This document shows, piece after piece, positions 1 to 64,000 of a stretch of DNA of 64,000 nt. The notes under the pieces are model-generated. The model worked only from the letters and a program-made list of their open reading frames with translations. It was not told the DNA's origin and ran no database searches. The number at the start of each line of letters is the position of its first letter. The stretch's first letter is position 1. Both the position numbers and the translations under genes were made by a program. The stretch lies in the NCBI RefSeq assembly GCF_000974765.1, contig NZ_BBWU01000010.1, positions 1 through 64,000 of the forward strand, given 5' to 3'. Origin of the DNA: Sphingomonas changbaiensis NBRC 104936. GTDB taxonomy: Bacteria > Pseudomonadota > Alphaproteobacteria > Sphingomonadales > Sphingomonadaceae.

Positions 1-1
1 G

Positions 2-958
2 TTGCTAGTGCACCACTTTCTCGACCTTTCCTCCGCCGGCGCCGACGGCGTCGCCGCAATGCTGGCGGATGCGCTCGACCGCAAGCAGGCTCGGGCCGGC
101 TGGCCCAAGGGCAAGCCCGATGCCGATCGCCCGCTCGATGGGCGCGTGCTGGCGATGATCTTCGAGAAGAGCTCGACCCGCACGCGCGTGTCGTTCGATA
201 TGGCCATCCGCCAACTCGGCGGCACGTCGATCGTAATGGACGCCGGCTCGATGCAGCTCGGCCGCGGCGAGACGATCGCGGACACCGCGCGCGTGCTCAG
301 CCGCTATGTCGACGCGATCATGATCCGCACCGACGATCCGGTGAAGCTGGAGGAAATGGCGGAATACGCCACGGTGCCGGTGATCAACGGGCTGACCGAT
401 CGCTCGCACCCGTGCCAGATCGTCGCCGACCTGCTGACGGCGATCGAGAAGGGCGTGCAGCTGCCCGGCTCCAAATGGGCGTGGCTCGGCGACGGCAACA
501 ATGTGCTGCACTCGATTATCGAGGCGGCCGGGCTGTTCGGCTTCTCGGTCGGGATCGGTTGCCCGGAAGGTTATGATCCGGACGACAGCTTCGTGCGCGA
601 AGCCAATGCGCGGCTGGCCGGGAGCAACGCGCGGGTGACGATCGAGCGCGATCCGGTGCGCGCCGCCGCCGATGCGGACGTTGTCGTGACTGACACCTGG
701 GTATCGATGGGACAGGCCGACAGCGCCGACAAGATCGCCGCCATGACGCCGTATCAGGTGAATCGTGCGCTGATGGCGCATGCCCGTCCACAGGCGACGT
801 TCCTCCACTGCCTGCCCGCACACCGGGGCGAGGAAGCGACGGACGAAATCCTGGACGGAAATCAGTCAGCCATCTGGGATGAGGCCGAAAACCGCCTACA
901 TGCACAGAAAGCGGTTTTGCTTTGGTGCTTTGGGCTTTTGAATGCAAACCAGGACTGA
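2..958 (+). CDS. argF: Ornithine carbamoyltransferase (5' end at window edge)
   Basis: Transfers a carbamoyl group from carbamoyl phosphate to ornithine, giving citrulline in cytoplasmic arginine synthesis. The carbamoyl-phosphate loop STRT is at about residues 58-61, HPCQ at 136-139, DTWVSMGQ near 231-238 and HCLP at 269-272, all in the family order. The 318 residues are close to full length. A TTG at 2 and a GTG at 8 are both possible starts, and a start upstream of the window cannot be excluded. Its last 17 bases overlap hslO, so the two are probably cotranscribed; argD would be expected upstream. Confidence 0.95.
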
Positions 959-1853
959 ACTGGATCGGACCCTCGGGTTCGCGATCCTCGAACAACATGC
1001 GCGCGGGCGGCTGGTGCGGCTGGGGCCGGTGCTCGACGAAATCCTGTCGGCGCATGCCTATCCGCCGGTGATCGAACGGCTGCTGGCCGAGGCGCTGGCG
1101 CTGACGGCTTTGCTCGGCTCGACGCTGAAGAATGAGACCGGCCAGATGACGCTGCAGGCGCAGACCGAAGGCGGGCCGATCTCGCTCCTCGTCTGCGATT
1201 ACAAAGACAGCGAGCTGCGCGGCTATGTGCAGTTCGACGCGGAGCGACTCGCCCAGATGCCGGCGGACCCGACTCTGTTCGCGCTGTTCGGCAAAGGTTA
1301 TCTCGCGATCACCTTCGATCAGGCGCTGACCGGCGAGCGCTACCAGGGCATCGTGCCGCTGGAGGGTACGTCGCTCGCGGAAGCCGCGCAGAGCTATTTC
1401 GCCCAGTCCGAGCAGATTCCCAGCCTGGTCCGGCTTGCCCACCGCCACGATGCGGACGGGCGGGTGATCGCGGGCGGCATGCTGCTCCAGCACTTGCCGG
1501 AGGGGGAGGAAGGCCGCGACCGGCTGCACACCAGGCTCGACCATCCCGAATGGCAGCACGTCGAGGCGCTGGGCCGGACGATCAAGGACGCGGAACTCAC
1601 CGACCCCGACCTGCCGATGGAAACGCTGGTCTGGCGGTTGTTCCACGACGAGAGGGAAGTCCGCGTGCTGGGCGGCGCGACGCTGACGCGCGGATGCCGC
1701 TGCAACCGGGAGCATATCCTGGGCGTCCTGTCGCGCTTTCCGGCGGAAGAGCAGGCGAACATGGCCGATGCCGAAGGGCTGATCCGCGTCGATTGCGCCT
1801 TTTGCTCGATCAGTCACCCGATCAGGCTCACGGAGCTGCAGGCCGCGGCTTGA
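942..1853 (+). CDS. hslO: Redox-regulated chaperone Hsp33
   Basis: Hsp33 is a cytoplasmic holdase that becomes active when its zinc-binding cysteines are oxidised. The four cysteines are present in the C-terminal redox switch: CRC at residues 252-254 and CAFC at 285-288. Length (303 residues) and the N-terminal segment fit the family. The ATG lies inside the end of argF, which points to translational coupling. Pairing of argF with hslO links arginine synthesis and oxidative stress defence only by transcription; no functional link is visible. Confidence 0.95.
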
Positions 1854-1912
1854 ACGGAACGGTATCGTAATCAATATGACCCGAACGCGCGATACGCGGG
1901 TGAGGGGGTTGA

Positions 1913-2320
1913 ATGCGATTGCTGTTGATCCTGGTTGCGGGCGCAGCCGCGCTGCTGCTGGAAGGCGCGGCGAATGCGCCGATCCTGGCGTTCGGGCGTA
2001 TCGAGCCGGGCGAGTGGCAATTGCGTGCGCTCGATAATTCAATGCCGATGCGCAAGCTGTGCATCGACGACGCTTACGACCTCGTCCAGCTCCGCCATCC
2101 CGGCGCGGCCTGCTCGCGGTTCGTGCTGGCCAACGAGCCGCAGACCGCCACCGTGCATTACACCTGCGCCGGTGCGGGCTATGGCCGCACGATGATCCGG
2201 GTCGAAACCGGCCAACTCGTCCGGATCGAATCCCAGGGGCTCGCGAACCGGTCTCCGTTCGAGATCGCGCTGGAGGGACGTCGGGTCGGCAAGTGCATTC
2301 CCGAACGCGCGGCTCGTTAA
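1913..2320 (+). CDS. Secreted DUF3617-like small protein
   Basis: A 135-residue protein of unknown function with a signal peptide (hydrophobic residues about 2-20, followed by ANA). The mature part begins with a GEWQLR segment and has four cysteines spaced through the chain (KLC, AAC, YTC, GKC), resembling the periplasmic DUF3617 family; this assignment is by pattern only. A strong ribosome binding site (GAGGGGG) lies just upstream of the ATG. It starts 59 bases after hslO on the same strand and may be read from the same transcript. Confidence 0.75.
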   Translation: MRLLLILVAGAAALLLEGAANAPILAFGRIEPGEWQLRALDNSMPMRKLCIDDAYDLVQLRHPGAACSRFVLANEPQTATVHYTCAGAGYGRTMIRVETGQLVRIESQGLANRSPFEIALEGRRVGKCIPERAAR

Positions 2321-2347
2321 GGCGCTGTTTACCAAACCGAGTCTAAA

Positions 2348-2437
2348 GGGGAGGCGTGTCGAGTAGGCACGCTTTCCTCCCAAAATGGCCGCAAGGCCGA
2401 CTGGGCCGCTCCTGCACAGGGGCGGCCCGTTTTCTTT
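2348..2437 (+). ncRNA. Candidate small RNA or structured 3' UTR
   Basis: Three consecutive hairpins end in a T-rich tail. The first pairs GGGAG+GCGTG (2349-2358) with CACGC (2368-2372) and CTCCC (2377-2381), leaving a TTTC bulge. The second is GGCC-GCAA-GGCC with a GNRA loop (2387-2398). The third is the intrinsic terminator at 2403-2437. A TTTCCTCCC stretch could act as an anti-Shine-Dalgarno segment, as in known alphaproteobacterial sRNAs. A TCTAAA at 2342-2347 could be a -10 box but no good -35 is seen, so this may simply be the 3' end of the upstream mRNA. Confidence 0.4.
2403..2437 (+). terminator. Rho-independent terminator
   Basis: A 12-base arm (2403-2414) pairs with 2417-2428 with one G-U pair, followed by GTTTTCTTT. 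It faces rightward, ending transcription from the hslO side just before the 3' end of the convergent receptor gene. Confidence 0.8.
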
Positions 2438-4528
2438 CTAGAACGAAGCCCTGAGCGTCACCCGAATGTCGCGGCCGGCGAGCGGTGCGAAATCCTTCAG
2501 GAAGCTGGCGTGGCGGCGGGCGTCGACATCGAAGATGTTGTTCGCGCTGAGCAGGATTTCGGGCTTGTCGCGGCCTTCTCCGAACGGGCGGACGCCGATG
2601 CTCGCGTTGACCAGCGTATAGCCGGGCGTCGTCGTCTCGAACGGCGCAACCCGGTCCTGCGCGAAGGTATGCTCGACCTCGACGCGGCCGTCGAGCAAGC
2701 CGCTGGTGCCGCTGACGCCGCCCAGCAGGCGCAGCGGCGGGATGCGCGGCACCGGGCCGACGTTCTTGACCGTCGCGTGGACATAGTCGGCCAGGCCGTC
2801 GACATCGATCTTCCAGTCGCCGAAGCGGGCAGCCGTCACCGTCGCCTGCGCCTCGAACCCGTAATAATTCGCGTCGGCCTGGGCCGACTGGAACACGGGC
2901 AGCCCGTCTCGAATCTCGCCGGTCTGGTTGTCGTAAATATAGTTGTTGAACTTGTTGTAATAGGCCGAGGCTTCGAACGTATAATTGCGTCCGCTGCCGC
3001 GCAGGGTGCCTTCCAGCCCGAAGCTCCGCTCCTTTTTGAAATTCGGATTGCCGATCTCGAATGCCTGGGTGCCGGCGTGCGGGCCGTTGGCGAACAGCTC
3101 CTCGGCCGAAGGCGCGCGTTCGGTATGGGAGACGTTCACGCCGATGCGCCAGTCCGGCACGAACTCGTAGCTGGCGCCGGCCGATCCCGAATAAGCGGTG
3201 AACTGCCGGTCGGCGTTGATCGGATTGGATGAGACGTGCGTGCGCTCGATGCGGCCGCCGAACTCCGTCTTCAGCTTGCCGAAGTCGAGCGTCTGCAGCG
3301 TGAACAGGCCGTACTGGATCGTCTCGTTCTTCGGCACGAAGGCTTCGTCGCCGATCACGTTGAAGTCGCGGATCAACAGCTGCCCGCCGATCGCGCCCTG
3401 CCACACGCCGCGCTTGGTCTGGGCGAGCTCCAGTCGGCCTTCCAGACCCTTGTTGAAAAACTGGGTGCCCGTGGTGCCGTCCTCGGCCAGCTCGGCATGC
3501 TTGTAGTCCGCAAAGCCGAAACGGCCGCGCAGCTGCTTGAAGAAGCCGTCGCCGAGGTCGAGCTCGGTGCGCGCGTCCACGCGCGTCTGGTGCATGTCGA
3601 GGCGCGGCATCTCGCCTTGGCCGGTGGTCAGGTCGTAGCGGGCCGGCACGCCATAGAGACTGTCGTAATGGCTGAGGGCGAAGCCGAGCTGGCCGGTGTC
3701 GGTGATGACCGACGCGCCGCCGGCAATCTCCCAGGTCCGCGCGGCGGAGTTGGCCAGCGTTCCCTTCAGATCGGCGAGCGCGCGGACTTCGGGATTGGCG
3801 CTGGCGAGCGCCTGGGCACGAGCGGCCGGCGACAGGACATAGCCGCCGATCTTCAGATCGTCGCCGTCCAGATAGCTGCCGTCGAGGTGCAGCACGACCT
3901 TGTCGGAAACCGGCACATCGAGCGCGCTCGATCCGGAGAATTGGTTGGAGGCGGAGCTGTAGGTGCCGATCGCATCGACATGGACCGGCTCGTCGGGAAT
4001 GGCGCGCGGAATGCGCTTGTCGATCACATTGACGACGCCGCCGATCGCGGACGAGCCGAACTGAAGGGACGCCGGACCGCGCAGGACTTCGACGCGCTCG
4101 GCCAGGAGCGGATTGATCACGACCGCGTGATCGACGCTGGTATTCGACACGTCGAAGCTGCCGATGCCGTCGGTCAGGATGCGGACGCGATCGCCCTGGA
4201 AGCCGCGCAGGATCGGGCGCGAGGCATTGGGGCCGAAGGAGGTCGAGGAGACGCCGGGCTGACGCTGCAGCGTCTCGCCGATCGTCGAGCGAACTTCGCG
4301 GGCGAGATCGGTGCCGCTCAGCACCGAAACCGGCGACACCACATCGGCGCGGTTGCGCTCGAACGGGGCGGTCACGACGATGTCGGCGGGCGTCGCATCG
4401 TGATAATTTCCCGGCGGAGCCGCGGCATCCCCGGCTGCATCGGCAGCAAAAGCGGGCGTGGACAGTAGGGCGACAAAAGCGACGCCGGCACGAAGAACGG
4501 AACGGGGCAAGGGCGACTCCGAGGACAC
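2438..4528 (-). CDS. TonB-dependent receptor, ZnuD-type (probable zinc uptake)
   Basis: A 696-residue outer-membrane receptor taking up a substrate with energy from TonB. A signal peptide ends near AFAADA, a TonB-box-like DIVVTAP follows at about residues 48-54, then a plug domain (ERVEVLRGPASLQFG) and a 22-strand type barrel ending in phenylalanine. The segments ERAPSAEELFANGPHAGTQ and RRHASFLKDFAPLAGR are typical of the ZnuD zinc-receptor family. Start is GTG at 4528; a TTG six codons later is an alternative. A Zur-like operator lies 23 bases upstream, supporting zinc-starvation control. It is downstream of edd but probably has its own promoter. Confidence 0.85.
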   Translation of the reverse strand: MSSESPLPRSVLRAGVAFVALLSTPAFAADAAGDAAAPPGNYHDATPADIVVTAPFERNRADVVSPVSVLSGTDLAREVRSTIGETLQRQPGVSSTSFGPNASRPILRGFQGDRVRILTDGIGSFDVSNTSVDHAVVINPLLAERVEVLRGPASLQFGSSAIGGVVNVIDKRIPRAIPDEPVHVDAIGTYSSASNQFSGSSALDVPVSDKVVLHLDGSYLDGDDLKIGGYVLSPAARAQALASANPEVRALADLKGTLANSAARTWEIAGGASVITDTGQLGFALSHYDSLYGVPARYDLTTGQGEMPRLDMHQTRVDARTELDLGDGFFKQLRGRFGFADYKHAELAEDGTTGTQFFNKGLEGRLELAQTKRGVWQGAIGGQLLIRDFNVIGDEAFVPKNETIQYGLFTLQTLDFGKLKTEFGGRIERTHVSSNPINADRQFTAYSGSAGASYEFVPDWRIGVNVSHTERAPSAEELFANGPHAGTQAFEIGNPNFKKERSFGLEGTLRGSGRNYTFEASAYYNKFNNYIYDNQTGEIRDGLPVFQSAQADANYYGFEAQATVTAARFGDWKIDVDGLADYVHATVKNVGPVPRIPPLRLLGGVSGTSGLLDGRVEVEHTFAQDRVAPFETTTPGYTLVNASIGVRPFGEGRDKPEILLSANNIFDVDARRHASFLKDFAPLAGRDIRVTLRASF

Positions 4529-4550
4529 GGGCGCGAGCTGACTAGTCGCG

Positions 4551-4566
4551 ATGTGATATTATATCA
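4551..4566. promoter_or_regulatory. Zur-box-like operator
   Basis: The core TGATAT-T-ATATCA (4554-4566) is a perfect inverted repeat around one base. Read as ATGTGATATTATATCA it matches the known enterobacterial Zur consensus ATGTTATANTATAACA at all but two positions, and those two change symmetrically, keeping the palindrome. It lies 23-38 bases before the start of the ZnuD-like receptor, where a repressor would block transcription. Confidence 0.6.
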
Positions 4567-4601
4567 AGACGGTTGATCCCGGCGGCGTGGCGAGTCGTCG
4601 A

Positions 4602-6482
4602 TCAGCCACGCGCGTCCATCGCAGCCAGCACCGGCGAAGCGCCGCGCTCGGCATCGTCGCTCGAACCTTGAAATAAGCTGAACAACTCGCGGCCGAGGCC
4701 CAGCGCAAAGCCCGGTGCGGGCACTACGGGGCGGTCGAGCGCGCCGGGCGTCAGCACCGCGATCGTGCCCGCGACCGCGTCGACACGGACGATGTCGCCG
4801 TCCGCCACGCGCGCGACCGGGCCGCCGTGCAGCGCCTCGGGGTAAAGATGGATCGCGGCCGGCACCTTGCCGCTCGCACCGGACATGCGGCCGTCGGTGA
4901 CCAGCGCGACACGGTGCCCGCGGTCTTGCAGCACGCCTAGTGCCGGCGTCAGCTTGTGCAGCTCCGGCATGCCATTCGCGGCGGGGCCCTGGAATCGGAC
5001 GACCACGACCACGTCGCGGTCGAGCTCGCCGGCCTTGAAGGCGCGCAGCACATCGTCTTGGTCCGAGAAGACTCGCGCAGGCGCTTCGATCACCCAGCGA
5101 TCTGGATCGACCGCGCTGGTCTTGATGATCGCGCGGCCGAGATTGCCGGCGAGCAACTTCTGGCCTCCGGTCGGCTGAAACGGATCGGCGACCGGGCGCA
5201 GCATCGTCGGATCGCGCGTCGCTTCGGGGGCAGGGACCCACTCGATGTGCTCCGGCGCAGGCCGGAGCGTTGCGGCGCTTCCATCACCGCTCCGGTCTTC
5301 GCCGGAGCACTCCGAGAGAGTTGGCTCCTTGGTATACTCTCCCATGCCCCCGGCAGTGACGGTCAGGATGTCGCCATGCAGCAGCCCGGCGTCGAGCAAT
5401 TCGCGGATAACGAACGGCATGCCGCCCGCCTCGCGGAAGTCGTTCACGTCGCCGGAGCCGTTCGGGTAGACGCGCGCGAGCAGCGGGACGGCGTTCGAGA
5501 TGTCCTCGAAATCCTGCCAGTCGATGACGATGCCGGCGGCGCGCGCGATCGCGGGCAGGTGGATCGCGTGATTGGTCGAGCCGCCGGTCGCCATCAGCCC
5601 GATACAGGCGTTCACGATCGCTTTTTCGTCGATCACGCGGCCGATCGGGCGGTAATCGTTGCCGTCCCAGCCGATCTCGGTCAAGCGGTGGACGGCGGCG
5701 CGGGTCAGCTCCTGGCGCAGCTTCGTGCCGGGGTTCGCGAAGGCAGCGTTCGGCACGTGCAGGCCCATCATTTCCATCATCATCTGATTGGAATTGGCGG
5801 TGCCATAGAAAGTGCAGGTGCCGGGCGCGTGATAGCTGGCGGACTCGGCCTCAAGCAGCTCGTCGCGGCCCACCTTGCCCTCGGCATAAAGCTGGCGGAT
5901 GCGCGACTTCTCCTTGTTCGGAATGCCGGACGGCATCGGGCCGCCGGGGACGAGGATCGTCGGCAGGTGGCCGAAGCGCAGGCTCCCGATCAGCAGGCCG
6001 GGCACGATTTTGTCGCAAATGCCGAGCAGCAGCGCGCCTTCGAACATCGCGTGGGAGAGGGCGACAGCGGTCGAAAGCGCAATCGTGTCGCGGCTGAACA
6101 GCGACAGCTCCATCCCCGCCTGACCTTGCGTCACGCCATCGCACATCGCGGGGACGCCGCCCGCGACCTGCGCAGTCGCGCCGCGCTCACGAGCGAAGAT
6201 CTTGATCTGCTCAGGGTATCGTCCGTACGGCTGATGCGCCGACAGCATGTCGTTATAGGCGGTGACGACGCCGATGTTCATCGCCGTACCGGCGCGGATG
6301 ACCGGCTTGTCCTCCTCGGACGCCGCGAACCCATGCGCCAGATTGCCGCAGGACAGGACGCCGCGATTGGTGCCCGCCGCGCGCTGGCGCTCGACCAGGT
6401 CGAGATAGGCGGCACGGGTGGGGCGGGAGCGCTCGATAATGCGATCGGTCACGCGGTCGATGGCGGAGTGGAGGTGGGTCAT
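4602..6482 (-). CDS. edd: Phosphogluconate dehydratase (6-phosphogluconate dehydratase)
   Basis: Dehydrates 6-phosphogluconate to KDPG in the Entner-Doudoroff pathway; an iron-sulphur enzyme of the IlvD/Edd family. Hallmarks are NLAHGF, a [14 protein letters not shown] signature near residue 113, and [20 protein letters not shown] in the C-terminal half. At 626 residues it is about 20 longer than E. coli Edd (603). The excess maps to residues about 391-412, which are encoded by a palindromic repeat (5247-5310) inserted without breaking the frame. zwf lies upstream on the same strand, 171 bases away, separated by a large palindrome; pgl and eda are not here. Confidence 0.95.
5247..5310. repeat. 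Palindromic element family D, in frame inside edd
   Basis: A 64-base palindrome whose outer arms are GTGCTCCGGCG and CGCCGGAGCAC. Further copies are at 27185-27241 and 31899-31954. Here it encodes roughly residues 391-412 of Edd, between EPTLS and IEWVPAPE, a position where E. coli Edd has no equivalent residues. Confidence 0.85.
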
Positions 6483-6497
6483 CGGAACACTTCCTTG

Positions 6498-6641
6498 CTC
6501 CTCCCCGGAACGGGGAGGGGGACCAGCCCCGGCCTAAAGCCGGGGTTGGTGGAGGGGTCGCGAGCGAAGCGAGCCCTATGCCAAGCCGCCCCCTCCACCA
6601 CCGGCTTCGCCGGCGGTTCCCCTCCCCGTTCCGGGGAGGAG
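6498..6641. repeat. 144-base compound palindrome between edd and zwf
   Basis: Perfect 23-base inverted arms lie at 6498-6520 and 6619-6641 (C-rich CTCCTCCCC versus GGGGAGGAG ends). Inside are a second perfect pair, GGTGGAGGGG (6548-6557) with CCCCTCCACC (6590-6599), and two small hairpins. The whole region between zwf and edd is this element, so it may affect transcript stability or termination between the two genes. Confidence 0.85.
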
Positions 6642-6653
6642 TAAAGGTCGGCG

Positions 6654-8105
6654 TCACTCATGCCAGCTCGCTCCGTCGCGTTCGATCAGTGCAATCGCGG
6701 CGGAGGGGCCCCAGGTGCCGGCGGTGTAGGGCCGCGCCGGCACGCGAGCCTCGGTCCAGGCCTGGTGGATCGAATCGATCCAGGTCCAGGCCGCTTCCAC
6801 TTCGTCGCGGCGCACGAACAAGGTCGGGTCGCCCTCGATCAAATCAAGAAGCAGGCGTTCATAGGCGATGCGCCGCCGCTGGCCGGCCGCTTCGGTCGAC
6901 AGCGAAACGTCGAGCGCGACTTCGCGCAGGTTGAGGCCGTGGCGATCGAGGCCGGGCTGCTTCGCCATCACCTGCAGCTGGATATTCTCCTGCGGCTGGA
7001 TGCGGATCAGCATCGTATTGGGTTCCAGCCCCTTGCCCTTTTTCGCGAAGATCGAATGCGGCACCGGGCGGAACTGGATCAGGATTTCGGAACTGCGCTC
7101 CGGCATGCGCTTGCCGGTGCGCAGGTAAAAGGGCACGCCTGCCCAGCGCCAATTGTCGATATGTGCCTTGAGCGCCACGAACGTTTCCGTGTCGGAGCGC
7201 TCGCCAAGCTCGTCGGCATAGCCGCGGACCGGCTCACCGCCGACCGCGCCGGAACCATATTGGCCGCGCACGCTCAGGGCTTCGACCGTCTCCGGCGACA
7301 TCGGGCGGAGCGAGCGGATCACTTTCACCTTCTCGTCGCGGACGGCGGCGGGAGCCATCGAGGCGGGCGGCTCCATCGCGACCAGCGCCAGGAGCTGGAG
7401 CATATGGTTCTGCACCATATCCTTCAGCGCGCCGACCCCGTCATAGTAGGAGACGCGACCCTCCAGCCCGACGGTCTCGGCCACTGTGATCTGCACATGC
7501 TCGATCCCGCGCGCGCTCCACAGCGGCTCGAACATCGTGTTGCCGAAGCGCAGCACCAGCAGGTTCTGGACGGTTTCCTTGCCGAGATAATGGTCGACGC
7601 GGAACACCCGGTCCTCGTCGAACACGGCGTTCACTGCGTCGTTGACCTGACGGCTCGACGCGAGATCGTGGCCGATCGGCTTTTCCATTGCGACGCGAAC
7701 GGTTGGGCCGGCCAGGCCCGCTTTGCCGAGCCCCTCGACCATCGGCGCGAACAGGGATGGCGGCGTGGAGAGGTAGACGGCGACGCCGCGCTCGATCCTG
7801 TCGCCGACCATGTCGCGCAACGCCGCGAACTGCGCTGCCTCGCCGCTGACAGGGCAATAGCGGATACGGGACAGGAAGGCCGCGGCCTCGTCGGCGTCGA
7901 AGTGATCCTCGGGAAGAGTTTTGGCGAGATCGATCGACGCACGGAACGCGTCGTCGTCCATTGCCCCGCGGCCGGACGCGATGATCTGCATGTCGTCCGG
8001 CAGCAGGCGGTCGAGATAAAGATTGTACAGCGATGGGAAGAGCATCCGGTGCGCAAGATCGCCGGTGCCGCCGAAAATGATGATGGTCTGGTATGCGTCG
8101 GTCAC
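6654..8105 (-). CDS. zwf: Glucose-6-phosphate 1-dehydrogenase
   Basis: Oxidises glucose-6-phosphate to 6-phosphogluconolactone with NAD(P)+, feeding the Entner-Doudoroff and pentose phosphate routes. The nucleotide-binding GGTGDLA is at residues 12-18 and the substrate/catalytic motif RVDHYLGKE at 169-177. The chosen start is GTG at 8105 because a GGGAGA ribosome site precedes it and homology begins there; a 13-residue longer frame exists. The 483 residues fit the family. It precedes edd; the lactonase gene pgl usually found in such clusters is absent. Confidence 0.95.
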   Translation of the reverse strand: MTDAYQTIIIFGGTGDLAHRMLFPSLYNLYLDRLLPDDMQIIASGRGAMDDDAFRASIDLAKTLPEDHFDADEAAAFLSRIRYCPVSGEAAQFAALRDMVGDRIERGVAVYLSTPPSLFAPMVEGLGKAGLAGPTVRVAMEKPIGHDLASSRQVNDAVNAVFDEDRVFRVDHYLGKETVQNLLVLRFGNTMFEPLWSARGIEHVQITVAETVGLEGRVSYYDGVGALKDMVQNHMLQLLALVAMEPPASMAPAAVRDEKVKVIRSLRPMSPETVEALSVRGQYGSGAVGGEPVRGYADELGERSDTETFVALKAHIDNWRWAGVPFYLRTGKRMPERSSEILIQFRPVPHSIFAKKGKGLEPNTMLIRIQPQENIQLQVMAKQPGLDRHGLNLREVALDVSLSTEAAGQRRRIAYERLLLDLIEGDPTLFVRRDEVEAAWTWIDSIHQAWTEARVPARPYTAGTWGPSAAIALIERDGASWHE

Positions 8106-8168
8106 GCGCGTCTCCCGCTGCCCGCGGCTGTTCCTAGAGCGCAAGGCGGACGGGTCAACCGATGCTCT

Positions 8169-9584
8169 TCAGGCTTTCAGCTCTCGTGCGATCGCCTTGG
8201 CCGTGGTTGCGCCGTAGGGCGGCTTGAAACCGGCGAGCTTCGCGATGTCGATCTTCGGCTGCCGATAGATCGCGCGCGCGTGGCTGAAGGTCTTGAATCC
8301 GTCGAACCCATGATAGGCGCCCATACCCGACGGGCCGATGCCGCCGAACGGCAACTCTTCGGCAGAGATGTGAAAGATCACGTCGTTGACCGTGACTCCG
8401 CCGGAAATGGTCCGGTCGAGCACGCGGCGTTCCTCGGCCGCGTCGTGGCCGAAATAGTAAAGACCCAGCGGCCGATCGCGGCGGTTCACGAAATCGATCG
8501 CCTCGTCGATCGCGCCATAGCGCTTCACCGGCAGGACCGGGCCGAAAATCTCGTCCTGCATGACCGCCATGTCGTCCGTCGGATTGCGGACGATGAAGAG
8601 CGGCATCCTGGTGCCGTTCGAGCCGGCGAAATCCTCGGCCCCGGGGTTCACCTCTATCACGTCGCCACCCTTGGCGCGGGCGTCATCGAGATAGGCCTGC
8701 AGGCGAACATGATGCCGTTCGTTGACCACCGCCGTATAGTCGGCGTTGCCGAGCATGCGCGGATAGAGCGCGGCGGCGGCCGACCTGAGCCCGCCGATTA
8801 CCGCGTCTTCCTTGTCGTCGGGCACAAGCAGATAGTCGGGCGCGAGGCAGATCTGGCCGGCGTTCATCAGCTTGCCGATCGCGACCCGCTCGGTCGCCTG
8901 CTTCAGGTCCGCGGAGCGTCCGATAATCGTTGGCGATTTTCCGCCCAGCTCCAGCGTCACCGGCGTCAGGTTGTCCGCAGCGGCGTGAAGGATATGGCGG
9001 CCGATGCTGGTCGCGCCGGTGAAGATCAGATGATCGAACGGAAGGGCGGAAAAGGCGCGGCCGACCTCCGCGCCGCCGCTGACGAAGACCAATTCGGCCG
9101 GGTCGAAATAGGTGCCGACGATCTCCTCGAACAGGGCGGCCGTGCGGGGCGTGAACTCGCTGGTCTTGATCATCGCGCGGTTGCCGGCGGCGAACACTCC
9201 GGCGAGCGGCGCCATCGCCAGCTGCACCGGGAAGTTCCACGGCGCGATCACCCCCACGACGCCTTTCGGCTGATATTCGACCGCCGCGCGCGCGCCGAGC
9301 AGGCCGAGCGGAAACTGGAGAGGGCGCTTTTCCGGCCGGGCCCATCGATCGACATTCTTGCGCGCGTGCTTCAGCGTGCGGACGCTGGCCACGATATCGG
9401 CCAGCATCGACAATTCGCGGCTGCGGTGGCCGAAATCTTCCGACAATGCCGAGCAGAAGCGTTCGGCATTGTCGATCATCATGCGGATCGCGCGGTCAAG
9501 CCGGTCGCGGCGGGCGGCGAGCGGCACCGGTCGCTCGGCATCCAAAGCGGTTCGCTGCGCCTGCAGCAGGGCGGTCAGGTCCAT
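8169..9584 (-). CDS. Aldehyde dehydrogenase, coniferyl-aldehyde dehydrogenase type
   Basis: An NAD(P)-dependent aldehyde dehydrogenase of 471 residues that oxidises an aldehyde to its acid. The fold's landmarks are PWNFPVQL, FTGATSIGR, the general-base segment LELGGKSP and the nucleophile cysteine in NAGQICLAPDY; the last resembles coniferyl-aldehyde dehydrogenases. The ATG at 9584 is preceded by GGGGAAGGA, so the 36-residue upstream extension of the frame is not used. It lies 63 bases before zwf on the same strand. The true substrate cannot be read from sequence; membership of a lignin-monomer route is only one option. Confidence 0.85.
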   Translation of the reverse strand: MDLTALLQAQRTALDAERPVPLAARRDRLDRAIRMMIDNAERFCSALSEDFGHRSRELSMLADIVASVRTLKHARKNVDRWARPEKRPLQFPLGLLGARAAVEYQPKGVVGVIAPWNFPVQLAMAPLAGVFAAGNRAMIKTSEFTPRTAALFEEIVGTYFDPAELVFVSGGAEVGRAFSALPFDHLIFTGATSIGRHILHAAADNLTPVTLELGGKSPTIIGRSADLKQATERVAIGKLMNAGQICLAPDYLLVPDDKEDAVIGGLRSAAAALYPRMLGNADYTAVVNERHHVRLQAYLDDARAKGGDVIEVNPGAEDFAGSNGTRMPLFIVRNPTDDMAVMQDEIFGPVLPVKRYGAIDEAIDFVNRRDRPLGLYYFGHDAAEERRVLDRTISGGVTVNDVIFHISAEELPFGGIGPSGMGAYHGFDGFKTFSHARAIYRQPKIDIAKLAGFKPPYGATTAKAIARELKA

Positions 9585-9792
9585 CGGCCGATCCTTCCCC
9601 AAATCGGGGGCCGCGACAAGGCGCCGCCGCCACGCACCCCGTAAAAGCCGCAAGGGCCGGGCAAGCTTCCGGGAATCAAGCCTGACCTCCAATTAACCAG
9701 ACCCTCTAACCGGCCGCTGAAACCTTTGCCCCTATCCCCACTCCGAACACGCCGCGGCCGCATTGCGGGCTGCGTCACGAGCGGGGATGACC

Positions 9793-11157
9793 ATGACCAC
9801 CTTCAATGTTTCCAATGCGGCGGAGCTGACGTCGGCGATTGCGAGCGCGGGCGGCGGTGATCGGATCGTGCTGGCCGACGGCAATTACGGCGCGGTGTCG
9901 ATCTTCAACCGCACCTATGCGTCGACGCTGACGATCGAGGCGGCGAACCCGGGCAGCGGCGCGCATCTGGACGGCCTGTTCGTGGCCAATGCGAAGAACA
10001 TCAGCTTTGTCGGGCTGGACGTCGGCCGGGCGCTCAACGCGGGCGAGCCGACCTATACCCAGCTGTCCTGGATCAAGACCTCGAGCGACATCAAGCTGAA
10101 CGGCATGGCCTTCCACGGCTCGCAGGACGGCAATCCGTCCAACGACGGCGTCGGCCTGACCGTGACCAGCGCGAGCGGGCTCAACATCAGCAATTCGCGG
10201 TTCGAGGAACTGTATCGCGGCCTCGTGCTCCAGAACAGCACCAACACCACGATCAAGGACAACAGCGTCACCCTGATCCGGTCCGACGGCATCATCTCGA
10301 TCGCCAATGACGGCCTGTCGATCGAAGGCAATCACATCGGCGACTTCCGCCAGGTTCTCGGCGACCACTCCGACGCGATCCAGTTCTGGAACACTGGCCA
10401 GACCAAGGGCCAGACCAATATCACGATCAAGGACAACGTGATCTTCCAGACCTATTTCAGCGGCATCGACCAGACCGGCACGCAGGGCATCTTCATGTCC
10501 GACCCGCTGTCCTATGGCTACAAGAACGTCCTGATCCAGAACAACGTCCTCTATTCCAACGACGCCTATAACGGGATCTACCTGAACGGCGTCACCGGAG
10601 CGCAGGTCCTCGACAACACCGTCCTGTCCAAGTCGACCGACGTCAAATCCTTCTGGATCAACGTGCAGAACAGCACCGACGTGGCGCTGCAGCACAACAT
10701 CACCGACAACATCATCACCGCAAACGTCACCGGCCTGTTCCAGAACGGCAACGTCAACTTCAACGTCGACCCCGCCGCCCGGGCCCAGGTGCCGAACCTC
10801 GTCAATCCGACCAGCGAGCTCGACCTGATCGCCTCAGGCGTCGGCTACCACCTCCCCATCAGCGCGCCGCCGTCTCCGGTTTCAAGCGCAGTCGGCAACG
10901 CGATCGGCAGCATGCTGGCCAAGGCGGGCGGCACTTCGCTCGGCCACGCTGTCGTGACCGAAACGGCCACCGTGCCCCACAACGTGTTGAGCCCGTCGAC
11001 CTCGCCAACGCTTGACCTGAGCGGGCTCAAGTCGGCGGTGGCCAGCGTTCACCCGATCGCGCAGCCGCAGGTCGAGACCGTGCACGCCTTCTTGCCGTCG
11101 ACAGCGGTTCACTTTCTGCCGCACATGCTCTTCGATCACTTCGTCGCGCTGCCCTGA
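9793..11157 (+). CDS. Right-handed parallel beta-helix repeat protein
   Basis: A 454-residue protein rich in Asn, Thr and Val with repeated turns such as ITIKDNVIF, VLIQNNVLY and QVLDNTVLS. These are the rungs of a pectate-lyase-like parallel beta-helix covering about residues 1-330. The C-terminal ~120 residues are Ser/Ala/Pro-rich and probably disordered. No signal peptide is visible, so if it is exported the route is not obvious. ATG at 9793 gives better spacing from GGGG than the ATG at 9787. Possible roles are polysaccharide binding, lyase or epimerase; no catalytic motif is recognised. The 3' end overlaps the next gene, which is convergent. Confidence 0.7.
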   Translation: MTTFNVSNAAELTSAIASAGGGDRIVLADGNYGAVSIFNRTYASTLTIEAANPGSGAHLDGLFVANAKNISFVGLDVGRALNAGEPTYTQLSWIKTSSDIKLNGMAFHGSQDGNPSNDGVGLTVTSASGLNISNSRFEELYRGLVLQNSTNTTIKDNSVTLIRSDGIISIANDGLSIEGNHIGDFRQVLGDHSDAIQFWNTGQTKGQTNITIKDNVIFQTYFSGIDQTGTQGIFMSDPLSYGYKNVLIQNNVLYSNDAYNGIYLNGVTGAQVLDNTVLSKSTDVKSFWINVQNSTDVALQHNITDNIITANVTGLFQNGNVNFNVDPAARAQVPNLVNPTSELDLIASGVGYHLPISAPPSPVSSAVGNAIGSMLAKAGGTSLGHAVVTETATVPHNVLSPSTSPTLDLSGLKSAVASVHPIAQPQVETVHAFLPSTAVHFLPHMLFDHFVALP

Positions 11158-11672
11158 GGCCCGCCAGCGACGGTATTTTCTACGGCCGGATAATTGTCCG
11201 GAGTTCGCTGAAAGGCGGGCTCCGGAGCCGGTTCGGGTAGCGGCTCGAAATCCGTCGGTTCGAGCTCCGGACGTGGCCGTTCGAGCCGGTCTTGCGCTGC
11301 CCAGGCGTCCTCCGACGGCGTCGGCTCAACCTTCGTGATCAGCAACGGACCGCCATAGCTGCCGGCGGCAAAGGCCGGACGAGCGACGAGCTTCTTCATC
11401 TCGGTCTGGCACGCGGCGAGAAATTCGGGATTCATCTCAGGGCATTGGCGCAGGCCGCCGTCGAACGCGGTCCGCGCCCAGCCCTGGCCCGCGCTCGCCT
11501 GGTCGATGGCAGGGGCGACGGGGGCATCGGTTGTCGGGATTTCCGGCGCCGGCGCGTGCCAGACCAGGGAATCGCTGGTGTAGCTGCTGGCGAGCATGCC
11601 CATGACCACGCCGCCGCCGACGATCAGCGCGCCCATGCCCAGGGCCGAGGCCTTTCTCCCGAGCATTGTCAT
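11136..11672 (-). CDS. Membrane-anchored hypothetical protein
   Basis: A 178-residue protein with a single hydrophobic helix at residues about 10-30 (alanine/glycine/valine-rich) and a soluble remainder. The last 60 residues are rich in Pro and Glu (LEPTDFEPLPEPAPEPAF) and look extended. Two cysteines lie in the middle (QCPEMN, ACQTEM). No family is recognised. The orientation suggests a periplasmic protein tethered to the inner membrane. It converges on the beta-helix gene with a 22-base overlap of coding ends, and diverges from the hydrolase gene. Confidence 0.65.
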   Translation of the reverse strand: MTMLGRKASALGMGALIVGGGVVMGMLASSYTSDSLVWHAPAPEIPTTDAPVAPAIDQASAGQGWARTAFDGGLRQCPEMNPEFLAACQTEMKKLVARPAFAAGSYGGPLLITKVEPTPSEDAWAAQDRLERPRPELEPTDFEPLPEPAPEPAFQRTPDNYPAVENTVAGGPQGSATK

Positions 11673-11743
11673 GGCCTATGAACCGAGATCGTCGAAGCCG
11701 GTTCCGATCGGCCTGGCAAGGCGAACGGGCGGGGAGGTGGATT

Positions 11744-12703
11744 ATGGAGTTCGTGACGGTCGGCAACGGCGATATCGATCTGAACGTCGCGGTCGCCGGC
11801 GAAGGCCCGCTGATCCTCTGCGTCCATGGCTGGCCGGAGCTCTGGTACAGCTGGCGGCACCAGATCGCGCATTTCTCCGGCCTTGGGTTCAAGGTCGCGG
11901 CGATGGACGTGCGCGGCTATGGCAGCAGCTCCAAGCCGCACCCGATCGAAGCCTACACGATGCGCAATCTCGCGAGCGACGTTGCGGCGGTGATCGACGC
12001 GCTCGGCGGCGGGCAGGCGATCCTGTTTGGCCATGACTGGGGCGCCCCGATCGTCTGGAACACGGCGCTGATGTATCCGGCCAAGGTGCGCGCAGTGGCC
12101 GGCCTCAGCGTCCCCTACGCGCCGCGCGGGCAGGCCTCGTTCCTGAAACTGGCCGAGCTGATCTATGCCGGGCGCTTCTTCTACCAGCTCTATTTCCAGA
12201 AAGAGGGCGTGGCCGAAGCCGAGCTGGAAGCGGACGTGCGGAGCGCGCTCAGGCGCATCTACTATTCGGCATCGGGCGATTTCCGCGACGAGCAGGCGGG
12301 CACGTTCAATGCGAAGGGGCCGGATTCGACGTTCCTGGAAGGCCTGCCCGATCCGCAGCCCTTCCCGTCGTGGATGAGCGACGCGGACCTCGACGTGTTC
12401 ACGGACGCATTCGAAAAAGGCGGATTTCGCGGTCCCCTCAACCGCTATCGCGCGCAGAATATCGATTTCGACGAGAGCGCTGACCTGGCCGGCAAGCCGA
12501 TCATGCAGCCGGCCTGCTTCATCGCCGGTGAGCGCGATCCGGTGCGGAACTTCGTGCCCGGCCTGGACCTGTACGCGCGCGCCGGAGACCATTGCACCGA
12601 TTTCCGCGGCACGACGCTGATCCCGGAGGTCGGACACTGGGTGCAGCAAGAAGCGCCGAAGGCGACGAACGCAGCGCTGGAGAGGTTTGTGAGCGGGCTC
12701 TAG
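11744..12703 (+). CDS. Alpha/beta hydrolase, epoxide hydrolase type
   Basis: A 319-residue alpha/beta hydrolase resembling soluble epoxide hydrolases, which open epoxides to diols. The oxyanion motif HGWPE is near residue 29, the nucleophile aspartate lies in FGHDWGAP, and the catalytic histidine is in VGHWVQQE close to the C terminus. A lid domain fills the middle. The start is ATG at 11744, preceded by GGGGAGGTGG; the frame continues upstream without homology. The physiological substrate is unknown. Convergent with accC, with a hairpin across both stop codons. Confidence 0.85.
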   Translation: MEFVTVGNGDIDLNVAVAGEGPLILCVHGWPELWYSWRHQIAHFSGLGFKVAAMDVRGYGSSSKPHPIEAYTMRNLASDVAAVIDALGGGQAILFGHDWGAPIVWNTALMYPAKVRAVAGLSVPYAPRGQASFLKLAELIYAGRFFYQLYFQKEGVAEAELEADVRSALRRIYYSASGDFRDEQAGTFNAKGPDSTFLEGLPDPQPFPSWMSDADLDVFTDAFEKGGFRGPLNRYRAQNIDFDESADLAGKPIMQPACFIAGERDPVRNFVPGLDLYARAGDHCTDFRGTTLIPEVGHWVQQEAPKATNAALERFVSGL

Positions 12704-12712
12704 GGCCCGCTC
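12691..12712. terminator. Hairpin between convergent genes
   Basis: GAGCGGGC (12691-12698) pairs perfectly with GCCCGCTC (12705-12712) across a 6-base loop containing the hydrolase stop codon; the accC stop follows two bases later. There is no T-run, so it is at best a weak bidirectional terminator or an mRNA 3' stabiliser. Confidence 0.4.
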
Positions 12713-12713
12713 G

Positions 12714-14063
12714 TCATGCGCCCTGTTTGGCCAGCCATTCCTCCAGCCATTTGATGCTGTAGTCCCCGGCCTGGAATTCCGGGTCCTCGAGCAGTGCCTG
12801 GTGGAGCGGGATCGTGGTCTTCACGCCCTCGATCACGAATTCCTCGAGCGCGCGGCGGAGGCGGCGGATCGCGCCTTCGCGGGTGTGGCCCCAGACGATC
12901 AGCTTGGCGATCATCGAGTCGTAATAGGGCGGGATGCGATAGCCGGAATACAGCCCGCTATCGACGCGGACGTGCAGGCCGCCCGGCGCGTGATAGGAGC
13001 TGACCAAGCCAGGCGAGGGGGCAAAGGTCTGCGGGTCCTCGGCATTGATCCGGCACTCGATCGCATGGCCGCGGAAGGTGACGTCCTGCTGACGGAGCGT
13101 CAGCGGATGGCCGTCGGCGATGCGGATCTGCTCGCGCACCAGATCAAGGCCGGTGATCGCCTCCGTCACCGGATGCTCGACCTGCAGCCGGGTGTTCATC
13201 TCGATGAAATAGAACTGGCCGTCCTCCCACAGGAACTCGATCGTCCCCGCGCCCCGATAGCCCATGTCGGCCATGGCCTTGGCGACGATGCCGCCCATGC
13301 GCGCCCGTTCCTCGGGCGTGATGACGGGGGAGGGCGCTTCCTCCAGCACTTTCTGGTGGCGGCGCTGCAGCGAGCAGTCGCGCTCGCCCAGATGGATTGC
13401 GTTGCCGTTGCCGTCGCCGAAGATCTGGAACTCGATGTGGCGCGGATTGCCGAGATATTTCTCGATATAGACGGTGTCGTCGCCGAACGCGGCCTTCGCC
13501 TCGCTCCGCGCTTGGCCCATCAGGCTTTCCAGCTTGTCCTCGCTCGGCACCACCTTCATGCCGCGCCCGCCGCCGCCCGACGCCGCCTTGACGATGATCG
13601 GATAGCCGATCTCGGCGGCGATCTTGCGCGCCTCGGCGAACTCGCTGACGCCGCCGGCGGAGCCGGGGACCAGCGGCAGCCCGAGCGCGCCCGCGGTGCG
13701 CTTCGCCTCGACCTTGTCGCCCATCGTGCGGATATGCTCGGGCTTCGGGCCGATCCAGATCAGGTTGTGACTCTCGACGATCTCGGCGAAGCGGGCGTTC
13801 TCCGACAGGAAGCCATAGCCCGGATGGATCGCATCGGCGCCGCTGATCTCGGCCGCCGAAATGATGTTGGGGATGTTGAGGTACGATTCGGTCGCAGGCG
13901 GCGGCCCGATGCAGACCGCCTCGTCGGCCAGGCGGACATGCATGGCGTCATTGTCCGCAGTCGAGTGCACGGCGACCGTCTTGATCCCCATTTCGTGCGC
14001 CGCGCGGTGGATGCGCAAGGCGATCTCGCCGCGGTTGGCGATCAGGATTTTCGAGATAGCCAC
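12714..14063 (-). CDS. accC: Acetyl-CoA carboxylase, biotin carboxylase subunit
   Basis: Carboxylates the biotin on AccB using ATP and bicarbonate, the first half of malonyl-CoA formation for fatty acid synthesis. Seen are the N-terminal [13 protein letters not shown], the ATP-grasp glycine loop ([10 protein letters not shown]), the HIEFQ segment and [14 protein letters not shown]. The 449 residues match the usual length. It follows accB after a 5-base gap, and aroQ lies before accB, a common bacterial arrangement, so the three genes are probably one operon. Confidence 0.98.
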
Positions 14064-14068
14064 CGGGC

Positions 14069-14542
14069 TTACTCGACGACGATCAGCGGCTGGTCGAACT
14101 CGACGGGCGCGCCATTGGCGATCAGAATCGATTTGACGGTGCCGCCGTTCGGCGCGGTGATCGGGTTCATCACCTTCATCGCCTCGATGATCAGCAGCGT
14201 GTCGCCCGCATTTACCTTGCCGCCGACTGTGACGAAATTCGGCGCGCTGGGCTCCGGCGCCAGATAGGCAGTGCCGACCATCGGCGAGCGGATCGCGTTC
14301 GCCGAATCGGCCTGGGGCGCCGGTGCGGCCTGGGCAGCGGCGGGGGCTACCGCGGCGGGCGCGGCCATCGGTGGCGGCGCGGCGACAGCGGGCGCGACCG
14401 CCTGCACCTTGCGCTGAACCTTGATCCGTCGTTCGCCGTCCTGGACCTCGATTTCGGTCAGTTGCGTGGCGTCGAGAAGCTCGGCGAGCTGGCGCACCAG
14501 ATCGGTGTCGACCTGCATCGTCCCCTTGTTTGTATCGGTCAT
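14069..14542 (-). CDS. accB: Biotin carboxyl carrier protein of acetyl-CoA carboxylase
   Basis: Carries biotin between the carboxylase and transferase parts of acetyl-CoA carboxylase. The biotinylation motif EAMKVMN is present with the acceptor lysine at about residue 123. An Ala/Pro-rich flexible linker covers about residues 48-80, between a short N-terminal domain and the C-terminal biotinyl domain. ATG at 14542 with an upstream AAGGG gives 157 residues; a TTG at 14560 in frame would overlap the aroQ stop and is less likely. Confidence 0.96.
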
Positions 14543-14556
14543 TTGGCGGCCCTTAC

Positions 14557-14988
14557 TCAAAGCCGGGCGGCGGCGTCCAGCGCAAGCAGATAGCCGAGCG
14601 CTCCGAACCCGGCGATGGTTCCCTTTGCGGCTTTGCCGATATAGCTCCGGTGCCGGAACGGCTCGCGCGCGTGCGGGTTGGACAGATGCACTTCGATGAC
14701 AGGCACGGACACCGCCTTCACGGCATCATGCAGCGCGACCGACGTGTGGGTGTAGCCGCCCGGATTGAGGATCACGGCCTTTGCGCCGTCGGCATTCGCC
14801 TCGTGCAGCCAGTCGATCAGATGGCCCTCGTGATTTGACTGGCGGAACTCCACGTCGAAGCCCAGCTCCCGCGCCCGGTCCTCGACTTGGCCCGCAATGT
14901 CGTCGAGCGTGTCGTGGCCGTAAACCTCGGGCTCGCGCAGGCCCAGCAGGTTGAGGTTGGGGCCGTTCAGGACGAAAATGGTCGGCAT
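14557..14988 (-). CDS. aroQ: 3-dehydroquinate dehydratase, type II
   Basis: Dehydrates 3-dehydroquinate to 3-dehydroshikimate in the shikimate pathway. The 143 residues show [17 protein letters not shown] at the N terminus, the [18 protein letters not shown] region, [15 protein letters not shown] and [17 protein letters not shown], all conserved in type II enzymes. Its end lies next to accB, so it probably heads the aroQ-accB-accC operon. The promoter must lie in the short space shared with the divergent thiSG gene, most of which is occupied by a repeat. Confidence 0.97.
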
Positions 14989-15028
14989 TGATCCCCCTGG
15001 GCATAACCCATATCTGCACCGCCTCTAG

Positions 15029-15096
15029 CCGTTCGTGTCGAGCGAAGTCGAGACACGTCCGGTACAGCGTTTCTCGACTTCGCTCGAAACGAACGG
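15029..15096. repeat. Palindromic element family A (aroQ-thiSG)
   Basis: Two units, each containing the core TCGAGCGAAGTCGA or its complement, face each other with CCGTTCG at the left end and CGAACGG at the right. Other copies are at 28509-28566 and 39649-39720. It fills the divergent promoter region and ends five bases before the thiSG start codon. Confidence 0.85.
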
Positions 15097-15101
15097 ACGT
15101 T

Positions 15102-16106
15102 ATGCACACCGACGGAACGATCACGATCAGCGTCAATGGCGAGCACAAGCGAGTCGCGGCCGGACTGAGCATCGCCGAACTGGCGAGCGAGCTGGGGCTG
15201 GTGCCGGAAAAGGTCGCGGTCGAGCGCAACCTGGAGGTCGTGCCGCGCTCCACGCTTGGGCGCGTGCTGGTCGAAGACGGCGACGAGCTGGAAATCGTGC
15301 ATTTCGTCGGCGGCGGCGATCATGCGGCGCGGATCGACGAGGACAGCTGGACGGTCGCAGGCCGCACCTTCCGCTCGCGGCTGATCATCGGCACCGGAAA
15401 GTACAAGGATTTCCAGGAAAACGCGGCGGCCGCCGAGGCATCGGGCGCGGAAATCGTCACGGTCGCGGTCCGGCGCGTGAACATCGCCGATCCCAAGCAG
15501 CCGATGCTGACCGACTTCATTGATCCGAAGCGCTTCACCTATCTGCCGAATACGGCCGGGTGTTTCGACGCTGAATCCGCGATCCGCACCCTGCGTCTGG
15601 CGCGCGAGGCGGGCGGCTGGGACCTGGTCAAGCTCGAAGTGCTGGGCGAAGCGAAGACGCTCTATCCCGACATGGTTGAGACGCTGCGCGCGACCGAGAT
15701 CCTGGCGAAGGAAGGCTTTCTGCCGATGGTCTATTGCGTTGACGACCCGATCGCGGCGAAGCGGCTGGAGGATGCAGGCGCGGTCGCGATCATGCCCTTG
15801 GGCGCGCCGATCGGCTCCGGCCTCGGCATCCAGAACCAGGTCACGATCCGGCTGATCGTCGAAGGCGCCAAGGTGCCGGTGCTGGTCGATGCCGGGGTCG
15901 GCACGGCGTCGGACGCCGCGCTCGCGATGGAGCTCGGCTGCGACGGCGTGCTGATGAACACGGCGATCGCCGAGGCGAAAGACCCGATCATGATGGCGCG
16001 CGCGATGAAGCTGGCTGTCGAAAGCGGCCGCCTCGCCTACCGCGCCGGCCGCATGGGCAAGCGCCGCTACGCCGATCCGTCCAGTCCGTTGGCCGGGCTA
16101 ATCTGA
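15102..16106 (+). CDS. thiG: ThiS-ThiG fusion: sulphur carrier and thiazole synthase
   Basis: Makes the thiazole phosphate part of thiamine. Residues 1-72 are a complete ThiS sulphur carrier ending in VGGG, and residues about 82-334 are ThiG, with the Schiff-base lysine in LVKLEVLG at about residue 177 and the GIGTA-type phosphate site ([12 protein letters not shown]). In most bacteria ThiS is free and its C-terminal Gly-Gly carries a thiocarboxylate; here that Gly-Gly is internal. The ATG at 15102 lacks a clear ribosome binding site because a repeat abuts it. The frame is open further upstream but only through repeat sequence. No TPP riboswitch is seen. Confidence 0.93.
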
Positions 16107-16121
16107 AAGATTGGCGCCCGA

Positions 16122-16151
16122 AACGCCCGCTTCCGACCCATTGCGGACATT
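16122..16151. repeat. Palindromic element family R5, left copy
   Basis: AACGCCCGC (16122-16130), a 12-base loop, then GCGGACATT (16143-16151). With the next three bases it forms GCGGACATTGAG, which is matched in inverted form (11 of 12) at 17105-17116 on the other side of the CobT-like gene. Confidence 0.6.
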
Positions 16152-16184
16152 GAGTTGGCGGAGGTCGTCTGTCATCAGTCGCCC

Positions 16185-17102
16185 ATGAGCGAGACAGTAG
16201 CAGTGCCGGAAGAGCCTAACTCCTGTCCCTCGTCCGATCTCAGCTATGCGCCTTATACGACCAAGTTCGATGTTGTTGTGACAGCGGCGGACCTTGATGA
16301 CCATTTGGGGTACCTAGGCATCCGAGATGGGGAGCAACTGGAGCAAGCGTGGCAAGAGTTGCAGTCAGGCCTATCGCCTTGGCGAACCAAGCTCCACCTG
16401 CTCGCCAGTGAAGCTGATGCTCGCATCCGGGCACATCTCTCAGCTGCTGAGAGAGCTTCAACAGTAGTATCCCTCCTATTCGATCAATCTGGTTCAATGC
16501 GTGGCCAGAAGATGCTTTTCGCAGCCGCCACAGCTGACCTCGCCCGAGAGTTCCTCGTTACCTTGGGTATTCGTTGTGAGGTCTTGGGTTTCACGACCGT
16601 GCGCTGGCGGGGCGGCAAGTCGCGCCGCAGGTGGAAATGGAGGCTAGGACGCCCTCGCAAACCCGGACGCCTGAACGATCTTCTGCACGTCATTTACCGA
16701 GATGCCGATGACGTCCGGACGAGCACCGGCGGGCCGGAACTCAAGCAGATGTTGAGACACGATCTTCCCAAGGAAAACATTGACGGGGAGGCTCTTGAGT
16801 GGGCCTCGGATCGACTGCGCTCTCGGCCGGAACCGAGAAAGCTTCTGATCGTGCTCTCGGATGGGGCGCCGGTAGACGACTCTACCCTACTCGAGAATGG
16901 CCCCACATACTTGGCCGATCACCTCAGGGCGGTCGTTGAGAGAATTGATCGTGAGACGGTGATTGAGGTCGCGGCGCTTGGGATCGGGTATGCAGCTCAC
17001 GACTTCTACAGGTTGTCGGCGCATGTCGAAGCTCCTGCCGAGTTAGGGGCGGCTCTCTTGCGTCTCCTCGAAAGTATGGTGCTTCGCGATAGATCGAGCT
17101 GA
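16185..17102 (+). CDS. Stand-alone CobT C-terminal-like VWA protein
   Basis: A 305-residue protein matching the C-terminal half of cobaltochelatase subunit CobT. The VWA metal site DQSGS is at residues 100-104, then EVLGFTTVRW, KPGRLNDLLHVIY, KENIDGEALEWASDRL and LSDGAPVDDST. The N-terminal half of CobT is missing, and no CobN or CobS is near, so cobalt insertion is unlikely; a role with an unlinked AAA+ partner is possible. Start choice is uncertain: GGAGG at 16160 is 20 bases from the ATG at 16185, while a TTG at 16155 is the only upstream alternative. Its base composition looks lower in GC than its neighbours (35 of 60 in 16321-16380). Confidence 0.75.
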   Translation: MSETVAVPEEPNSCPSSDLSYAPYTTKFDVVVTAADLDDHLGYLGIRDGEQLEQAWQELQSGLSPWRTKLHLLASEADARIRAHLSAAERASTVVSLLFDQSGSMRGQKMLFAAATADLAREFLVTLGIRCEVLGFTTVRWRGGKSRRRWKWRLGRPRKPGRLNDLLHVIYRDADDVRTSTGGPELKQMLRHDLPKENIDGEALEWASDRLRSRPEPRKLLIVLSDGAPVDDSTLLENGPTYLADHLRAVVERIDRETVIEVAALGIGYAAHDFYRLSAHVEAPAELGAALLRLLESMVLRDRSS

Positions 17103-17107
17103 GGCTG

Positions 17108-17137
17108 AATGTCCGCTTCCCACCCCTTGTTGCCATT
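17108..17137. repeat. Palindromic element family R5, right copy
   Basis: Begins AATGTCCGCTTCC and ends in a degenerate GCCATT. It is oriented opposite to the copy at 16122-16151, so the two bracket the CobT-like gene. Confidence 0.5.
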
Positions 17138-17154
17138 CCTCAGTTCATCAGATT

Positions 17155-17180
17155 GGAACGTGCCTCGGTGCGTGGCCGTT
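17155..17180 (+). promoter_or_regulatory. EcfG-type general stress promoter
   Basis: GGAAC (17155-17159), a 17-base spacer and CGTT (17177-17180) match the alphaproteobacterial general-stress sigma factor consensus GGAAC-N16-17-CGTT. It lies 33 bases upstream of the csbD start, and CsbD proteins are typical members of this stress regulon. Confidence 0.7.
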
Positions 17181-17213
17181 GTTCTCCTGCAACAAAATAA
17201 ATGGAGAAAGACG

Positions 17214-17384
17214 ATGGGCGAGCTGATAGACAAGATCAAAGGCAATGCGAACGAAGCTGCCGGAAAGCTGAAGCAGGGTTCCGACAACCCGAACGTGCGT
17301 GATGAAGGCGCCGGGCAGGAGCTGAAGGGCAAGGGTCAGCAGCTGAAAGGCAAGATCAAGGGCGCGCTGGGCGACGATATCTAG
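17214..17384 (+). CDS. CsbD family stress-response protein
   Basis: A 56-residue, highly charged Lys/Gly-rich protein of the CsbD family, induced by general stress in many bacteria; molecular function unknown. It has the typical GELIDKIKGNANEAAGKLK start and a second KGKGQQLKGKIKGALGD repeat. ATG at 17214 follows GGAGAAAG. An EcfG-type promoter lies directly upstream, fitting stress induction. Confidence 0.9.
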   Translation: MGELIDKIKGNANEAAGKLKQGSDNPNVRDEGAGQELKGKGQQLKGKIKGALGDDI

Positions 17385-17391
17385 GACTGCC

Positions 17392-17470
17392 GCCCTCCCT
17401 GCATGCCGAAGAGCCGCGTTGACCCGCGGGTCAAGCCGTCGCAGAACGGCAGAAAGTATACAGGGAGGGC
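17392..17470 (+). promoter_or_regulatory. Structured leader that may hide a ribosome binding site
   Basis: GCCCTCCCTG (17392-17401) pairs perfectly with CAGGGAGGGC (17461-17470), and the right arm is the Shine-Dalgarno of the gene starting at 17474. Between them are a perfect 16-base palindrome TTGACCCGCGGGTCAA (17419-17434) and a small hairpin GCCGT...ACGGC (17435-17450). The fold would block translation unless opened. Confidence 0.5.
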
Positions 17471-17473
17471 ATC

Positions 17474-18334
17474 ATGAGGCTTTTGGCGTGCGCGGCGTAC
17501 GTCGCGGCGCTTGGTGTGTCCGGCGCGGCAATCGCGCAGGGACAGCCGAGCGCTGACGAGCTGGTCGCGAAGAATCTGGCGGCGCGCGGCGGAGCGGATG
17601 CGCTCGCCGCGCTCAAGTCGGTCAAGTTCACCGGCAAGCTGATCTTCCCCGGCGATTTCCAGCTCGCCTATGACGAGACCCGCGCGCACGAGCCGCAGGG
17701 CGACGCCACGCGCGTCAACGCGTCGCTCCAGGGACTGACCCTCGTCCAGGCCTATGACGGGGCGAACGGCTGGCGCATCAATCCCTTCCAGGGCCGCCGC
17801 GATGCCGAGAAGATGACCGAGGACGAAGCGCGGTCGATTGCCGACCAGGCGTTGATCGACGGCGTGCTGCTCTCGGCGAAGAAGCAGGGCGCGAAGGTCG
17901 CCTATCTGGGCCGCGAGGATTTCGACGGCACGCTCGGCTACAAGTTGAAAGTCTCGCAGCCCGACGGGGACGAGTTCGTCTACCTGCTCGATCCGGATAC
18001 TTTCCTCGAAATCAAGATGACGGAGACGCGCAGGCTTCGCGGCGCGCAGCAGGTCACCGAATATGAACTCGGCGATTACGAAAAGGTCGGCGGCGTCTAT
18101 TTCCCGATGTCGGTCGACAGCTGGCAGCAGGGCCAGTCCAACCAGCGCCAGCGGGTGATCATCGCCTCTGCCGAAGCGAACGTGCCGGCACCCGCTTCGC
18201 TGTTCACCCAGCCCGCCGACGCGCCGAAGCCCGTGCTGCCGGGGCCCACGGACAAGAATCTGAAGCCGCGCGACAAGAACGAGAAGCCGGCCGATTCCGA
18301 CGTTCCCAACCCCTCGAAGCCGAAGGCGGACTGA
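17474..18334 (+). CDS. Periplasmic LolA-like / lipoprotein-sorting-like protein
   Basis: A 286-residue protein with a signal peptide (cleavage near AIAQG). The body, starting with SADELVAKNLAARGG, has the beta-sheet pattern of outer-membrane lipoprotein-sorting (LolA-like) proteins, including FDGTLGYKLKVSQPDG and YLLDPDTFLEIKM. The C-terminal 35 residues are Pro/Lys/Asp-rich and likely disordered. It may bind a lipid or hydrophobic ligand; true LolA function is unlikely given the length and tail. It is five bases upstream of the BNR protein, so the two form an operon. Confidence 0.75.
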   Translation: MRLLACAAYVAALGVSGAAIAQGQPSADELVAKNLAARGGADALAALKSVKFTGKLIFPGDFQLAYDETRAHEPQGDATRVNASLQGLTLVQAYDGANGWRINPFQGRRDAEKMTEDEARSIADQALIDGVLLSAKKQGAKVAYLGREDFDGTLGYKLKVSQPDGDEFVYLLDPDTFLEIKMTETRRLRGAQQVTEYELGDYEKVGGVYFPMSVDSWQQGQSNQRQRVIIASAEANVPAPASLFTQPADAPKPVLPGPTDKNLKPRDKNEKPADSDVPNPSKPKAD

Positions 18335-18339
18335 TCCCC

Positions 18340-21300
18340 ATGCGCAGCATCCTGCTCACCACCACCGCCTTGCTGCTCGCCGGGCCCGCTCTGGCCGCCG
18401 CTCCGGCGCCGGCCGCCTACGCCGATTCGGCCGCGATCTCCGGCCTCGGCATCCGCAACATCGGCTCGGCCCAGATGTCCGGCCGCATCGCATCGATCGC
18501 AGGGCGCGTCGAAAAGGACGGCAAGACGACGCTGTACGTCGGCGCGGCCTCTGGCGGCGTCTGGAAATCGGAGGACGGCGGCACGACCTTCCGTCCGGTC
18601 TTCGACAAGCAACCCTATCTGTCGATCGGCGAGATCGCGCTCGATCCGACCAATCCGCAGACCGTCTGGGTCGGCACCGGCGAAAGCTGGACCCGCAACT
18701 CGGTCTCGATCGGCGGCGGCGTCTACAAGTCGACCGACGGCGGCGAGACCTGGCAAATGATGGGGCTGCCGACGACCGAGCGGGTCGTGCGCATCCTGGT
18801 CCATCCCAAGGACGGCAATACCGTCTATGTCTGCGCGCCGGGCCGGCTCTGGTCGGACAGCCCCGATCGCGGGCTCTACAAGACCACGGATGGCGGCAAG
18901 ACCTGGACCCAGATCATCAAGGCCGCGAACCTGTCGACCGGCTGCTCGTCGGTCGCGATGGACCCGAGCAACCCCGAGCATCTGCTCGCCGGCACCTGGG
19001 ATTTCCGCCGCACCGGCTGGGATTTCCGTTCGGGCGGCCACGGCCCCGACGCGCCGTCCGGCAGCCGGATGATGGAATCGTTTGACGGCGGCCGCACCTG
19101 GACCGACTTGAACGCGCAGACCCGCAGCGGCTTGCCGAACCAGCCCTGGGGCCGAGTCGAGATCAGCTTTGCGCCGTCCGATCCGAAGCGCGTCTATGCG
19201 TTCGTCGAGAATGTCCGTTCGGCGCTCTACGTGTCGGAAGACGGCGGCAAGACCTTCCAGGAGCGCGATCGCAGCCAGGGCATGGTCTGGCGGCCGTTTT
19301 ATTTCGGGCGGCTGGTGGTCGATCCGAAGAACCAGGATCGCTTGTTCAAGATGGGCTATCACATGATCGGCTCGGAAGACGGCGGCAAGAGCTTCACCGA
19401 TTCCGCGCAGGACAGCCATGCCGACTGGCACGCGCTGTGGATCGACCCGACCAATACCCGGCACATGATCGGCGGCGATGACGGCGGTCTGTGGCTGACG
19501 GAGGACGGCGGCACCAAGTGGCGGCACGGCCTCAACCTGCCGATCAGCCAATTCTATCACGTCAGCGTCGACAATAAGGACCCGTACCAGGTCTATGGCG
19601 GCTTGCAGGACAATTCATCCTGGGTCGGCGACCAGGAATATCCGGGCGGCATCACCAACAGCCGGTGGGAAAATCTGTACGGCGGCGACGGCTTCTGGGC
19701 ATTCCCGGACCCGGCTGATCCCGACTATGTCTATGCCGAATATCAGGGCGGCAGCATCAGCCGGATCAACCGCAAGACGCTGGAGCAGCGCGATATCCAG
19801 CCCAAGGCTGGCTACAAGGAAAAACTGCGCTTCAACTGGAACACGCCGATCCACATGTCGCCCAACGAAAAGGGCACGATCTATATCGGATCGCAATTCC
19901 TGTTCCGCAGCCGCGATCACGGCCAGACCTGGGATCGCATCTCGCCCGACCTGACCACCAACAATCCGCTGGAACAGAAGCAGGAGGAATCGGGCGGCAT
20001 CACGGTCGACAATTCGGCGGCCGAGATGCACACGACGATCTATTCGATCTCGGAAAGTCCGAAGGCGCCCGGTCAGATCTGGGTCGGCACCGACGATGGC
20101 AACGTCCAGCTGACGCGCGACGGCGGCAAGAGCTGGACGAACGTCACCAAAAACCTGAAGCTGCCGAAAGACAGCTGGATCAGCTGGGTCGAGGCGAGCC
20201 GCTATGATCCCGCAGTCGCCTATGTGACGGTCGACCGGCACAATAGCGGCGATTTCCAGCCCTATATGCTCCGCACCGGCGATTTCGGCCGGACCTGGAC
20301 ACCGCTGATCGGGCCCAAGACGGACGGCGTGCGTGGCTATGCGCATGTGGTGAAGGAAGACCGGGTCAACCCGAACATCCTGTTCGTCGGCACCGAGTTC
20401 GGGCTATACGCTTCGTTGGATGGCGGTGCCCATTGGGCCCAGTTCAAGCCGAACAATTTCCCGGACGTTGCGGTGCGTGACATCGTGTTCCAGGACCGCG
20501 ACGACGACATGGTGCTGGCGACGCACGGCCGCGGCATCTGGGTGGTGGACGATCTGAGCCCGTTGCGCGCGCTCACGCCCGACAAGCTGGCCGCCAATGC
20601 GGTGCTGATCCCCGGCCCGCCGGTGCAGCAGCGCATCCAGGGCAGCGGCGGCTGGGCCGAGGGCGACGCGACCTATGCCGGCGAGAACCCGCCCGACGGC
20701 GCGGTCATCACCTATTACCAGAAGGCGCGGCACGTGATCGGGCGCATGAAGCTCGAGGTGCTGGACGCGAACGGCAATGTCGTCGACGAGCTGCCGGCGT
20801 CGAAGCGCAAGGGTCTGAACCGCGTCGTCTGGTCGATGCGGACCAAGCCACCGATGGTGCCGCCGGCGGCGCAGATCGCCTTCCGCTCGACCCAGGGCGA
20901 GCGCGTGCTGCCCGGCCAGTACACGATCCGCCTGACCAAGGCAGGCGAGGTGTCGACCGCGCCGATGACGATCGGGCTCGATCGCCGGGCGACCTTCACG
21001 CTCGCCGACCGCAAGGCGCAATATGATGCGGCCGAGCATGTGAAGACCTTGTTCGCGCGGATGAGCAAGCTGGTCGCCGAGATGAACGCGGCGCGGGCGC
21101 AGGCGGCGAAGGTCGTCGCCGATCCGAACGCTTCGGCAGAGGCGAAGACCCAGGCGAAGGCGTTCGGCGACAAGGTCGAGGCGCTGCGCACCCAGGTCGT
21201 CGCCACCAAGGAAGGCGGCGCGATCACCGGTGAGGAGCGGCTGCGCGAGAATATGGACTATGCCTATGGCGCGGTCACCTCGACCGAGCAGCGGCCCACG

Positions 21301-21564
21301 CCCTATGCGCTTGCTCGCGTCGATGCGCTGGAAAAGGAGCTCGGCGAGGTCGAGGCGGCATGGGCTGGCTTGTCGCCAGAGGGCATGAAGAAAGTGAACG
21401 CGGCGGCGCTCACGCTCGGATTGCCTTCGGTCGATCTCGCCCAGGTCGAGCCGGAGGACGACGGAGCGCGCGGCGGCGACGTCGAGGCGCTTGCGCGCGG
21501 GCTTGTCGGCACGCGTTTCATGGGGCAGCTTTCAGCACTCGCCGAGCGCGGCGAAAACAACTAA
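18340..21564 (+). CDS. Large secreted BNR/Asp-box (VPS10-like) repeat protein
   Basis: A 1074-residue protein with a clear signal peptide (LLLAGPALAAA). It carries many Asp-box repeats of the form S.DGG.TW (for example SEDGGTTF, STDGGETW, TTDGGKTW, SEDGGKTF, TRDGGKSW), which build beta-propellers as in sialidases and sortilin/VPS10 proteins. Residues about 25-760 are propeller; the last 300 include a helical stretch. The sialidase catalytic residues are not evident. Its partner is the LolA-like protein just upstream. Likely a periplasmic or surface glycan- or peptide-related protein; substrate unknown. Confidence 0.85.
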   Translation: MRSILLTTTALLLAGPALAAAPAPAAYADSAAISGLGIRNIGSAQMSGRIASIAGRVEKDGKTTLYVGAASGGVWKSEDGGTTFRPVFDKQPYLSIGEIALDPTNPQTVWVGTGESWTRNSVSIGGGVYKSTDGGETWQMMGLPTTERVVRILVHPKDGNTVYVCAPGRLWSDSPDRGLYKTTDGGKTWTQIIKAANLSTGCSSVAMDPSNPEHLLAGTWDFRRTGWDFRSGGHGPDAPSGSRMMESFDGGRTWTDLNAQTRSGLPNQPWGRVEISFAPSDPKRVYAFVENVRSALYVSEDGGKTFQERDRSQGMVWRPFYFGRLVVDPKNQDRLFKMGYHMIGSEDGGKSFTDSAQDSHADWHALWIDPTNTRHMIGGDDGGLWLTEDGGTKWRHGLNLPISQFYHVSVDNKDPYQVYGGLQDNSSWVGDQEYPGGITNSRWENLYGGDGFWAFPDPADPDYVYAEYQGGSISRINRKTLEQRDIQPKAGYKEKLRFNWNTPIHMSPNEKGTIYIGSQFLFRSRDHGQTWDRISPDLTTNNPLEQKQEESGGITVDNSAAEMHTTIYSISESPKAPGQIWVGTDDGNVQLTRDGGKSWTNVTKNLKLPKDSWISWVEASRYDPAVAYVTVDRHNSGDFQPYMLRTGDFGRTWTPLIGPKTDGVRGYAHVVKEDRVNPNILFVGTEFGLYASLDGGAHWAQFKPNNFPDVAVRDIVFQDRDDDMVLATHGRGIWVVDDLSPLRALTPDKLAANAVLIPGPPVQQRIQGSGGWAEGDATYAGENPPDGAVITYYQKARHVIGRMKLEVLDANGNVVDELPASKRKGLNRVVWSMRTKPPMVPPAAQIAFRSTQGERVLPGQYTIRLTKAGEVSTAPMTIGLDRRATFTLADRKAQYDAAEHVKTLFARMSKLVAEMNAARAQAAKVVADPNASAEAKTQAKAFGDKVEALRTQVVATKEGGAITGEERLRENMDYAYGAVTSTEQRPTPYALARVDALEKELGEVEAAWAGLSPEGMKKVNAAALTLGLPSVDLAQVEPEDDGARGGDVEALARGLVGTRFMGQLSALAERGENN

Positions 21565-21593
21565 CGCTAAAGCGAATCGTTCGCATCAGGTGG

Positions 21594-21632
21594 CGTCGGG
21601 AAGTGGGAGCGCACCCAAGGGGCTTCCCGACG
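21594..21632 (+). terminator. Hairpin after the BNR gene
   Basis: CGTCGGGAAG (21594-21603) pairs perfectly with CTTCCCGACG (21623-21632); the loop can form a further short TGGG/CCCA stem. No T-run follows. It may be a terminator of the upstream operon or a structure in the leader of the receptor gene starting at 21669. Confidence 0.45.
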
Positions 21633-21668
21633 TGATCCCGAAGCGAGCGAAAACAAGGGAGGGTCGTT

Positions 21669-23774
21669 TTGTTTGCACTATTGGTTGGCCTCGCCGTTGC
21701 GCCGGCTGAGGCACAGGAGCCGCGCGCCGGCCATACGATCATCGTCGAGGGTTTCGGCGTCGACGCGCGCGAAGACAAGCCTGCCAAGCTCGATCACATC
21801 CTTCCGGAAGTGGACGGGACCCGGGTCACCGTCACCAAGAAGACCAGCACGACCAAGCTCGACCAGCAGCCGCCTGTCATCGAGACTCAGGGCCGCGAGC
21901 TGTTCGCGCGCACGCCCGGCCTGCTCGTGTCGGAACAGCAGACGCCGACCCAGTTCAACCTGAGCTACCGCGGAATCGGCAATCCTCAGGAATCCGAATA
22001 TGTGCTGGTGCTGCAAGACGGCATCCCGATCCAGTCGGACTGGATCGGCTTTCCCACGCTCTATTATGTGCCGCTGCCGCAGAGCCTCAGCGAGGTGCAG
22101 CTGATCCGCGGCGGATCGAGCCTGCTCTATGGCCCGGAGCCGACGCCCGCGGTCAATTTCGTATCCAAGCGTCCGGACCCGCGCGGGCCGGCGCTGACCG
22201 GATCGACCCAGCAGCTGTTCGGCAGCGACGGACTCTATTCGACGTTCAATGTGCTGGAAGGCGCGTCCGGCAATTTCGAATATCGCGGCTCGGTCGGCTA
22301 CACGAAGAGCGACGGGCAGCGGCAGAACTCCGCCTCGCACCTGCTACAGGGTGATCTGTATCTGGGCTGGCGGCCGAGCGATCACGCGCTCTGGTATGTG
22401 CGCCTGCAGGGCCATAGCGCCGAGGCCGGCAATCCGGGCCGGATCAGCTATCCGCAATTCCTGGCGGACCAGGATTTCGCCCCGACGCCGTTCAACCGCG
22501 ATTGGGTGCGCCGCGGCGCCGTCATCCTGGGCAATGAGCTGGAGCTGGGCAACGGCTGGCGTTTCGAGGGCAAGGCCTGGGCGTCCGACCTGCAGCTTTA
22601 CACGCGATCCGCGGGCGCCGGCGCAACCCCGGCCACTACGACCCTGCAGGACGAACGCTTCCGCAACGAGGGCCTCGACCTGCGCGCGCGCAAGCGCTGG
22701 GGGCGGGGTAATGCCTTCACCTTCGGCGTGACCGGCACGCACAGCAGCGCGCCGTTCCTGCAGTTCACCAGCACCGACATCACCGCCGAACGCGGCGAGC
22801 ATAGCGGCACGCCGCGCCTGAACCAGGATCGCGATTCCTGGCTGGGCGCGGTCTTTGCCGAGAATGTGTTCCGGCTGCCCCACCGTTTCCATGTCGTGCT
22901 GTCGGGCCGCTTGGACGTGGAAAAGCTGCGCGTGCGGGAGACTGTGAAGCCCGGCAACCTGACGCGCCCGCTGTCGAACGTGGACGTGTCGCGCACCGTG
23001 CCGCTGCTGGGCGTCGGCATCGGCAACGATTTCGGCAGGGACAACGAGACCTATCTGAGCATCACGCAGGGCTATCGTCCGCTGCGCTATTTCGACGTGG
23101 CCTCGCCCTTCTCGAACCTTCAGCCGGGCAACGAGGCCGATGCGCCGGAATCGACGTCGTACGAAGCCGGCGTGCATGGGACGCCGTTGCCGGGCCTGTT
23201 CTACGACGTCAGCGTGTTCCAGATTAACTTCAACAATCGCATCGAAAGCCGGCGGCTGAACGGAACCGACGTGATCAACGTCAACACTGGCGATACCCGC
23301 CACCGCGGCTTCGAAGGCGAGGTCTCATACGACTTCCTCGCCGGCCGCAAGACCGCCGAGCATCTGACCGCGTTCCTGAACCTCGCTTTGCTCGACGCGA
23401 AGTTCGTCGCCAGCGACAACCCGGCGCAGATCGGCAAGCGCCCGGCGTTCGCACCGAAAGCGATCGTCAAGGGCGGGCTCACCTGGCGCGAGACCGGCAA
23501 GTACAGCGTCAGCCTGACTGGCCTCTCGGTCAGTTCGCAATTCTTCCAGGATTCGAACCTGCCCGTCGGCAGCGGCGCGACGTTCGTGCCAGCGAAAGTG
23601 CCGGCCTATCAGGTGTTCGACCTGGCCGGCGAATGGACGGTCCTGCCGCATGTGCGGCTGCAGGCGGGCGTGCAGAATCTCTTCAACGAGAAATATTATG
23701 CCCGCGTGTTTCAGACCGGGCTGGAGCCCGGCCGCCGTCGCACGATCTACGGCGGGGTGACGTTCGGCTTCTGA
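21669..23774 (+). CDS. TonB-dependent receptor, FecA-like
   Basis: A 701-residue outer-membrane receptor most like Fe(III)-dicitrate-type (FecA) receptors. A short signal peptide ends at AEAQE, the plug holds TPGLLVSEQQTPTQFNLSYRG and EVQLIRGGSSLLYGPEP, and the barrel ends with a terminal phenylalanine. The start is a TTG at 21669 set after GGGAGGG; no ATG is suitably placed. No FecIR-type sigma/anti-sigma pair is adjacent. It follows the BNR operon after 104 bases and converges on an MFS gene with a 28-base overlap. The ligand is inferred from similarity only. Confidence 0.82.
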   Translation: MFALLVGLAVAPAEAQEPRAGHTIIVEGFGVDAREDKPAKLDHILPEVDGTRVTVTKKTSTTKLDQQPPVIETQGRELFARTPGLLVSEQQTPTQFNLSYRGIGNPQESEYVLVLQDGIPIQSDWIGFPTLYYVPLPQSLSEVQLIRGGSSLLYGPEPTPAVNFVSKRPDPRGPALTGSTQQLFGSDGLYSTFNVLEGASGNFEYRGSVGYTKSDGQRQNSASHLLQGDLYLGWRPSDHALWYVRLQGHSAEAGNPGRISYPQFLADQDFAPTPFNRDWVRRGAVILGNELELGNGWRFEGKAWASDLQLYTRSAGAGATPATTTLQDERFRNEGLDLRARKRWGRGNAFTFGVTGTHSSAPFLQFTSTDITAERGEHSGTPRLNQDRDSWLGAVFAENVFRLPHRFHVVLSGRLDVEKLRVRETVKPGNLTRPLSNVDVSRTVPLLGVGIGNDFGRDNETYLSITQGYRPLRYFDVASPFSNLQPGNEADAPESTSYEAGVHGTPLPGLFYDVSVFQINFNNRIESRRLNGTDVINVNTGDTRHRGFEGEVSYDFLAGRKTAEHLTAFLNLALLDAKFVASDNPAQIGKRPAFAPKAIVKGGLTWRETGKYSVSLTGLSVSSQFFQDSNLPVGSGATFVPAKVPAYQVFDLAGEWTVLPHVRLQAGVQNLFNEKYYARVFQTGLEPGRRRTIYGGVTFGF

Positions 23775-24934
23775 ATCCGGACGACGAGGAAAAGGGCCGA
23801 CAGCGCGGCGAACCCGGCACCGCCGAGGAACGTCGCGCTGGAGCCGAACCGGTCCCAGATCAGCCCCGCGCCAAGGCTCGCGAGCAGCAGCGCGAACCCG
23901 GTCGCGAGATTGAACGCGCCGAATGCGGAGCCGCGCAGCGCCGCCGGGGCGCGGTCGGCGACCAGCTTCGCGAACACGCCCTGGGTCAGCGCCATGTGCA
24001 GTCCCCACATCAGGATGCCGGCGAACGCCGCCGCCAGGCCGTGGGCGAAGGCCAGCAGGAGGTCCGCCGCAATCAGGCAAGCGACGCCGGCCAGCAGCAG
24101 GCGCGCCGACGGCAGGCGGTCCGCGAGGATCCCGACCGGATAGGCGCCGAGCGCGTAGACGATGTTCATCGCGACCAGAACGGCCGGCGCCAGCGCAACC
24201 GGGAGCGACAGCTCATGCGCGCGCAGGATCAGGAAGGCTTCGCTGAAACGGGCCAGGGTGAAGACGACGCCGATGCCGGTGAGCGCCCAGAACGGGCGGC
24301 CGAGCCGCGCCATCTCCGCCATTCTGAGCGGCGGTCGAGCGGTTGCGCCGGCCGGCACCGGCGGGTCCCGGACCCAGACCAGCACGACCAGCACGGCCGC
24401 GACAGCCGGAATCGCGGCCAGCCAGAACACCGCGCGAATATCGTCCGCCAGCGCCAGCATCAGCACGATCGCGAGCAGCGGCCCGACGAACGCGCCGACG
24501 GTATCGAGCGACTGGCGCAGCCCGAAGGCCCGGCCGCGGATCGATTCCGGCGTCACGTCTGCGATCAGCGCATCGCGCGGCGCACCCCGCAGCCCTTTGC
24601 CGATCCGGTCGGCGAAGCGGGCGCCCAGCACCAATTGCGCCGAGCCTGCCACCGCGAACAGCGGCTTCGACAGCGCCGCCAGGCCATAGCCGATCAGGAT
24701 CAGCGGCTGCCGCCGGCGCATGCGATCCGAGAGATAGCCGGAAAAGACCTTGGCGATCGACGCAGTCGATTCGGCAACGCCGTCGATCAGCCCGACGAAG
24801 GCGACGCTGGCGCCCAGGGTCGTGGTCAGGAACAGCGGCAGCAGCGCGTGGACGGTCTCCGATGACACGTCCATCAGCAGGCTGACGAACCCGAGCGCCC
24901 AGACGGTGCGCGGCAACGTATGGCGATCGCTCAC
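23747..24934 (-). CDS. MFS transporter
   Basis: A 395-residue major facilitator with 12 predicted membrane helices. It begins ALGFVSLLMDVSSETVHALLP and has the loop motif GYLSDRMRRRQPLI between helices 2 and 3, as in drug/proton antiporters. GTG at 24934 is preceded by GGGAGAATCA; the longer upstream frame overlaps the SRP RNA gene and is not used. Substrate unknown. It diverges from the SRP RNA gene and converges on the FecA-like receptor. Confidence 0.85.
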   Translation of the reverse strand: MSDRHTLPRTVWALGFVSLLMDVSSETVHALLPLFLTTTLGASVAFVGLIDGVAESTASIAKVFSGYLSDRMRRRQPLILIGYGLAALSKPLFAVAGSAQLVLGARFADRIGKGLRGAPRDALIADVTPESIRGRAFGLRQSLDTVGAFVGPLLAIVLMLALADDIRAVFWLAAIPAVAAVLVVLVWVRDPPVPAGATARPPLRMAEMARLGRPFWALTGIGVVFTLARFSEAFLILRAHELSLPVALAPAVLVAMNIVYALGAYPVGILADRLPSARLLLAGVACLIAADLLLAFAHGLAAAFAGILMWGLHMALTQGVFAKLVADRAPAALRGSAFGAFNLATGFALLLASLGAGLIWDRFGSSATFLGGAGFAALSALFLVVRIQKPNVTPP

Positions 24935-24991
24935 TGATTCTCCCGGGCCGTTCGCTTGCCCTATGCCACATCTTGCCCCATATGCCCGCGC

Positions 24992-25080
24992 GGGAGTCGG
25001 GCGGACGTAGCATTCGCCAACCCGGTCAGGTCCGGAAGGAAGCAGCCGCAACGAACACGCTGCGGGTCGTTCCGGCTCCC
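24992..25080 (+). ncRNA. ffs: Signal recognition particle RNA (4.5S, small type)
   Basis: The universal SRP core GGTCAGGTCCGGAAGGAAGC is present at about 25024-25043, flanked by complementary arms: GGGAG.CGG..GGACG at the 5' end and CGTTCCGGCTCCC at the 3' end. This makes the single long hairpin that binds Ffh and directs membrane proteins to the translocon. The position just before dnaX is conserved in many bacteria. Exact ends may differ by a few bases. Confidence 0.93.
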
Positions 25081-25161
25081 ACCGCGCAGCGCGCACGCCG
25101 ATAGCGAAGCTATCGACGAGACGCGCAAGCGCGGCCAGCGGCTCACAGAACCGACTGACGA

Positions 25162-25184
25162 CGCGGCTTCGCCGCGGCGCTTTT
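25162..25184 (+). terminator. Terminator-like hairpin after the SRP RNA
   Basis: CGCGGC-TTC-GCCGCG (25162-25176) followed by GCGCTTTT. A second hairpin CGATAGC...GCTATCG lies upstream at about 25098-25115. Either could end the SRP RNA precursor. Confidence 0.45.
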
Positions 25185-25199
25185 CATATAGAAGAAGCT

Positions 25200-25225
25200 G
25201 GATTCCCGCTTTCGCGGGAATGACG
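25200..25225. repeat. Palindromic element family E
   Basis: GGATTCCCGC-TTTC-GCGGGAATGACG type hairpin. A degenerate copy lies in the opposite orientation at 30184-30210. It sits 25 bases before dnaX. Apart from the SRP RNA and this element, 24935-25249 holds nothing else recognised. Confidence 0.65.
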
Positions 25226-25249
25226 GGTGTGTGCTAACCAACACGCAAT

Positions 25250-26857
25250 ATGTCCGAATCCCCCGCTTACCGCGTCCTCGCGCGCAAATACCGGCCGCAG
25301 CGTTTCTCCGAGTTGATCGGTCAGGACGCGATGGTCACCACGCTCGGCAACGCGATCAAGCGCGGCCGGCTCGCCCATGCGTTCCTGATGACCGGCGTGC
25401 GCGGGGTGGGGAAGACCTCGACTGCCCGGCTGATTGCCAAGGCGCTGAACTGCGTGGGTCCGGACGGGCAGGGCGGGCCGACGATCGATCCGTGCGGCGT
25501 CTGCGAACCCTGCGTCGCGATCGCCGAAGGCCGGCATATCGACGTGGTCGAGATGGACGCCGCCAGCCATACCGGCGTCGACGATGTGCGCGAGATCATC
25601 GAGGCGGTGCGCTATTCGGCGGTCTCGGCGCGCTACAAGGTCTATATCATCGACGAAGTGCACATGCTGTCGAAGAACGCGTTCAACGCGCTTCTGAAGA
25701 CGCTCGAAGAACCGCCTGCGCACGTCAAATTCCTGTTCGCGACGACCGAGGTCAACAAGGTGCCGGTCACGGTGCTGTCGCGCTGCCAGCGCTTCGACCT
25801 GCGCCGCATCCCGGCCGATAAACTCGCCGCGCATTTCGCGCATGTGGTCGAGGCGGAAGGCGCGGCGGCCGAGCCCGAAGCGCTGGCGCTGATCGCGCGC
25901 GCGGCGGAAGGCTCGGCGCGCGATGGCCTCTCGATCCTCGACCAGGCGATCGCGCACGCGGACATGGAAGGCGGCGAGGTCTCGGCCGCGCAGGTCCGCG
26001 AGATGCTGGGCCTGTCCGACCGCGGCGCGATCCGGCGGCTGTTCGGTCATCTGCTGTCGGGGGAAGGCGAGGCGGCGCTGAAGGCGCTGCGCGACCAGTA
26101 CGATCTCGGCGTGGACCCGGTCGGCGTACTGCGCGGCTTGCTGGAAGCCGTGCACGGCGTGACGATGGCAAAGATGGGCGGCGGCACCGATCCGTCGCAG
26201 TCCGCCGAAGAGCGCGAGCTGGTGGGCGGCTGGGCAGCGCGACTATCCTTCGCGCAGCTTCACCGACTCTGGCAGCTGCTGTTGAAGGGCCATGACGAGG
26301 CCGTGCGCGCGACGATGCCGATGGAAGCCGCCGAAATGGCGCTGCTCCGGCTCATCCACGCGGCCGAGCTGCCGGATCCGGCCGAATTGCTGAAGCGGAT
26401 CGGCAACGGCGAAGCGGTCGCACCGGCGGCGCCTCGCGCACCGGCTCCGCCACTGCCGCCCGCTCCCGAGCCCGCGGCGCAATATCCGGAGAGCTTCCCC
26501 GCGCTGGTCGACATGCTCGGCAAGGGCGGCAAGCCTCTGCTCGCGCAGCAACTGCACGATTTCGTCGGTCTCCAGCGCTATGCCCCGCCTGAGCTGGCCG
26601 TGAAGCCGCTGAAGCCCTTGCCTGGCGATTTCATGCGGGACCTGACGGCGGCGCTCCGCACCCTGACCGGCACCGTCTGGACCGTCAGCACCGATGACGG
26701 CGACGCTCAGCCCTCGCTGCTCGAGCAGGGGCGGGTAATCGAAGAAGCGGCCAGGCAAGCGATTCTCGACACGCCTTTGGTCAAAGCCGCGTTCGAAGCG
26801 TTTCCGGATGCGGAACTGATCGACTACAGCGCGGCCGAACAACGGAGTGCCCCATGA
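25250..26857 (+). CDS. dnaX: DNA polymerase III subunits gamma/tau
   Basis: Clamp-loader ATPase that assembles the replicative polymerase. Walker A GVRGVGKTSTAR is at about residues 44-55, a four-cysteine zinc site lies around residues 72-88 (NCVG..CGVCEPC), Walker B is YIIDEVHML and sensor 1 is LFATTEVNKVP. The C-terminal half carries a Pro/Ala-rich linker and a tau-like domain, total 535 residues. No slippery run for a programmed frameshift is seen in the linker. The stop overlaps the ybaB start (ATGA). Confidence 0.97.
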   Translation: MSESPAYRVLARKYRPQRFSELIGQDAMVTTLGNAIKRGRLAHAFLMTGVRGVGKTSTARLIAKALNCVGPDGQGGPTIDPCGVCEPCVAIAEGRHIDVVEMDAASHTGVDDVREIIEAVRYSAVSARYKVYIIDEVHMLSKNAFNALLKTLEEPPAHVKFLFATTEVNKVPVTVLSRCQRFDLRRIPADKLAAHFAHVVEAEGAAAEPEALALIARAAEGSARDGLSILDQAIAHADMEGGEVSAAQVREMLGLSDRGAIRRLFGHLLSGEGEAALKALRDQYDLGVDPVGVLRGLLEAVHGVTMAKMGGGTDPSQSAEERELVGGWAARLSFAQLHRLWQLLLKGHDEAVRATMPMEAAEMALLRLIHAAELPDPAELLKRIGNGEAVAPAAPRAPAPPLPPAPEPAAQYPESFPALVDMLGKGGKPLLAQQLHDFVGLQRYAPPELAVKPLKPLPGDFMRDLTAALRTLTGTVWTVSTDDGDAQPSLLEQGRVIEEAARQAILDTPLVKAAFEAFPDAELIDYSAAEQRSAP

Positions 26858-27177
26858 AGAACCTCGACGACATCCTCAACATGGCGAAAAACGTCCAGGA
26901 CGAACTGACCAAGGCGCAGGCCAATCTCGATAAGATCGAGGTTGAAGGCGCATCGGGCGGCGGCCTGGTCAAGGTCCGCGCGACCGCCAAGGGCCGGATC
27001 ATCGCGGTGGATATCGACGACTCGCTGCTCCAGCCGAGCGAAAAGCAGATGCTGGAAGACCTTGTCGCCGCCGCCTTCAACGACGCCCGCGCCAAGGCCG
27101 ACGCTGCGTCGTCGCAGGAGATGGGCAAGATGACCAGCGGCCTGCCGCTGCCCCCGGGCTTCAAACTGCCGTTTTGA
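26854..27177 (+). CDS. ybaB: Nucleoid-associated protein YbaB/EbfC
   Basis: A 107-residue DNA-binding protein that forms tweezer-like dimers on the nucleoid. Typical features are MKNLDDILNMAKNVQDEL at the start, KVRATAKGRIIAVDID in the middle, and a Met/Pro-rich end (GLPLPPGFKLPF). It overlaps the dnaX stop by four bases and is translationally coupled. The partner recR, often third in this operon, is absent; a palindromic repeat follows and then convergent moaC. Confidence 0.95.
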   Translation: MKNLDDILNMAKNVQDELTKAQANLDKIEVEGASGGGLVKVRATAKGRIIAVDIDDSLLQPSEKQMLEDLVAAAFNDARAKADAASSQEMGKMTSGLPLPPGFKLPF

Positions 27178-27184
27178 TTCTCGT

Positions 27185-27241
27185 GTGCTTCGGCGAAGGC
27201 CGGAGCGGTGCGACACAGAGCTCCGGCCTTCGCCGGAGCAC
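27185..27241. repeat. Palindromic element family D between ybaB and moaC
   Basis: GTGCTTCGGCGAAGGCCGGAGC, a short spacer and GCTCCGGCCTTCGCCGGAGCAC, related to the copies inside edd and trpE. Here it lies between two convergent genes and could act as a bidirectional hairpin. Confidence 0.85.
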
Positions 27242-27249
27242 ACCGGCGC

Positions 27250-27720
27250 TTACGTTGCCCGCCAATCCCCCGATTTGCCCCCGGTCTTGCTGACCAGCCG
27301 CACGTTTTCGATCACCATCGCTTTGTCGATCGCCTTGCCCATGTCGTAGAGCGTGAGCAGCGCGACCGAAACGGCGGTGAGCGCTTCCATCTCGACGCCG
27401 GTCTTGCCCTCGGTCGCGACGGTTGCCGTGGCGCTGATCGCGCCATCCTCGAACGCGAAATCGACCGCCACGCGCGTGATGGGCAGCGGATGGCAGAGCG
27501 GGATCAGGTCGCTGGTGCGCTTGGCGGCCATGATCCCGGCCACTCGCGCGACGCCAAGCGCATCGCCCTTGGCAAGCGCGCCGTCGCGGATCGCCTCCCG
27601 CGCCTCGGCGCTCATTCGGATGCGCCCTGTCGCGACCGCCTCTCGTGCGGTGACGGCCTTGCCCGAGACGTCGACCATGTGCGCCGCACCGTTCTCGTCC
27701 AGATGGGTGAGCTTAGGCAT
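27250..27720 (-). CDS. moaC: Cyclic pyranopterin monophosphate synthase
   Basis: Converts the MoaA product to cyclic pyranopterin monophosphate in molybdenum cofactor synthesis. The 156 residues include MVDVSGK, GNAKRT-like [17 protein letters not shown] and [22 protein letters not shown] with the catalytic lysine region. The start overlaps the end of trpC by eight bases, so moaC is carried at the tail of the trpG-trpD-trpC operon, an arrangement known from other alphaproteobacteria. Confidence 0.96.
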
Positions 27721-28495
27721 CGCCCAGCAATTCCTGCGTCGCCGCCTCGACGTCCGCCTGTCGCATCAGTGCCTCGCCGATCAGGAAGCAGCGCACGCCA
27801 TGCTCAGCCATCGCGTCCAGGTCGGCGCGTGTGGTGAGACCGCTCTCCGCGACGAACGTGCAGCCGGCAGGCGCGTGCCCGACCAGTTCATAGGTGCGCG
27901 CGAAATCGACCGAGAAGTCACGCAAATCGCGATTATTGACGCCGATCAGGCGCGATTTGAGGCGAAGCGCGCGGTCGAGTTCGGCGGCATCATGCACTTC
28001 GACTAGCGCATCCATGCCCTGCTCGATCGCCGCGGCCTCGATCTCCGTCATCTGCTGGTCCGACAGCGCCGCGACGATGATCAGGATCGCGTCGGCCCCG
28101 ATCGCGCGCGCTTCGGCGACCTGCCACGGATCGACCATGAAATCCTTGCGCAGCACCGGCAACGAGCAGGCGGCGCGGGCGGCGACGAGATACGCGTCGG
28201 CGCCCTGGAAGTAGCGCTCGTCCGTCAGCACCGACAGGCAAGCAGCACCACCGGCCTCGTACGCGCGCGCATGCGCCGGCGGGTCGAAATCGGCGCGGAT
28301 CAGGCCCTTGGACGGGCTCGCCTTCTTGATCTCCGCGATAAGGCCGTATCCGGGCGCCGTGTCCAACGCGCGCCGGAAGCCGCGCGGAGGAGACTGTTCC
28401 GACGCGCGGCGCTGCAGGTCGGACAGGCTGGTCGTAGTCTTCCGCGCGGCCACGTCCTCGCGCTTATGAGCGCAGATTTCCTGGAGCTTGTTCAC
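27713..28495 (-). CDS. trpC: Indole-3-glycerol phosphate synthase
   Basis: Closes the indole ring in tryptophan synthesis. The TIM-barrel landmarks are [11 protein letters not shown] (catalytic lysine), [30 protein letters not shown] and [15 protein letters not shown] at 28495 gives 260 residues, the usual single-domain length, not fused to TrpF. A family A repeat fills most of the 82 bases separating it from trpD. Confidence 0.96.
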
Positions 28496-28508
28496 GACTG
28501 CCCCCTAG

Positions 28509-28566
28509 CCGTTCGCTTCGAGCGAAGTCGAGAAGCGCGTGTCTCGACTTCGCTCGACACGAACGG
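28509..28566. repeat. Palindromic element family A (trpD-trpC)
   Basis: Two facing units with the core TCGAGCGAAGTCGA and its complement, ends CCGTTCG and CGAACGG. It lies inside the trp operon between trpD and trpC, ending 12 bases before the trpD stop codon on the minus strand. Confidence 0.85.
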
Positions 28567-28577
28567 CTTCGAACAGA

Positions 28578-29576
28578 TCACCGGTACGCGATCCAGCAGT
28601 CGAGCAGGGTGTTCGCAAGTCCGTTGTCGAGCACTTCGCCGGCTTCTTCCACGCCTTCCGTCAGCGTGCTCACCCGGCCGGCGACCATCAGCGCCGCGGC
28701 GCTGTTGAGGAGCACGGCGTCGCGATACGCGCCGGGCTCGCCCTGAAGCAAGCGGCGGAGCGCGGCGGCGTTGAAGGCCGCGTCGCCGCCGCGCAGCTCG
28801 TCGAGCGGGTGGGCTGCCAGCCCGGCGTCGATCGGCTCGATGCGGAGCGTTCCCCGCCCGCAGTTCCCGACCCGCATGATCGTGCTTGGGCCTGCGATCG
28901 ACAGCTCATCGAGCGGTTCGTCGCCGGCGACCAGCATCGCCGCGTCTAGGCCCAGCAGCTCCAAGGCCTCGGCATAGACGGGCATGAAGTCCGGCCGTGC
29001 GATGCCGATCAGCTGCCGCGTTACCCGCGCGGGATTGCAGATCGGGCCGACCAGGTTGAACACGGTGCGGCGCCCGATCCGCTTGCGGATGCCGGCCAGC
29101 GCCGCGAGCGTCGGATGATGTTTCTGCGCGAAGAGGAAGGCGATGCCGATATCGGCCAGGCTCCGCTCGGCGCTGGCCGAAGCGACATCGAGATCCAGCC
29201 CCAGCGCCTCCAGCGTGTCTGCGCCGCCCGCCTTGCTCGACGCGGCACGATTGCCGTGCTTGGCGACCGGCACGCCGCAGGCCGCGACGACGATGGCGAC
29301 GGCCGTCGAGATATTCAGGCTGTCCTGCCCGTCCGCGCCGGTGCCGCAGACGTCGATCGCGTGCGCCGGCGCGTGAACCTCGATCATCCGCGCCCGCATC
29401 GCCCGCGCGCAGGCGGCGATCTCGATGCTGGTTTCGTCGCGGATCGACATGTCGGTCAGGAATCGCTGCACGTCCTCCGGATCGCAGCGCCAGTCGAGCA
29501 TGTCCCCGAACGCTGCCTCGGCGGTCGCCATGTCGAGCGGTTCGTTCGCCTCCGGGAGCAGACGGATCGTGGTCAC
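28578..29576 (-). CDS. trpD: Anthranilate phosphoribosyltransferase
   Basis: Joins anthranilate to PRPP in the second dedicated step of tryptophan synthesis. The glycine-rich PRPP loop [16 protein letters not shown] lies near residues 83-98 and [21 protein letters not shown] follows. The 332 residues match the family. Its ATG overlaps the trpG stop by four bases, so translation is coupled. Confidence 0.96.
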
Positions 29577-30163
29577 GCGCGCTCCAGCACCCGCATGCCC
29601 GCTGCTGCCATGAAATTCGCCAGCATTGCGTGGCCGTGCTCGGTCGCGATGCTTTCGGGGTGGAACTGGACGCCGTGGATCGGAAGGGTCCGGTGCATGA
29701 AGCCCATCACGCTGCCGTCCGGCGCGCGGGCATTGATGCGGAGTGCGTCGGGCAGACCCTCTTCCGGCACGATCAGCGAATGATAGCGGGTCGCGGTGAT
29801 GGGCGAGGGCAGGCCTTCGAACAGCCCGGTCCCGTCATGCTCGACCGGCGAGGTCTTGCCGTGCATCAACCCGCCCCGCACGACCTGCCCGCCGAAATGC
29901 TGCCCGATCGCCTGATGCCCCAGACAGACGCCCAGCAGCGGCTTGCCCGCCTCCGCGCAGGCGGCAACCAGCTCCAGCGACACGCCGGCTTCGTTCGGCG
30001 TGCACGGCCCCGGCGAAATAAGGAATGCCTCCGCCCCCGACGACAGCGCCTGGCCCGCCGAGATCGCGTCGTTGCGCACGACCTCCACCTCGGCGCCCAG
30101 CTCCATCAGATAGTGGACGAGGTTCCAGGTGAAGCTGTCGTAATTGTCGATGACGAGGATCAT
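29573..30163 (-). CDS. trpG: Anthranilate synthase component II (glutamine amidotransferase)
   Basis: Supplies ammonia from glutamine to TrpE. Class I amidotransferase features are [29 protein letters not shown], the nucleophile cysteine in [13 protein letters not shown] and the histidine/glutamate pair in [16 protein letters not shown] at 30163 gives 196 residues; the long open frame upstream carries no homology. It heads trpG-trpD-trpC-moaC. Its partner trpE lies 890 bases further up, separated by a gene on the other strand. Confidence 0.96.
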
Positions 30164-30183
30164 CGGCCGCCCATAGCCGCTCC

Positions 30184-30210
30184 CGTCATTTTCGCGAAAG
30201 CGGAAATCCC
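30184..30210. repeat. Degenerate palindromic element family E
   Basis: CGTCATTTTCGCGAAAGCGGAAATCC resembles the complement of the element at 25200-25225 with a few changes. It lies in the promoter space between divergent trpG and the secreted protein at 30269. Confidence 0.5.
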
Positions 30211-30268
30211 GCTGCTTCTTCGTGAAGAGTCGTCGGGCATCTGCTAAGATGCAGGTGAGGGGGAACGC

Positions 30269-31051
30269 ATGATCCGCTGGCTTGCCGCACTGTTGGTGCT
30301 GATCGCCGCGCCTGCGGCCGCGCTCGATTCCGGCACGGCGTCCGGGCGCTACACCCGGGACGGCTTCTCGGTCGCGTTCGCCCATGCGGTCGCGCTTTCC
30401 TGCGACAATGCGGAAGGCCTGCTCGACGCGTCCGGCATTCGCGTGCTGCTGAGCGATGTGGAAGTTCCGGTGGACGCCATCCTTGGCCCGGTCGAGCCGC
30501 TTGCGCAAACAATGGCGCATGGAGGAAAATTAAGAGGCGTGATCCTCGAGTTCGATCCGGCCGATCGCACCGTCCTGCACGCGCAAGTGCTTGACGGCGG
30601 CGAAGCGGTGACCAGTCTCAATCTCGCCGATACCGAGGGCGTCTGGAAGGCGCTGACGATCGCGAACGGCCGCATTCGCGGCGCACTCGCCGGCGAAGAG
30701 CTGACCGCCGAGTTCGATGCGCCGATTGCGACCGATCCGGTCGTCGAGGAACTGAAGGGCACAGCAGCGACGGCGAGCCCGTTCGCGAAGCTGATCCAGA
30801 CCCAGGCAGCCGAGCTTCAGGCCGGCGATTTCGCTGCCATGAAAGCGATCCTGACCGATCGCCGCTGGGCCGTGATCGACAAGCTCCCGCCCGAAGCGCG
30901 CACCGCTGCTCGCGCTCAGGCCGCAGAGCTCCGTGCCAATGCCGCCGCGATCGACCGCATCTTGATCCGCCGCACCACCGCGACCGCGCTCCACGGCAAG
31001 GATATCATGGGCCTGTTCCGCCGCGAGGGCGGGACGTGGAAGCTCGACTGA
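30269..31051 (+). CDS. Secreted hypothetical protein between trpG and trpE
   Basis: A 260-residue protein with a signal peptide ([15 protein letters not shown]). No family is recognised. The mature part has a beta-rich first half ([20 protein letters not shown]) and an alanine-rich helical second half. An ATG with a good GAGGGGG site starts it, and TGCTAAGAT upstream (about 30241) could be an extended -10. It runs opposite to the trp genes and its stop codon lies one base from the trpE stop. Confidence 0.7.
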
Positions 31052-31052
31052 G

Positions 31053-32555
31053 CTACTGCCCAAACCCCGGTTCGCTCGCCCGCCGCACCGCCTCGCGCGC
31101 GGCAGCGAAGAGGGCGCCGGCCTTGGCCTCGCATTCGCGCTGTTCGTAGGCCGGGTCGCTATCGGCGACAATGCCGGCGCCGGCCTGGACGTGCATCGTG
31201 CCGTCCTTCACGACTGCGGTCCTGAGAACGATGCAGCTGTCCATCGATCCGTCGGGCGAGAAATAGCCGACGCCGCCGGCATAGGCGCCGCGTGTTTCCG
31301 GCTCCAGCTCCGCGATGATCTCGCAGGCGCGGACCTTGGGCGCGCCCGAAACGGTTCCGGCCGGGAAGCCGGCGAACAGCGCGTCCAGCGCGTCGCGGCC
31401 GTCGGGCAGGCGGCCGACCACGTTCGACACGATGTGCATCACATGGCTGTAGAACTCGACCGTGTAGCTGTCCGTCACGCGCACGCTGCCCGCTTCGGCG
31501 ACCCGGCCGACATCGTTGCGGCCCAAATCGAGCAGCATTAGATGCTCGGCGCGCTCCTTCGGGTCGGCCAGGAGGGAGTCGCGGTTCTCCGCATCCTCGG
31601 CGGCCGTCTTGCCGCGGGGGCGGGTGCCGGCGATCGGCCGGATCGTGACCTCGCCGTCGCGCGCGCGGACCAGGATCTCGGGGCTGGAGCCGATCAGCGC
31701 AAAGCCCGGCAGGTCGAGGAAATAGAGGAACGGCGACGGGTTTATCCGCCTGAGCGCGCGATACAGGTCGAACGGCGGCAGCGGGAAGGGCGCGGTGAAG
31801 CGCTGGGCCAGCACGACCTGAAAGATGTCGCCGGCGAGGATATAGTCCTGCGCGCGGGCGACCATCTGCCGGTATTTGCCAGGCTCCAGCACCGGCGTGT
31901 GCTCCGGCGAAGGCCGGAGCAGTCCGAGCTGGGCTCCGGCCTTCGCCGGAGCACGAGAGAGAGGGCTTGCGAGCCGCGCCGCAGCCGCGTCGATCCGCTC
32001 CCACGCATCCGCAACCCGCCGCTCCGGATCGTCAGCCCCGGGCCACAGTGGCGCGACCAGGAACAATTCGTCCGCCAGCCGGTCGAACACCAGGATCAGG
32101 GTCGGCCGCACGAACAGCATGTCCGGCAGGTCGAGCGGATTGGCGGGCGGGCGCGGGAGCCGCTCGATCAGGCCGATCGTCTCATAGCCGAAATAGCCGA
32201 CCAGGCATGCGAGCGCGCGCGGCAGCTCGGGCGGCACCTCGGCGCGGCAGCGCTCGACGAGGCCGCGGAGCGCGGCGACGGCGCCGCCTTCGACCGGTTC
32301 GCCGTTGATCTCTGCTGCATCGCCCTGGGCCCGGAAGATCAGGTCGGGCGCCAGTCCGATCAGGCTGTGACGCCCGCGGGTCTGGCCGCCTTCCACCGAT
32401 TCCAGCAGGAAGTCGCCGCGGCCGGGCTCGACCAGCGCCAGCCCGGCGGAAACCGGCGTATCGGTATCGGCGATCTGGCGCCGCCAGACGAACGCCGCGC
32501 GGCCGGCGGCAAGCGTCGCGACGGCTTCGGCATCGTCGCTGCGGTCGCGGATCAC
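31053..32555 (-). CDS. trpE: Anthranilate synthase component I
   Basis: Makes anthranilate from chorismate with ammonia from TrpG. The C-terminal chorismate-binding domain shows DIFQVVLAQRF, GSSPEILVR, PIAGTRPRGKT, LLDLGRNDVGRVA and GTVSGAPKVRACEII. The N-terminal domain should hold the tryptophan feedback site. Residues about 201-219 (near SRAPAKAGAQLGLL) are encoded by a family D palindromic repeat and sit in the linker between the domains. Its start overlaps the ppiD stop by four bases, leaving no room for an attenuator leader. Confidence 0.96.
   Translation of the reverse strand: MIRDRSDDAEAVATLAAGRAAFVWRRQIADTDTPVSAGLALVEPGRGDFLLESVEGGQTRGRHSLIGLAPDLIFRAQGDAAEINGEPVEGGAVAALRGLVERCRAEVPPELPRALACLVGYFGYETIGLIERLPRPPANPLDLPDMLFVRPTLILVFDRLADELFLVAPLWPGADDPERRVADAWERIDAAAARLASPLSRAPAKAGAQLGLLRPSPEHTPVLEPGKYRQMVARAQDYILAGDIFQVVLAQRFTAPFPLPPFDLYRALRRINPSPFLYFLDLPGFALIGSSPEILVRARDGEVTIRPIAGTRPRGKTAAEDAENRDSLLADPKERAEHLMLLDLGRNDVGRVAEAGSVRVTDSYTVEFYSHVMHIVSNVVGRLPDGRDALDALFAGFPAGTVSGAPKVRACEIIAELEPETRGAYAGGVGYFSPDGSMDSCIVLRTAVVKDGTMHVQAGAGIVADSDPAYEQRECEAKAGALFAAAREAVRRASEPGFGQ
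31899..31954. repeat. Palindromic element family D, in frame inside trpE
   Basis: A 56-base palindrome with ends GTGCTCCGGCGAAGGCC and GGCCTTCGCCGGAGCAC. It encodes about residues 201-219 of TrpE, just before the chorismate-binding domain, and leaves the frame open. Confidence 0.85.
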
Positions 32556-34492
32556 CGGGCGGGCGCGCCGCCGACCAGCTCCGCCTTCAATCGGGCGACG
32601 GCGGCCGGGTTCAGTTCGACGCCGACCGCCTTGCGCGCTGCGGCGGCGAGCTGCTGGCCATATTCCTGGCCCAGCACCGGCGAGAATTGCGCGCGTGTCG
32701 CTTCGATCAGCTGCGGTTGGCTGCGCGCATCGCCGGCCACGATCCCGTCGAGCGTAACGACATACCAGCCGCTCTTGTCCGGCGCGGGAACGGCGCGCGC
32801 CTTGCCGCGGGTCAGCGTGAACAGTGCCACCATCTGCGGCTGCGGCTGCGCACCCTGGCGGAGAAGCTCGCCGCGACGGCCACTCAGCGAGGTCGCGGGC
32901 GGCAACGGCAGCCCCGCGCTGCCGGTCGCTTGGGCAAACGGGGTGCCGGCATTGATCTTGGCCGCGATCGCATCCGCTGCCTGCTGTGAGGCGGCCAGCG
33001 CGCGTTCGGAGGTCAGGTCGGCGACGACCTTGTCGTGGATCTGGGCAAGCGGCTGCGGCGTGGGCGGCACGATCCGGTCGGCCTTGACCAGCGCGAACAC
33101 CTGGTTCGGGATGATCTGCTCGACCGTCGGATCGTCATTCGGGTCGGCGGCAAATCCCGCCTTCATCACGCCTGCGAGCTCCGGCGCGACGGGAGCAGTC
33201 GGCGCATCGGGGTTGCGGCCGTCGGGGAGCAGTGCCGGCGTGGTGACCGGCTGCAGCTTGTTCTTCGCGACGACCTCGTCGAAGGTCGATCCGTCGGCGA
33301 TCGCATCCTCGATCTTCGCGACGGCATCGGCCATCGCCTCGTCGGCCTTCTGCTTCTTCAGCTGCTCGGTCAGTTCGCCGCGGACCTGGTCGAGCGTCTT
33401 GCCCGGGACGCTTGTGATCTTGTCGACGCGCGCGACATGCCACCCCAGGCCCGACCGCGCCGGCGCGGCAACCTTGCCTTGGGGGGTAGAGAAGACAGTG
33501 GCGGCGATGGCCGGCGAACTCGCCTCCGCATAGGCGTCGCGGGTCTGGTCGTTCAGCGTGACGGACTCGAGCCCCAGCGCGCGCGCCGCATCGGCCATCG
33601 ACGTGCCGGACGAAACCTTTTCCGCCAGCGCGCGCGCGGCGGCTTCGTTCGGCAGGATGACCTGGGTGATCGTGCGCGTTTCCTTGGGCGCATAATCGGC
33701 CTTCTTGGCCTGATAAGCCTGCGCGATTTCCGCCTCGCTCGGCTGCGCGGCGGCTTCGAACGCGGGCCGGCTGAGCAGCGCATAGCGCACCACGCGCCGC
33801 TCTGGCGTCGTATAGCGTGCGATGTTCTTGCGATAATAGGCCTGGAGCTCGGCGTCGGTCGGCGGTGCGCCTTTCATCGCGGCGACGGGCACGAACTGGG
33901 CGCGGCCGCTGCGCTGTTCGAGAAGCATCGAGGCATAGGGCAACGTCAGCGTCGCGGGCGCAAGCGAGGCGCCGGTGACCGGCACCAGCAACTGCGACAG
34001 GTAGAGATCGCGGCCAAGATCGGCGCGCAGCTGCTTTTCGGACACCCGCTGGCGGGCAAGGAACGCCTCGAACGCGTTCTGGTCGAACTGGCCGTTCAAG
34101 CCACGAAAGGCCGGCGCGGCGACGATCTGCGCGTCCTCCATTTTTCGGCTGACGCCGAAGCCCTGCTGCTTGGCGAACTGCTCGAGCGCCGCCCCGTCCG
34201 CCATCTGCTGCAGCACCTGATCGACGCCGCCTTCCCGCACAAATTGCGGCATGGTGAGCTCGGGCCGGTCCTGCCGGGCATTGTCGAGCGCGCGCTGCAC
34301 GCGCTGCTGCAGCTCGACATAACCGATCTGCTCGCGCCCGACCTTCGCGACCATATCGCCGCCGACGCTGCCGTTGATGCCAAGGCCGCGAATGTCGGCA
34401 GCGGCAAAGCCGAGCGCGATCGCCGCGACGAACACGCCGAGGGCGGCGATGCCGATTTTCGAATTCGTCAGGCGGCGAAAGGCGTCGAGCAT
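32552..34492 (-). CDS. ppiD: Peptidyl-prolyl isomerase PpiD (SurA N-terminal and PPIC domains)
   Basis: A periplasmic folding helper anchored in the inner membrane. One membrane helix (residues about 14-32) is followed by a SurA-like N-terminal domain, a parvulin-like middle region (TRTITQVILPNEAAARALAEK ... GLGWHVARV) and a helical C-terminal part, 646 residues in all. The N terminus MLDAFRRLTNSK is typical. It overlaps trpE by four bases and diverges from tpiA; CTTGTC and TCTAAA upstream could be its promoter. Confidence 0.9.
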   Translation of the reverse strand: MLDAFRRLTNSKIGIAALGVFVAAIALGFAAADIRGLGINGSVGGDMVAKVGREQIGYVELQQRVQRALDNARQDRPELTMPQFVREGGVDQVLQQMADGAALEQFAKQQGFGVSRKMEDAQIVAAPAFRGLNGQFDQNAFEAFLARQRVSEKQLRADLGRDLYLSQLLVPVTGASLAPATLTLPYASMLLEQRSGRAQFVPVAAMKGAPPTDAELQAYYRKNIARYTTPERRVVRYALLSRPAFEAAAQPSEAEIAQAYQAKKADYAPKETRTITQVILPNEAAARALAEKVSSGTSMADAARALGLESVTLNDQTRDAYAEASSPAIAATVFSTPQGKVAAPARSGLGWHVARVDKITSVPGKTLDQVRGELTEQLKKQKADEAMADAVAKIEDAIADGSTFDEVVAKNKLQPVTTPALLPDGRNPDAPTAPVAPELAGVMKAGFAADPNDDPTVEQIIPNQVFALVKADRIVPPTPQPLAQIHDKVVADLTSERALAASQQAADAIAAKINAGTPFAQATGSAGLPLPPATSLSGRRGELLRQGAQPQPQMVALFTLTRGKARAVPAPDKSGWYVVTLDGIVAGDARSQPQLIEATRAQFSPVLGQEYGQQLAAAARKAVGVELNPAAVARLKAELVGGAPAR

Positions 34493-34609
34493 TGCAGGTC
34501 CAGATCAATCAGGGAAAGCGGTGCTTTAGAAGCGCCTTGCGGAGCCGACAAGCTTGCGCGTGCGCCGAAGCTTCCTCTAACCGGCGCGGATTGGGCGAGA
34601 GGGAGTGAC

Positions 34610-35353
34610 ATGACGCGACGCAAGCTGGTGGCCGGCAATTGGAAGATGCACGGAAGCCTGGCGCAATTGGCCGAGCTGGACGCGATCGCCGCGGCGGCGC
34701 GGGCGAACCCGGCGGTGGATGTCGCGATCTGTCCGCCGTTCACGCTGATCGGCGCCGCCGCCGCGCGTGGCGATCTCGCGATCGGCGCGCAGGACTGCCA
34801 TCAGAATCTGAAAGGCGCGCACACCGGCTGCGTCTCTGCGGAGATGCTAAAGGAATCGGGCGCGCGCCTTGTGATCGTGGGGCACAGCGAACGACGCACC
34901 GATCAGCGCGAGACCAATGAGGAAGTCTGCGCGAAGGCGCGCGCCGTGATCGCCGTCGGCCTGATCGCGATCGTCTGCGTCGGCGAGACGGAGGCCGAAC
35001 GCGATGCCGGCCAGGCGGTCGCGGTCGTCGAAGCCCAGCTTCAAGGCTCGATCCCGGCAGGCGCCAGGGCCGCGGAGCTGGTGGTCGCCTATGAACCGGT
35101 CTGGGCGATCGGCACCGGCCGCACGCCGACCGCCGCAGATGTTGCCGCAATGCACGCTGCGATCCGCGCCAAGCTCGGCGGCCTGCTCGGGGCGGAGGCA
35201 GACGGCGTTCGCATTCTTTATGGCGGCTCCGTCAAACCGTCGAACGCGGCCGAGCTGATGGCGGTCGCCAATGTCGACGGCGCGCTGGTCGGCGGCGCCA
35301 GCCTGACGGCGGCCGATTTCGTGCCGATCATCGAAGCGGCGGCGTCGGTCTAG
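34610..35353 (+). CDS. tpiA: Triosephosphate isomerase
   Basis: Interconverts dihydroxyacetone phosphate and glyceraldehyde 3-phosphate. The catalytic lysine is in NWKMHG, the histidine in GHSERR, the glutamate in AYEPVWAIGTG, and the phosphate loop YGGSVKPSN lies near the end. ATG at 34610 after GGGAG gives 247 residues. A long open frame runs upstream antisense to ppiD but has no coding signal. Confidence 0.98.
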   Translation: MTRRKLVAGNWKMHGSLAQLAELDAIAAAARANPAVDVAICPPFTLIGAAAARGDLAIGAQDCHQNLKGAHTGCVSAEMLKESGARLVIVGHSERRTDQRETNEEVCAKARAVIAVGLIAIVCVGETEAERDAGQAVAVVEAQLQGSIPAGARAAELVVAYEPVWAIGTGRTPTAADVAAMHAAIRAKLGGLLGAEADGVRILYGGSVKPSNAAELMAVANVDGALVGGASLTAADFVPIIEAAASV

Positions 35354-35359
35354 ACCAGT

Positions 35360-36121
35360 TTACTGTCCGGTCGGAGCCGCCTCGGCCGGTGCCTCGGCGC
35401 TGCCCGAATTGACGCCTTCGATGCGGTTGACCATGCCGCCCAGATAATTGCCGAACGTCGCGCCCCGCTGGAAGGCGACGGGAACGATCCGGTCGGCCGG
35501 CAGGGCGGCGGGCAGAGGCGCGTCGTTTTGGCTCCGTGGCCGGAACGATACGCGCGACGGGGCGACCGGACGCGATTTGGCGAACGGTCCCGCGAGCGCC
35601 GCGCCGAATACGCTGCCGAACGTGGCCGGCTTCGGTTCCTCTCCCTTCGGCCAATCGGGTTCCGCCGAAATGATGCCGAGATCGGTGACGGTGCCGGCCT
35701 TTGCCTCGAAGGTATAGGAGCCGAGCGAAAAGGATGTGTTGGCCCAGCCCATCACCACATAGGTGTCGGGCTCCACCTCGTGCAGATACAGCAGCGACGT
35801 TTCTGTCTTTGCCACCGGGCGATTCTGGAACGGTTCGATCGCACCCCGCTTGTCCGCCACAGGGTTCGCGGCCGCTTTGCCCAGCCCGCGAATGTCGCCC
35901 AGGGCCGGATCGTAGCGGCCGAGCGACAATCCACCCATCTGCGGCAGATATTTCGCGGAAAACGGCACGCCGGCCATCGGGTTCGGCACGCGCTTGTATT
36001 CGACAAGGACATAGGCCTTTGCGGGGTTGAGCGCGGCGGGAACCGTCTTGAGAGCGACGGCGTGGGCCGCGCACGGAGCGGTCAGCAGCGCAACGGCGAT
36101 CAGGCGTGATGGACTGTTCAT
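35360..36121 (-). CDS. Secreted hypothetical protein
   Basis: A 253-residue protein with a signal peptide (VALLTAPCAAHAVA). No known family is recognised. The first two thirds contain repeated short beta-strand segments (AYVLVEYKRVPNP, TYVVMGWANTSFSLGSYTFEAK) and the last 40 residues are Ala/Glu/Pro-rich. It overlaps the preceding gene by four bases (ATGA), which places it in an operon with the small secreted protein and probably the HEMTH protein. Convergent with tpiA, six bases apart. Confidence 0.7.
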   Translation of the reverse strand: MNSPSRLIAVALLTAPCAAHAVALKTVPAALNPAKAYVLVEYKRVPNPMAGVPFSAKYLPQMGGLSLGRYDPALGDIRGLGKAAANPVADKRGAIEPFQNRPVAKTETSLLYLHEVEPDTYVVMGWANTSFSLGSYTFEAKAGTVTDLGIISAEPDWPKGEEPKPATFGSVFGAALAGPFAKSRPVAPSRVSFRPRSQNDAPLPAALPADRIVPVAFQRGATFGNYLGGMVNRIEGVNSGSAEAPAEAAPTGQ

Positions 36122-36540
36122 CGTGGAAGCACGTCTCCCAGAGGGTCAGGCCGGGTGGCCAGGTCGAACAAACGAGCCAGCTTTTGGTCGTCGCTCAAAT
36201 CTTTGAGTGCGCGCAGCGTCGTCTTGGGCGCGGTGACGCGGCGATAGCCCTTGTCCGCCATGCAGGTGCGCATGACGCTGCCGATCATCGCCCGCCGTTC
36301 CCGCGACGCCATCATTCCGGCGAAGAAGCCGCCGGCTGCGGCGGCATAGGGATTGGCGGAATAGGGTGCCTGCGGCCGCACCGAGACCCCGCCGGCCAGC
36401 TCGACGCATCTGCCCAGATCGGCCGCGAAGGATTCTCGGTCAACGGCCGGTTTATGGAAGTAAAAGGCCGGCTCGGCCGATGCCGCCGCGACGGGCAGTA
36501 CGGCAGCCAAGACACCCGCAATTGTCTTCAGAAACCGCAA
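36118..36540 (-). CDS. Secreted small hypothetical protein
   Basis: About 140 residues if started at the TTG at 36540, which follows a GGGGGG site and gives a clean signal peptide ([20 protein letters not shown]). An ATG at 36594 would add 18 charged residues ahead of it. The mature part has cysteines in GRCVELAGG and RTCMADKGY and an alanine/glycine-rich hydrophobic patch. No family recognised. Overlaps the next gene by four bases. Confidence 0.65.
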   Translation of the reverse strand: MRFLKTIAGVLAAVLPVAAASAEPAFYFHKPAVDRESFAADLGRCVELAGGVSVRPQAPYSANPYAAAAGGFFAGMMASRERRAMIGSVMRTCMADKGYRRVTAPKTTLRALKDLSDDQKLARLFDLATRPDPLGDVLPR

Positions 36541-36609
36541 TGACTTAGCCCCCCGTTCAAACGCGAGGATGATCGCATCATCGTCGGTTTGCAAGACGCG
36601 AGGGCGGCT

Positions 36610-37080
36610 TCATTCTCGCGTGAAGGGCAACAGGGCTTCGAGAGTCCCGATCGGCGGCTTGTCAGGCAAGCTGACGCCGTTCCGCGCCAGGAAGGCGTGC
36701 TTCACGATTTCGGCCTGCTGCTCCAATCCGTAGCGCTCGAACGGCCGCCCGGGCACAAGGCTGTATCCGTAGCGGCAGAACGGGTGCCGCATTAGCGGCA
36801 GATACCAGCGCCCGCGAACCTGCGCCTGCCACACGTGCGTCATCTCGTGGATGAACAGCCCCTGGGCGCCCAGGCCCTGTGCGGTGAAGTCGTCGCAATA
36901 AAGGCTGCCCTGCGGGTGAAGCCAGATATGGCCGTCGGGCGCCATCGCGACGCGCTTTGGCTGAAACGGCCACCATGTCGCGGCGTGGATGCGGACGCGG
37001 TCATAGTCGATCGCGGTTCCGAACATCGAGGCGGCAAGGGCGCGCTCGTCGGACGTGAGCGGGCGGCCCTTGTCCCTCAT
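36610..37080 (-). CDS. HExxH-containing hypothetical (vgr-related type)
   Basis: A 156-residue protein with the metal-protease-like motif HEMTH at residues 78-82 in LFIHEMTHVWQAQ. The surrounding pattern (GHIWLHPQG, RYGLEQQAEIV) resembles the proteins annotated as vgr-related in sphingomonads and the DUF4157 metalloprotease-like group. There is no signal peptide, so it would act in the cytoplasm or be delivered by another route. No VgrG or other type VI secretion gene is in the window. Weak ribosome site; follows the PCu(A)C gene after 25 bases. Confidence 0.7.
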   Translation of the reverse strand: MRDKGRPLTSDERALAASMFGTAIDYDRVRIHAATWWPFQPKRVAMAPDGHIWLHPQGSLYCDDFTAQGLGAQGLFIHEMTHVWQAQVRGRWYLPLMRHPFCRYGYSLVPGRPFERYGLEQQAEIVKHAFLARNGVSLPDKPPIGTLEALLPFTRE

Positions 37081-37105
37081 TCGTCATGCCGGTGACGGGC
37101 GCAGG

Positions 37106-37558
37106 TCACTTCGCGGACGGAGCCGCATCGCCGGCCGCGATCAGCGGGGCATCCGCCTGAATGCGTTCGCCGTTCGAGAAGGCGAAGGTCAGCGTGATCG
37201 ACTTGGGCGGCTTCAGGCCCGGATTGATCTTCCACAGCATCACGTGCAGCCCGCCGGGCTCGAATTTGACGATGCTGTGCGCCGGGATCGTCACGCTCAT
37301 CACCCGCTTCATCGACGCCATGTCGCCGGACTTCATGCTCTCGTGCATTTCGGTGCGGATCGCGACGTCGGTCAAGACGTCGATCAGCTTCACGTCCTTG
37401 TCGCCGCCATGGACAGTAAAATAGGCGGCTGACGGGTTATCCGGTACGGGCGAGTAGCGGACGTACGCATCCGTAACGTTCAGCTGCGCCTTCTTCGCGC
37501 AGCCGGTAAGTGCGACGGCGGACAGTGCGGTCAGGCCAAGCAGGGCGATGCGTGTCAT
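37106..37558 (-). CDS. Periplasmic copper chaperone PCu(A)C
   Basis: A 150-residue lipoprotein: the lipobox LTGC follows an 18-residue hydrophobic signal. It carries the PCu(A)C copper-binding pattern, with MHESM in the first part and GGLHVML about 50 residues later, giving the H-M and H-x-M ligands. Such proteins carry Cu(I) to cytochrome oxidase. The ATG at 37558 is chosen because the lipobox is then correctly placed. It diverges from dnaK. Confidence 0.9.
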   Translation of the reverse strand: MTRIALLGLTALSAVALTGCAKKAQLNVTDAYVRYSPVPDNPSAAYFTVHGGDKDVKLIDVLTDVAIRTEMHESMKSGDMASMKRVMSVTIPAHSIVKFEPGGLHVMLWKINPGLKPPKSITLTFAFSNGERIQADAPLIAAGDAAPSAK

Positions 37559-37609
37559 AAGCGGGAGCCTCCACAGGGGAACCGGCCATTTCTCTACGAT
37601 TTGCCCGTC

Positions 37610-37637
37610 CTTGCGACAAGGACAAGCCGCCCTATAT
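37610..37637 (+). promoter_or_regulatory. Heat-shock (sigma-32-type) promoter of dnaK
   Basis: CTTG (37610-37613), 17 bases, then CCTATAT (37631-37637) matches the alphaproteobacterial sigma-32 pattern CTTG-N17-CYTAT. It lies 76 bases before the dnaK start codon. Confidence 0.65.
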
Positions 37638-37713
37638 CGCCTCCGTAACGCGGGTGGCCGCCGTTTCGGGGCTGCTCTGAACAATATCGAGCATAGGGGC
37701 ACATAGAGGAAAA

Positions 37714-39633
<1,920 letters not shown>

Positions 39634-39648
39634 TTGCGTTGAAACGCT

Positions 39649-39720
39649 TCTCGACTTCGCTCGAAGCGAACGGCTCTAGGGTTCACCCACGTCCGTTCGT
39701 ATCGAGCGAAGTCGAGATAC
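39649..39720. repeat. Palindromic element family A (dnaK-dnaJ)
   Basis: The two units with the core TCGACTTCGCTCGA and its complement are in the opposite order to the copies at 15029 and 28509: the inner ends, not the outer ends, carry GAACGG and CCGTTCG. It fills the space between dnaK and dnaJ and may lower dnaJ expression or stabilise dnaK mRNA. Confidence 0.85.
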
Positions 39721-39739
39721 GCATGCTCCCGGGGTCAGC

Positions 39740-40852
39740 ATGAGCACCGAAGTTGATTATTACGAGCTGCTGGGGGTCGAGCGGACCGCCGACGGGGCGA
39801 CGATCAAGTCCGCCTACCGTAAGCTCGCGATGCAATATCACCCGGACAAGAATGGCGGGTGCAAGGACAACGAAGCCAGGTTCAAGGCCATCAACGAAGC
39901 CTATGAGTGCCTGAAGGATCCGCAGAAGCGGGCGGCCTATGACCGGTTCGGTCACGCCGCATTCCAGGGGGGTGGCGGCGGCTTTCACCAGGCCGGCGCC
40001 GGCTTCGAAGGCTTTGCCGATATTTTCGAGAGCATCTTCGGCATGGGCGGCCGCCAGGGCCCGCGCGGGCCGCAGCGCGGCGCCGACCTGCGCTATGATC
40101 TCGAGATCAGCCTGGAAGACGCGTTCCACGGCAAGTCGACCGAAGTCACGATCGACGTTTCGGCCCAGTGCGGCGCCTGCGCCGGGACCGGCGCCAAGGC
40201 TGGCGCTGGCGTGCGCGCCTGCAACACCTGCGGCGGCATGGGCAAGGTCCGCGCGCAGCAGGGCTTTTTCGTCGTTGAACGGACCTGCCCGACCTGCCAC
40301 GGCGTGGGCGAAGTGATCGCCGACCCGTGCGGCGTCTGCTATGGCGAGGGCCGGGTCGACAAGCAGAAGACGCTGTCGGTCACGATCCCGCCGGGCGTCG
40401 ATGAAGGCACTCGCATCCGCCTGACCGGCGAGGGCGAGTGCGGCCCGCGCGGCGCGCCCTGCGGCGACCTCTATATCTTCCTGCATGTGGCGCGACACGC
40501 GATTTTCGAGCGGGAAGGCACGACTCTCTATTGCCGCTGCCCGATCAGCTTCACGACTGCAGCGCTGGGCGGCTCGATCGAGGTCCCCGGCCTGGACAAG
40601 CAGCGCCACGAGATCCGCATCCCGGCGGGCATCCAGTCCGGCAAGCAGCTTCGCCAGCGCGGGGCCGGCATGCCGGTCCTGAACGGCCGCGGCACCGGCG
40701 ACCTGGTCGTGCAGATCGAAGTCGAGACCCCGACCAAGCTGTCGTCGAAACAGAAGCAGTTGCTGGAGGAATTCCGCGCCACCGAAACCGGCGACGAATG
40801 CCCGCAGAGCCGCGGCTTCTTCGAAAAGCTGAAGAGTGCCATCGGCGGCTGA
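39740..40852 (+). CDS. dnaJ: Chaperone DnaJ (Hsp40)
   Basis: Stimulates DnaK ATPase and delivers substrates. The J domain (residues about 5-70) has the HPD motif in QYHPDKNG; a Gly/Phe-rich stretch follows; then four zinc CxxCxGxG repeats ([32 protein letters not shown]) and the C-terminal substrate domains. The 370 residues are standard. The next gene begins inside its last 17 bases. Confidence 0.98.
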
Positions 40853-41336
40853 GCTGCACATTCGCGACGCACGCGACAGCGATCGCGTCGCGATCGGGCG
40901 TGTCCTGCGCGAAGCTTTCGGTCAGGACGGTGAAGCCCGGCTGGTCGAGGCGGTACGTGCTGACGGCGATGCCGTCATTGAACTCGTCGCCGCGGATGGC
41001 AGCGCGATCACCGGCCATGTGCTGCTGTCGCGGATACGCGCGCCGTTCCGGGCGCTCGGTCTCGCGCCCTTGGCAGTCGCGCCCGCCCGCGAGCGCGAGG
41101 GGATCGGCGCCGCACTGGTGCGCACTGCGATCGAGCGGGCGCGGGTTGCGGAATGGGACGGCATCTTCCTGCTCGGCGAACCGGCCTATTACGCGCGATT
41201 TGGTTTCAGAGCTGATGCTGCGCGTGCTTTCGAAAGCCCCTATGCTGGCTCCCATTTCATGCTGCTGCCGCTCTTGTCGCCACTGCCTGCCGCTTCCGGA
41301 GCCGTCGAATATCCGGCGGCGTTCAGCCTGCTATGA
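40836..41336 (+). CDS. GNAT family N-acetyltransferase
   Basis: A 166-residue acetyltransferase. The acetyl-CoA loop is near residues 81-95 ([15 protein letters not shown]), with a preceding beta-strand GLAPLAV and the [14 protein letters not shown] segment typical of YhbS-like enzymes. The start is GTG at 40836, inside dnaJ, so expression probably follows dnaJ. The substrate is unknown. Its stop region overlaps the purB stop by six bases on the other strand. Confidence 0.85.
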
Positions 41337-42650
41337 GGTAGCCCCGAAGACCCGTCCGAAGATCGTGTCGACGTGCTTCAGGTGATAGCCCAGGTCGAAC
41401 CTGTCGGCGATCTCGTCGGCTGACAGATAATGCGTCACGTCGGGGTCGGCCTTGAGCAGCTCCTCGAGCGACAAGGCGCCGTCCGACTCCCACACCTTCA
41501 TCGCGTTGCGCTGGACGAGCTTGTAGGCGTCCTCGCGGCTCGCGCCGGCCTGGGTCAGCGCCAGCAGCACGCGCTGTGAGTGGATCAGGCCGCCCATCCG
41601 GTTGATGTTCTTCATCATCCGCTCAGGGTAGACGAGCAATTTGTCGACGACGCCGGTCAGGCGGGCGAGGGCGAAGTCGAGCGTCACGGTCGCGTCCGGG
41701 CCGATATAGCGCTCGACCGACGAATGGCTGATGTCGCGCTCATGCCACAGCGCGACATTCTCCAGCGCCGGCGTCACATAGCCGCGCACCATCCGCGCAA
41801 GACCGGTCAGGTTTTCCGTCAGCACCGGGTTGCGCTTGTGGGGCATCGCCGACGAGCCCTTCTGGCCCGGCGAGAAATATTCCTCCGCCTCCAGCACCTC
41901 GGTGCGCTGCAGGTGGCGGACTTCGATCGCCAACCGCTCGATCGACGAGGCGATCACGCCCAGCGTCGCGAAGAACATCGCGTGGCGGTCGCGCGGGATC
42001 ACCTGGGTGGAGACCGGCTCGGGCGTCAGGCCCATCTTCTCGGCGACATAGGCTTCGACGCGCGGATCGATATTGGCGAACGTGCCGACGGCCCCTGAAA
42101 TCGCGCAGGTCGCAACGTCGGCGCGCGCGGACAGCAGCCGGGCACGGTTGCGGCTGAACTCGGCATAGGCTTCGGCGAGCTTAAGCCCGAACGTCACCGG
42201 CTCGGCATGAATACCGTGGCTGCGGCCGATCGTGGGCGTCAGCTTATGCTCGAACGCGCGGCGCTTCAGCACCGCCAGCAACGCGTCGATATCGGCGATC
42301 AGGATATCGGCCGCGCGGGCAAGCTGCACCGCCAGGCAGGTGTCGAGCACGTCGGAGCTGGTCATGCCCTGGTGCAGGAACCGCGCCTCGGGGCCTGTCC
42401 GCTCCGACACGTGCGTCAGGAACGCGATCACGTCGTGCTTCGTCTCGGCCTCGATCGCATCGATGCGGGCGATATCGAACGGAGGCGCGTTCCGATGCGC
42501 GTCCCAGACTTTCGCCGCCGCATCCTTCGGAACGATGCCCAGCTCCGCCATCGCATCGAGCGCATGTGCCTCGATCTCGAACCAGATCTGGAAACGGGTC
42601 TCGGGCGCCCAGATCGAGACCATCTCGGGGCGCGAATAGCGGGGGATCAT
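41331..42650 (-). CDS. purB: Adenylosuccinate lyase
   Basis: Cleaves fumarate from adenylosuccinate and from SAICAR in purine synthesis. The fumarase-superfamily signature GSSAMPHKRNP lies near residue 267, TSSDVLDTCLAVQL and RSHGIHAEPVTFG are also present, and the N terminus MIPRYSRPEM is typical. Length 439 residues. Its start lies 181 bases from the EF-hand gene, which runs the other way. Confidence 0.98.
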   Translation of the reverse strand: MIPRYSRPEMVSIWAPETRFQIWFEIEAHALDAMAELGIVPKDAAAKVWDAHRNAPPFDIARIDAIEAETKHDVIAFLTHVSERTGPEARFLHQGMTSSDVLDTCLAVQLARAADILIADIDALLAVLKRRAFEHKLTPTIGRSHGIHAEPVTFGLKLAEAYAEFSRNRARLLSARADVATCAISGAVGTFANIDPRVEAYVAEKMGLTPEPVSTQVIPRDRHAMFFATLGVIASSIERLAIEVRHLQRTEVLEAEEYFSPGQKGSSAMPHKRNPVLTENLTGLARMVRGYVTPALENVALWHERDISHSSVERYIGPDATVTLDFALARLTGVVDKLLVYPERMMKNINRMGGLIHSQRVLLALTQAGASREDAYKLVQRNAMKVWESDGALSLEELLKADPDVTHYLSADEIADRFDLGYHLKHVDTIFGRVFGATS

Positions 42651-42830
42651 GCGGCTGCTCTGTGTGGGGCGTTTACGACGAGGCGGGCGATAGCAGGGAC
42701 AAGCAGGGGCCGCAAACGATGGTCTTGCGGAACGAAGGGAACCATATGGCTGTTGACGTTCAGCTAAAACAGGGTGAGCGTTTTCAATGGCTTAACGCCA
42801 AGTGAACGACGGAAAGACGAAGGAGTTCCG

Positions 42831-43304
42831 ATGCTTAAGAGCCTTATGCTGATGAGCGCGGTTGCGATCGCTGCTCCGGCGCTGGCGCAAACCGCTGCGC
42901 CTGCTTCCACCAACACCGCCCAGCCTGCGGCCGCAGCGACGCCGTCGACGGCCGCGCAGCAGCCGACCACCGCCGCCACGCCGGCGGCGACAGCGACGCC
43001 GCAGGCTGCCGCAACCGCTGCTCCGACGACGGCGGCCGCGCCGGCGGCGCAACCGGCCAACTCGGCGGATGCGGTCGCGGCCGTCGTTTCGGCCGACTGG
43101 TCGAAATATGATGCTGACGGTGACGGCAGCCTGTCCAAGGCCGAGTTCGGCGCCTGGATGACTGCGCTTCGCGATCAGAATCCGGCGCAGAAGGCGGCCG
43201 TCAAGGACGCCGAAGCCTGGACCACCGCGGCATTCGCGATGGCCGACAAGGACAAGAGCGGCACCGTCAACAAGGACGAGCTGGCGGGTTTCCTGAAGGG
43301 CTGA
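42831..43304 (+). CDS. Secreted EF-hand calcium-binding protein
   Basis: A 157-residue protein: signal peptide ending at ALAQT, then about 55 residues of Ala/Pro/Thr/Gln low-complexity linker, then two EF-hands. The loops are DADGDGSLSKAEF and DKDKSGTVNKDEL, both with the calcium ligands in place. ATG at 42831 follows AGGAG. Function unknown; likely a periplasmic calcium sensor or buffer. A strong terminator follows. The 180 bases upstream contain a 19-codon open frame (42746-42805) that is not supported. Confidence 0.85.
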   Translation: MLKSLMLMSAVAIAAPALAQTAAPASTNTAQPAAAATPSTAAQQPTTAATPAATATPQAAATAAPTTAAAPAAQPANSADAVAAVVSADWSKYDADGDGSLSKAEFGAWMTALRDQNPAQKAAVKDAEAWTTAAFAMADKDKSGTVNKDELAGFLKG

Positions 43305-43325
43305 GCCTCAGGCGACGCGAAGACG

Positions 43326-43352
43326 AAAAGGGCGGCCGCTGGCCGCCCTTTT
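43326..43352. terminator. Bidirectional rho-independent terminator
   Basis: AAAAGGGCGGCC (43326-43337), loop GCT, GGCCGCCCTTTT (43341-43352). The stem is perfect with A and T runs on either side, so it ends both the EF-hand gene and the convergent argC transcript; the argC stop codon begins within its last base. Confidence 0.9.
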
Positions 43353-44293
43353 CATATCCGGCGCAGCCCGCTCAGCTCGTCCAGGCCGAGCATCAGGTTC
43401 AGGTTCTGCACCGCGGCACCCGCTGCGCCCTTGCCGAGATTGTCGAGCACCGCGACCAGCCGGGCCTGGCCGGTGCGCTCATTCCCGAACACGAACAGCT
43501 CCAGCGCATCGGTGCCGGCGAGCCGTTCGATCTTGACCAGCGCCGTTGCGTCCGCCTCCTCTGCGCTGGCGACGCGCACCAGCGGCCGCCCGGCATAGGC
43601 CTCGGCAAGAGCGGCCCGGATTTCTGCCAGCGGCGGTGCGATCGGCAGGGGAACCTCCACGGTCATGCCGCGATAGGTGTGCGCGACGGCGGGAGCGAAC
43701 AGCGGCGGCCGGGCGAGCCCGGCATGCGCCTGCATCTCGGCGATGTGCTTGTGGGCCAGGCCGAGCGCGTAGAGCCGGAACGCCGTGTCAGTAGCCCCCG
43801 CCGCGTGCGGGTCCTCGAACGCCGCGATCATCGCCTTGCCCCCGCCCGAATAGCCGGATGTGGCGTTAACGGTCAGTGGGGTCGCCGGATCAAGCAGCCC
43901 CGCGCGCACCAGCGGTCGGACCAGCGCAAGAAAGCCGGTCGGGTAGCAGCCGGGGTTCGACACCCGCCTTGCTCCCGCGATCCGCGCCGCGCCGTCAGGT
44001 TCGAGCTCGGGAAAACCGTAGGCCCAGCCCTCCGCGACCCTGTGTGCGGTGGACGCGTCGATCACGCGCGTGCGCGGGTTGTCGATCAGCGTCACGGCCT
44101 CCCGGGCCGCGTCGTCGGGCAGGCAGAGGATCACGGCATCCGCGTCGTTCAGCGCTTCGCCGCGTGCGATTGGGTCCTTGCGTCGAGCCTCCTCCAGGCG
44201 GATCAGCTGCAGGTCGGTGCGGCCCGCGAGCCGCTCGGCAATCTCAAGGCCGGTCGTGCCGGCGCCGCCGTCGATGAACACTTGTGCTGTCAT
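43352..44293 (-). CDS. argC: N-acetyl-gamma-glutamyl-phosphate reductase, type 2
   Basis: Reduces N-acetylglutamyl phosphate in arginine synthesis. The NADP loop DGGAGTTGLEI, the catalytic cysteine in SNPGCYPTG (near residue 117) and the histidine-containing AHKHIAEMQ segment are seen. The 313 residues and their order fit the shorter type 2 family. The start overlaps the stop of the NlpC/P60 gene by four bases, so it is the last gene of that operon. It is far from argF in this window. Confidence 0.95.
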   Translation of the reverse strand: MTAQVFIDGGAGTTGLEIAERLAGRTDLQLIRLEEARRKDPIARGEALNDADAVILCLPDDAAREAVTLIDNPRTRVIDASTAHRVAEGWAYGFPELEPDGAARIAGARRVSNPGCYPTGFLALVRPLVRAGLLDPATPLTVNATSGYSGGGKAMIAAFEDPHAAGATDTAFRLYALGLAHKHIAEMQAHAGLARPPLFAPAVAHTYRGMTVEVPLPIAPPLAEIRAALAEAYAGRPLVRVASAEEADATALVKIERLAGTDALELFVFGNERTGQARLVAVLDNLGKGAAGAAVQNLNLMLGLDELSGLRRI

Positions 44294-45228
44294 ATCATTA
44301 TCCGCCGCTTCGCGATCGGCTCGCCCAGTCGCGCAACAATGTCGGCAAGCGGCTCGACGGCCGTTCGCATCCAGTGCCCGTTGGCGTGAATCGCCGTGTC
44401 GGGCCCGGTCATCATAATCACGTGGTCATCCCAGAACAGCAGGTCGCCCCGGCAGGGTTCGCCTGTCGCCGGACCGCCGGCGGTCATCTGCTGATCGCTG
44501 TCGCGCGGCAGATCGATTCCGGCCAGTCCGAAAGCGATTTGGACCAGCCCCGAACAGTCGATCCCGCCAACGCCGCGCCCGCCCCACAGATAGGGTGCGC
44601 CGACCAGTCTTTCCGCTGCCACGACGGCGTCTGCGACCGACTCAGTTATGGGCCGAAGCTGCTGCGTTGGCACATAGCCGTCGTCTGCTACGAGGAACGC
44701 GCCTTCGACATGGCCCGCCAGGCGGCTGCCCATCGGCAGAACGGCGGTGATCGCAGCGCGGCTCGACGGCTCCGCAAACAGCAGGGCGGCCGGGCCATCG
44801 ACGACATGGGTCGGCTGGCCGGCTTCGACCAGCGCGTCGGCGCGGACGTAGCCGACATACTTGTCATGCTCGCTGAAACCCCAGGCCCAGTCGCCGGCCT
44901 GCTCCAGCACGGCAAAGCCTTCGCCCGGCAGCAATTGACTGATCCGTGCGCCCTTGTTGTCGGCCGAGAGGATATCGGTGCCCTGGATCCCGCAGCTCTT
45001 CGGCTCCGGAACAGCGTAATGCGGTGCGAACCACTGGCCGGCGACGGCCACGTCGGCCAGGTCGCGGCGTGCCGCGTGCTGGCGGTGATCGAGCGCCCGT
45101 GACGGGCCGGTGAGGGCGAAGCGCCGCCGCTCAGGCGTGCACGGCTTCGCGGGACTCGGCGCGGTGACTGCGCTTTTCGCCGCCTTGGCCGCCGCCGCCG
45201 CTGCCGATGAGCGCTTTGAAATGCTCAA
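44290..45228 (-). CDS. NlpC/P60 family peptidoglycan hydrolase (start uncertain)
   Basis: A C40 cysteine peptidase that cuts cell-wall peptides. Two SH3-like domains (for example GDWAWGFSEHDKYVGYVRADAL) precede the catalytic domain with GGIDCSGLVQIAF (cysteine), a histidine in DDHVIMMTG and IHANGHW. The conserved N terminus (RRFALTGPSRALDHR) begins near 45126, but there is no ATG, GTG or TTG between the TTG at 45228 and a GTG at 45051 that would cut into conserved sequence. The TTG start given here overlaps the MarR gene by 98 bases. Start may also be non-standard. Confidence 0.8.
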   Translation of the reverse strand: MSISKRSSAAAAAAKAAKSAVTAPSPAKPCTPERRRFALTGPSRALDHRQHAARRDLADVAVAGQWFAPHYAVPEPKSCGIQGTDILSADNKGARISQLLPGEGFAVLEQAGDWAWGFSEHDKYVGYVRADALVEAGQPTHVVDGPAALLFAEPSSRAAITAVLPMGSRLAGHVEGAFLVADDGYVPTQQLRPITESVADAVVAAERLVGAPYLWGGRGVGGIDCSGLVQIAFGLAGIDLPRDSDQQMTAGGPATGEPCRGDLLFWDDHVIMMTGPDTAIHANGHWMRTAVEPLADIVARLGEPIAKRRIMI

Positions 45229-45511
45229 GGAAATCCGCCCCTTCTCGCGTCGGTGCGACGAAGATGTTGCGGCGGTCCGCATCGTCGCGCTGGCGGCGCA
45301 GATAGCCGAGCGCGCCAAGCCTGTTCAAGGCGCGGGTGACGACCGGCTTTGAAACATTCAGCGCCTTGGCAAGGCCGCGCACCGTGTGTGGACCGGGTTT
45401 CAGATAGACCAGCAAAAGCAGCGCCATTTGCCGGTTGGTGAGATCGGGGTCGCCGGAACGAACATAGGCAAGCAATGTTCGCATCCAGCTCTGCAGGCCG
45501 TTTTCCGCCAC
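45131..45511 (-). CDS. MarR-type winged-helix regulator
   Basis: A small transcription factor of about 126 residues. The winged helix-turn-helix is clear in LTNRQMALLLLVYLKPGPHTVRGLAKALNV and VVTRALNRLGALGYLRRQRDDADRRNIFV. The ending is glycine-rich and unlike other MarR proteins, because it reads through the start of the next gene. GTG at 45511 after GGAGGAG is preferred; GTG at 45517 and an ATG at 45538 are alternatives. It may regulate the hydrolase gene it overlaps or the aminopeptidase upstream. Confidence 0.85.
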   Translation of the reverse strand: MAENGLQSWMRTLLAYVRSGDPDLTNRQMALLLLVYLKPGPHTVRGLAKALNVSKPVVTRALNRLGALGYLRRQRDDADRRNIFVAPTREGADFLEHFKALIGSGGGGQGGEKRSHRAESREAVHA

Positions 45512-45620
45512 GGACACTCTCCTCCGCCATCTGCGCATCGGCCGAGGGCGATCCGGATGGCTTCACGTCTTGCCCTCCCGAACGCGTGGGCGTGACGTCG
45601 GTTTCGCGAGAGTATCGAAA

Positions 45621-47030
45621 TTAGGTCGAAGAGACGGGCGCGTAGCGTGTGCGGAGCATCGCCCAGGCGGCGCGAAGCCCCAATGCCTCGCCCCCTTTCG
45701 GCCGCCCCGGCTTGGCCGCGGGGCGCCAGGCGAAGGTATCGAGATGCGCCCAGGGCGTGGCGGCGTCGACGAAATGTTGCAGGAACAAGGCAGCCGTCAC
45801 CGATCCCGCCATGCCGCCTTCGGGCGCGTTGTCGATGTCGGCGATGTCGGATCGCAGCATCTCGTCATAGCCGGCCCAGAGCGGCATTCGCCAGAGCGGG
45901 TCGGCCTCCGCGGTGCCGGCCTCGAGCAGGTCGGCCGCAAGTCTGTCGTCGTTGGCGAAGGTCGCGGGCAGGTCGGGGCCGAGCGCGACCCGAGCGGCGC
46001 CGGTCAGCGTCGCGAAGTCGACCATCAGCGCGGGGCTTTCCTCTGCCGCCCGGGCAAGCGCGTCTGCCAGAATGAGCCGCCCTTCCGCATCGGTATTGCT
46101 GACCTCGACAGTCAGTCCCTTGCGGCTTCGGAGCACGTCGCCCGGACGGATCGCGTTGGCAGAAATCGCATTCTCGACGGCGGGAATCAGCAGATGGAGC
46201 CGCACGGGCAAGCGCGCGCCCATGATGAGCTTCGCGAGCGCCAGCGCGTGCGCGGCACCGCCCATATCCTTTTTCATCAGCCGCATGCCGGATGCGGGCT
46301 TGATGTCGAGGCCGCCGGTGTCGAAGCATACGCCCTTGCCGATGACCGCCACCCGCGGATGGGCAGGGTTGCCCCATTCGAGCTCGATCAGCCGCGGCGA
46401 CCGTTCCCGCGCGGCGGCACGACCGACCGCGTGAACCAGCGGATAGCCGTCTTCCAGCGCGTCCCCTGTCGTCGCAGTGACGGTCGCGCCGAAAGCGGCC
46501 GCCACGTGCTCGACCGCCTGCTGAAGCTCGGCCGGACCCATATCCTCGGTCGGGGTGTTGACGAGATCGCGGACCAGCGCGACCGCCTCGGCGATGTGAA
46601 CGGCTTCGTCGATACGGGCGGCGTCCCCGGTCAGCAGTACACGCGGGCCGGCGGCGATCTCAGCCTTTTTGTACCGGTCGAATCGGTGTTGCGCGAGCAG
46701 CCAGCCGAGCAGCGCGCCGCTGGGGCTTCCCTCCAGCCGATAGCTGCCTTCGGGCAGGCTCTCGGCCGCCTTGGCGAGGCACCAGGGGCCGAGCGCGTCG
46801 GCTTTTTCGACGCCGACCGCAACCGACCAGTCCTCGGCGCCGTCGCCGGGCAGCACGGCAAGCTCCCCCGGCTTGGCCGCGAAGCGCTGGGCAGCAGCGG
46901 CCGTCTTGGCGCGCGGCGGCAGGCTCTTCAGCCAGTCCTCAAGCCCCTGTTTATCGACGGGAACGATCGCGTGCGCGCTCTGGCCGCGATCGGGCTGCAC
47001 GAGAGAGGCTAAAGCGTTCACTAACTGCAT
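45621..47030 (-). CDS. M17 leucyl aminopeptidase family protein
   Basis: A cytoplasmic aminopeptidase of 469 residues with two metal ions. The family signature NTDAEGRL is at about residue 316, with KGVCFDTGGLDIKP and MRLMKKDMGGAA ahead of it (metal ligands Lys and Asp) and VDFATLTGAARVALG after. It is shorter and more divergent than E. coli PepA at the N terminus. Upstream of the MarR and NlpC/P60 genes on the same strand; a shared role in recycling cell-wall peptides is plausible but inferred. Confidence 0.92.
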   Translation of the reverse strand: MQLVNALASLVQPDRGQSAHAIVPVDKQGLEDWLKSLPPRAKTAAAAQRFAAKPGELAVLPGDGAEDWSVAVGVEKADALGPWCLAKAAESLPEGSYRLEGSPSGALLGWLLAQHRFDRYKKAEIAAGPRVLLTGDAARIDEAVHIAEAVALVRDLVNTPTEDMGPAELQQAVEHVAAAFGATVTATTGDALEDGYPLVHAVGRAAARERSPRLIELEWGNPAHPRVAVIGKGVCFDTGGLDIKPASGMRLMKKDMGGAAHALALAKLIMGARLPVRLHLLIPAVENAISANAIRPGDVLRSRKGLTVEVSNTDAEGRLILADALARAAEESPALMVDFATLTGAARVALGPDLPATFANDDRLAADLLEAGTAEADPLWRMPLWAGYDEMLRSDIADIDNAPEGGMAGSVTAALFLQHFVDAATPWAHLDTFAWRPAAKPGRPKGGEALGLRAAWAMLRTRYAPVSST

Positions 47031-47105
47031 TCCGAAAGAGGGACCTTAATCGCTCCTCGCATATTGATGCTGTGATCGCAAAAGCGATCTCGCGAAGGAT
47101 CTCGT

Positions 47106-47552
47106 ATGCTGGTGCGGTTCGGATCGGCACTTGCGATGGGCCTGGCTTCCCTTGACCCTGTCGCCGCGGCTGCGGTGGGGCCGAGCCTCACTTTGGACGT
47201 CTCCAGCAACGATCGCGTGGGCCTCCATGTCTCGGAGACGGCCGGCGGTCGTTCGGCATCGGCCGCGCTGGGCATGTGGAGCGACGACGGCGCGCTTGAA
47301 CTCGGCGGATTCCAGGATCGCACCGACCCGGCGATCGCCCGCGCCGCCGAGCTGGTTTCCGGCAAGGCGATGCAGTCCCGCGGGGTGCGCCTCAGCGGTT
47401 CCCTGTATCAGGCAGGCCCGGACGCGCCGGGCTGGTCCGTGGGTGTCGAGGCGCGCCAGCAATGGACGACCGACATCGGCGCGGCGCTGAGCGGTTCGTG
47501 GCGAACCGCCAGCGACTCGCGCCTGTCGGTCAGCGGCAGGCTGAGATTCTAA
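47106..47552 (+). CDS. Small secreted hypothetical protein
   Basis: A 148-residue protein with a short signal (ALAMGLASLDPVAAAA). No family recognised. It alternates hydrophobic and polar residues (LTLDVSSNDRVGLHVSET, VSGRLRF) and ends in phenylalanine, which suggests a small outer-membrane barrel. Just upstream is the perfect hairpin GATCGC-AAAA-GCGATC (47074-47089) near the start, a possible operator. It diverges from the aminopeptidase gene. Confidence 0.6.
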   Translation: MLVRFGSALAMGLASLDPVAAAAVGPSLTLDVSSNDRVGLHVSETAGGRSASAALGMWSDDGALELGGFQDRTDPAIARAAELVSGKAMQSRGVRLSGSLYQAGPDAPGWSVGVEARQQWTTDIGAALSGSWRTASDSRLSVSGRLRF

Positions 47553-47559
47553 GCATCCG

Positions 47560-48021
47560 TCAGTGCGTGCCTTCCATCGCGTGCTTCAGTTCGCTGACGC
47601 GGTCATGGCCGCGCCGCACTGATTCATAGCATTGCTGGACGGTATTGCGGCATTCCGGCGACAGGTCGCCGCTGTTCAGCGCGTCCTCGAATTTGCCTTT
47701 GATGTAATCCTCGCCGCGTTCGACCTCGTTGATGATGGCCTTGTCGTCGCGTCCGGTGATCGCCGACTTCAGATCGACCCAGCCGCGATGCATCGCCGCC
47801 GCGGTCGAGCCGTCGTCCTCGGGATTGCCACCCATCCGCGACACTTCGGCCTGCAGCTTGGGAACGACCTGCTGTCGGTCCTGCGCCAGTTCGCGGAACA
47901 TGCTCTTGAAGCGCTCGCTCTCGACCGCCTCGGCCGATTCCTGATAGCCGTTGACGCTGTCGATCGTCGTCTTGATCAGCGAGTTGAGCGTCGAGATGTC
48001 CTTGTCCGATCCAATCATCAT
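47560..48021 (-). CDS. PA2169 / DUF2383 family four-helix protein
   Basis: A 153-residue, fully helical protein of the PA2169 family (DUF2383), whose function is unknown but which resembles ferritin-like four-helix bundles. Characteristic segments are DISTLNSLIKTTIDSVNGYQ, ELAQDRQQVVPKLQAEV and GWVDLKSAITGRDDKAIINE. ATG at 48021 follows GGAGG. It diverges from the DUF1697 gene with 60 bases between start codons. Stress association is known for the family but no promoter is identified here. Confidence 0.85.
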   Translation of the reverse strand: MMIGSDKDISTLNSLIKTTIDSVNGYQESAEAVESERFKSMFRELAQDRQQVVPKLQAEVSRMGGNPEDDGSTAAAMHRGWVDLKSAITGRDDKAIINEVERGEDYIKGKFEDALNSGDLSPECRNTVQQCYESVRRGHDRVSELKHAMEGTH

Positions 48022-48081
48022 TGCCTCCAGTTGGTGTCGGGACGAGAACGCGCCGGACGGCAAATGGGTGCGGGAGTTTCG

Positions 48082-48615
48082 ATGACCGGGTATGTGGCGC
48101 TGTTGAGAGCCGTGAATGTCGGGGGCACCGGCAAGCTGCCGATGACGGAGCTGAAGGCCATGTGCGAAGCGGCCGGCTTCGGCCAGGTTCGCACCTATAT
48201 CGCCAGCGGCAACGTGGTCTTCGATGCAAGCGGCGATGAGGCGCAGGTGCAGGCCGCGCTTGAGGCGAAGCTGGAGGCCTATGCCGGCAAGAAGGTCGGC
48301 GTGCTGGTCCGGACGCCGGCCGAGATGAAGGCGGTGCTGGCCGGCAATCCCTTCCCGGACAAGGCGCCGAACCGCACGGTCGCGATCTTCCTCGATACGG
48401 CGCCGCCGCCGGATGCGCTCGACAAGATCAGCGGCCAAAACGGAGAGGAATTGCGGCTGGGCCGCCGCGAAATCTACGTCCACTATGGCGAGGGAATGGC
48501 GGATTCGAAACTGAAGATCCCCGCCGCCGCGGCAGGCACTGCCCGCAACATGAACACGATCGCCAAGCTGGCGGCGGTGGCGGACGATCTCGGTCGTTCC
48601 AGCGCCGGGGCATGA
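48082..48615 (+). CDS. DUF1697 domain protein
   Basis: A 177-residue protein of the DUF1697 family. Conserved parts are YVALLRAVNVGGTGKLPMTELK, TYIASGNVVFDA and the end NMNTIAKLAAVA. No catalytic role is established. ATG at 48082 follows GGGAG. Its end overlaps the next gene by four bases (ATGA). Confidence 0.85.
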   Translation: MTGYVALLRAVNVGGTGKLPMTELKAMCEAAGFGQVRTYIASGNVVFDASGDEAQVQAALEAKLEAYAGKKVGVLVRTPAEMKAVLAGNPFPDKAPNRTVAIFLDTAPPPDALDKISGQNGEELRLGRREIYVHYGEGMADSKLKIPAAAAGTARNMNTIAKLAAVADDLGRSSAGA

Positions 48616-48644
48616 TGGGCCGCATCACATCGATGAGATCGACA

Positions 48645-49406
48645 ATGAAGCGCCTGGTCGCGCTGTTTCTCCTGTTTCTGGCGGCTTGTTCGCAGCAGGC
48701 GATGATCGACCGCATCGCCAGCCGGGACGAGCAGGCCCAGGTTCTCACGATCGCTCAGGAACTGCGCGATGGCCGGTCGAGTGACATAGAAGCGGAAGTT
48801 CAGCCGCAGCTGCGATCGGAGGTTCCGGAGACGATCGAGCAGATCAGGCGCATGCTGGCCGTCGTGCCCGGCCCGTTTTCGATCGACTCGGTCAACTCTG
48901 TCTCGGCCACAAACCGCCCCACGACCAAGACTTTCCTGCTTCACGCCGGAGCGGGAGACCACTGGGCCGTGATCGACATCACGTTGCAAGGGGTGCCGGG
49001 CACTATGGAGCTTGCCGGTTTCCACGTTCAGCGAGTTACGGCAGACCCGACCCTCAATCAGTTCCGCTGGGCCGACCGGGGCGTATTCGGATACATCTGG
49101 CTCGCGATCATGGCGGCATGCCCGCTGACGTGCCTCTGGGCAGTGGTATTGATCTGGCGTCGACGTTGGCTTGATCATCGCTGGCTTTGGACGATCGGCA
49201 GCTTGCTTGGCTATGTCGGATTCGGCCTGAATTGGGCGACCGGCGCTTGGGCCATCCTGTTCGTCAATGTCTCAGTTCTTGGCGCTCAGGCCCTGAAGAT
49301 GGGCCCCTATGGGCCGTGGCTGCTGAACTTCGGCATACCGGTTGTGGCGATCATCGTGATCGTACGCTGGTATCGGCGGGGGAAAACCTCACTCATCCAG
49401 GGCTAG
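48645..49406 (+). CDS. Probable lipoprotein with C-terminal membrane helices
   Basis: An unrecognised protein of about 253 residues. The start at 48645 gives a lipoprotein signal (FLLFLAACSQQ, with LAAC as lipobox); an ATG at 48612 that overlaps the DUF1697 stop adds 11 residues ahead. A soluble part (about residues 20-150) is followed by three to four membrane helices with a WRRRWLDHRW loop. Lipoprotein plus polytopic tail is an unusual combination. Translation coupling to DUF1697 supports a shared operon. Confidence 0.6.
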   Translation: MKRLVALFLLFLAACSQQAMIDRIASRDEQAQVLTIAQELRDGRSSDIEAEVQPQLRSEVPETIEQIRRMLAVVPGPFSIDSVNSVSATNRPTTKTFLLHAGAGDHWAVIDITLQGVPGTMELAGFHVQRVTADPTLNQFRWADRGVFGYIWLAIMAACPLTCLWAVVLIWRRRWLDHRWLWTIGSLLGYVGFGLNWATGAWAILFVNVSVLGAQALKMGPYGPWLLNFGIPVVAIIVIVRWYRRGKTSLIQG

Positions 49407-49422
49407 GCCGGTACTCCGGTAA

Positions 49423-49451
49423 CGGGCGCCCCGCGCTGAGCGGAGCGCCCG
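49423..49451. terminator. Hairpin between convergent genes
   Basis: CGGGCGCCCCGC (49423-49434) pairs with GCGGAGCGCCCG (49440-49451) with one mismatch, loop GCTGA. No T-run. It sits between the membrane protein and the PEP-CTERM gene. Confidence 0.5.
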
Positions 49452-49458
49452 CGGCGGT

Positions 49459-50046
49459 TCAGGCCAACACGGTCCGGCTGGAACGGCGGCGGAGCGTGCC
49501 GCCGATCGCGCCGAAGCCGACGATCATCATCGCCCAGGTTGCCGCTTCCGGCACGGACGTGATGGTGAAAATGCCCGTGCTGGCGGTCACGTTGATATCG
49601 GTGCCGCCGATCGTGAACGGCGTCGCGCCGAGCAGAGAAGCGTTGATCGACACCTGGTTCGGGCCGATGTTCGTCAGGCTGGTGAAATCGAGGGCAAAGC
49701 CCGCGACCGGGCCAAAGCTCGGGAGGACAAACAACAGCGCCGGGCCGCTCGCGCCCGGAAAGGACGGAAGCAGGCCGATCTGCAGATCGGGCAGCGCGAA
49801 GTCGACCACGCCGAATGCCGGCAGGCCGAGCTTCACGTCGGTATAATTGAACACCGGGATCGGTGCCGACGGATCGGCGTCGAGCTGGCCGGAGACGGAC
49901 AGCGCGGTGTCGAACGGCGTGCCGCCGGCCGTGCCGGCGACATTCCCGTCATAGCTTAGCGTGGCGACGGCGGCCTGGGCTGCCGCGGGAACCATCGCGA
50001 CGGCGAAAGCCGCGGCGACGTAAGCAACGAGTTTCTTGAGCACCAT
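49459..50046 (-). CDS. PEP-CTERM sorting-domain protein
   Basis: A 195-residue exported protein. A signal peptide (AFAVAMVPAAAQAA) leads, the mature part is beta-rich and Gly/Asn/Thr-rich, and the end is a PEP-CTERM anchor: VPEAATW, then a hydrophobic helix with a GFG, then RRRSSR. Exosortase (EpsH/XrtA type) would remove the anchor; PEP-CTERM proteins often go with exopolysaccharide. Note VPEAATW has alanine where the canonical motif has proline. The ATG at 50046 gives a clean signal, so the 14-residue upstream extension is dropped. No exosortase is in the window. Confidence 0.85.
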   Translation of the reverse strand: MVLKKLVAYVAAAFAVAMVPAAAQAAVATLSYDGNVAGTAGGTPFDTALSVSGQLDADPSAPIPVFNYTDVKLGLPAFGVVDFALPDLQIGLLPSFPGASGPALLFVLPSFGPVAGFALDFTSLTNIGPNQVSINASLLGATPFTIGGTDINVTASTGIFTITSVPEAATWAMMIVGFGAIGGTLRRRSSRTVLA

Positions 50047-50153
50047 TAACCCCTTATGATTATGAATTGATTGGCCCGAGGCGCTCATATCGCCTTCGTT
50101 CCGATCGATCTACGCGGGGTTGTTGGATCGCGAGTCCCGAAACGGGACGGGAG

Positions 50154-51488
<1,335 letters not shown>

Positions 51489-51535
51489 AGGGAAGGCGCG
51501 CCACATAGTGCGTATCGGCCCGATTTTCCAGAGGA

Positions 51536-52921
51536 TCAGCGGCTGAGCGATGCGACCTCGGTCGGCGACCAGCCGCCGAATGCCTGGTAGAGCGAGACAT
51601 AGGCGTTCAGCCGGTCCGCCTCGGCTTGAACCAGTGCCAATTCGGCCGCCAGCAGCCCTCGTTGCGCGTCCAATTGCTCAAGATAAGAGGAATAGCCGGC
51701 GCGATAGCGTTCCGAGGCGTTGAACAGCGCGGCCGCAAGCGCATCCCGCTGGCCGGCAAGGGCCTGCGCCTGCTCGCCCGAGCGGAGGACGCCGGCAAGC
51801 GCGTCGTCGACTTCGCGGAACGCGTTCAGCGCGGCGCGGCGATAGGCAAAGGCGGCCTGGTCACGCCGCGCCGCTGCGATGTCGGCCTGCGCGCCGAGAC
51901 GGCCGGCATCGAAGATCGGCGCGAGGATGCTGCCGCCGAGAGAGAACACGCCGACCGGGTTCGACAGCGCCGTCGACAGCAGCAGGCCGGCCGAGCCCGT
52001 CAGCGTGATGTTGGGTAACAGCGCGGCGCGCGCGCTGTCGAGCGTCCGGTCGGCCGCGACCAGCGTCTGTTCGGCCTGGAACAGGTCCGGGCGGCGGCGC
52101 AGCAGGTTCGCGGGCAAGCCGTCCGGGATCGGCGGTGTGATCAGCTGGTCGAGTGGCAAGCCGCGTGCGATCGCGCCCGGCGTGCCGCCGACCAGCACGC
52201 TGAGCGCATTTTCCTGTCGCGCAATCGCGAGCTCCGCCTGCGGGACCAGCTGCTCGGTGGCGCGGTATTCGGCCTCGGCCTGGTGCAGCTCCAGGTTGGA
52301 CGTGTAGCCCGTTTCCGCACGCCGCCTTGCGATCCGCAGCGCCTCGGCGCGTGCTGCGAGCGTCTGGCGCGCGATCGCCAGTCGCGCGTCGAGCGCGCGA
52401 AGCGTGATATAGCCGGTCGCGACGCTGCTGACGATGCCCAGCCGCACCGTGTCGCGCGCCGCCGCGGTCGCGAGCAGTTGGGCGCGGGTCGCGGCATTCG
52501 CTTCGCGCAGGCGGCCGAACAGGTCGAGATCGTAGCTGGCCGTCACTGCCGGCTGAGCCCCCGTATTCGTCGTCGGAACCCCGAGCGGATTGAGCGCGCG
52601 CGCTTCGCTCGCCGACGCGGTCGCGTTGACGAACGGAAACAGCTGCGCGCGCGACAGCCGTTCCTGCGCCCGTGCTTCCTCGATCCGGGCAGCGGCCGCG
52701 CCGAGATCGGGGTTGGCAGCGAGCGCATGGCCGACAAGGCCGGTCAGCACGGGGTCGCCGAACGCCGACCACCAATCGGCGCGGATCGGCGCGCCCGGCC
52801 CGAGTTCGGTGCGCCAGGCCGGCGGCGGCGCAACCGCGGTCTCGGGCGGAGCGGCCGGGCGCGGACCGATGCAGCCACTCGCCGTCAGCGCCAGCATCGC
52901 GGCCGCCCATTGCTTCCTCAT
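51536..52921 (-). CDS. Outer-membrane efflux lipoprotein, NodT family
   Basis: The outer-membrane channel of a tripartite efflux pump, 461 residues. A lipobox (LTASGC) in the first 17 residues, a coiled TolC-like body with [18 protein letters not shown] and two OEP repeats ([19 protein letters not shown] ... [16 protein letters not shown]) are seen. Its start overlaps the adaptor stop by four bases. Together with the next two genes it forms an EmrAB-TolC-like pump. Confidence 0.93.
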
Positions 52922-54060
52922 TTTACACGCGGCCCGCTCGACGTATCGACCCGCGCCTCGACCGACATGCCGGGCCTCAGGCGAGCGGCAAGCGGCTGGC
53001 CGGGATCGACCGTAATCCGCACCGCGATCCGCTGCGGCACCTTGGTGAAGTTTCCGGTCGCATTGTCCGATTTCAGCACCGCAAACTCGGACCCGGCGGC
53101 CGGGGAGATGCGCTCCACCCGCCCGGTCAGCCGCGCGTTCGCGAGCGCATCGACGGTGAAGCTGGCCGGCTGCCCGACGGCCATGCGCGCGGTCTGCGCT
53201 TCCTTGAAGTTTGCGATCACCCAGGTGTCGGCCGGGACCAGGAACATCAGCTGCGATCCGGCCGTGACATATTGCCCGTTGCGAACGCCCACTTCGCTGA
53301 GACGTCCGGCCTCAGGCGCGCGGACGATTGTGTTGGCAAGGTCGATCTGGGCGAGGCGCCGCGCCGCCTCTGCGCCGGACACGCCGGCTTCCTGGCCGCC
53401 GCGGCCGACCTCTACCGTGCGGACATCCTGCACCGCGATCGCGCGCGCGGCCTTGGCCTGCATCACGCCGGCCTCGGCCTGGCGCAGCGCCGCCAGCGTC
53501 TGGTCCCGTTCCCGGAGCGAGACGGAACCGTCCCGCACCAGGTCATTGACCCGGTTCATGTCGGCCTGCGCCCGCTGTAGCTGCGCCTGGGCGTTGGCGA
53601 CGGCAGCCTGCTGCGCCTGAAGGCTGGCCGCGCGCGATCGGGCCGCCTGCTCGCTGTTGGCGAGGGTCGCCTGTTGTCCCGCAACCGTCGCCGCCGCCTG
53701 GTCGACGCGCTGGCGATAAATGCGGTCGTCGATCCGGATCAGCGGCTGGCCTGCGCGCACCGTCTCGAAATCGCGGACCAGCACTTGCGTCACATAGCCG
53801 CTGACCTGCGGGCTGATCACTGTCGTGCGGCCGCGCACATAGGCATTGTCGGTCGTCTCGAAGTCGGTCGCGAACGGCGGCAGGCGCCACGCCGCCAGCA
53901 CAGCGCCGATGCCGGCGATTGCAATCAGCACGATCACGATCAGCACGGTTCGCGACGGCTTTGCGGGGCGCCAGCCGGATCCCGCCGGCGGAGCGGTCAT
54001 TTCCGCGGCGCGTTCGTCGGTGACGGGCGACGCGGTCACAGGAGTGGCAGTGTCGTTCAT
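52918..54060 (-). CDS. HlyD/EmrA family efflux adaptor
   Basis: Periplasmic adaptor of 380 residues linking the inner-membrane transporter to the outer channel. One membrane helix (residues about 35-58), then a biotinyl-lipoyl-like start (TVISPQVSGYVTQVLV), a long coiled coil rich in Ala/Gln, and a returning lipoyl half (IVRAPEAGRLSEVGV). Overlaps both neighbours by four bases. Probable role: export of drugs or toxic organics. Confidence 0.93.
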   Translation of the reverse strand: MNDTATPVTASPVTDERAAEMTAPPAGSGWRPAKPSRTVLIVIVLIAIAGIGAVLAAWRLPPFATDFETTDNAYVRGRTTVISPQVSGYVTQVLVRDFETVRAGQPLIRIDDRIYRQRVDQAAATVAGQQATLANSEQAARSRAASLQAQQAAVANAQAQLQRAQADMNRVNDLVRDGSVSLRERDQTLAALRQAEAGVMQAKAARAIAVQDVRTVEVGRGGQEAGVSGAEAARRLAQIDLANTIVRAPEAGRLSEVGVRNGQYVTAGSQLMFLVPADTWVIANFKEAQTARMAVGQPASFTVDALANARLTGRVERISPAAGSEFAVLKSDNATGNFTKVPQRIAVRITVDPGQPLAARLRPGMSVEARVDTSSGPRVK

Positions 54061-55718
54061 GTCGAAGCCTGCACCGAAGCGAGCCGGCGCGCGCGATAGT
54101 TCCGCCGTATCATGAGGAAGGCGAGATAGGCCGTCGTCAGCGCAGCGAGGATCGCGATCAGCCGGAACGTGTCGTTGAAGGCAAGAACATTGGCCTCGCG
54201 CGTCGCGGTCTGCGAGAGGAGCGCGCCGCCTTCCGCTGCCCGCAATGAGGGATCGCCGACCACGCGCCCGACCGCCGCGCCGCCGGCTGCGATCCGCGCG
54301 GCCACGATCGGATCGGTCGGCGAGACGGTCTGCACGATCGCCGCGCTGTGCGCTTTCTCGCGCACCACCTGATAGGTGCCGAGCAGCGCCGATCCGCCGA
54401 GCCCGCCGATCGCGTTCACGATCCCGAACAGCGCGATGAAGCTGATGATATGCCCGGTCCCCAGTTGCAGTGCGCGGGTCATGCCGAACAGCAGCGACGG
54501 ACCCAGAAAATAGGTGCCGGCAAAGGCGATCAGCGCCTGCGTCAGATAGAGCTGCGGCGCCCGGGTGAGGCTGGTTGAAAAGGAGTCGGCGAACGCGCCG
54601 ATCGCGACCAGGCCGATCGACAGCATCACCGCCGGGGTCAGCTTTTCCGGATTGATGGTGATGGCGCTCGCGACGACGCCCGCGATTGAGGCGGCAAGGA
54701 TGATGATGTAGAGCGTCCCGAATTGATCATTGTTCTGGCCGAGCGCCGTCAGCAGGCCGACCGCGGCATAGGTCTGCTCCGACAGCACGATGCGCGCCAT
54801 GATCGTCACGATCGTGAAGCGCACGATGTCGGCGCTGCCCAGCCACCTTGTGTTGAGCAGCGGATTGACCCGGTAATGCTCGATCGCGATCGCGGCCGCG
54901 AACATCGGGATCGCAGCGACAAGCGCCCAGCCGATCCATTCGGCCTGGGTCCACCAGACGATGCGGCCTTCGCCCAGCACCGCCGCGACCAGCGCCATGC
55001 TGCCGCCGAATAGAGCGAAGGTGACGAAATCGAGCGGCTCGAACGCCTTGATCCGCTCCGATGGCGGCAGACGCAGGAAGGTGACGGCGCCCAGCGAGAG
55101 CATCGCGAGGCCGAATTCGAACAGATACAGCGTTCGCCATTGCGACATGGCCAGCAGCTCGGGCGAGAACAGGCGTGCAAGCGGGATCGCGCATTGCGGC
55201 ACCCCGATGCCGACGATGATCGCCTTGATCCGCCAGCGCGCGGGAAAGGCCTGCATCATGTAATAGAGGCCCAGCGACGACAGGGCGGCGCCCGCCATCC
55301 CGCTCGCCGCACGCACCGCGACGGCCGACCAGAAATCGCGCACGAACAGATGGGCGAAGGTGAAGAGGGCATAGAGCGCAAGGAAGATGATCGCGAACGG
55401 CCTCAGGCCGAATTGCTGGCGGAACTTGATCAGCAGCAGGTTGATCGACGTGTTGGTCATCACATAAGCGATCGGCAGCCACGCGATCTCCGTGGGTTCG
55501 AACCCGAGCGAGCCTTGCAGCACGGTCGTGTTGACCGAGATCATCGCGTTGCCGAGGCCGCCGGTGATGCCGACCAGCACGCCGATCGCACCGTACCAGA
55601 AGCGGCGGACCGGCGGGTGCTCGGGCGAGCCGGGCGAGCCGGGCAGGGCCGGGCGCTCGTGCGGCGCAAAGGTCCATTCCTCTTCGGCCAGGAAGTTGCG
55701 GATGCGCGCGGCGATCAT
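54057..55718 (-). CDS. DHA2-family MFS efflux transporter (EmrB-like)
   Basis: Inner-membrane pump of about 553 residues with 14 helices, as in EmrB/DHA2. Features are ISVNTTVLQGSLGFEPTEIAWLPIAYVMT in helices 1-2 and many hydrophobic segments. Start choice: ATG at 55718 (MIAARIRNFL) or 55736. Overlaps the adaptor gene by four bases, so it heads the pump operon. A 7-base inverted repeat lies 42 bases upstream. Confidence 0.92.
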   Translation of the reverse strand: MIAARIRNFLAEEEWTFAPHERPALPGSPGSPEHPPVRRFWYGAIGVLVGITGGLGNAMISVNTTVLQGSLGFEPTEIAWLPIAYVMTNTSINLLLIKFRQQFGLRPFAIIFLALYALFTFAHLFVRDFWSAVAVRAASGMAGAALSSLGLYYMMQAFPARWRIKAIIVGIGVPQCAIPLARLFSPELLAMSQWRTLYLFEFGLAMLSLGAVTFLRLPPSERIKAFEPLDFVTFALFGGSMALVAAVLGEGRIVWWTQAEWIGWALVAAIPMFAAAIAIEHYRVNPLLNTRWLGSADIVRFTIVTIMARIVLSEQTYAAVGLLTALGQNNDQFGTLYIIILAASIAGVVASAITINPEKLTPAVMLSIGLVAIGAFADSFSTSLTRAPQLYLTQALIAFAGTYFLGPSLLFGMTRALQLGTGHIISFIALFGIVNAIGGLGGSALLGTYQVVREKAHSAAIVQTVSPTDPIVAARIAAGGAAVGRVVGDPSLRAAEGGALLSQTATREANVLAFNDTFRLIAILAALTTAYLAFLMIRRNYRARRLASVQAST

Positions 55719-55759
55719 GGCGCGCTGACAATGCACATGCAGCCCGAAAGATCAGTCGG

Positions 55760-55777
55760 GGCGAAACGATTTTCGCC
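55760..55777. promoter_or_regulatory. Inverted repeat upstream of the efflux operon
   Basis: GGCGAAA-CGAT-TTTCGCC is a perfect repeat of 7-base arms with a 4-base spacer, between the MFS and gamma-glutamyltransferase genes. It may be a repressor site for the efflux operon. No regulator gene is adjacent. Confidence 0.35.
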
Positions 55778-55923
55778 TGATGCCGATCAGGGTTTGAGCA
55801 TCGCAATCCCGGCAACCGTCCTGTGCCGGAGAGTCGCGGCATTGACCTGAAGGCGCTTCTTCGCCCACCACCGTCACAAAGCGCGGCTCTTCGATCGCGC
55901 CAAACGCCCAGGGGAGCCCATCC

Positions 55924-57783
55924 ATGCGCCGTCGTACCTTCCTCGCCGCCCTGCCTGCCACTGCGCTCGCGTCGCCGCTTCTCGGCCAGCAGCAGCGCGC
56001 GACGCCGGCTGGGCCCGGCCAGGGCGGCGCGCCTGCCCCGGAGCAATCGCTGCCCAAGAAATGGCTGGCCGGCGAGCCCCGGTTCGTCCGTCCCGACGTG
56101 CAGGCCGGCGACCGACCCTTCGGGGCCAGCTTCGCCTCGCGCTCCGCGGTCTATGGTCTCTCAGGCGCGACGGGCACGGCCCATCCGCTGGCAACGCAGG
56201 CCGGCATCGATATCCTGAAGCGCGGCGGCTCGGCCGTCGATGCGGCGGTCGCGATCAATGCCTGCCTGGGTTTTCTGGAGCCGACCTCCAGCGGCATCGG
56301 CGGCGACTGCTATGCGATGCTGTGGGATCCGAAACAGGGGAAGGTCGTAGGCATCGCCGGGTCGGGTGAGTCGCCGCGCGCCCTGACGCTCGATATCGTC
56401 CGTTCCCGCGCGAAGAACGGCGCGCTGCCGCCGCGCGGGGCGGTGACGGTCTCCGTCCCCGGCGCCGTGGATGCCTGGTGGACGCTCCACCAGCGCCACG
56501 GGAAGCTGCCCTGGGCCGAGGTTCTGGCGCCGGCCATCGCGCTGGCCGAGAATGGCGCGCCGGTGCCGGACATCATCGCCTGGTACATTCGCGCCAATCT
56601 GGCCGGGTTCGTGGCCCAAGGCTCGGGCGTCGAGGAAACGGCGAACGCCATCCGCACCTATGGCCTCGCCGACGGCAAGGGGCCGAAGCCGGGCAATGTG
56701 TTCCGCAACCCCGATCTCGCGCGCACCTACCGGATGATCGCCCAAGGCGGGCGCGACGCCTTCTACAACGGGCCGATCGCCGACACGATCGAGCGCTATT
56801 TCAAGCGCATCGGCGGCTGGCTGACGCGCGCCGACATGGCGGCACACCACAGCGAATGGATCGAGCCGAATTCGACCGATTATCGCGGCACCACCGTCTA
56901 CGCCCTCGGCGCCAACACGCAGGGCATCGCGACGCTGCAGATGCTGAACATGATCGAGCAATTCGACATGGAAGGCGCCGGATTCCAGTCGCCGGAAGCG
57001 CTGCACTGGTGCGTCGAGGCGAAGCGCCTCGCCTACGAGGATCGGGCCCGCTACTATGCCGATCCGCATTTTTCCAAGGTGCCGGTCGAGTGGCTGATCT
57101 CCAAGGAATATGCCGCCCAGCGCGCCGCGCTGATCCGCCGCGACCGCATTCTCACGCCCGTGTACCCGGGCAAGGCGCCCAGCCACGGCGACACCACCTA
57201 TTTCTCCACCGCCGACAAGGACGGGATGATGGTGTCGATGATCCAGTCGAACTTCCGCGGCATGGGATCGGGCCTGGTCGCGGACGGCCTTGGCTTCATG
57301 TTCCAGGATCGCGGCCAGTTGTTCAGCCTGAAGGACGGCCATCCCAACATCTATGCGCCCGGCAAGCGCCCCTTCCAGACGATCATCCCCGGCTTTGCCG
57401 GCAAGGGCGGCCGGCCCTGGATGAGCTTCGGCGTTATGGGCGGCGACATGCAGCCGCAGGGCCAGACGCAGATCATCGTCAACCGGGTCGACTATGGGCT
57501 GGAAATCCAGTCGGCCGGCGACAGCCCGCGCTGGCATCACGAAGGATCGTCCCAATCGATGGGCGAGGACGCGCCCGGCTTACCGGCGAGCGGCTTGTTG
57601 CGGCTGGAAACAGGCGTGCCGGACCGCACCAAGGCTGCGCTGGCCGATCTTGGCTGGACGATCGGCGAGCCGGACGGCGGCTTCGGCCGATACGAGTGTA
57701 TCGAGCATCGGATGGACGGCAAGGACCGGGTCTATGCCGCCGCCAGCGAGATGCGCGCGGACGGCTGCGCCCTGGCCTATTGA
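55924..57783 (+). CDS. Gamma-glutamyltransferase
   Basis: An N-terminal-nucleophile hydrolase of 619 residues that releases glutamate from glutathione and related peptides in the periplasm. A twin-arginine-like leader (RRRTFLAALPATALASP) is followed by the large subunit (HPLATQAGIDILKRGGSAVDAAVAI) and the autocleavage site GDTTYF, with the new N-terminal threonine at about residue 424. The small subunit has SFGVMGGDMQPQGQ. No clear partner genes. The 187 bases upstream are shared with the divergent efflux operon. Confidence 0.93.
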   Translation: MRRRTFLAALPATALASPLLGQQQRATPAGPGQGGAPAPEQSLPKKWLAGEPRFVRPDVQAGDRPFGASFASRSAVYGLSGATGTAHPLATQAGIDILKRGGSAVDAAVAINACLGFLEPTSSGIGGDCYAMLWDPKQGKVVGIAGSGESPRALTLDIVRSRAKNGALPPRGAVTVSVPGAVDAWWTLHQRHGKLPWAEVLAPAIALAENGAPVPDIIAWYIRANLAGFVAQGSGVEETANAIRTYGLADGKGPKPGNVFRNPDLARTYRMIAQGGRDAFYNGPIADTIERYFKRIGGWLTRADMAAHHSEWIEPNSTDYRGTTVYALGANTQGIATLQMLNMIEQFDMEGAGFQSPEALHWCVEAKRLAYEDRARYYADPHFSKVPVEWLISKEYAAQRAALIRRDRILTPVYPGKAPSHGDTTYFSTADKDGMMVSMIQSNFRGMGSGLVADGLGFMFQDRGQLFSLKDGHPNIYAPGKRPFQTIIPGFAGKGGRPWMSFGVMGGDMQPQGQTQIIVNRVDYGLEIQSAGDSPRWHHEGSSQSMGEDAPGLPASGLLRLETGVPDRTKAALADLGWTIGEPDGGFGRYECIEHRMDGKDRVYAAASEMRADGCALAY

Positions 57784-57982
57784 CCGCCCGGCCACCATGT
57801 CCGGACAGTGACGCTACGGCATCCGTCGCGACTGTGCCTTAAGCGTCACAATCCCCAGAAAACAGCCGTTTTTTCGGCGGTTGCGCCATTGACCTCATAA
57901 CGGGTCTTGGCCACGGCAATCTGTGAAGCGCGGCTGCAAGATCGCGCCTGTAGCGAATGTAGCGAAAGGGATGATGCACGAA

Positions 57983-60900
57983 ATGCGTAAGCTTGACCTG
58001 CTCGGCGCCACTGCCATTGCTCTGCTGTTTTCCGCTCCCGCTTTGGCCCAGGACGTCGGCAACCCCGCGCCGCAGGGCGCGCCCGAAGCCGGTCCCGCCC
58101 CGTCTGCAACCGCGGATGCGGCCGATACCGGCCTCGGCGACATCGTCGTCACCGCCCAGCGCAAGGGCGAGCGCCTGCAGGACGTGCCGATCTCCGTTTC
58201 CGCCTTCTCGGGCGACGCGCTGAAGGCGCAGCAGATCAACAATGCGACCCAGCTGCAGCTGAGCCTGCCCAACATCACCTTCACCAAGACGAACTTCACC
58301 TCGTCCAGTTTCACGATCCGCGGCATCGGCGACCTTTGCGTCGGCTTCGCCTGCGACACCGCGACCGGCATCCACGTGAACGACATGCCGCTGCTGTCGA
58401 CGCGCCTGTTCGAGACCGAATATTTCGACCTGGAGCGTGTCGAGGTGCTGCGCGGGCCGCAGGGCACGCTGTTCGGCCGCAACGCGACCTCGGGCGTGGT
58501 GAACTTCATCACCGCGCGTCCCAACCTCTCGGCGTTCGGCGCGTCAGGATCGGCCGAATACGGCAATTATAATTCGATCCGCGGCGAAGGCATGATCAAC
58601 GCGCCGATCACCAACACGATCGGCGTCCGTCTCGCGGGCTATTACCTGAATCGCGACGGGTTCACGCGGAACCTCAATCCGGCCGCGAAGAGCCGGATCG
58701 ACGATCGTGACATCTATGCGCTGCGCGGCACGATCCGCTGGGAGCCGAGCCCGAACACCACGCTCGACATCATCGGCTATTATTTTCACGAGAACGACAA
58801 CCGCTCGCGCATTCAGAAGCAACTCTGCCACCGCGACCCGACCGGCATCCTCGGCTGCCAGCCCGATCGTCTTGGCTATGACGTCTCGAACGGCAATGCG
58901 ACGCTGGCGACGGTGCTGTCTTCGACCGAGTTCTTCCGGATCAACTCGCCTACGCTGGCGCCGTTCGGGCTCGGCAGCGTCTATGGGCCGGACCTGACGT
59001 TTGGCGGCCTGACCGTCCCGACCGACCTGCGCACCGTGAACATCGATTTCACGCCGACTTATTATGCCCAGGAATACCACATCATGGGCCGGCTGGAGCA
59101 GCAGCTGGGCGATGCGTTCAAGCTGACGCTGACCGGCGGCTATGCCGACAACAAGGTCGATTCCCGGACGGACTACAACCTCGCCACCGACAATGCGCTG
59201 ACGAACAATCCGGGCCTGCTCGCGCTGGCGTTCGCCTCGCAGGCGCCGGGCTCGCCGTTTGCGAACGTCGCCAAGACGCTGATCCCGAACGGCCCGAACG
59301 GCGGCGTCTGCGTGTCGAACATCGATTCAAGCCTGACCGGCGCATTCGGCGGCAACGCGATCAAGTGCGCGCCGGGCAGCACCGACTATGACCGCTCGCA
59401 AAGCCACGCGCGGCAATATTCGATCGAAGGCCATGTCGACAGCAATCTCGACGGCCCGTTCAACTTCCTGCTGGGCGGCATCTATGTCGATCAGAAGACG
59501 ACGCAGGGCAATTATGGCGTCGCCTCGTTCGGCCTCGATTACGCGGCGGGCATCCTTGGCGCTGCACAGACCATCAAACAGCAGACCGGCGATCCCACGG
59601 CCACTCCACCTGTCCCTGGAAACCCGGCGTTCCCGAGCTCGTTCCTGGCGCCACCGTTCTTTTTCAACAACACCGACCTGTTCAAGCTCAAGAGCTACGG
59701 CCTGTTCGGCGAAGCCTATTTCCAGGCGAGCGATCGGCTGAAGTTCACCGCTGGCCTGCGCTATTCGCATGACCAGAAGTTCGTGCGCGCGCGCAGCCCG
59801 ATCCTGAGCTTCCTGGTCCCGTACGGCGTGACCGATGCGAACCAGTCGCCGTTCATCGCTGCCTATGACGGCGATCCCGGCCGGCCGGGCAACCAGGCCT
59901 TTGCCGAGCGCGAAGTGAGCTTCGGCCGCCTGACCGGCCGCGCGGTGGTCGACTTCAAGGTCACGCCGGACAATCTGATCTACGCAAGCTACTCGCGCGG
60001 CTACAAGTCGGGCGGCATCAACCCGCCGATCCCGACCGAGTTCAACGTCTCCGAGACGTTCGCGCCGGAAGCGGTGAACGCGTTCGAGATCGGCACCAAG
60101 AACACGTTCGCGAACGGTATGATCCGGCTGAACGCATCCGCCTTCTACTATCAGTACAAGAACCTGCAGCTGAGCCGCATCGTCGCCCGCACGTCGGTGA
60201 ACGACAACACCGATGCGGACATCTGGGGCGTCGAAGTCGAAGGCGTGCTGCGGCCCGATCCGCGCTGGCTGATCAACCTGTCGGCCAGCTACCTGTACAC
60301 CTCGATCAAGGACAAGTTCCTGGTCGATTCCCGCGACGTGTCCGGCGGCCGTTCCGATGCGGTGATCATCAAGGACATCACCAACGCCTCGAACTGCGTG
60401 GTGACCGGCCCGAACGCGGCGCTGGCCAATGCCTATGTGAATGCGTTCAACTCGGGCGTGGGGCTGAAGCCGACGGTCGCGGTGCCGGGCACGAACACCA
60501 CGGGCGCGTACAGCATCTGCACCGTGCTGGCCTCGACCGCGGCGAACCCGCCCTCAGCCCTGCGCGCGGCCTTCGGTGTGCCGGCCGGCCCGCTGCCGTT
60601 CAGCGTGTCCGACGGCATTCCGGTCAATATCGGCGGCAACAAGCTGCCGAACGCGCCGACCTTCAAGGCTTCGGCCGGCGTTCAGTACACGGCCGACCTG
60701 CCCGGCGGCCTGACGCTGATCCCGCGTGCGGACCTGACCTTCACCGGGGAACAGTATAGCCGCAGCTTCAACGACCCGATCGACCGGATCCCCAGCTTCA
60801 CCCAAGCCAATGCGCAGATTCAGCTCAATGGCCGGGACGATCGCTGGTTCGTCCGCGCGTTCATCTCGAACATCTTCGATTCGAACTCGATCACCGGTCA

Positions 60901-60991
60901 GTATGTGACAGACCAGTCGTCGGGCCTGTTCACGAACATCTTCACGCTGGAACCGCGCCGCTACGGCATTGCCGCCGGCTTCAAGTTCTGA
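57983..60991 (+). CDS. TonB-dependent receptor (large, substrate unknown)
   Basis: A 1002-residue outer-membrane receptor. A signal peptide (GATAIALLFSAPALAQ), an N-terminal DIVVTAQRK TonB-box region, a plug with ERVEVLRGPQGTLFGRNATSG, and a large barrel ending in F. The YSRGYKSGGINPP and FEIGTKNTF segments are shared with sphingomonad receptors of unknown or aromatic/plant-derived substrates. Starts at 57971 and 57974 are also possible; 57983 gives the cleanest signal and sits 12 bases after AAAGGG. It lies upstream of a LysR gene. Confidence 0.88.
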   Translation: MRKLDLLGATAIALLFSAPALAQDVGNPAPQGAPEAGPAPSATADAADTGLGDIVVTAQRKGERLQDVPISVSAFSGDALKAQQINNATQLQLSLPNITFTKTNFTSSSFTIRGIGDLCVGFACDTATGIHVNDMPLLSTRLFETEYFDLERVEVLRGPQGTLFGRNATSGVVNFITARPNLSAFGASGSAEYGNYNSIRGEGMINAPITNTIGVRLAGYYLNRDGFTRNLNPAAKSRIDDRDIYALRGTIRWEPSPNTTLDIIGYYFHENDNRSRIQKQLCHRDPTGILGCQPDRLGYDVSNGNATLATVLSSTEFFRINSPTLAPFGLGSVYGPDLTFGGLTVPTDLRTVNIDFTPTYYAQEYHIMGRLEQQLGDAFKLTLTGGYADNKVDSRTDYNLATDNALTNNPGLLALAFASQAPGSPFANVAKTLIPNGPNGGVCVSNIDSSLTGAFGGNAIKCAPGSTDYDRSQSHARQYSIEGHVDSNLDGPFNFLLGGIYVDQKTTQGNYGVASFGLDYAAGILGAAQTIKQQTGDPTATPPVPGNPAFPSSFLAPPFFFNNTDLFKLKSYGLFGEAYFQASDRLKFTAGLRYSHDQKFVRARSPILSFLVPYGVTDANQSPFIAAYDGDPGRPGNQAFAEREVSFGRLTGRAVVDFKVTPDNLIYASYSRGYKSGGINPPIPTEFNVSETFAPEAVNAFEIGTKNTFANGMIRLNASAFYYQYKNLQLSRIVARTSVNDNTDADIWGVEVEGVLRPDPRWLINLSASYLYTSIKDKFLVDSRDVSGGRSDAVIIKDITNASNCVVTGPNAALANAYVNAFNSGVGLKPTVAVPGTNTTGAYSICTVLASTAANPPSALRAAFGVPAGPLPFSVSDGIPVNIGGNKLPNAPTFKASAGVQYTADLPGGLTLIPRADLTFTGEQYSRSFNDPIDRIPSFTQANAQIQLNGRDDRWFVRAFISNIFDSNSITGQYVTDQSSGLFTNIFTLEPRRYGIAAGFKF

Positions 60992-61001
60992 CACTGGCGC
61001 C

Positions 61002-61026
61002 GGGGCGGCGGTTTCGCTGCCGCTCC
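61002..61026 (+). terminator. Hairpin after the large receptor gene
   Basis: GGGGCGGC (61002-61009) pairs with GCCGCTCC (61019-61026), one G-U pair, 9-base loop. No T-run, so only a tentative terminator. Confidence 0.35.
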
Positions 61027-61094
61027 GAGCCTATCGATCGTAAGTAGGGGGAATGCGATCGGGTCCTTGTGTTGCGTTGGATTGGACCGATCGA

Positions 61095-61988
61095 ATGAGA
61101 CGCGATTATTTCGGCGACCTGGCCGCGTTCGCCGCGGTTGCCGACGAACGGAGCTTCACGCGGGCTGCGGCACAGCTCGGCCTGTCAGTGGCGGCGCTGA
61201 GCCGCACGATTCAGGCGCTGGAAGATCGGCTGGGCGCTCCCTTGCTGACCCGCACCACCCGCAGCGTCGCGCTGACGCCGGCAGGAGAGCGGCTGCGGAG
61301 CCTCGGGCCCGATCTCGACGCGCTGGAGGAGAAGCTTTCCGGTCTGGCAGGCGCGGATGAAGAGATTGCGGGCAAGGTCCGGATCGCGGCGCCCCGGCAC
61401 GCGACGACGGCGCTCTGGCCGGCCTTGAACAGGTTGCTCGCCGACCACCCGGGCATCGAACTCGATCTGTTGCCACCCGGCGACGAAGCCGATGCAACGG
61501 TCCGGCTCGGCGAGCAGGTCGAACGCGGCATCGCTGCGATCCGGATCGGCCCCGACCTCCGCATGGCGCTGGTCGCCTCGCCCGGCTTTCTCGCCGCCCG
61601 CCAGCTTCCCGCCACGCCGCATGAGCTGGCCGACTATCCCGCCATCGTCTGGCGCGACGCGCCGCTCTGGCAGCTCGAGCGAAGCACGATCCGGCCAGCC
61701 GCGCGGCTGACGGTCGCAGATCCGGAGCTGGCTCTGCGCGCTGCGCTCGACGGCGTCGGCTTCGCTTATCTGTTCGAGGATCTGGCCGCCCCGCATATCG
61801 CGGCCGGCCGCCTGACGCGGGTGCGGCGGGAATGGAGCGCGTCCGTGCCGGGCTATCACTTGCACCATGCGCGCGGCGTCGCCTCGCCGGCATTGACCGC
61901 TGTCGTGGACGCGCTGCGCTTCCACCCCGAACGCGACAATGTGCGCCGGCTCACGCTCGATAGCGGAGCGCGTCGACCAGCAGCGTGA
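61095..61988 (+). CDS. LysR-type regulator
   Basis: A 297-residue transcription factor with an N-terminal helix-turn-helix (FAAVADERSFTRAAAQLGLSVAALSRTIQALEDRLG) and a substrate-binding effector domain. ATG at 61095 matches the usual LysR start; an ATG at 61053 is possible. Its 3' end overlaps the next LysR gene by 38 bases in the opposite direction. The gene it controls is not evident; the receptor upstream is one option. Confidence 0.9.
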   Translation: MRRDYFGDLAAFAAVADERSFTRAAAQLGLSVAALSRTIQALEDRLGAPLLTRTTRSVALTPAGERLRSLGPDLDALEEKLSGLAGADEEIAGKVRIAAPRHATTALWPALNRLLADHPGIELDLLPPGDEADATVRLGEQVERGIAAIRIGPDLRMALVASPGFLAARQLPATPHELADYPAIVWRDAPLWQLERSTIRPAARLTVADPELALRAALDGVGFAYLFEDLAAPHIAAGRLTRVRREWSASVPGYHLHHARGVASPALTAVVDALRFHPERDNVRRLTLDSGARRPAA

Positions 61989-62844
61989 AGGCCGGCGTCG
62001 GCTGTCGCCGGCTGGGATAATAAAGGTGGTAGCCGGCGAACGGCGCGCACCAATCCTCCAGCACGCGGACCAGGCTGCTGTCGGCGAGACCAGGCGTGAC
62101 CTGATCCTCCAGCACGCAGGCAAGGCCGAGGCCGCTGCGGGCGGCGTCGAGGATCAGCGAGACGTCGTTGGACGTGAACTGGCCGTCGACTCGCACGCGG
62201 AGTTCGCGGCCGTCCTTCTCGAACTCCCAGGCGTAGAGGCCGCCAAAGCTTTCCAGCCGCAGGTTGATGCAGACATGATCGGCAAGGTCCTGCGGCGTGC
62301 GCGGGATCGGGCGTTGTGCGAAATAGCCGGGCGATCCGACCACCGCGAGCCGCAGGTCCGGCCCGATCCGCACGGCGATCATGTCTTTGGCCAGATGCTC
62401 GCCCAGCCGAACGCCGGCGTCGAACCGCTGGGCAACGATGTCGGTCAGGCCGGCGTCGACGCTCACTTCCACCTTCAAATCCGGGTAGCGCGGCAACAGG
62501 CGCGCGAGGGCAGGGAAGACCAGCCCCCGCGCCGCGTTCTCGGACGCGACCAGCCGCACGGTGCCGGCGGGCTTGTCGCGCAGCTCGCTGAGGCCAGCCA
62601 ATTCTGCGCCGATCTCGTCGAGCGCCGGGCGAAGGGTCCGGAGCAGCCGCTCCCCGGCATCGGTCGGTGCGACCCGCCGCGTCGTCCGCATCAGCAGCCG
62701 CACGCCAAGCCGCTCCTCCAGCCGCCGCACCGTATGGCTGAGCGCCGATTGCGACGTGCCCAGCCTTGCCGCCGCGCGCGTGAAGCTCTGTTCCTCGGCC
62801 ACGGCCAGGAACGCGTTGAGATCGCTTAAATCCTCTCGTTGCAT
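61951..62844 (-). CDS. LysR-type regulator
   Basis: A 297-residue LysR regulator (NAFLAVAEEQSFTRAAARLGTSQSALSHTVRRLEERLG) closely resembling the family that controls small oxidoreductase genes. It diverges from a cupin and an alcohol dehydrogenase. A 19-base inverted repeat with the T-N11-A signature lies in between, so these are probably its targets and it may also control itself. Confidence 0.92.
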   Translation of the reverse strand: MQREDLSDLNAFLAVAEEQSFTRAAARLGTSQSALSHTVRRLEERLGVRLLMRTTRRVAPTDAGERLLRTLRPALDEIGAELAGLSELRDKPAGTVRLVASENAARGLVFPALARLLPRYPDLKVEVSVDAGLTDIVAQRFDAGVRLGEHLAKDMIAVRIGPDLRLAVVGSPGYFAQRPIPRTPQDLADHVCINLRLESFGGLYAWEFEKDGRELRVRVDGQFTSNDVSLILDAARSGLGLACVLEDQVTPGLADSSLVRVLEDWCAPFAGYHLYYPSRRQPTPAFTLLVDALRYRA

Positions 62845-62871
62845 TCATGAACCTCGCAGATAAGTCCATGC

Positions 62872-62890
62872 CGATTATAGCGACTAATCG
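62872..62890. promoter_or_regulatory. LysR-type operator
   Basis: CGATTA-N7-TAATCG is a perfect repeat containing the T-N11-A motif recognised by LysR proteins (T at 62875, A at 62887). It lies 28 bases upstream of the LysR start and 57 bases upstream of the cupin start. Confidence 0.6.
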
Positions 62891-62946
62891 CGCGCGCGGG
62901 CAGGACCTACATGGGCGGCGATCCCAGAAAGCCGAGGAGTCGTCCC

Positions 62947-63366
62947 ATGAAGATCATCCGCAACGGATCGCAGCCGTCCGCCTATGGCCCGGCCGCATGG
63001 TTCACCGGCACCGTCCGCATCGATTCCCCGTTCCAGAGCGCCGAACCCGCACGCGTCGCCGGCGCGTTCGTCACGTTCGAGCCTGGTGCGCGCAGCGCCT
63101 GGCACACGCACCCGCTCGGCCAGACGCTGATCGTCACGGCCGGCACCGGCTGGACGCAGTGCGACGGCGAGCCGGTCGTCGAGATCCGCGCCGGCGACAT
63201 CATCTGGTGCCCGCCCGGCCACAAGCACTGGCACGGCGCCACGCCCACCACGGCGATGACGCACATCGCCATTCAGGAAGCGCTCGACGGCAAGGTCGTC
63301 GAGTGGATGGAGAAAGTGACCGACGAGGAATATCTCGCCGGCCCCGCTCCCGAGCAGATCAACTGA
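62947..63366 (+). CDS. Cupin domain protein
   Basis: A 139-residue single-domain cupin. The metal-binding motif is [17 protein letters not shown], and [13 protein letters not shown] is the second motif. It resembles the small cupins annotated as carboxymuconolactone-decarboxylase-associated or mandelonitrile-lyase-like; enzyme function is not certain. ATG at 62947 follows GAGGAG. An alcohol dehydrogenase follows 16 bases later, so both are one unit under the LysR gene. Confidence 0.85.
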
Positions 63367-63382
63367 AAACAAGAGGGAAAGC

Positions 63383-64000
63383 ATGACCACTCAAGCCTAT
63401 GGCAACACCGCCGCCGACCAGCCGCTCGGCCCGCTGCAGATCGAGCGGCGCGAGCCCGGCCCGCGCGACGTTGCGATCGACATCCTGTTCTGCGGCGTCT
63501 GCCATTCGGACCTTCACACCGCCCGCGGCGAATGGGACGGAACTCTCTACCCGTGCGTGCCGGGCCACGAGATCGTCGGGCGCGTGACCGCGGTCGGCGG
63601 CGAGGTCGACCGGTTCAAGGTGGGCGACGTGGTCGGCGTCGGCTGCATGGTCGACAGCTGCGGCACCTGTCCGTCGTGCCACGACGGCGAGGAGCAATAT
63701 TGCACCGGCTCCGGCTTCGTCGGCACCTATAATGGCGAGGACGCGCATCTCGGCGGCCACACCTTCGGCGGCTATTCGAAGCATGTCGTCGTCGATCAGG
63801 ACTTCGTGCTGCGCATCGGCCATGACGAAAAGGACCTGGCCGCGGTCGCGCCTCTGCTGTGCGCCGGCATCACCACTTACTCGCCGCTCCGCCACTGGAA
63901 GGTCGGGCCTGGGCAGAAAGTCGGCGTCGTCGGGCTCGGCGGGCTCGGCCATATGGGCGTGAAGATCGCCGCCGCGATGGGCGCGGACGTGACCGTGTTC
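63383..64000 (+). CDS. Zinc-dependent alcohol dehydrogenase, cinnamyl type (truncated by window end)
   Basis: First 206 residues of an NADP-type alcohol dehydrogenase. Catalytic zinc ligands are in CGVCHSDLH and GHEIVGRV, structural zinc cysteines in [16 protein letters not shown], and the nucleotide fold begins [16 protein letters not shown]. It resembles the YahK/AdhC group. The ATG at 63383 follows GAGGGA. The rest lies past the window. Confidence 0.93.

Follow-up and report, generated by a model that had tools for sequence, protein, structure and literature searches.

How does a palindromic repeat come to lie inside the reading frame of an enzyme gene, and what decides where it can stay? 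The trpE gene of Sphingomonas changbaiensis NBRC 104936 raises this question. It encodes anthranilate synthase component I (500 amino acids; Pfam PF04715 and PF00425) on the minus strand at positions 31053–32555 of the window, our term for the whole stretch of 64,000 nucleotides of contig NZ_BBWU01000010.1 that was analysed. The answer that we favor, and consider probable, is that a REP-like, non-autonomous mobile palindromic dimer entered trpE and that tolerant linkers and loops, of which the TrpE linker is one, become refilled by such elements.

The palindromic dimer in trpE and its family

The element is a 56-bp, head-to-head palindromic dimer at 31899–31954 that consists of two 22-bp arms and a 12-bp spacer (GTGCTCCGGCGAAGGCCGGAGC, 12 nucleotides, and the reverse complement of GTGCTCCGGCGAAGGCCGGAGC). 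Arm 1 (31899–31920, plus strand) forms its own 8-bp hairpin with a GAAG loop; the spacer occupies 31921–31932, and arm 2 (31933–31954, minus strand) is the reverse complement of arm 1. The dimer leaves the frame of trpE unbroken and reads as RAPAKAGAQLGLLRPSPEH, predicted residues 201–219 of TrpE, which fall between the Pfam domains Anth_synt_I_N (30–166) and Chorismate_bind (227–478). An earlier note, made from the sequence, had placed a repeat here, at about residues 201–219 in the linker that precedes the chorismate-binding domain; its coordinates proved exact and the Pfam flanks confirm the position. The arm core TCCGGCGAAGGCCGGAG has six matches in the window at three or fewer mismatches, against 1.00 expected, a number that none of 100 shuffles reached. 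Predicted folding of the strand at 31890–31970 gives a z of −8.2, and none of 200 shuffles folded equally well.

The AlphaFold model of TrpE (mean pLDDT 82.7) places the insert between helices 177–196 and 227–240, with a short, poorly predicted helix within it. The pLDDT falls to 49 at residues 201–210, the lowest of any ten-residue block, and is 59 at residues 211–220. That a repeat had been inserted at a linker, as the same note proposed, agrees with this location of the least confident block and with the TrpEs of relatives, which differ at exactly this place. The alignment with 7bvd_A, the best solved TrpE relative, skips six residues of the insert and sets RPAPDH opposite the insert’s RPSPEH; 5cwa_A, the other of the two best solved TrpE chains, has RPEPRH at this point. 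We take this likeness as probable chance, because sphingomonad TrpEs that are free of the element lack such a motif.

The trpE element belongs to a family of such dimers, variable in their spacers, that we designate D. A search at two or fewer mismatches per searched arm revealed nine D dimers in the S. changbaiensis genome (G000; 3.2 Mb, 53 contigs), including a variant whose arms are CTCCTGC/GCAGGAG. Five of the nine lie in frame in enzyme genes with Pfam support, namely those for TrpE, 6-phosphogluconate dehydratase (Edd), the large subunit of glutamate synthase (GltB), a HutG-like N-formylglutamate amidohydrolase, and a biotin-dependent acyl-CoA carboxylase (PccA). Another three (27185–27241, L003, and L009) lie between genes or upstream of one, and the last (L012) lies near the start of a gene that is presumably GspE-like; the gene names at L003, L009, and L012 are our own readings of the translations.

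Three D dimers fall in the window. The Edd copy (5247–5310) is in frame in an ORF of 626 amino acids (4602–6482, minus strand), between ILVD_EDD_N (69–382) and ILV_EDD_C (427–579). A second copy, at 27185–27241, lies between ORFs at 26854–27177 (plus strand) and 27250–27720 (minus strand), which we take to be ybaB and moaC, respectively; the third is that of trpE. The earlier count of two in-frame copies within 27 kb (TrpE and Edd) is thus correct, and the additional copy in the window is intergenic. D sits at a domain boundary in TrpE, Edd, and GltB of G000 and in PutA of Sphingomonas horti. The earlier note described the translated text AKAGAQLGLL as recurring in sphingomonad proteins; indeed, APAKAGA recurs in TrpE, GltB, and PccA of G000.

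Our genus sample comprised six genomes, G000–G005, where G002 matches S. horti MAH-20 in its trpE DNA (L029, the same as L039). At two or fewer mismatches, these genomes contain 16, 0, 61, 0, 34, and 16 D arms, respectively. The corresponding numbers for a second family, E (CGNTTCGAGCGAAGTCGAGAANCG, three or fewer mismatches), are 143, 0, 43, 0, 159, and 59, and the 143 E arms of G000 suggest a content of about 70 E dimers. E dimers occur in the window at 15034–15091 and 28514–28561 (CGTTCG[CT]TTCGAGCGAAGTCGAGAA...), neither of which is flagged in frame by the GC3 rule described below, and an E arm is found at 39645–39668. Across the taxonomic family, D occurs at one or fewer mismatches in 9 of 119 genomes. 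S. horti, G032, G033, and G058, the last three of which represent three other genera, each hold at least 35 D arms. Some pairs of D arms in G032 and G033 start 55–56 bp apart instead of about 34, which suggests a subfamily with a longer spacer.

Known palindromes and a candidate mobiliser

CGTC REPs are known from alphaproteobacteria, sphingomonads among them, through the work of Di Nocera et al. 2013 (PMC3733652), which reports intragenic copies, some of them in frame. That paper states that no dedicated transposase is known for them and reports different REPs at about one site in recB of X. campestris and X. oryzae. D resembles the CGTC-1 REP as described there in its 8-bp stem, its 4-nucleotide loop, and its head-to-head dimers. 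Its arms, however, start with NGTG instead of CGTC, its stem starts with G-C and C-G instead of A-T pairs, and its tail is mostly NNTG instead of CCA.

These features are reflected in the base counts of the 128 arms in the D set, which contains 64 dimers and 15 single arms listed and thus consists mostly of head-to-head dimers. The terminal CGTC (or TGTC, CCTC) tag is absent; arms start with G in 123, T in 116, and G in 122 of 128, counts that are partly circular in that arms were found with a GTG pattern at four or fewer mismatches. The base before the arm, which lies outside the search pattern, is C in 40 and T in 56 of 128. At each of the eight stem positions 44–47 of 49 distinct arms pair, and the loop is GAAG in 91 of 128 (the same circularity applies); the third base of the tail is T in 97 of 128. 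D is therefore CGTC-1-like and not a member of that class, from which it departs in tag, first pair, and tail. By inspection, the element in TrpE of S. cavernae (TGTCATCCCCGCGAAAGCGGGGATCCA; L040/L211) has the CGTC-1 features: a TGTC tag, an 8-bp stem with A-T first, a 4-nucleotide loop, and a CCA tail.

Rickettsia RPE-4, RPE-6, and RPE-7, in the available part of a study of R. japonica (PMC3767692), are intragenic in-frame palindromes at solvent-exposed sites; D is also in frame, and the TrpE linker has low pLDDT. The same part reports different RPE groups at or near one site in orthologs (its Table 1) and favors one origin over hotspots, which it calls “still not negligible.” RPE groups share ATGAC and may form one lineage, whereas some of the families that share a loop here show no resemblance and occur in several genera; ATGAC is absent from the TrpE D dimer. 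GTAG REPs and REPINs associated with RAYT, as described in the accessible text of PMC3116915 and PMC8266576, likewise comprise two inverted short palindromes around a spacer and are non-autonomous, but D has no GTAG tag and the search of G000 for Y1_Tnp (PF01797) gave 0 matches. The main text of a 2025 REP survey (PMC12306157), in its available part, contains no word beginning “sphingo.” Earlier publications already report intragenic REPs and, in Rickettsia, the occupation of one site by different RPE groups. New, as far as the open literature that we searched shows, are the D family, the list of enzymes that harbor it, and the refilling of loops by unrelated palindromes across genera.

Within the genus sample, Y1_Tnp is also missing from G001, G002, and G004; it has two matches in G005 and one weak match in G003. 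The domain is present in 5 of 9 D-bearing genomes versus 16 of 110 other genomes of the family (n = 119; one-sided Fisher 0.0085), an excess due largely to genomes in which one or two D arms occur. Two of five D-dense genomes contain it (Fisher 0.21), and the D-rich genomes G000, S. horti, and G058 do not. A RAYT-like protein is a possible candidate for the mobiliser of D.

Loops occupied by different palindromes

The trpE element is an insertion relative to the sister species. G001 and G003 contain no D arm at two or fewer mismatches, and the TrpE linker of G001 is free of the element (no TrpE was found in G003, an 80% complete genome). At the Edd, GltB, and PccA sites, both species have short uninterrupted loops where G000 and S. 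horti have D or a D variant, and the loop is also empty in their nearest matches to the HutG-like gene (59–62% identity). S. horti carries the D family at all five in-gene sites of G000. The native linker is mostly missing from TrpE of G000; the insertion was therefore not clean. Target-site duplications were sought and none was definable, because the loops are too diverged. The comparison of TrpE across relatives that the earlier note had proposed found the same DNA family in S. horti and either no palindrome or another one in the remaining congeners; the same residues written with unrelated codons were not seen in close relatives.

Other palindromes occupy the same positions in G004 and G005. 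Each of the four comparable sites (TrpE, Edd, GltB, and PccA) contains some palindrome in both genomes, with the frame kept. The TrpE site is filled by the E family in both. The Edd site holds a CCCCGGCGAAAGCCGGGG dimer in G004 and a half-decayed D in G005, the GltB site a CCCCTGCGAAAGCAGGGG dimer in G004 and a hybrid dimer in G005, and the PccA site E in G004 and CCCCTCCCCTGAAGGGGAGGGG in G005. E and the PccA palindrome of G005 bear no resemblance to D. At Edd and GltB, the differing arms share the reading phase of D and the differences are partly paired changes. At the HutG site of G005 (L203), a run of N stands exactly at the expected position of the element; the HutG-like match in G004 (48%) has no element.

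The TrpE survey covered 172 loci (162 distinct), each scanned over the whole gene for ungapped inverted repeats; distant paralogs (L033–L038) were excluded before counting. An inverted-repeat score of at least 20 was reached by 5 of the 162 distinct genes, in all cases within the linker segment of about 76 of 500 residues. These genes are L028 and L039 (D), L030 and L031 (E), and L211 (the same as L040) of S. cavernae, whose element, F, is of the CGTC-1 type and has 11 of 20 arm positions in common with D. D was the starting point of the search, and therefore E and F provide the fair test; the two fall in a segment that makes up 15% of TrpE. Two weaker matches (scores 14 and 13) sit outside the linker, and a decayed half element is present in the linker of L106 and L244 (RPELVEG and RSDLVEG). 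In TrpE of Sphingobium wenxiniae (L049), a near-direct duplication with DPDRAIAEALDR twice, unrelated to the palindromes, lies just before the linker.

We examined 49 PccA loops, partly chosen for length or split matches; the 7 of 49 that score at least 13 are thus not a rate, and the remaining loops score 10 or less. Across four genera, five distinct palindromes occupy the PccA loop, and no fewer than four are mutually unrelated. Those outside the genus are in L389 (CGTCACCCCAGCGAAAGCTGGGGTC, with 14 of 20 arm positions in common with the variant of D), L386 (CTCCCGCTTGCGGGAG), and L398 (decayed, E-like). A hand count of the strong PccA matches listed found a large insert splitting about 7 of 102; five of these are outside the genus, three with a palindrome (one decayed) and two without. 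The long inserts of L388 and L387 (G084 and G087) contain no intact palindrome and are possibly decayed elements. At the GltB site, none of 60 strong matches outside the genus has a large insert (hand count), and 29 usable GltB loops that were read contain no palindrome; the remaining genomes had only a distant GltB type. In the loop and spacer comparisons, L433, mis-extracted with a stop in its frame, was dropped before counting. Some loops are general hotspots, whereas others, such as that of GltB, seem to have been filled only in this clade.

In the mechanism that we propose, D is probably selfish and mobile. Its dimers would insert widely, copied by a trans-acting or lost enzyme, and insertions would be common in comparison with the small number of positions able to accommodate about 20 additional residues. 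Purifying selection would remove other in-gene insertions, so that the same loops are filled repeatedly. Some old copies would be inherited and diverge in place, as we infer for PccA of G000 and S. horti and, probably, for Edd and GltB. The encoded peptide, as predicted by translation, would most likely be passive filler.

The strongest competing explanation, which we hold to be plausible and yet not the likelier one, posits one ancient insertion per site followed by in-place diversification or by gene conversion toward the family prevalent in each genome. Consistent with this explanation, GTTCCCCGGCGAAAGCCGGGGCCCAG in Edd of G004 keeps the phase in which D is read in G000 and S. horti, the GltB phase is likewise shared and accompanied by the hybrid dimer of G005, and GltB is free of large inserts in the 60 matches outside the genus. 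Of eight supported sites, six have the element in the LRPSPEH phase (P 0.02 for a chance of one third), a bias first noticed in G000 and thus not an independent test. The CGTC-type arms in TrpE of S. cavernae and PccA of G095 (the latter with 14 of 20 positions) are nearer to D than the other families and could be diverged relatives. A single origin is contradicted where unlike sequences fill one site, as do D and E in TrpE and CCCCTCCCCTGAAGGGGAGGGG and CTCCCGCTTGCGGGAG in PccA.

Comparison of G000 with S. horti bears on the age of the copies. Arms are identical at 43 of 44 positions in TrpE, GltB, and PccA, 42 in Edd, and 39 in HutG, for a total of 210 of 220 over the five sites versus 87% for trpE outside the linker. 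That arms are more conserved than the gene is not predicted by simple neutral decay. The PccA spacer is identical at 31 of 33 positions; this copy was therefore inherited, which also suits a single ancient insertion. The TrpE spacer is identical at 5 of 12. A single edit separates the S. horti TrpE spacer from that of another copy in the same genome, a closeness that 0 of 60 shuffles reached and that favors copying inside S. horti. For the TrpE spacer of G000 no comparably close match was found, and 19 of 60 shuffles did equally well; spacers share end motifs, which makes the shuffles a lenient control. These sequence comparisons suggest that D arrived separately at TrpE in each species or replaced an older copy, and fast spacer drift may also account for the difference. 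In a TrpE DNA tree built without the linker, G000 groups with S. horti (95), then G005 (79), then G004 (76), an order in which E would be older than D at the TrpE site. We give this ordering no weight, because G004 and G005 trade places in the protein tree without the linker and the support values are modest.

It is tempting to speculate that the loops act as docking sites, in which the resident palindrome is the target for in-place replacement by another, even unrelated, family through hairpin-directed exchange. We regard this idea as rather doubtful. If it were true, the linkers of proteins would amount to mobile hairpins that replace one another as a population, with the frame kept.

Reading frame, hairpin, and meaning

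The D arm contains no stop codon in any of the six frames, and the same is true of the arms of E, G, and H. Among D dimers, 39 of 64 are free of stops in every frame, versus 33% of dinucleotide shuffles. These are the observations that favor adaptation of the element for translation, through selection for open frames or for a useful peptide. Frames were called by the GC3 rule, with no gene finder. The rule flags 17 of 64 D dimers in frame, of which 13 were kept on domain or orthology support (5 of 9 in G000, 7 of 33 in S. horti, 0 of 15 in G004, and 1 of 7 in G005). Flagged dimers that were not counted are L163 (3155; no Pfam match), L164 and L183 (short ORFs), and L179 (a MutL_C match with an unclear upstream frame); the single arms L152, L191, and L200 and the GspE-like L012, which was not flagged, were also left uncounted. 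The small number of in-frame dimers argues against adaptation for translation, as do the sampled E dimers (24 of 29 not flagged in frame) and the filling of the same loop by unrelated peptides, and we judge this explanation improbable. The earlier note had offered two readings of the in-frame copies. The first, that the element itself keeps a frame open, is weakly supported: the arm is free of stops, but most of the dimers found lie outside genes. The second, that only harmless insertions survive, fits the results. In S. horti, in-frame D dimers are found in PutA (L153), between the proline dehydrogenase and aldehyde dehydrogenase domains, and, not at a boundary, inside the adenylation domain of LigA (L159) and inside the RNB domain of an RNB-domain protein (L178).

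The hairpin might instead act in trpE at the RNA or DNA level, for example in mRNA processing, pausing, or trp gene regulation. The predicted hairpin is strong and its arms are better conserved than the gene; nevertheless, the same element occurs in unrelated genes and between genes, and 155 of 162 distinct TrpE genes have neither a linker inverted repeat (score of at least 13) nor a recognised half element, which makes such a role very improbable. That the linker is an ordinary native one whose inverted repeat arose by chance, an idea to which the hypervariable linker and the vaguely similar RPxPxH of distant solved TrpEs lend a semblance of credit, is ruled out by the nine one-family dimers in G000, the zero arms in G001 and G003, and the enrichment in the window.

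Repeated filling of tolerant loops by mobile palindromes, the reading that we prefer, bears on the question posed by the R. japonica study in its available part (PMC3767692), namely whether such sites are hotspots or hold a single insert that has diverged. Both patterns coexist in sphingomonads, with unlike families at TrpE and PccA and paired arm changes at Edd and GltB, and the question is therefore testable in them. A warning also follows: where a peptide such as PAKAGA recurs in sphingomonad proteins, it can be a translated repeat. The elements offer a natural map of where well-known enzymes tolerate insertions, and a small set of tolerant protein loops seems to serve repeatedly as landing sites.
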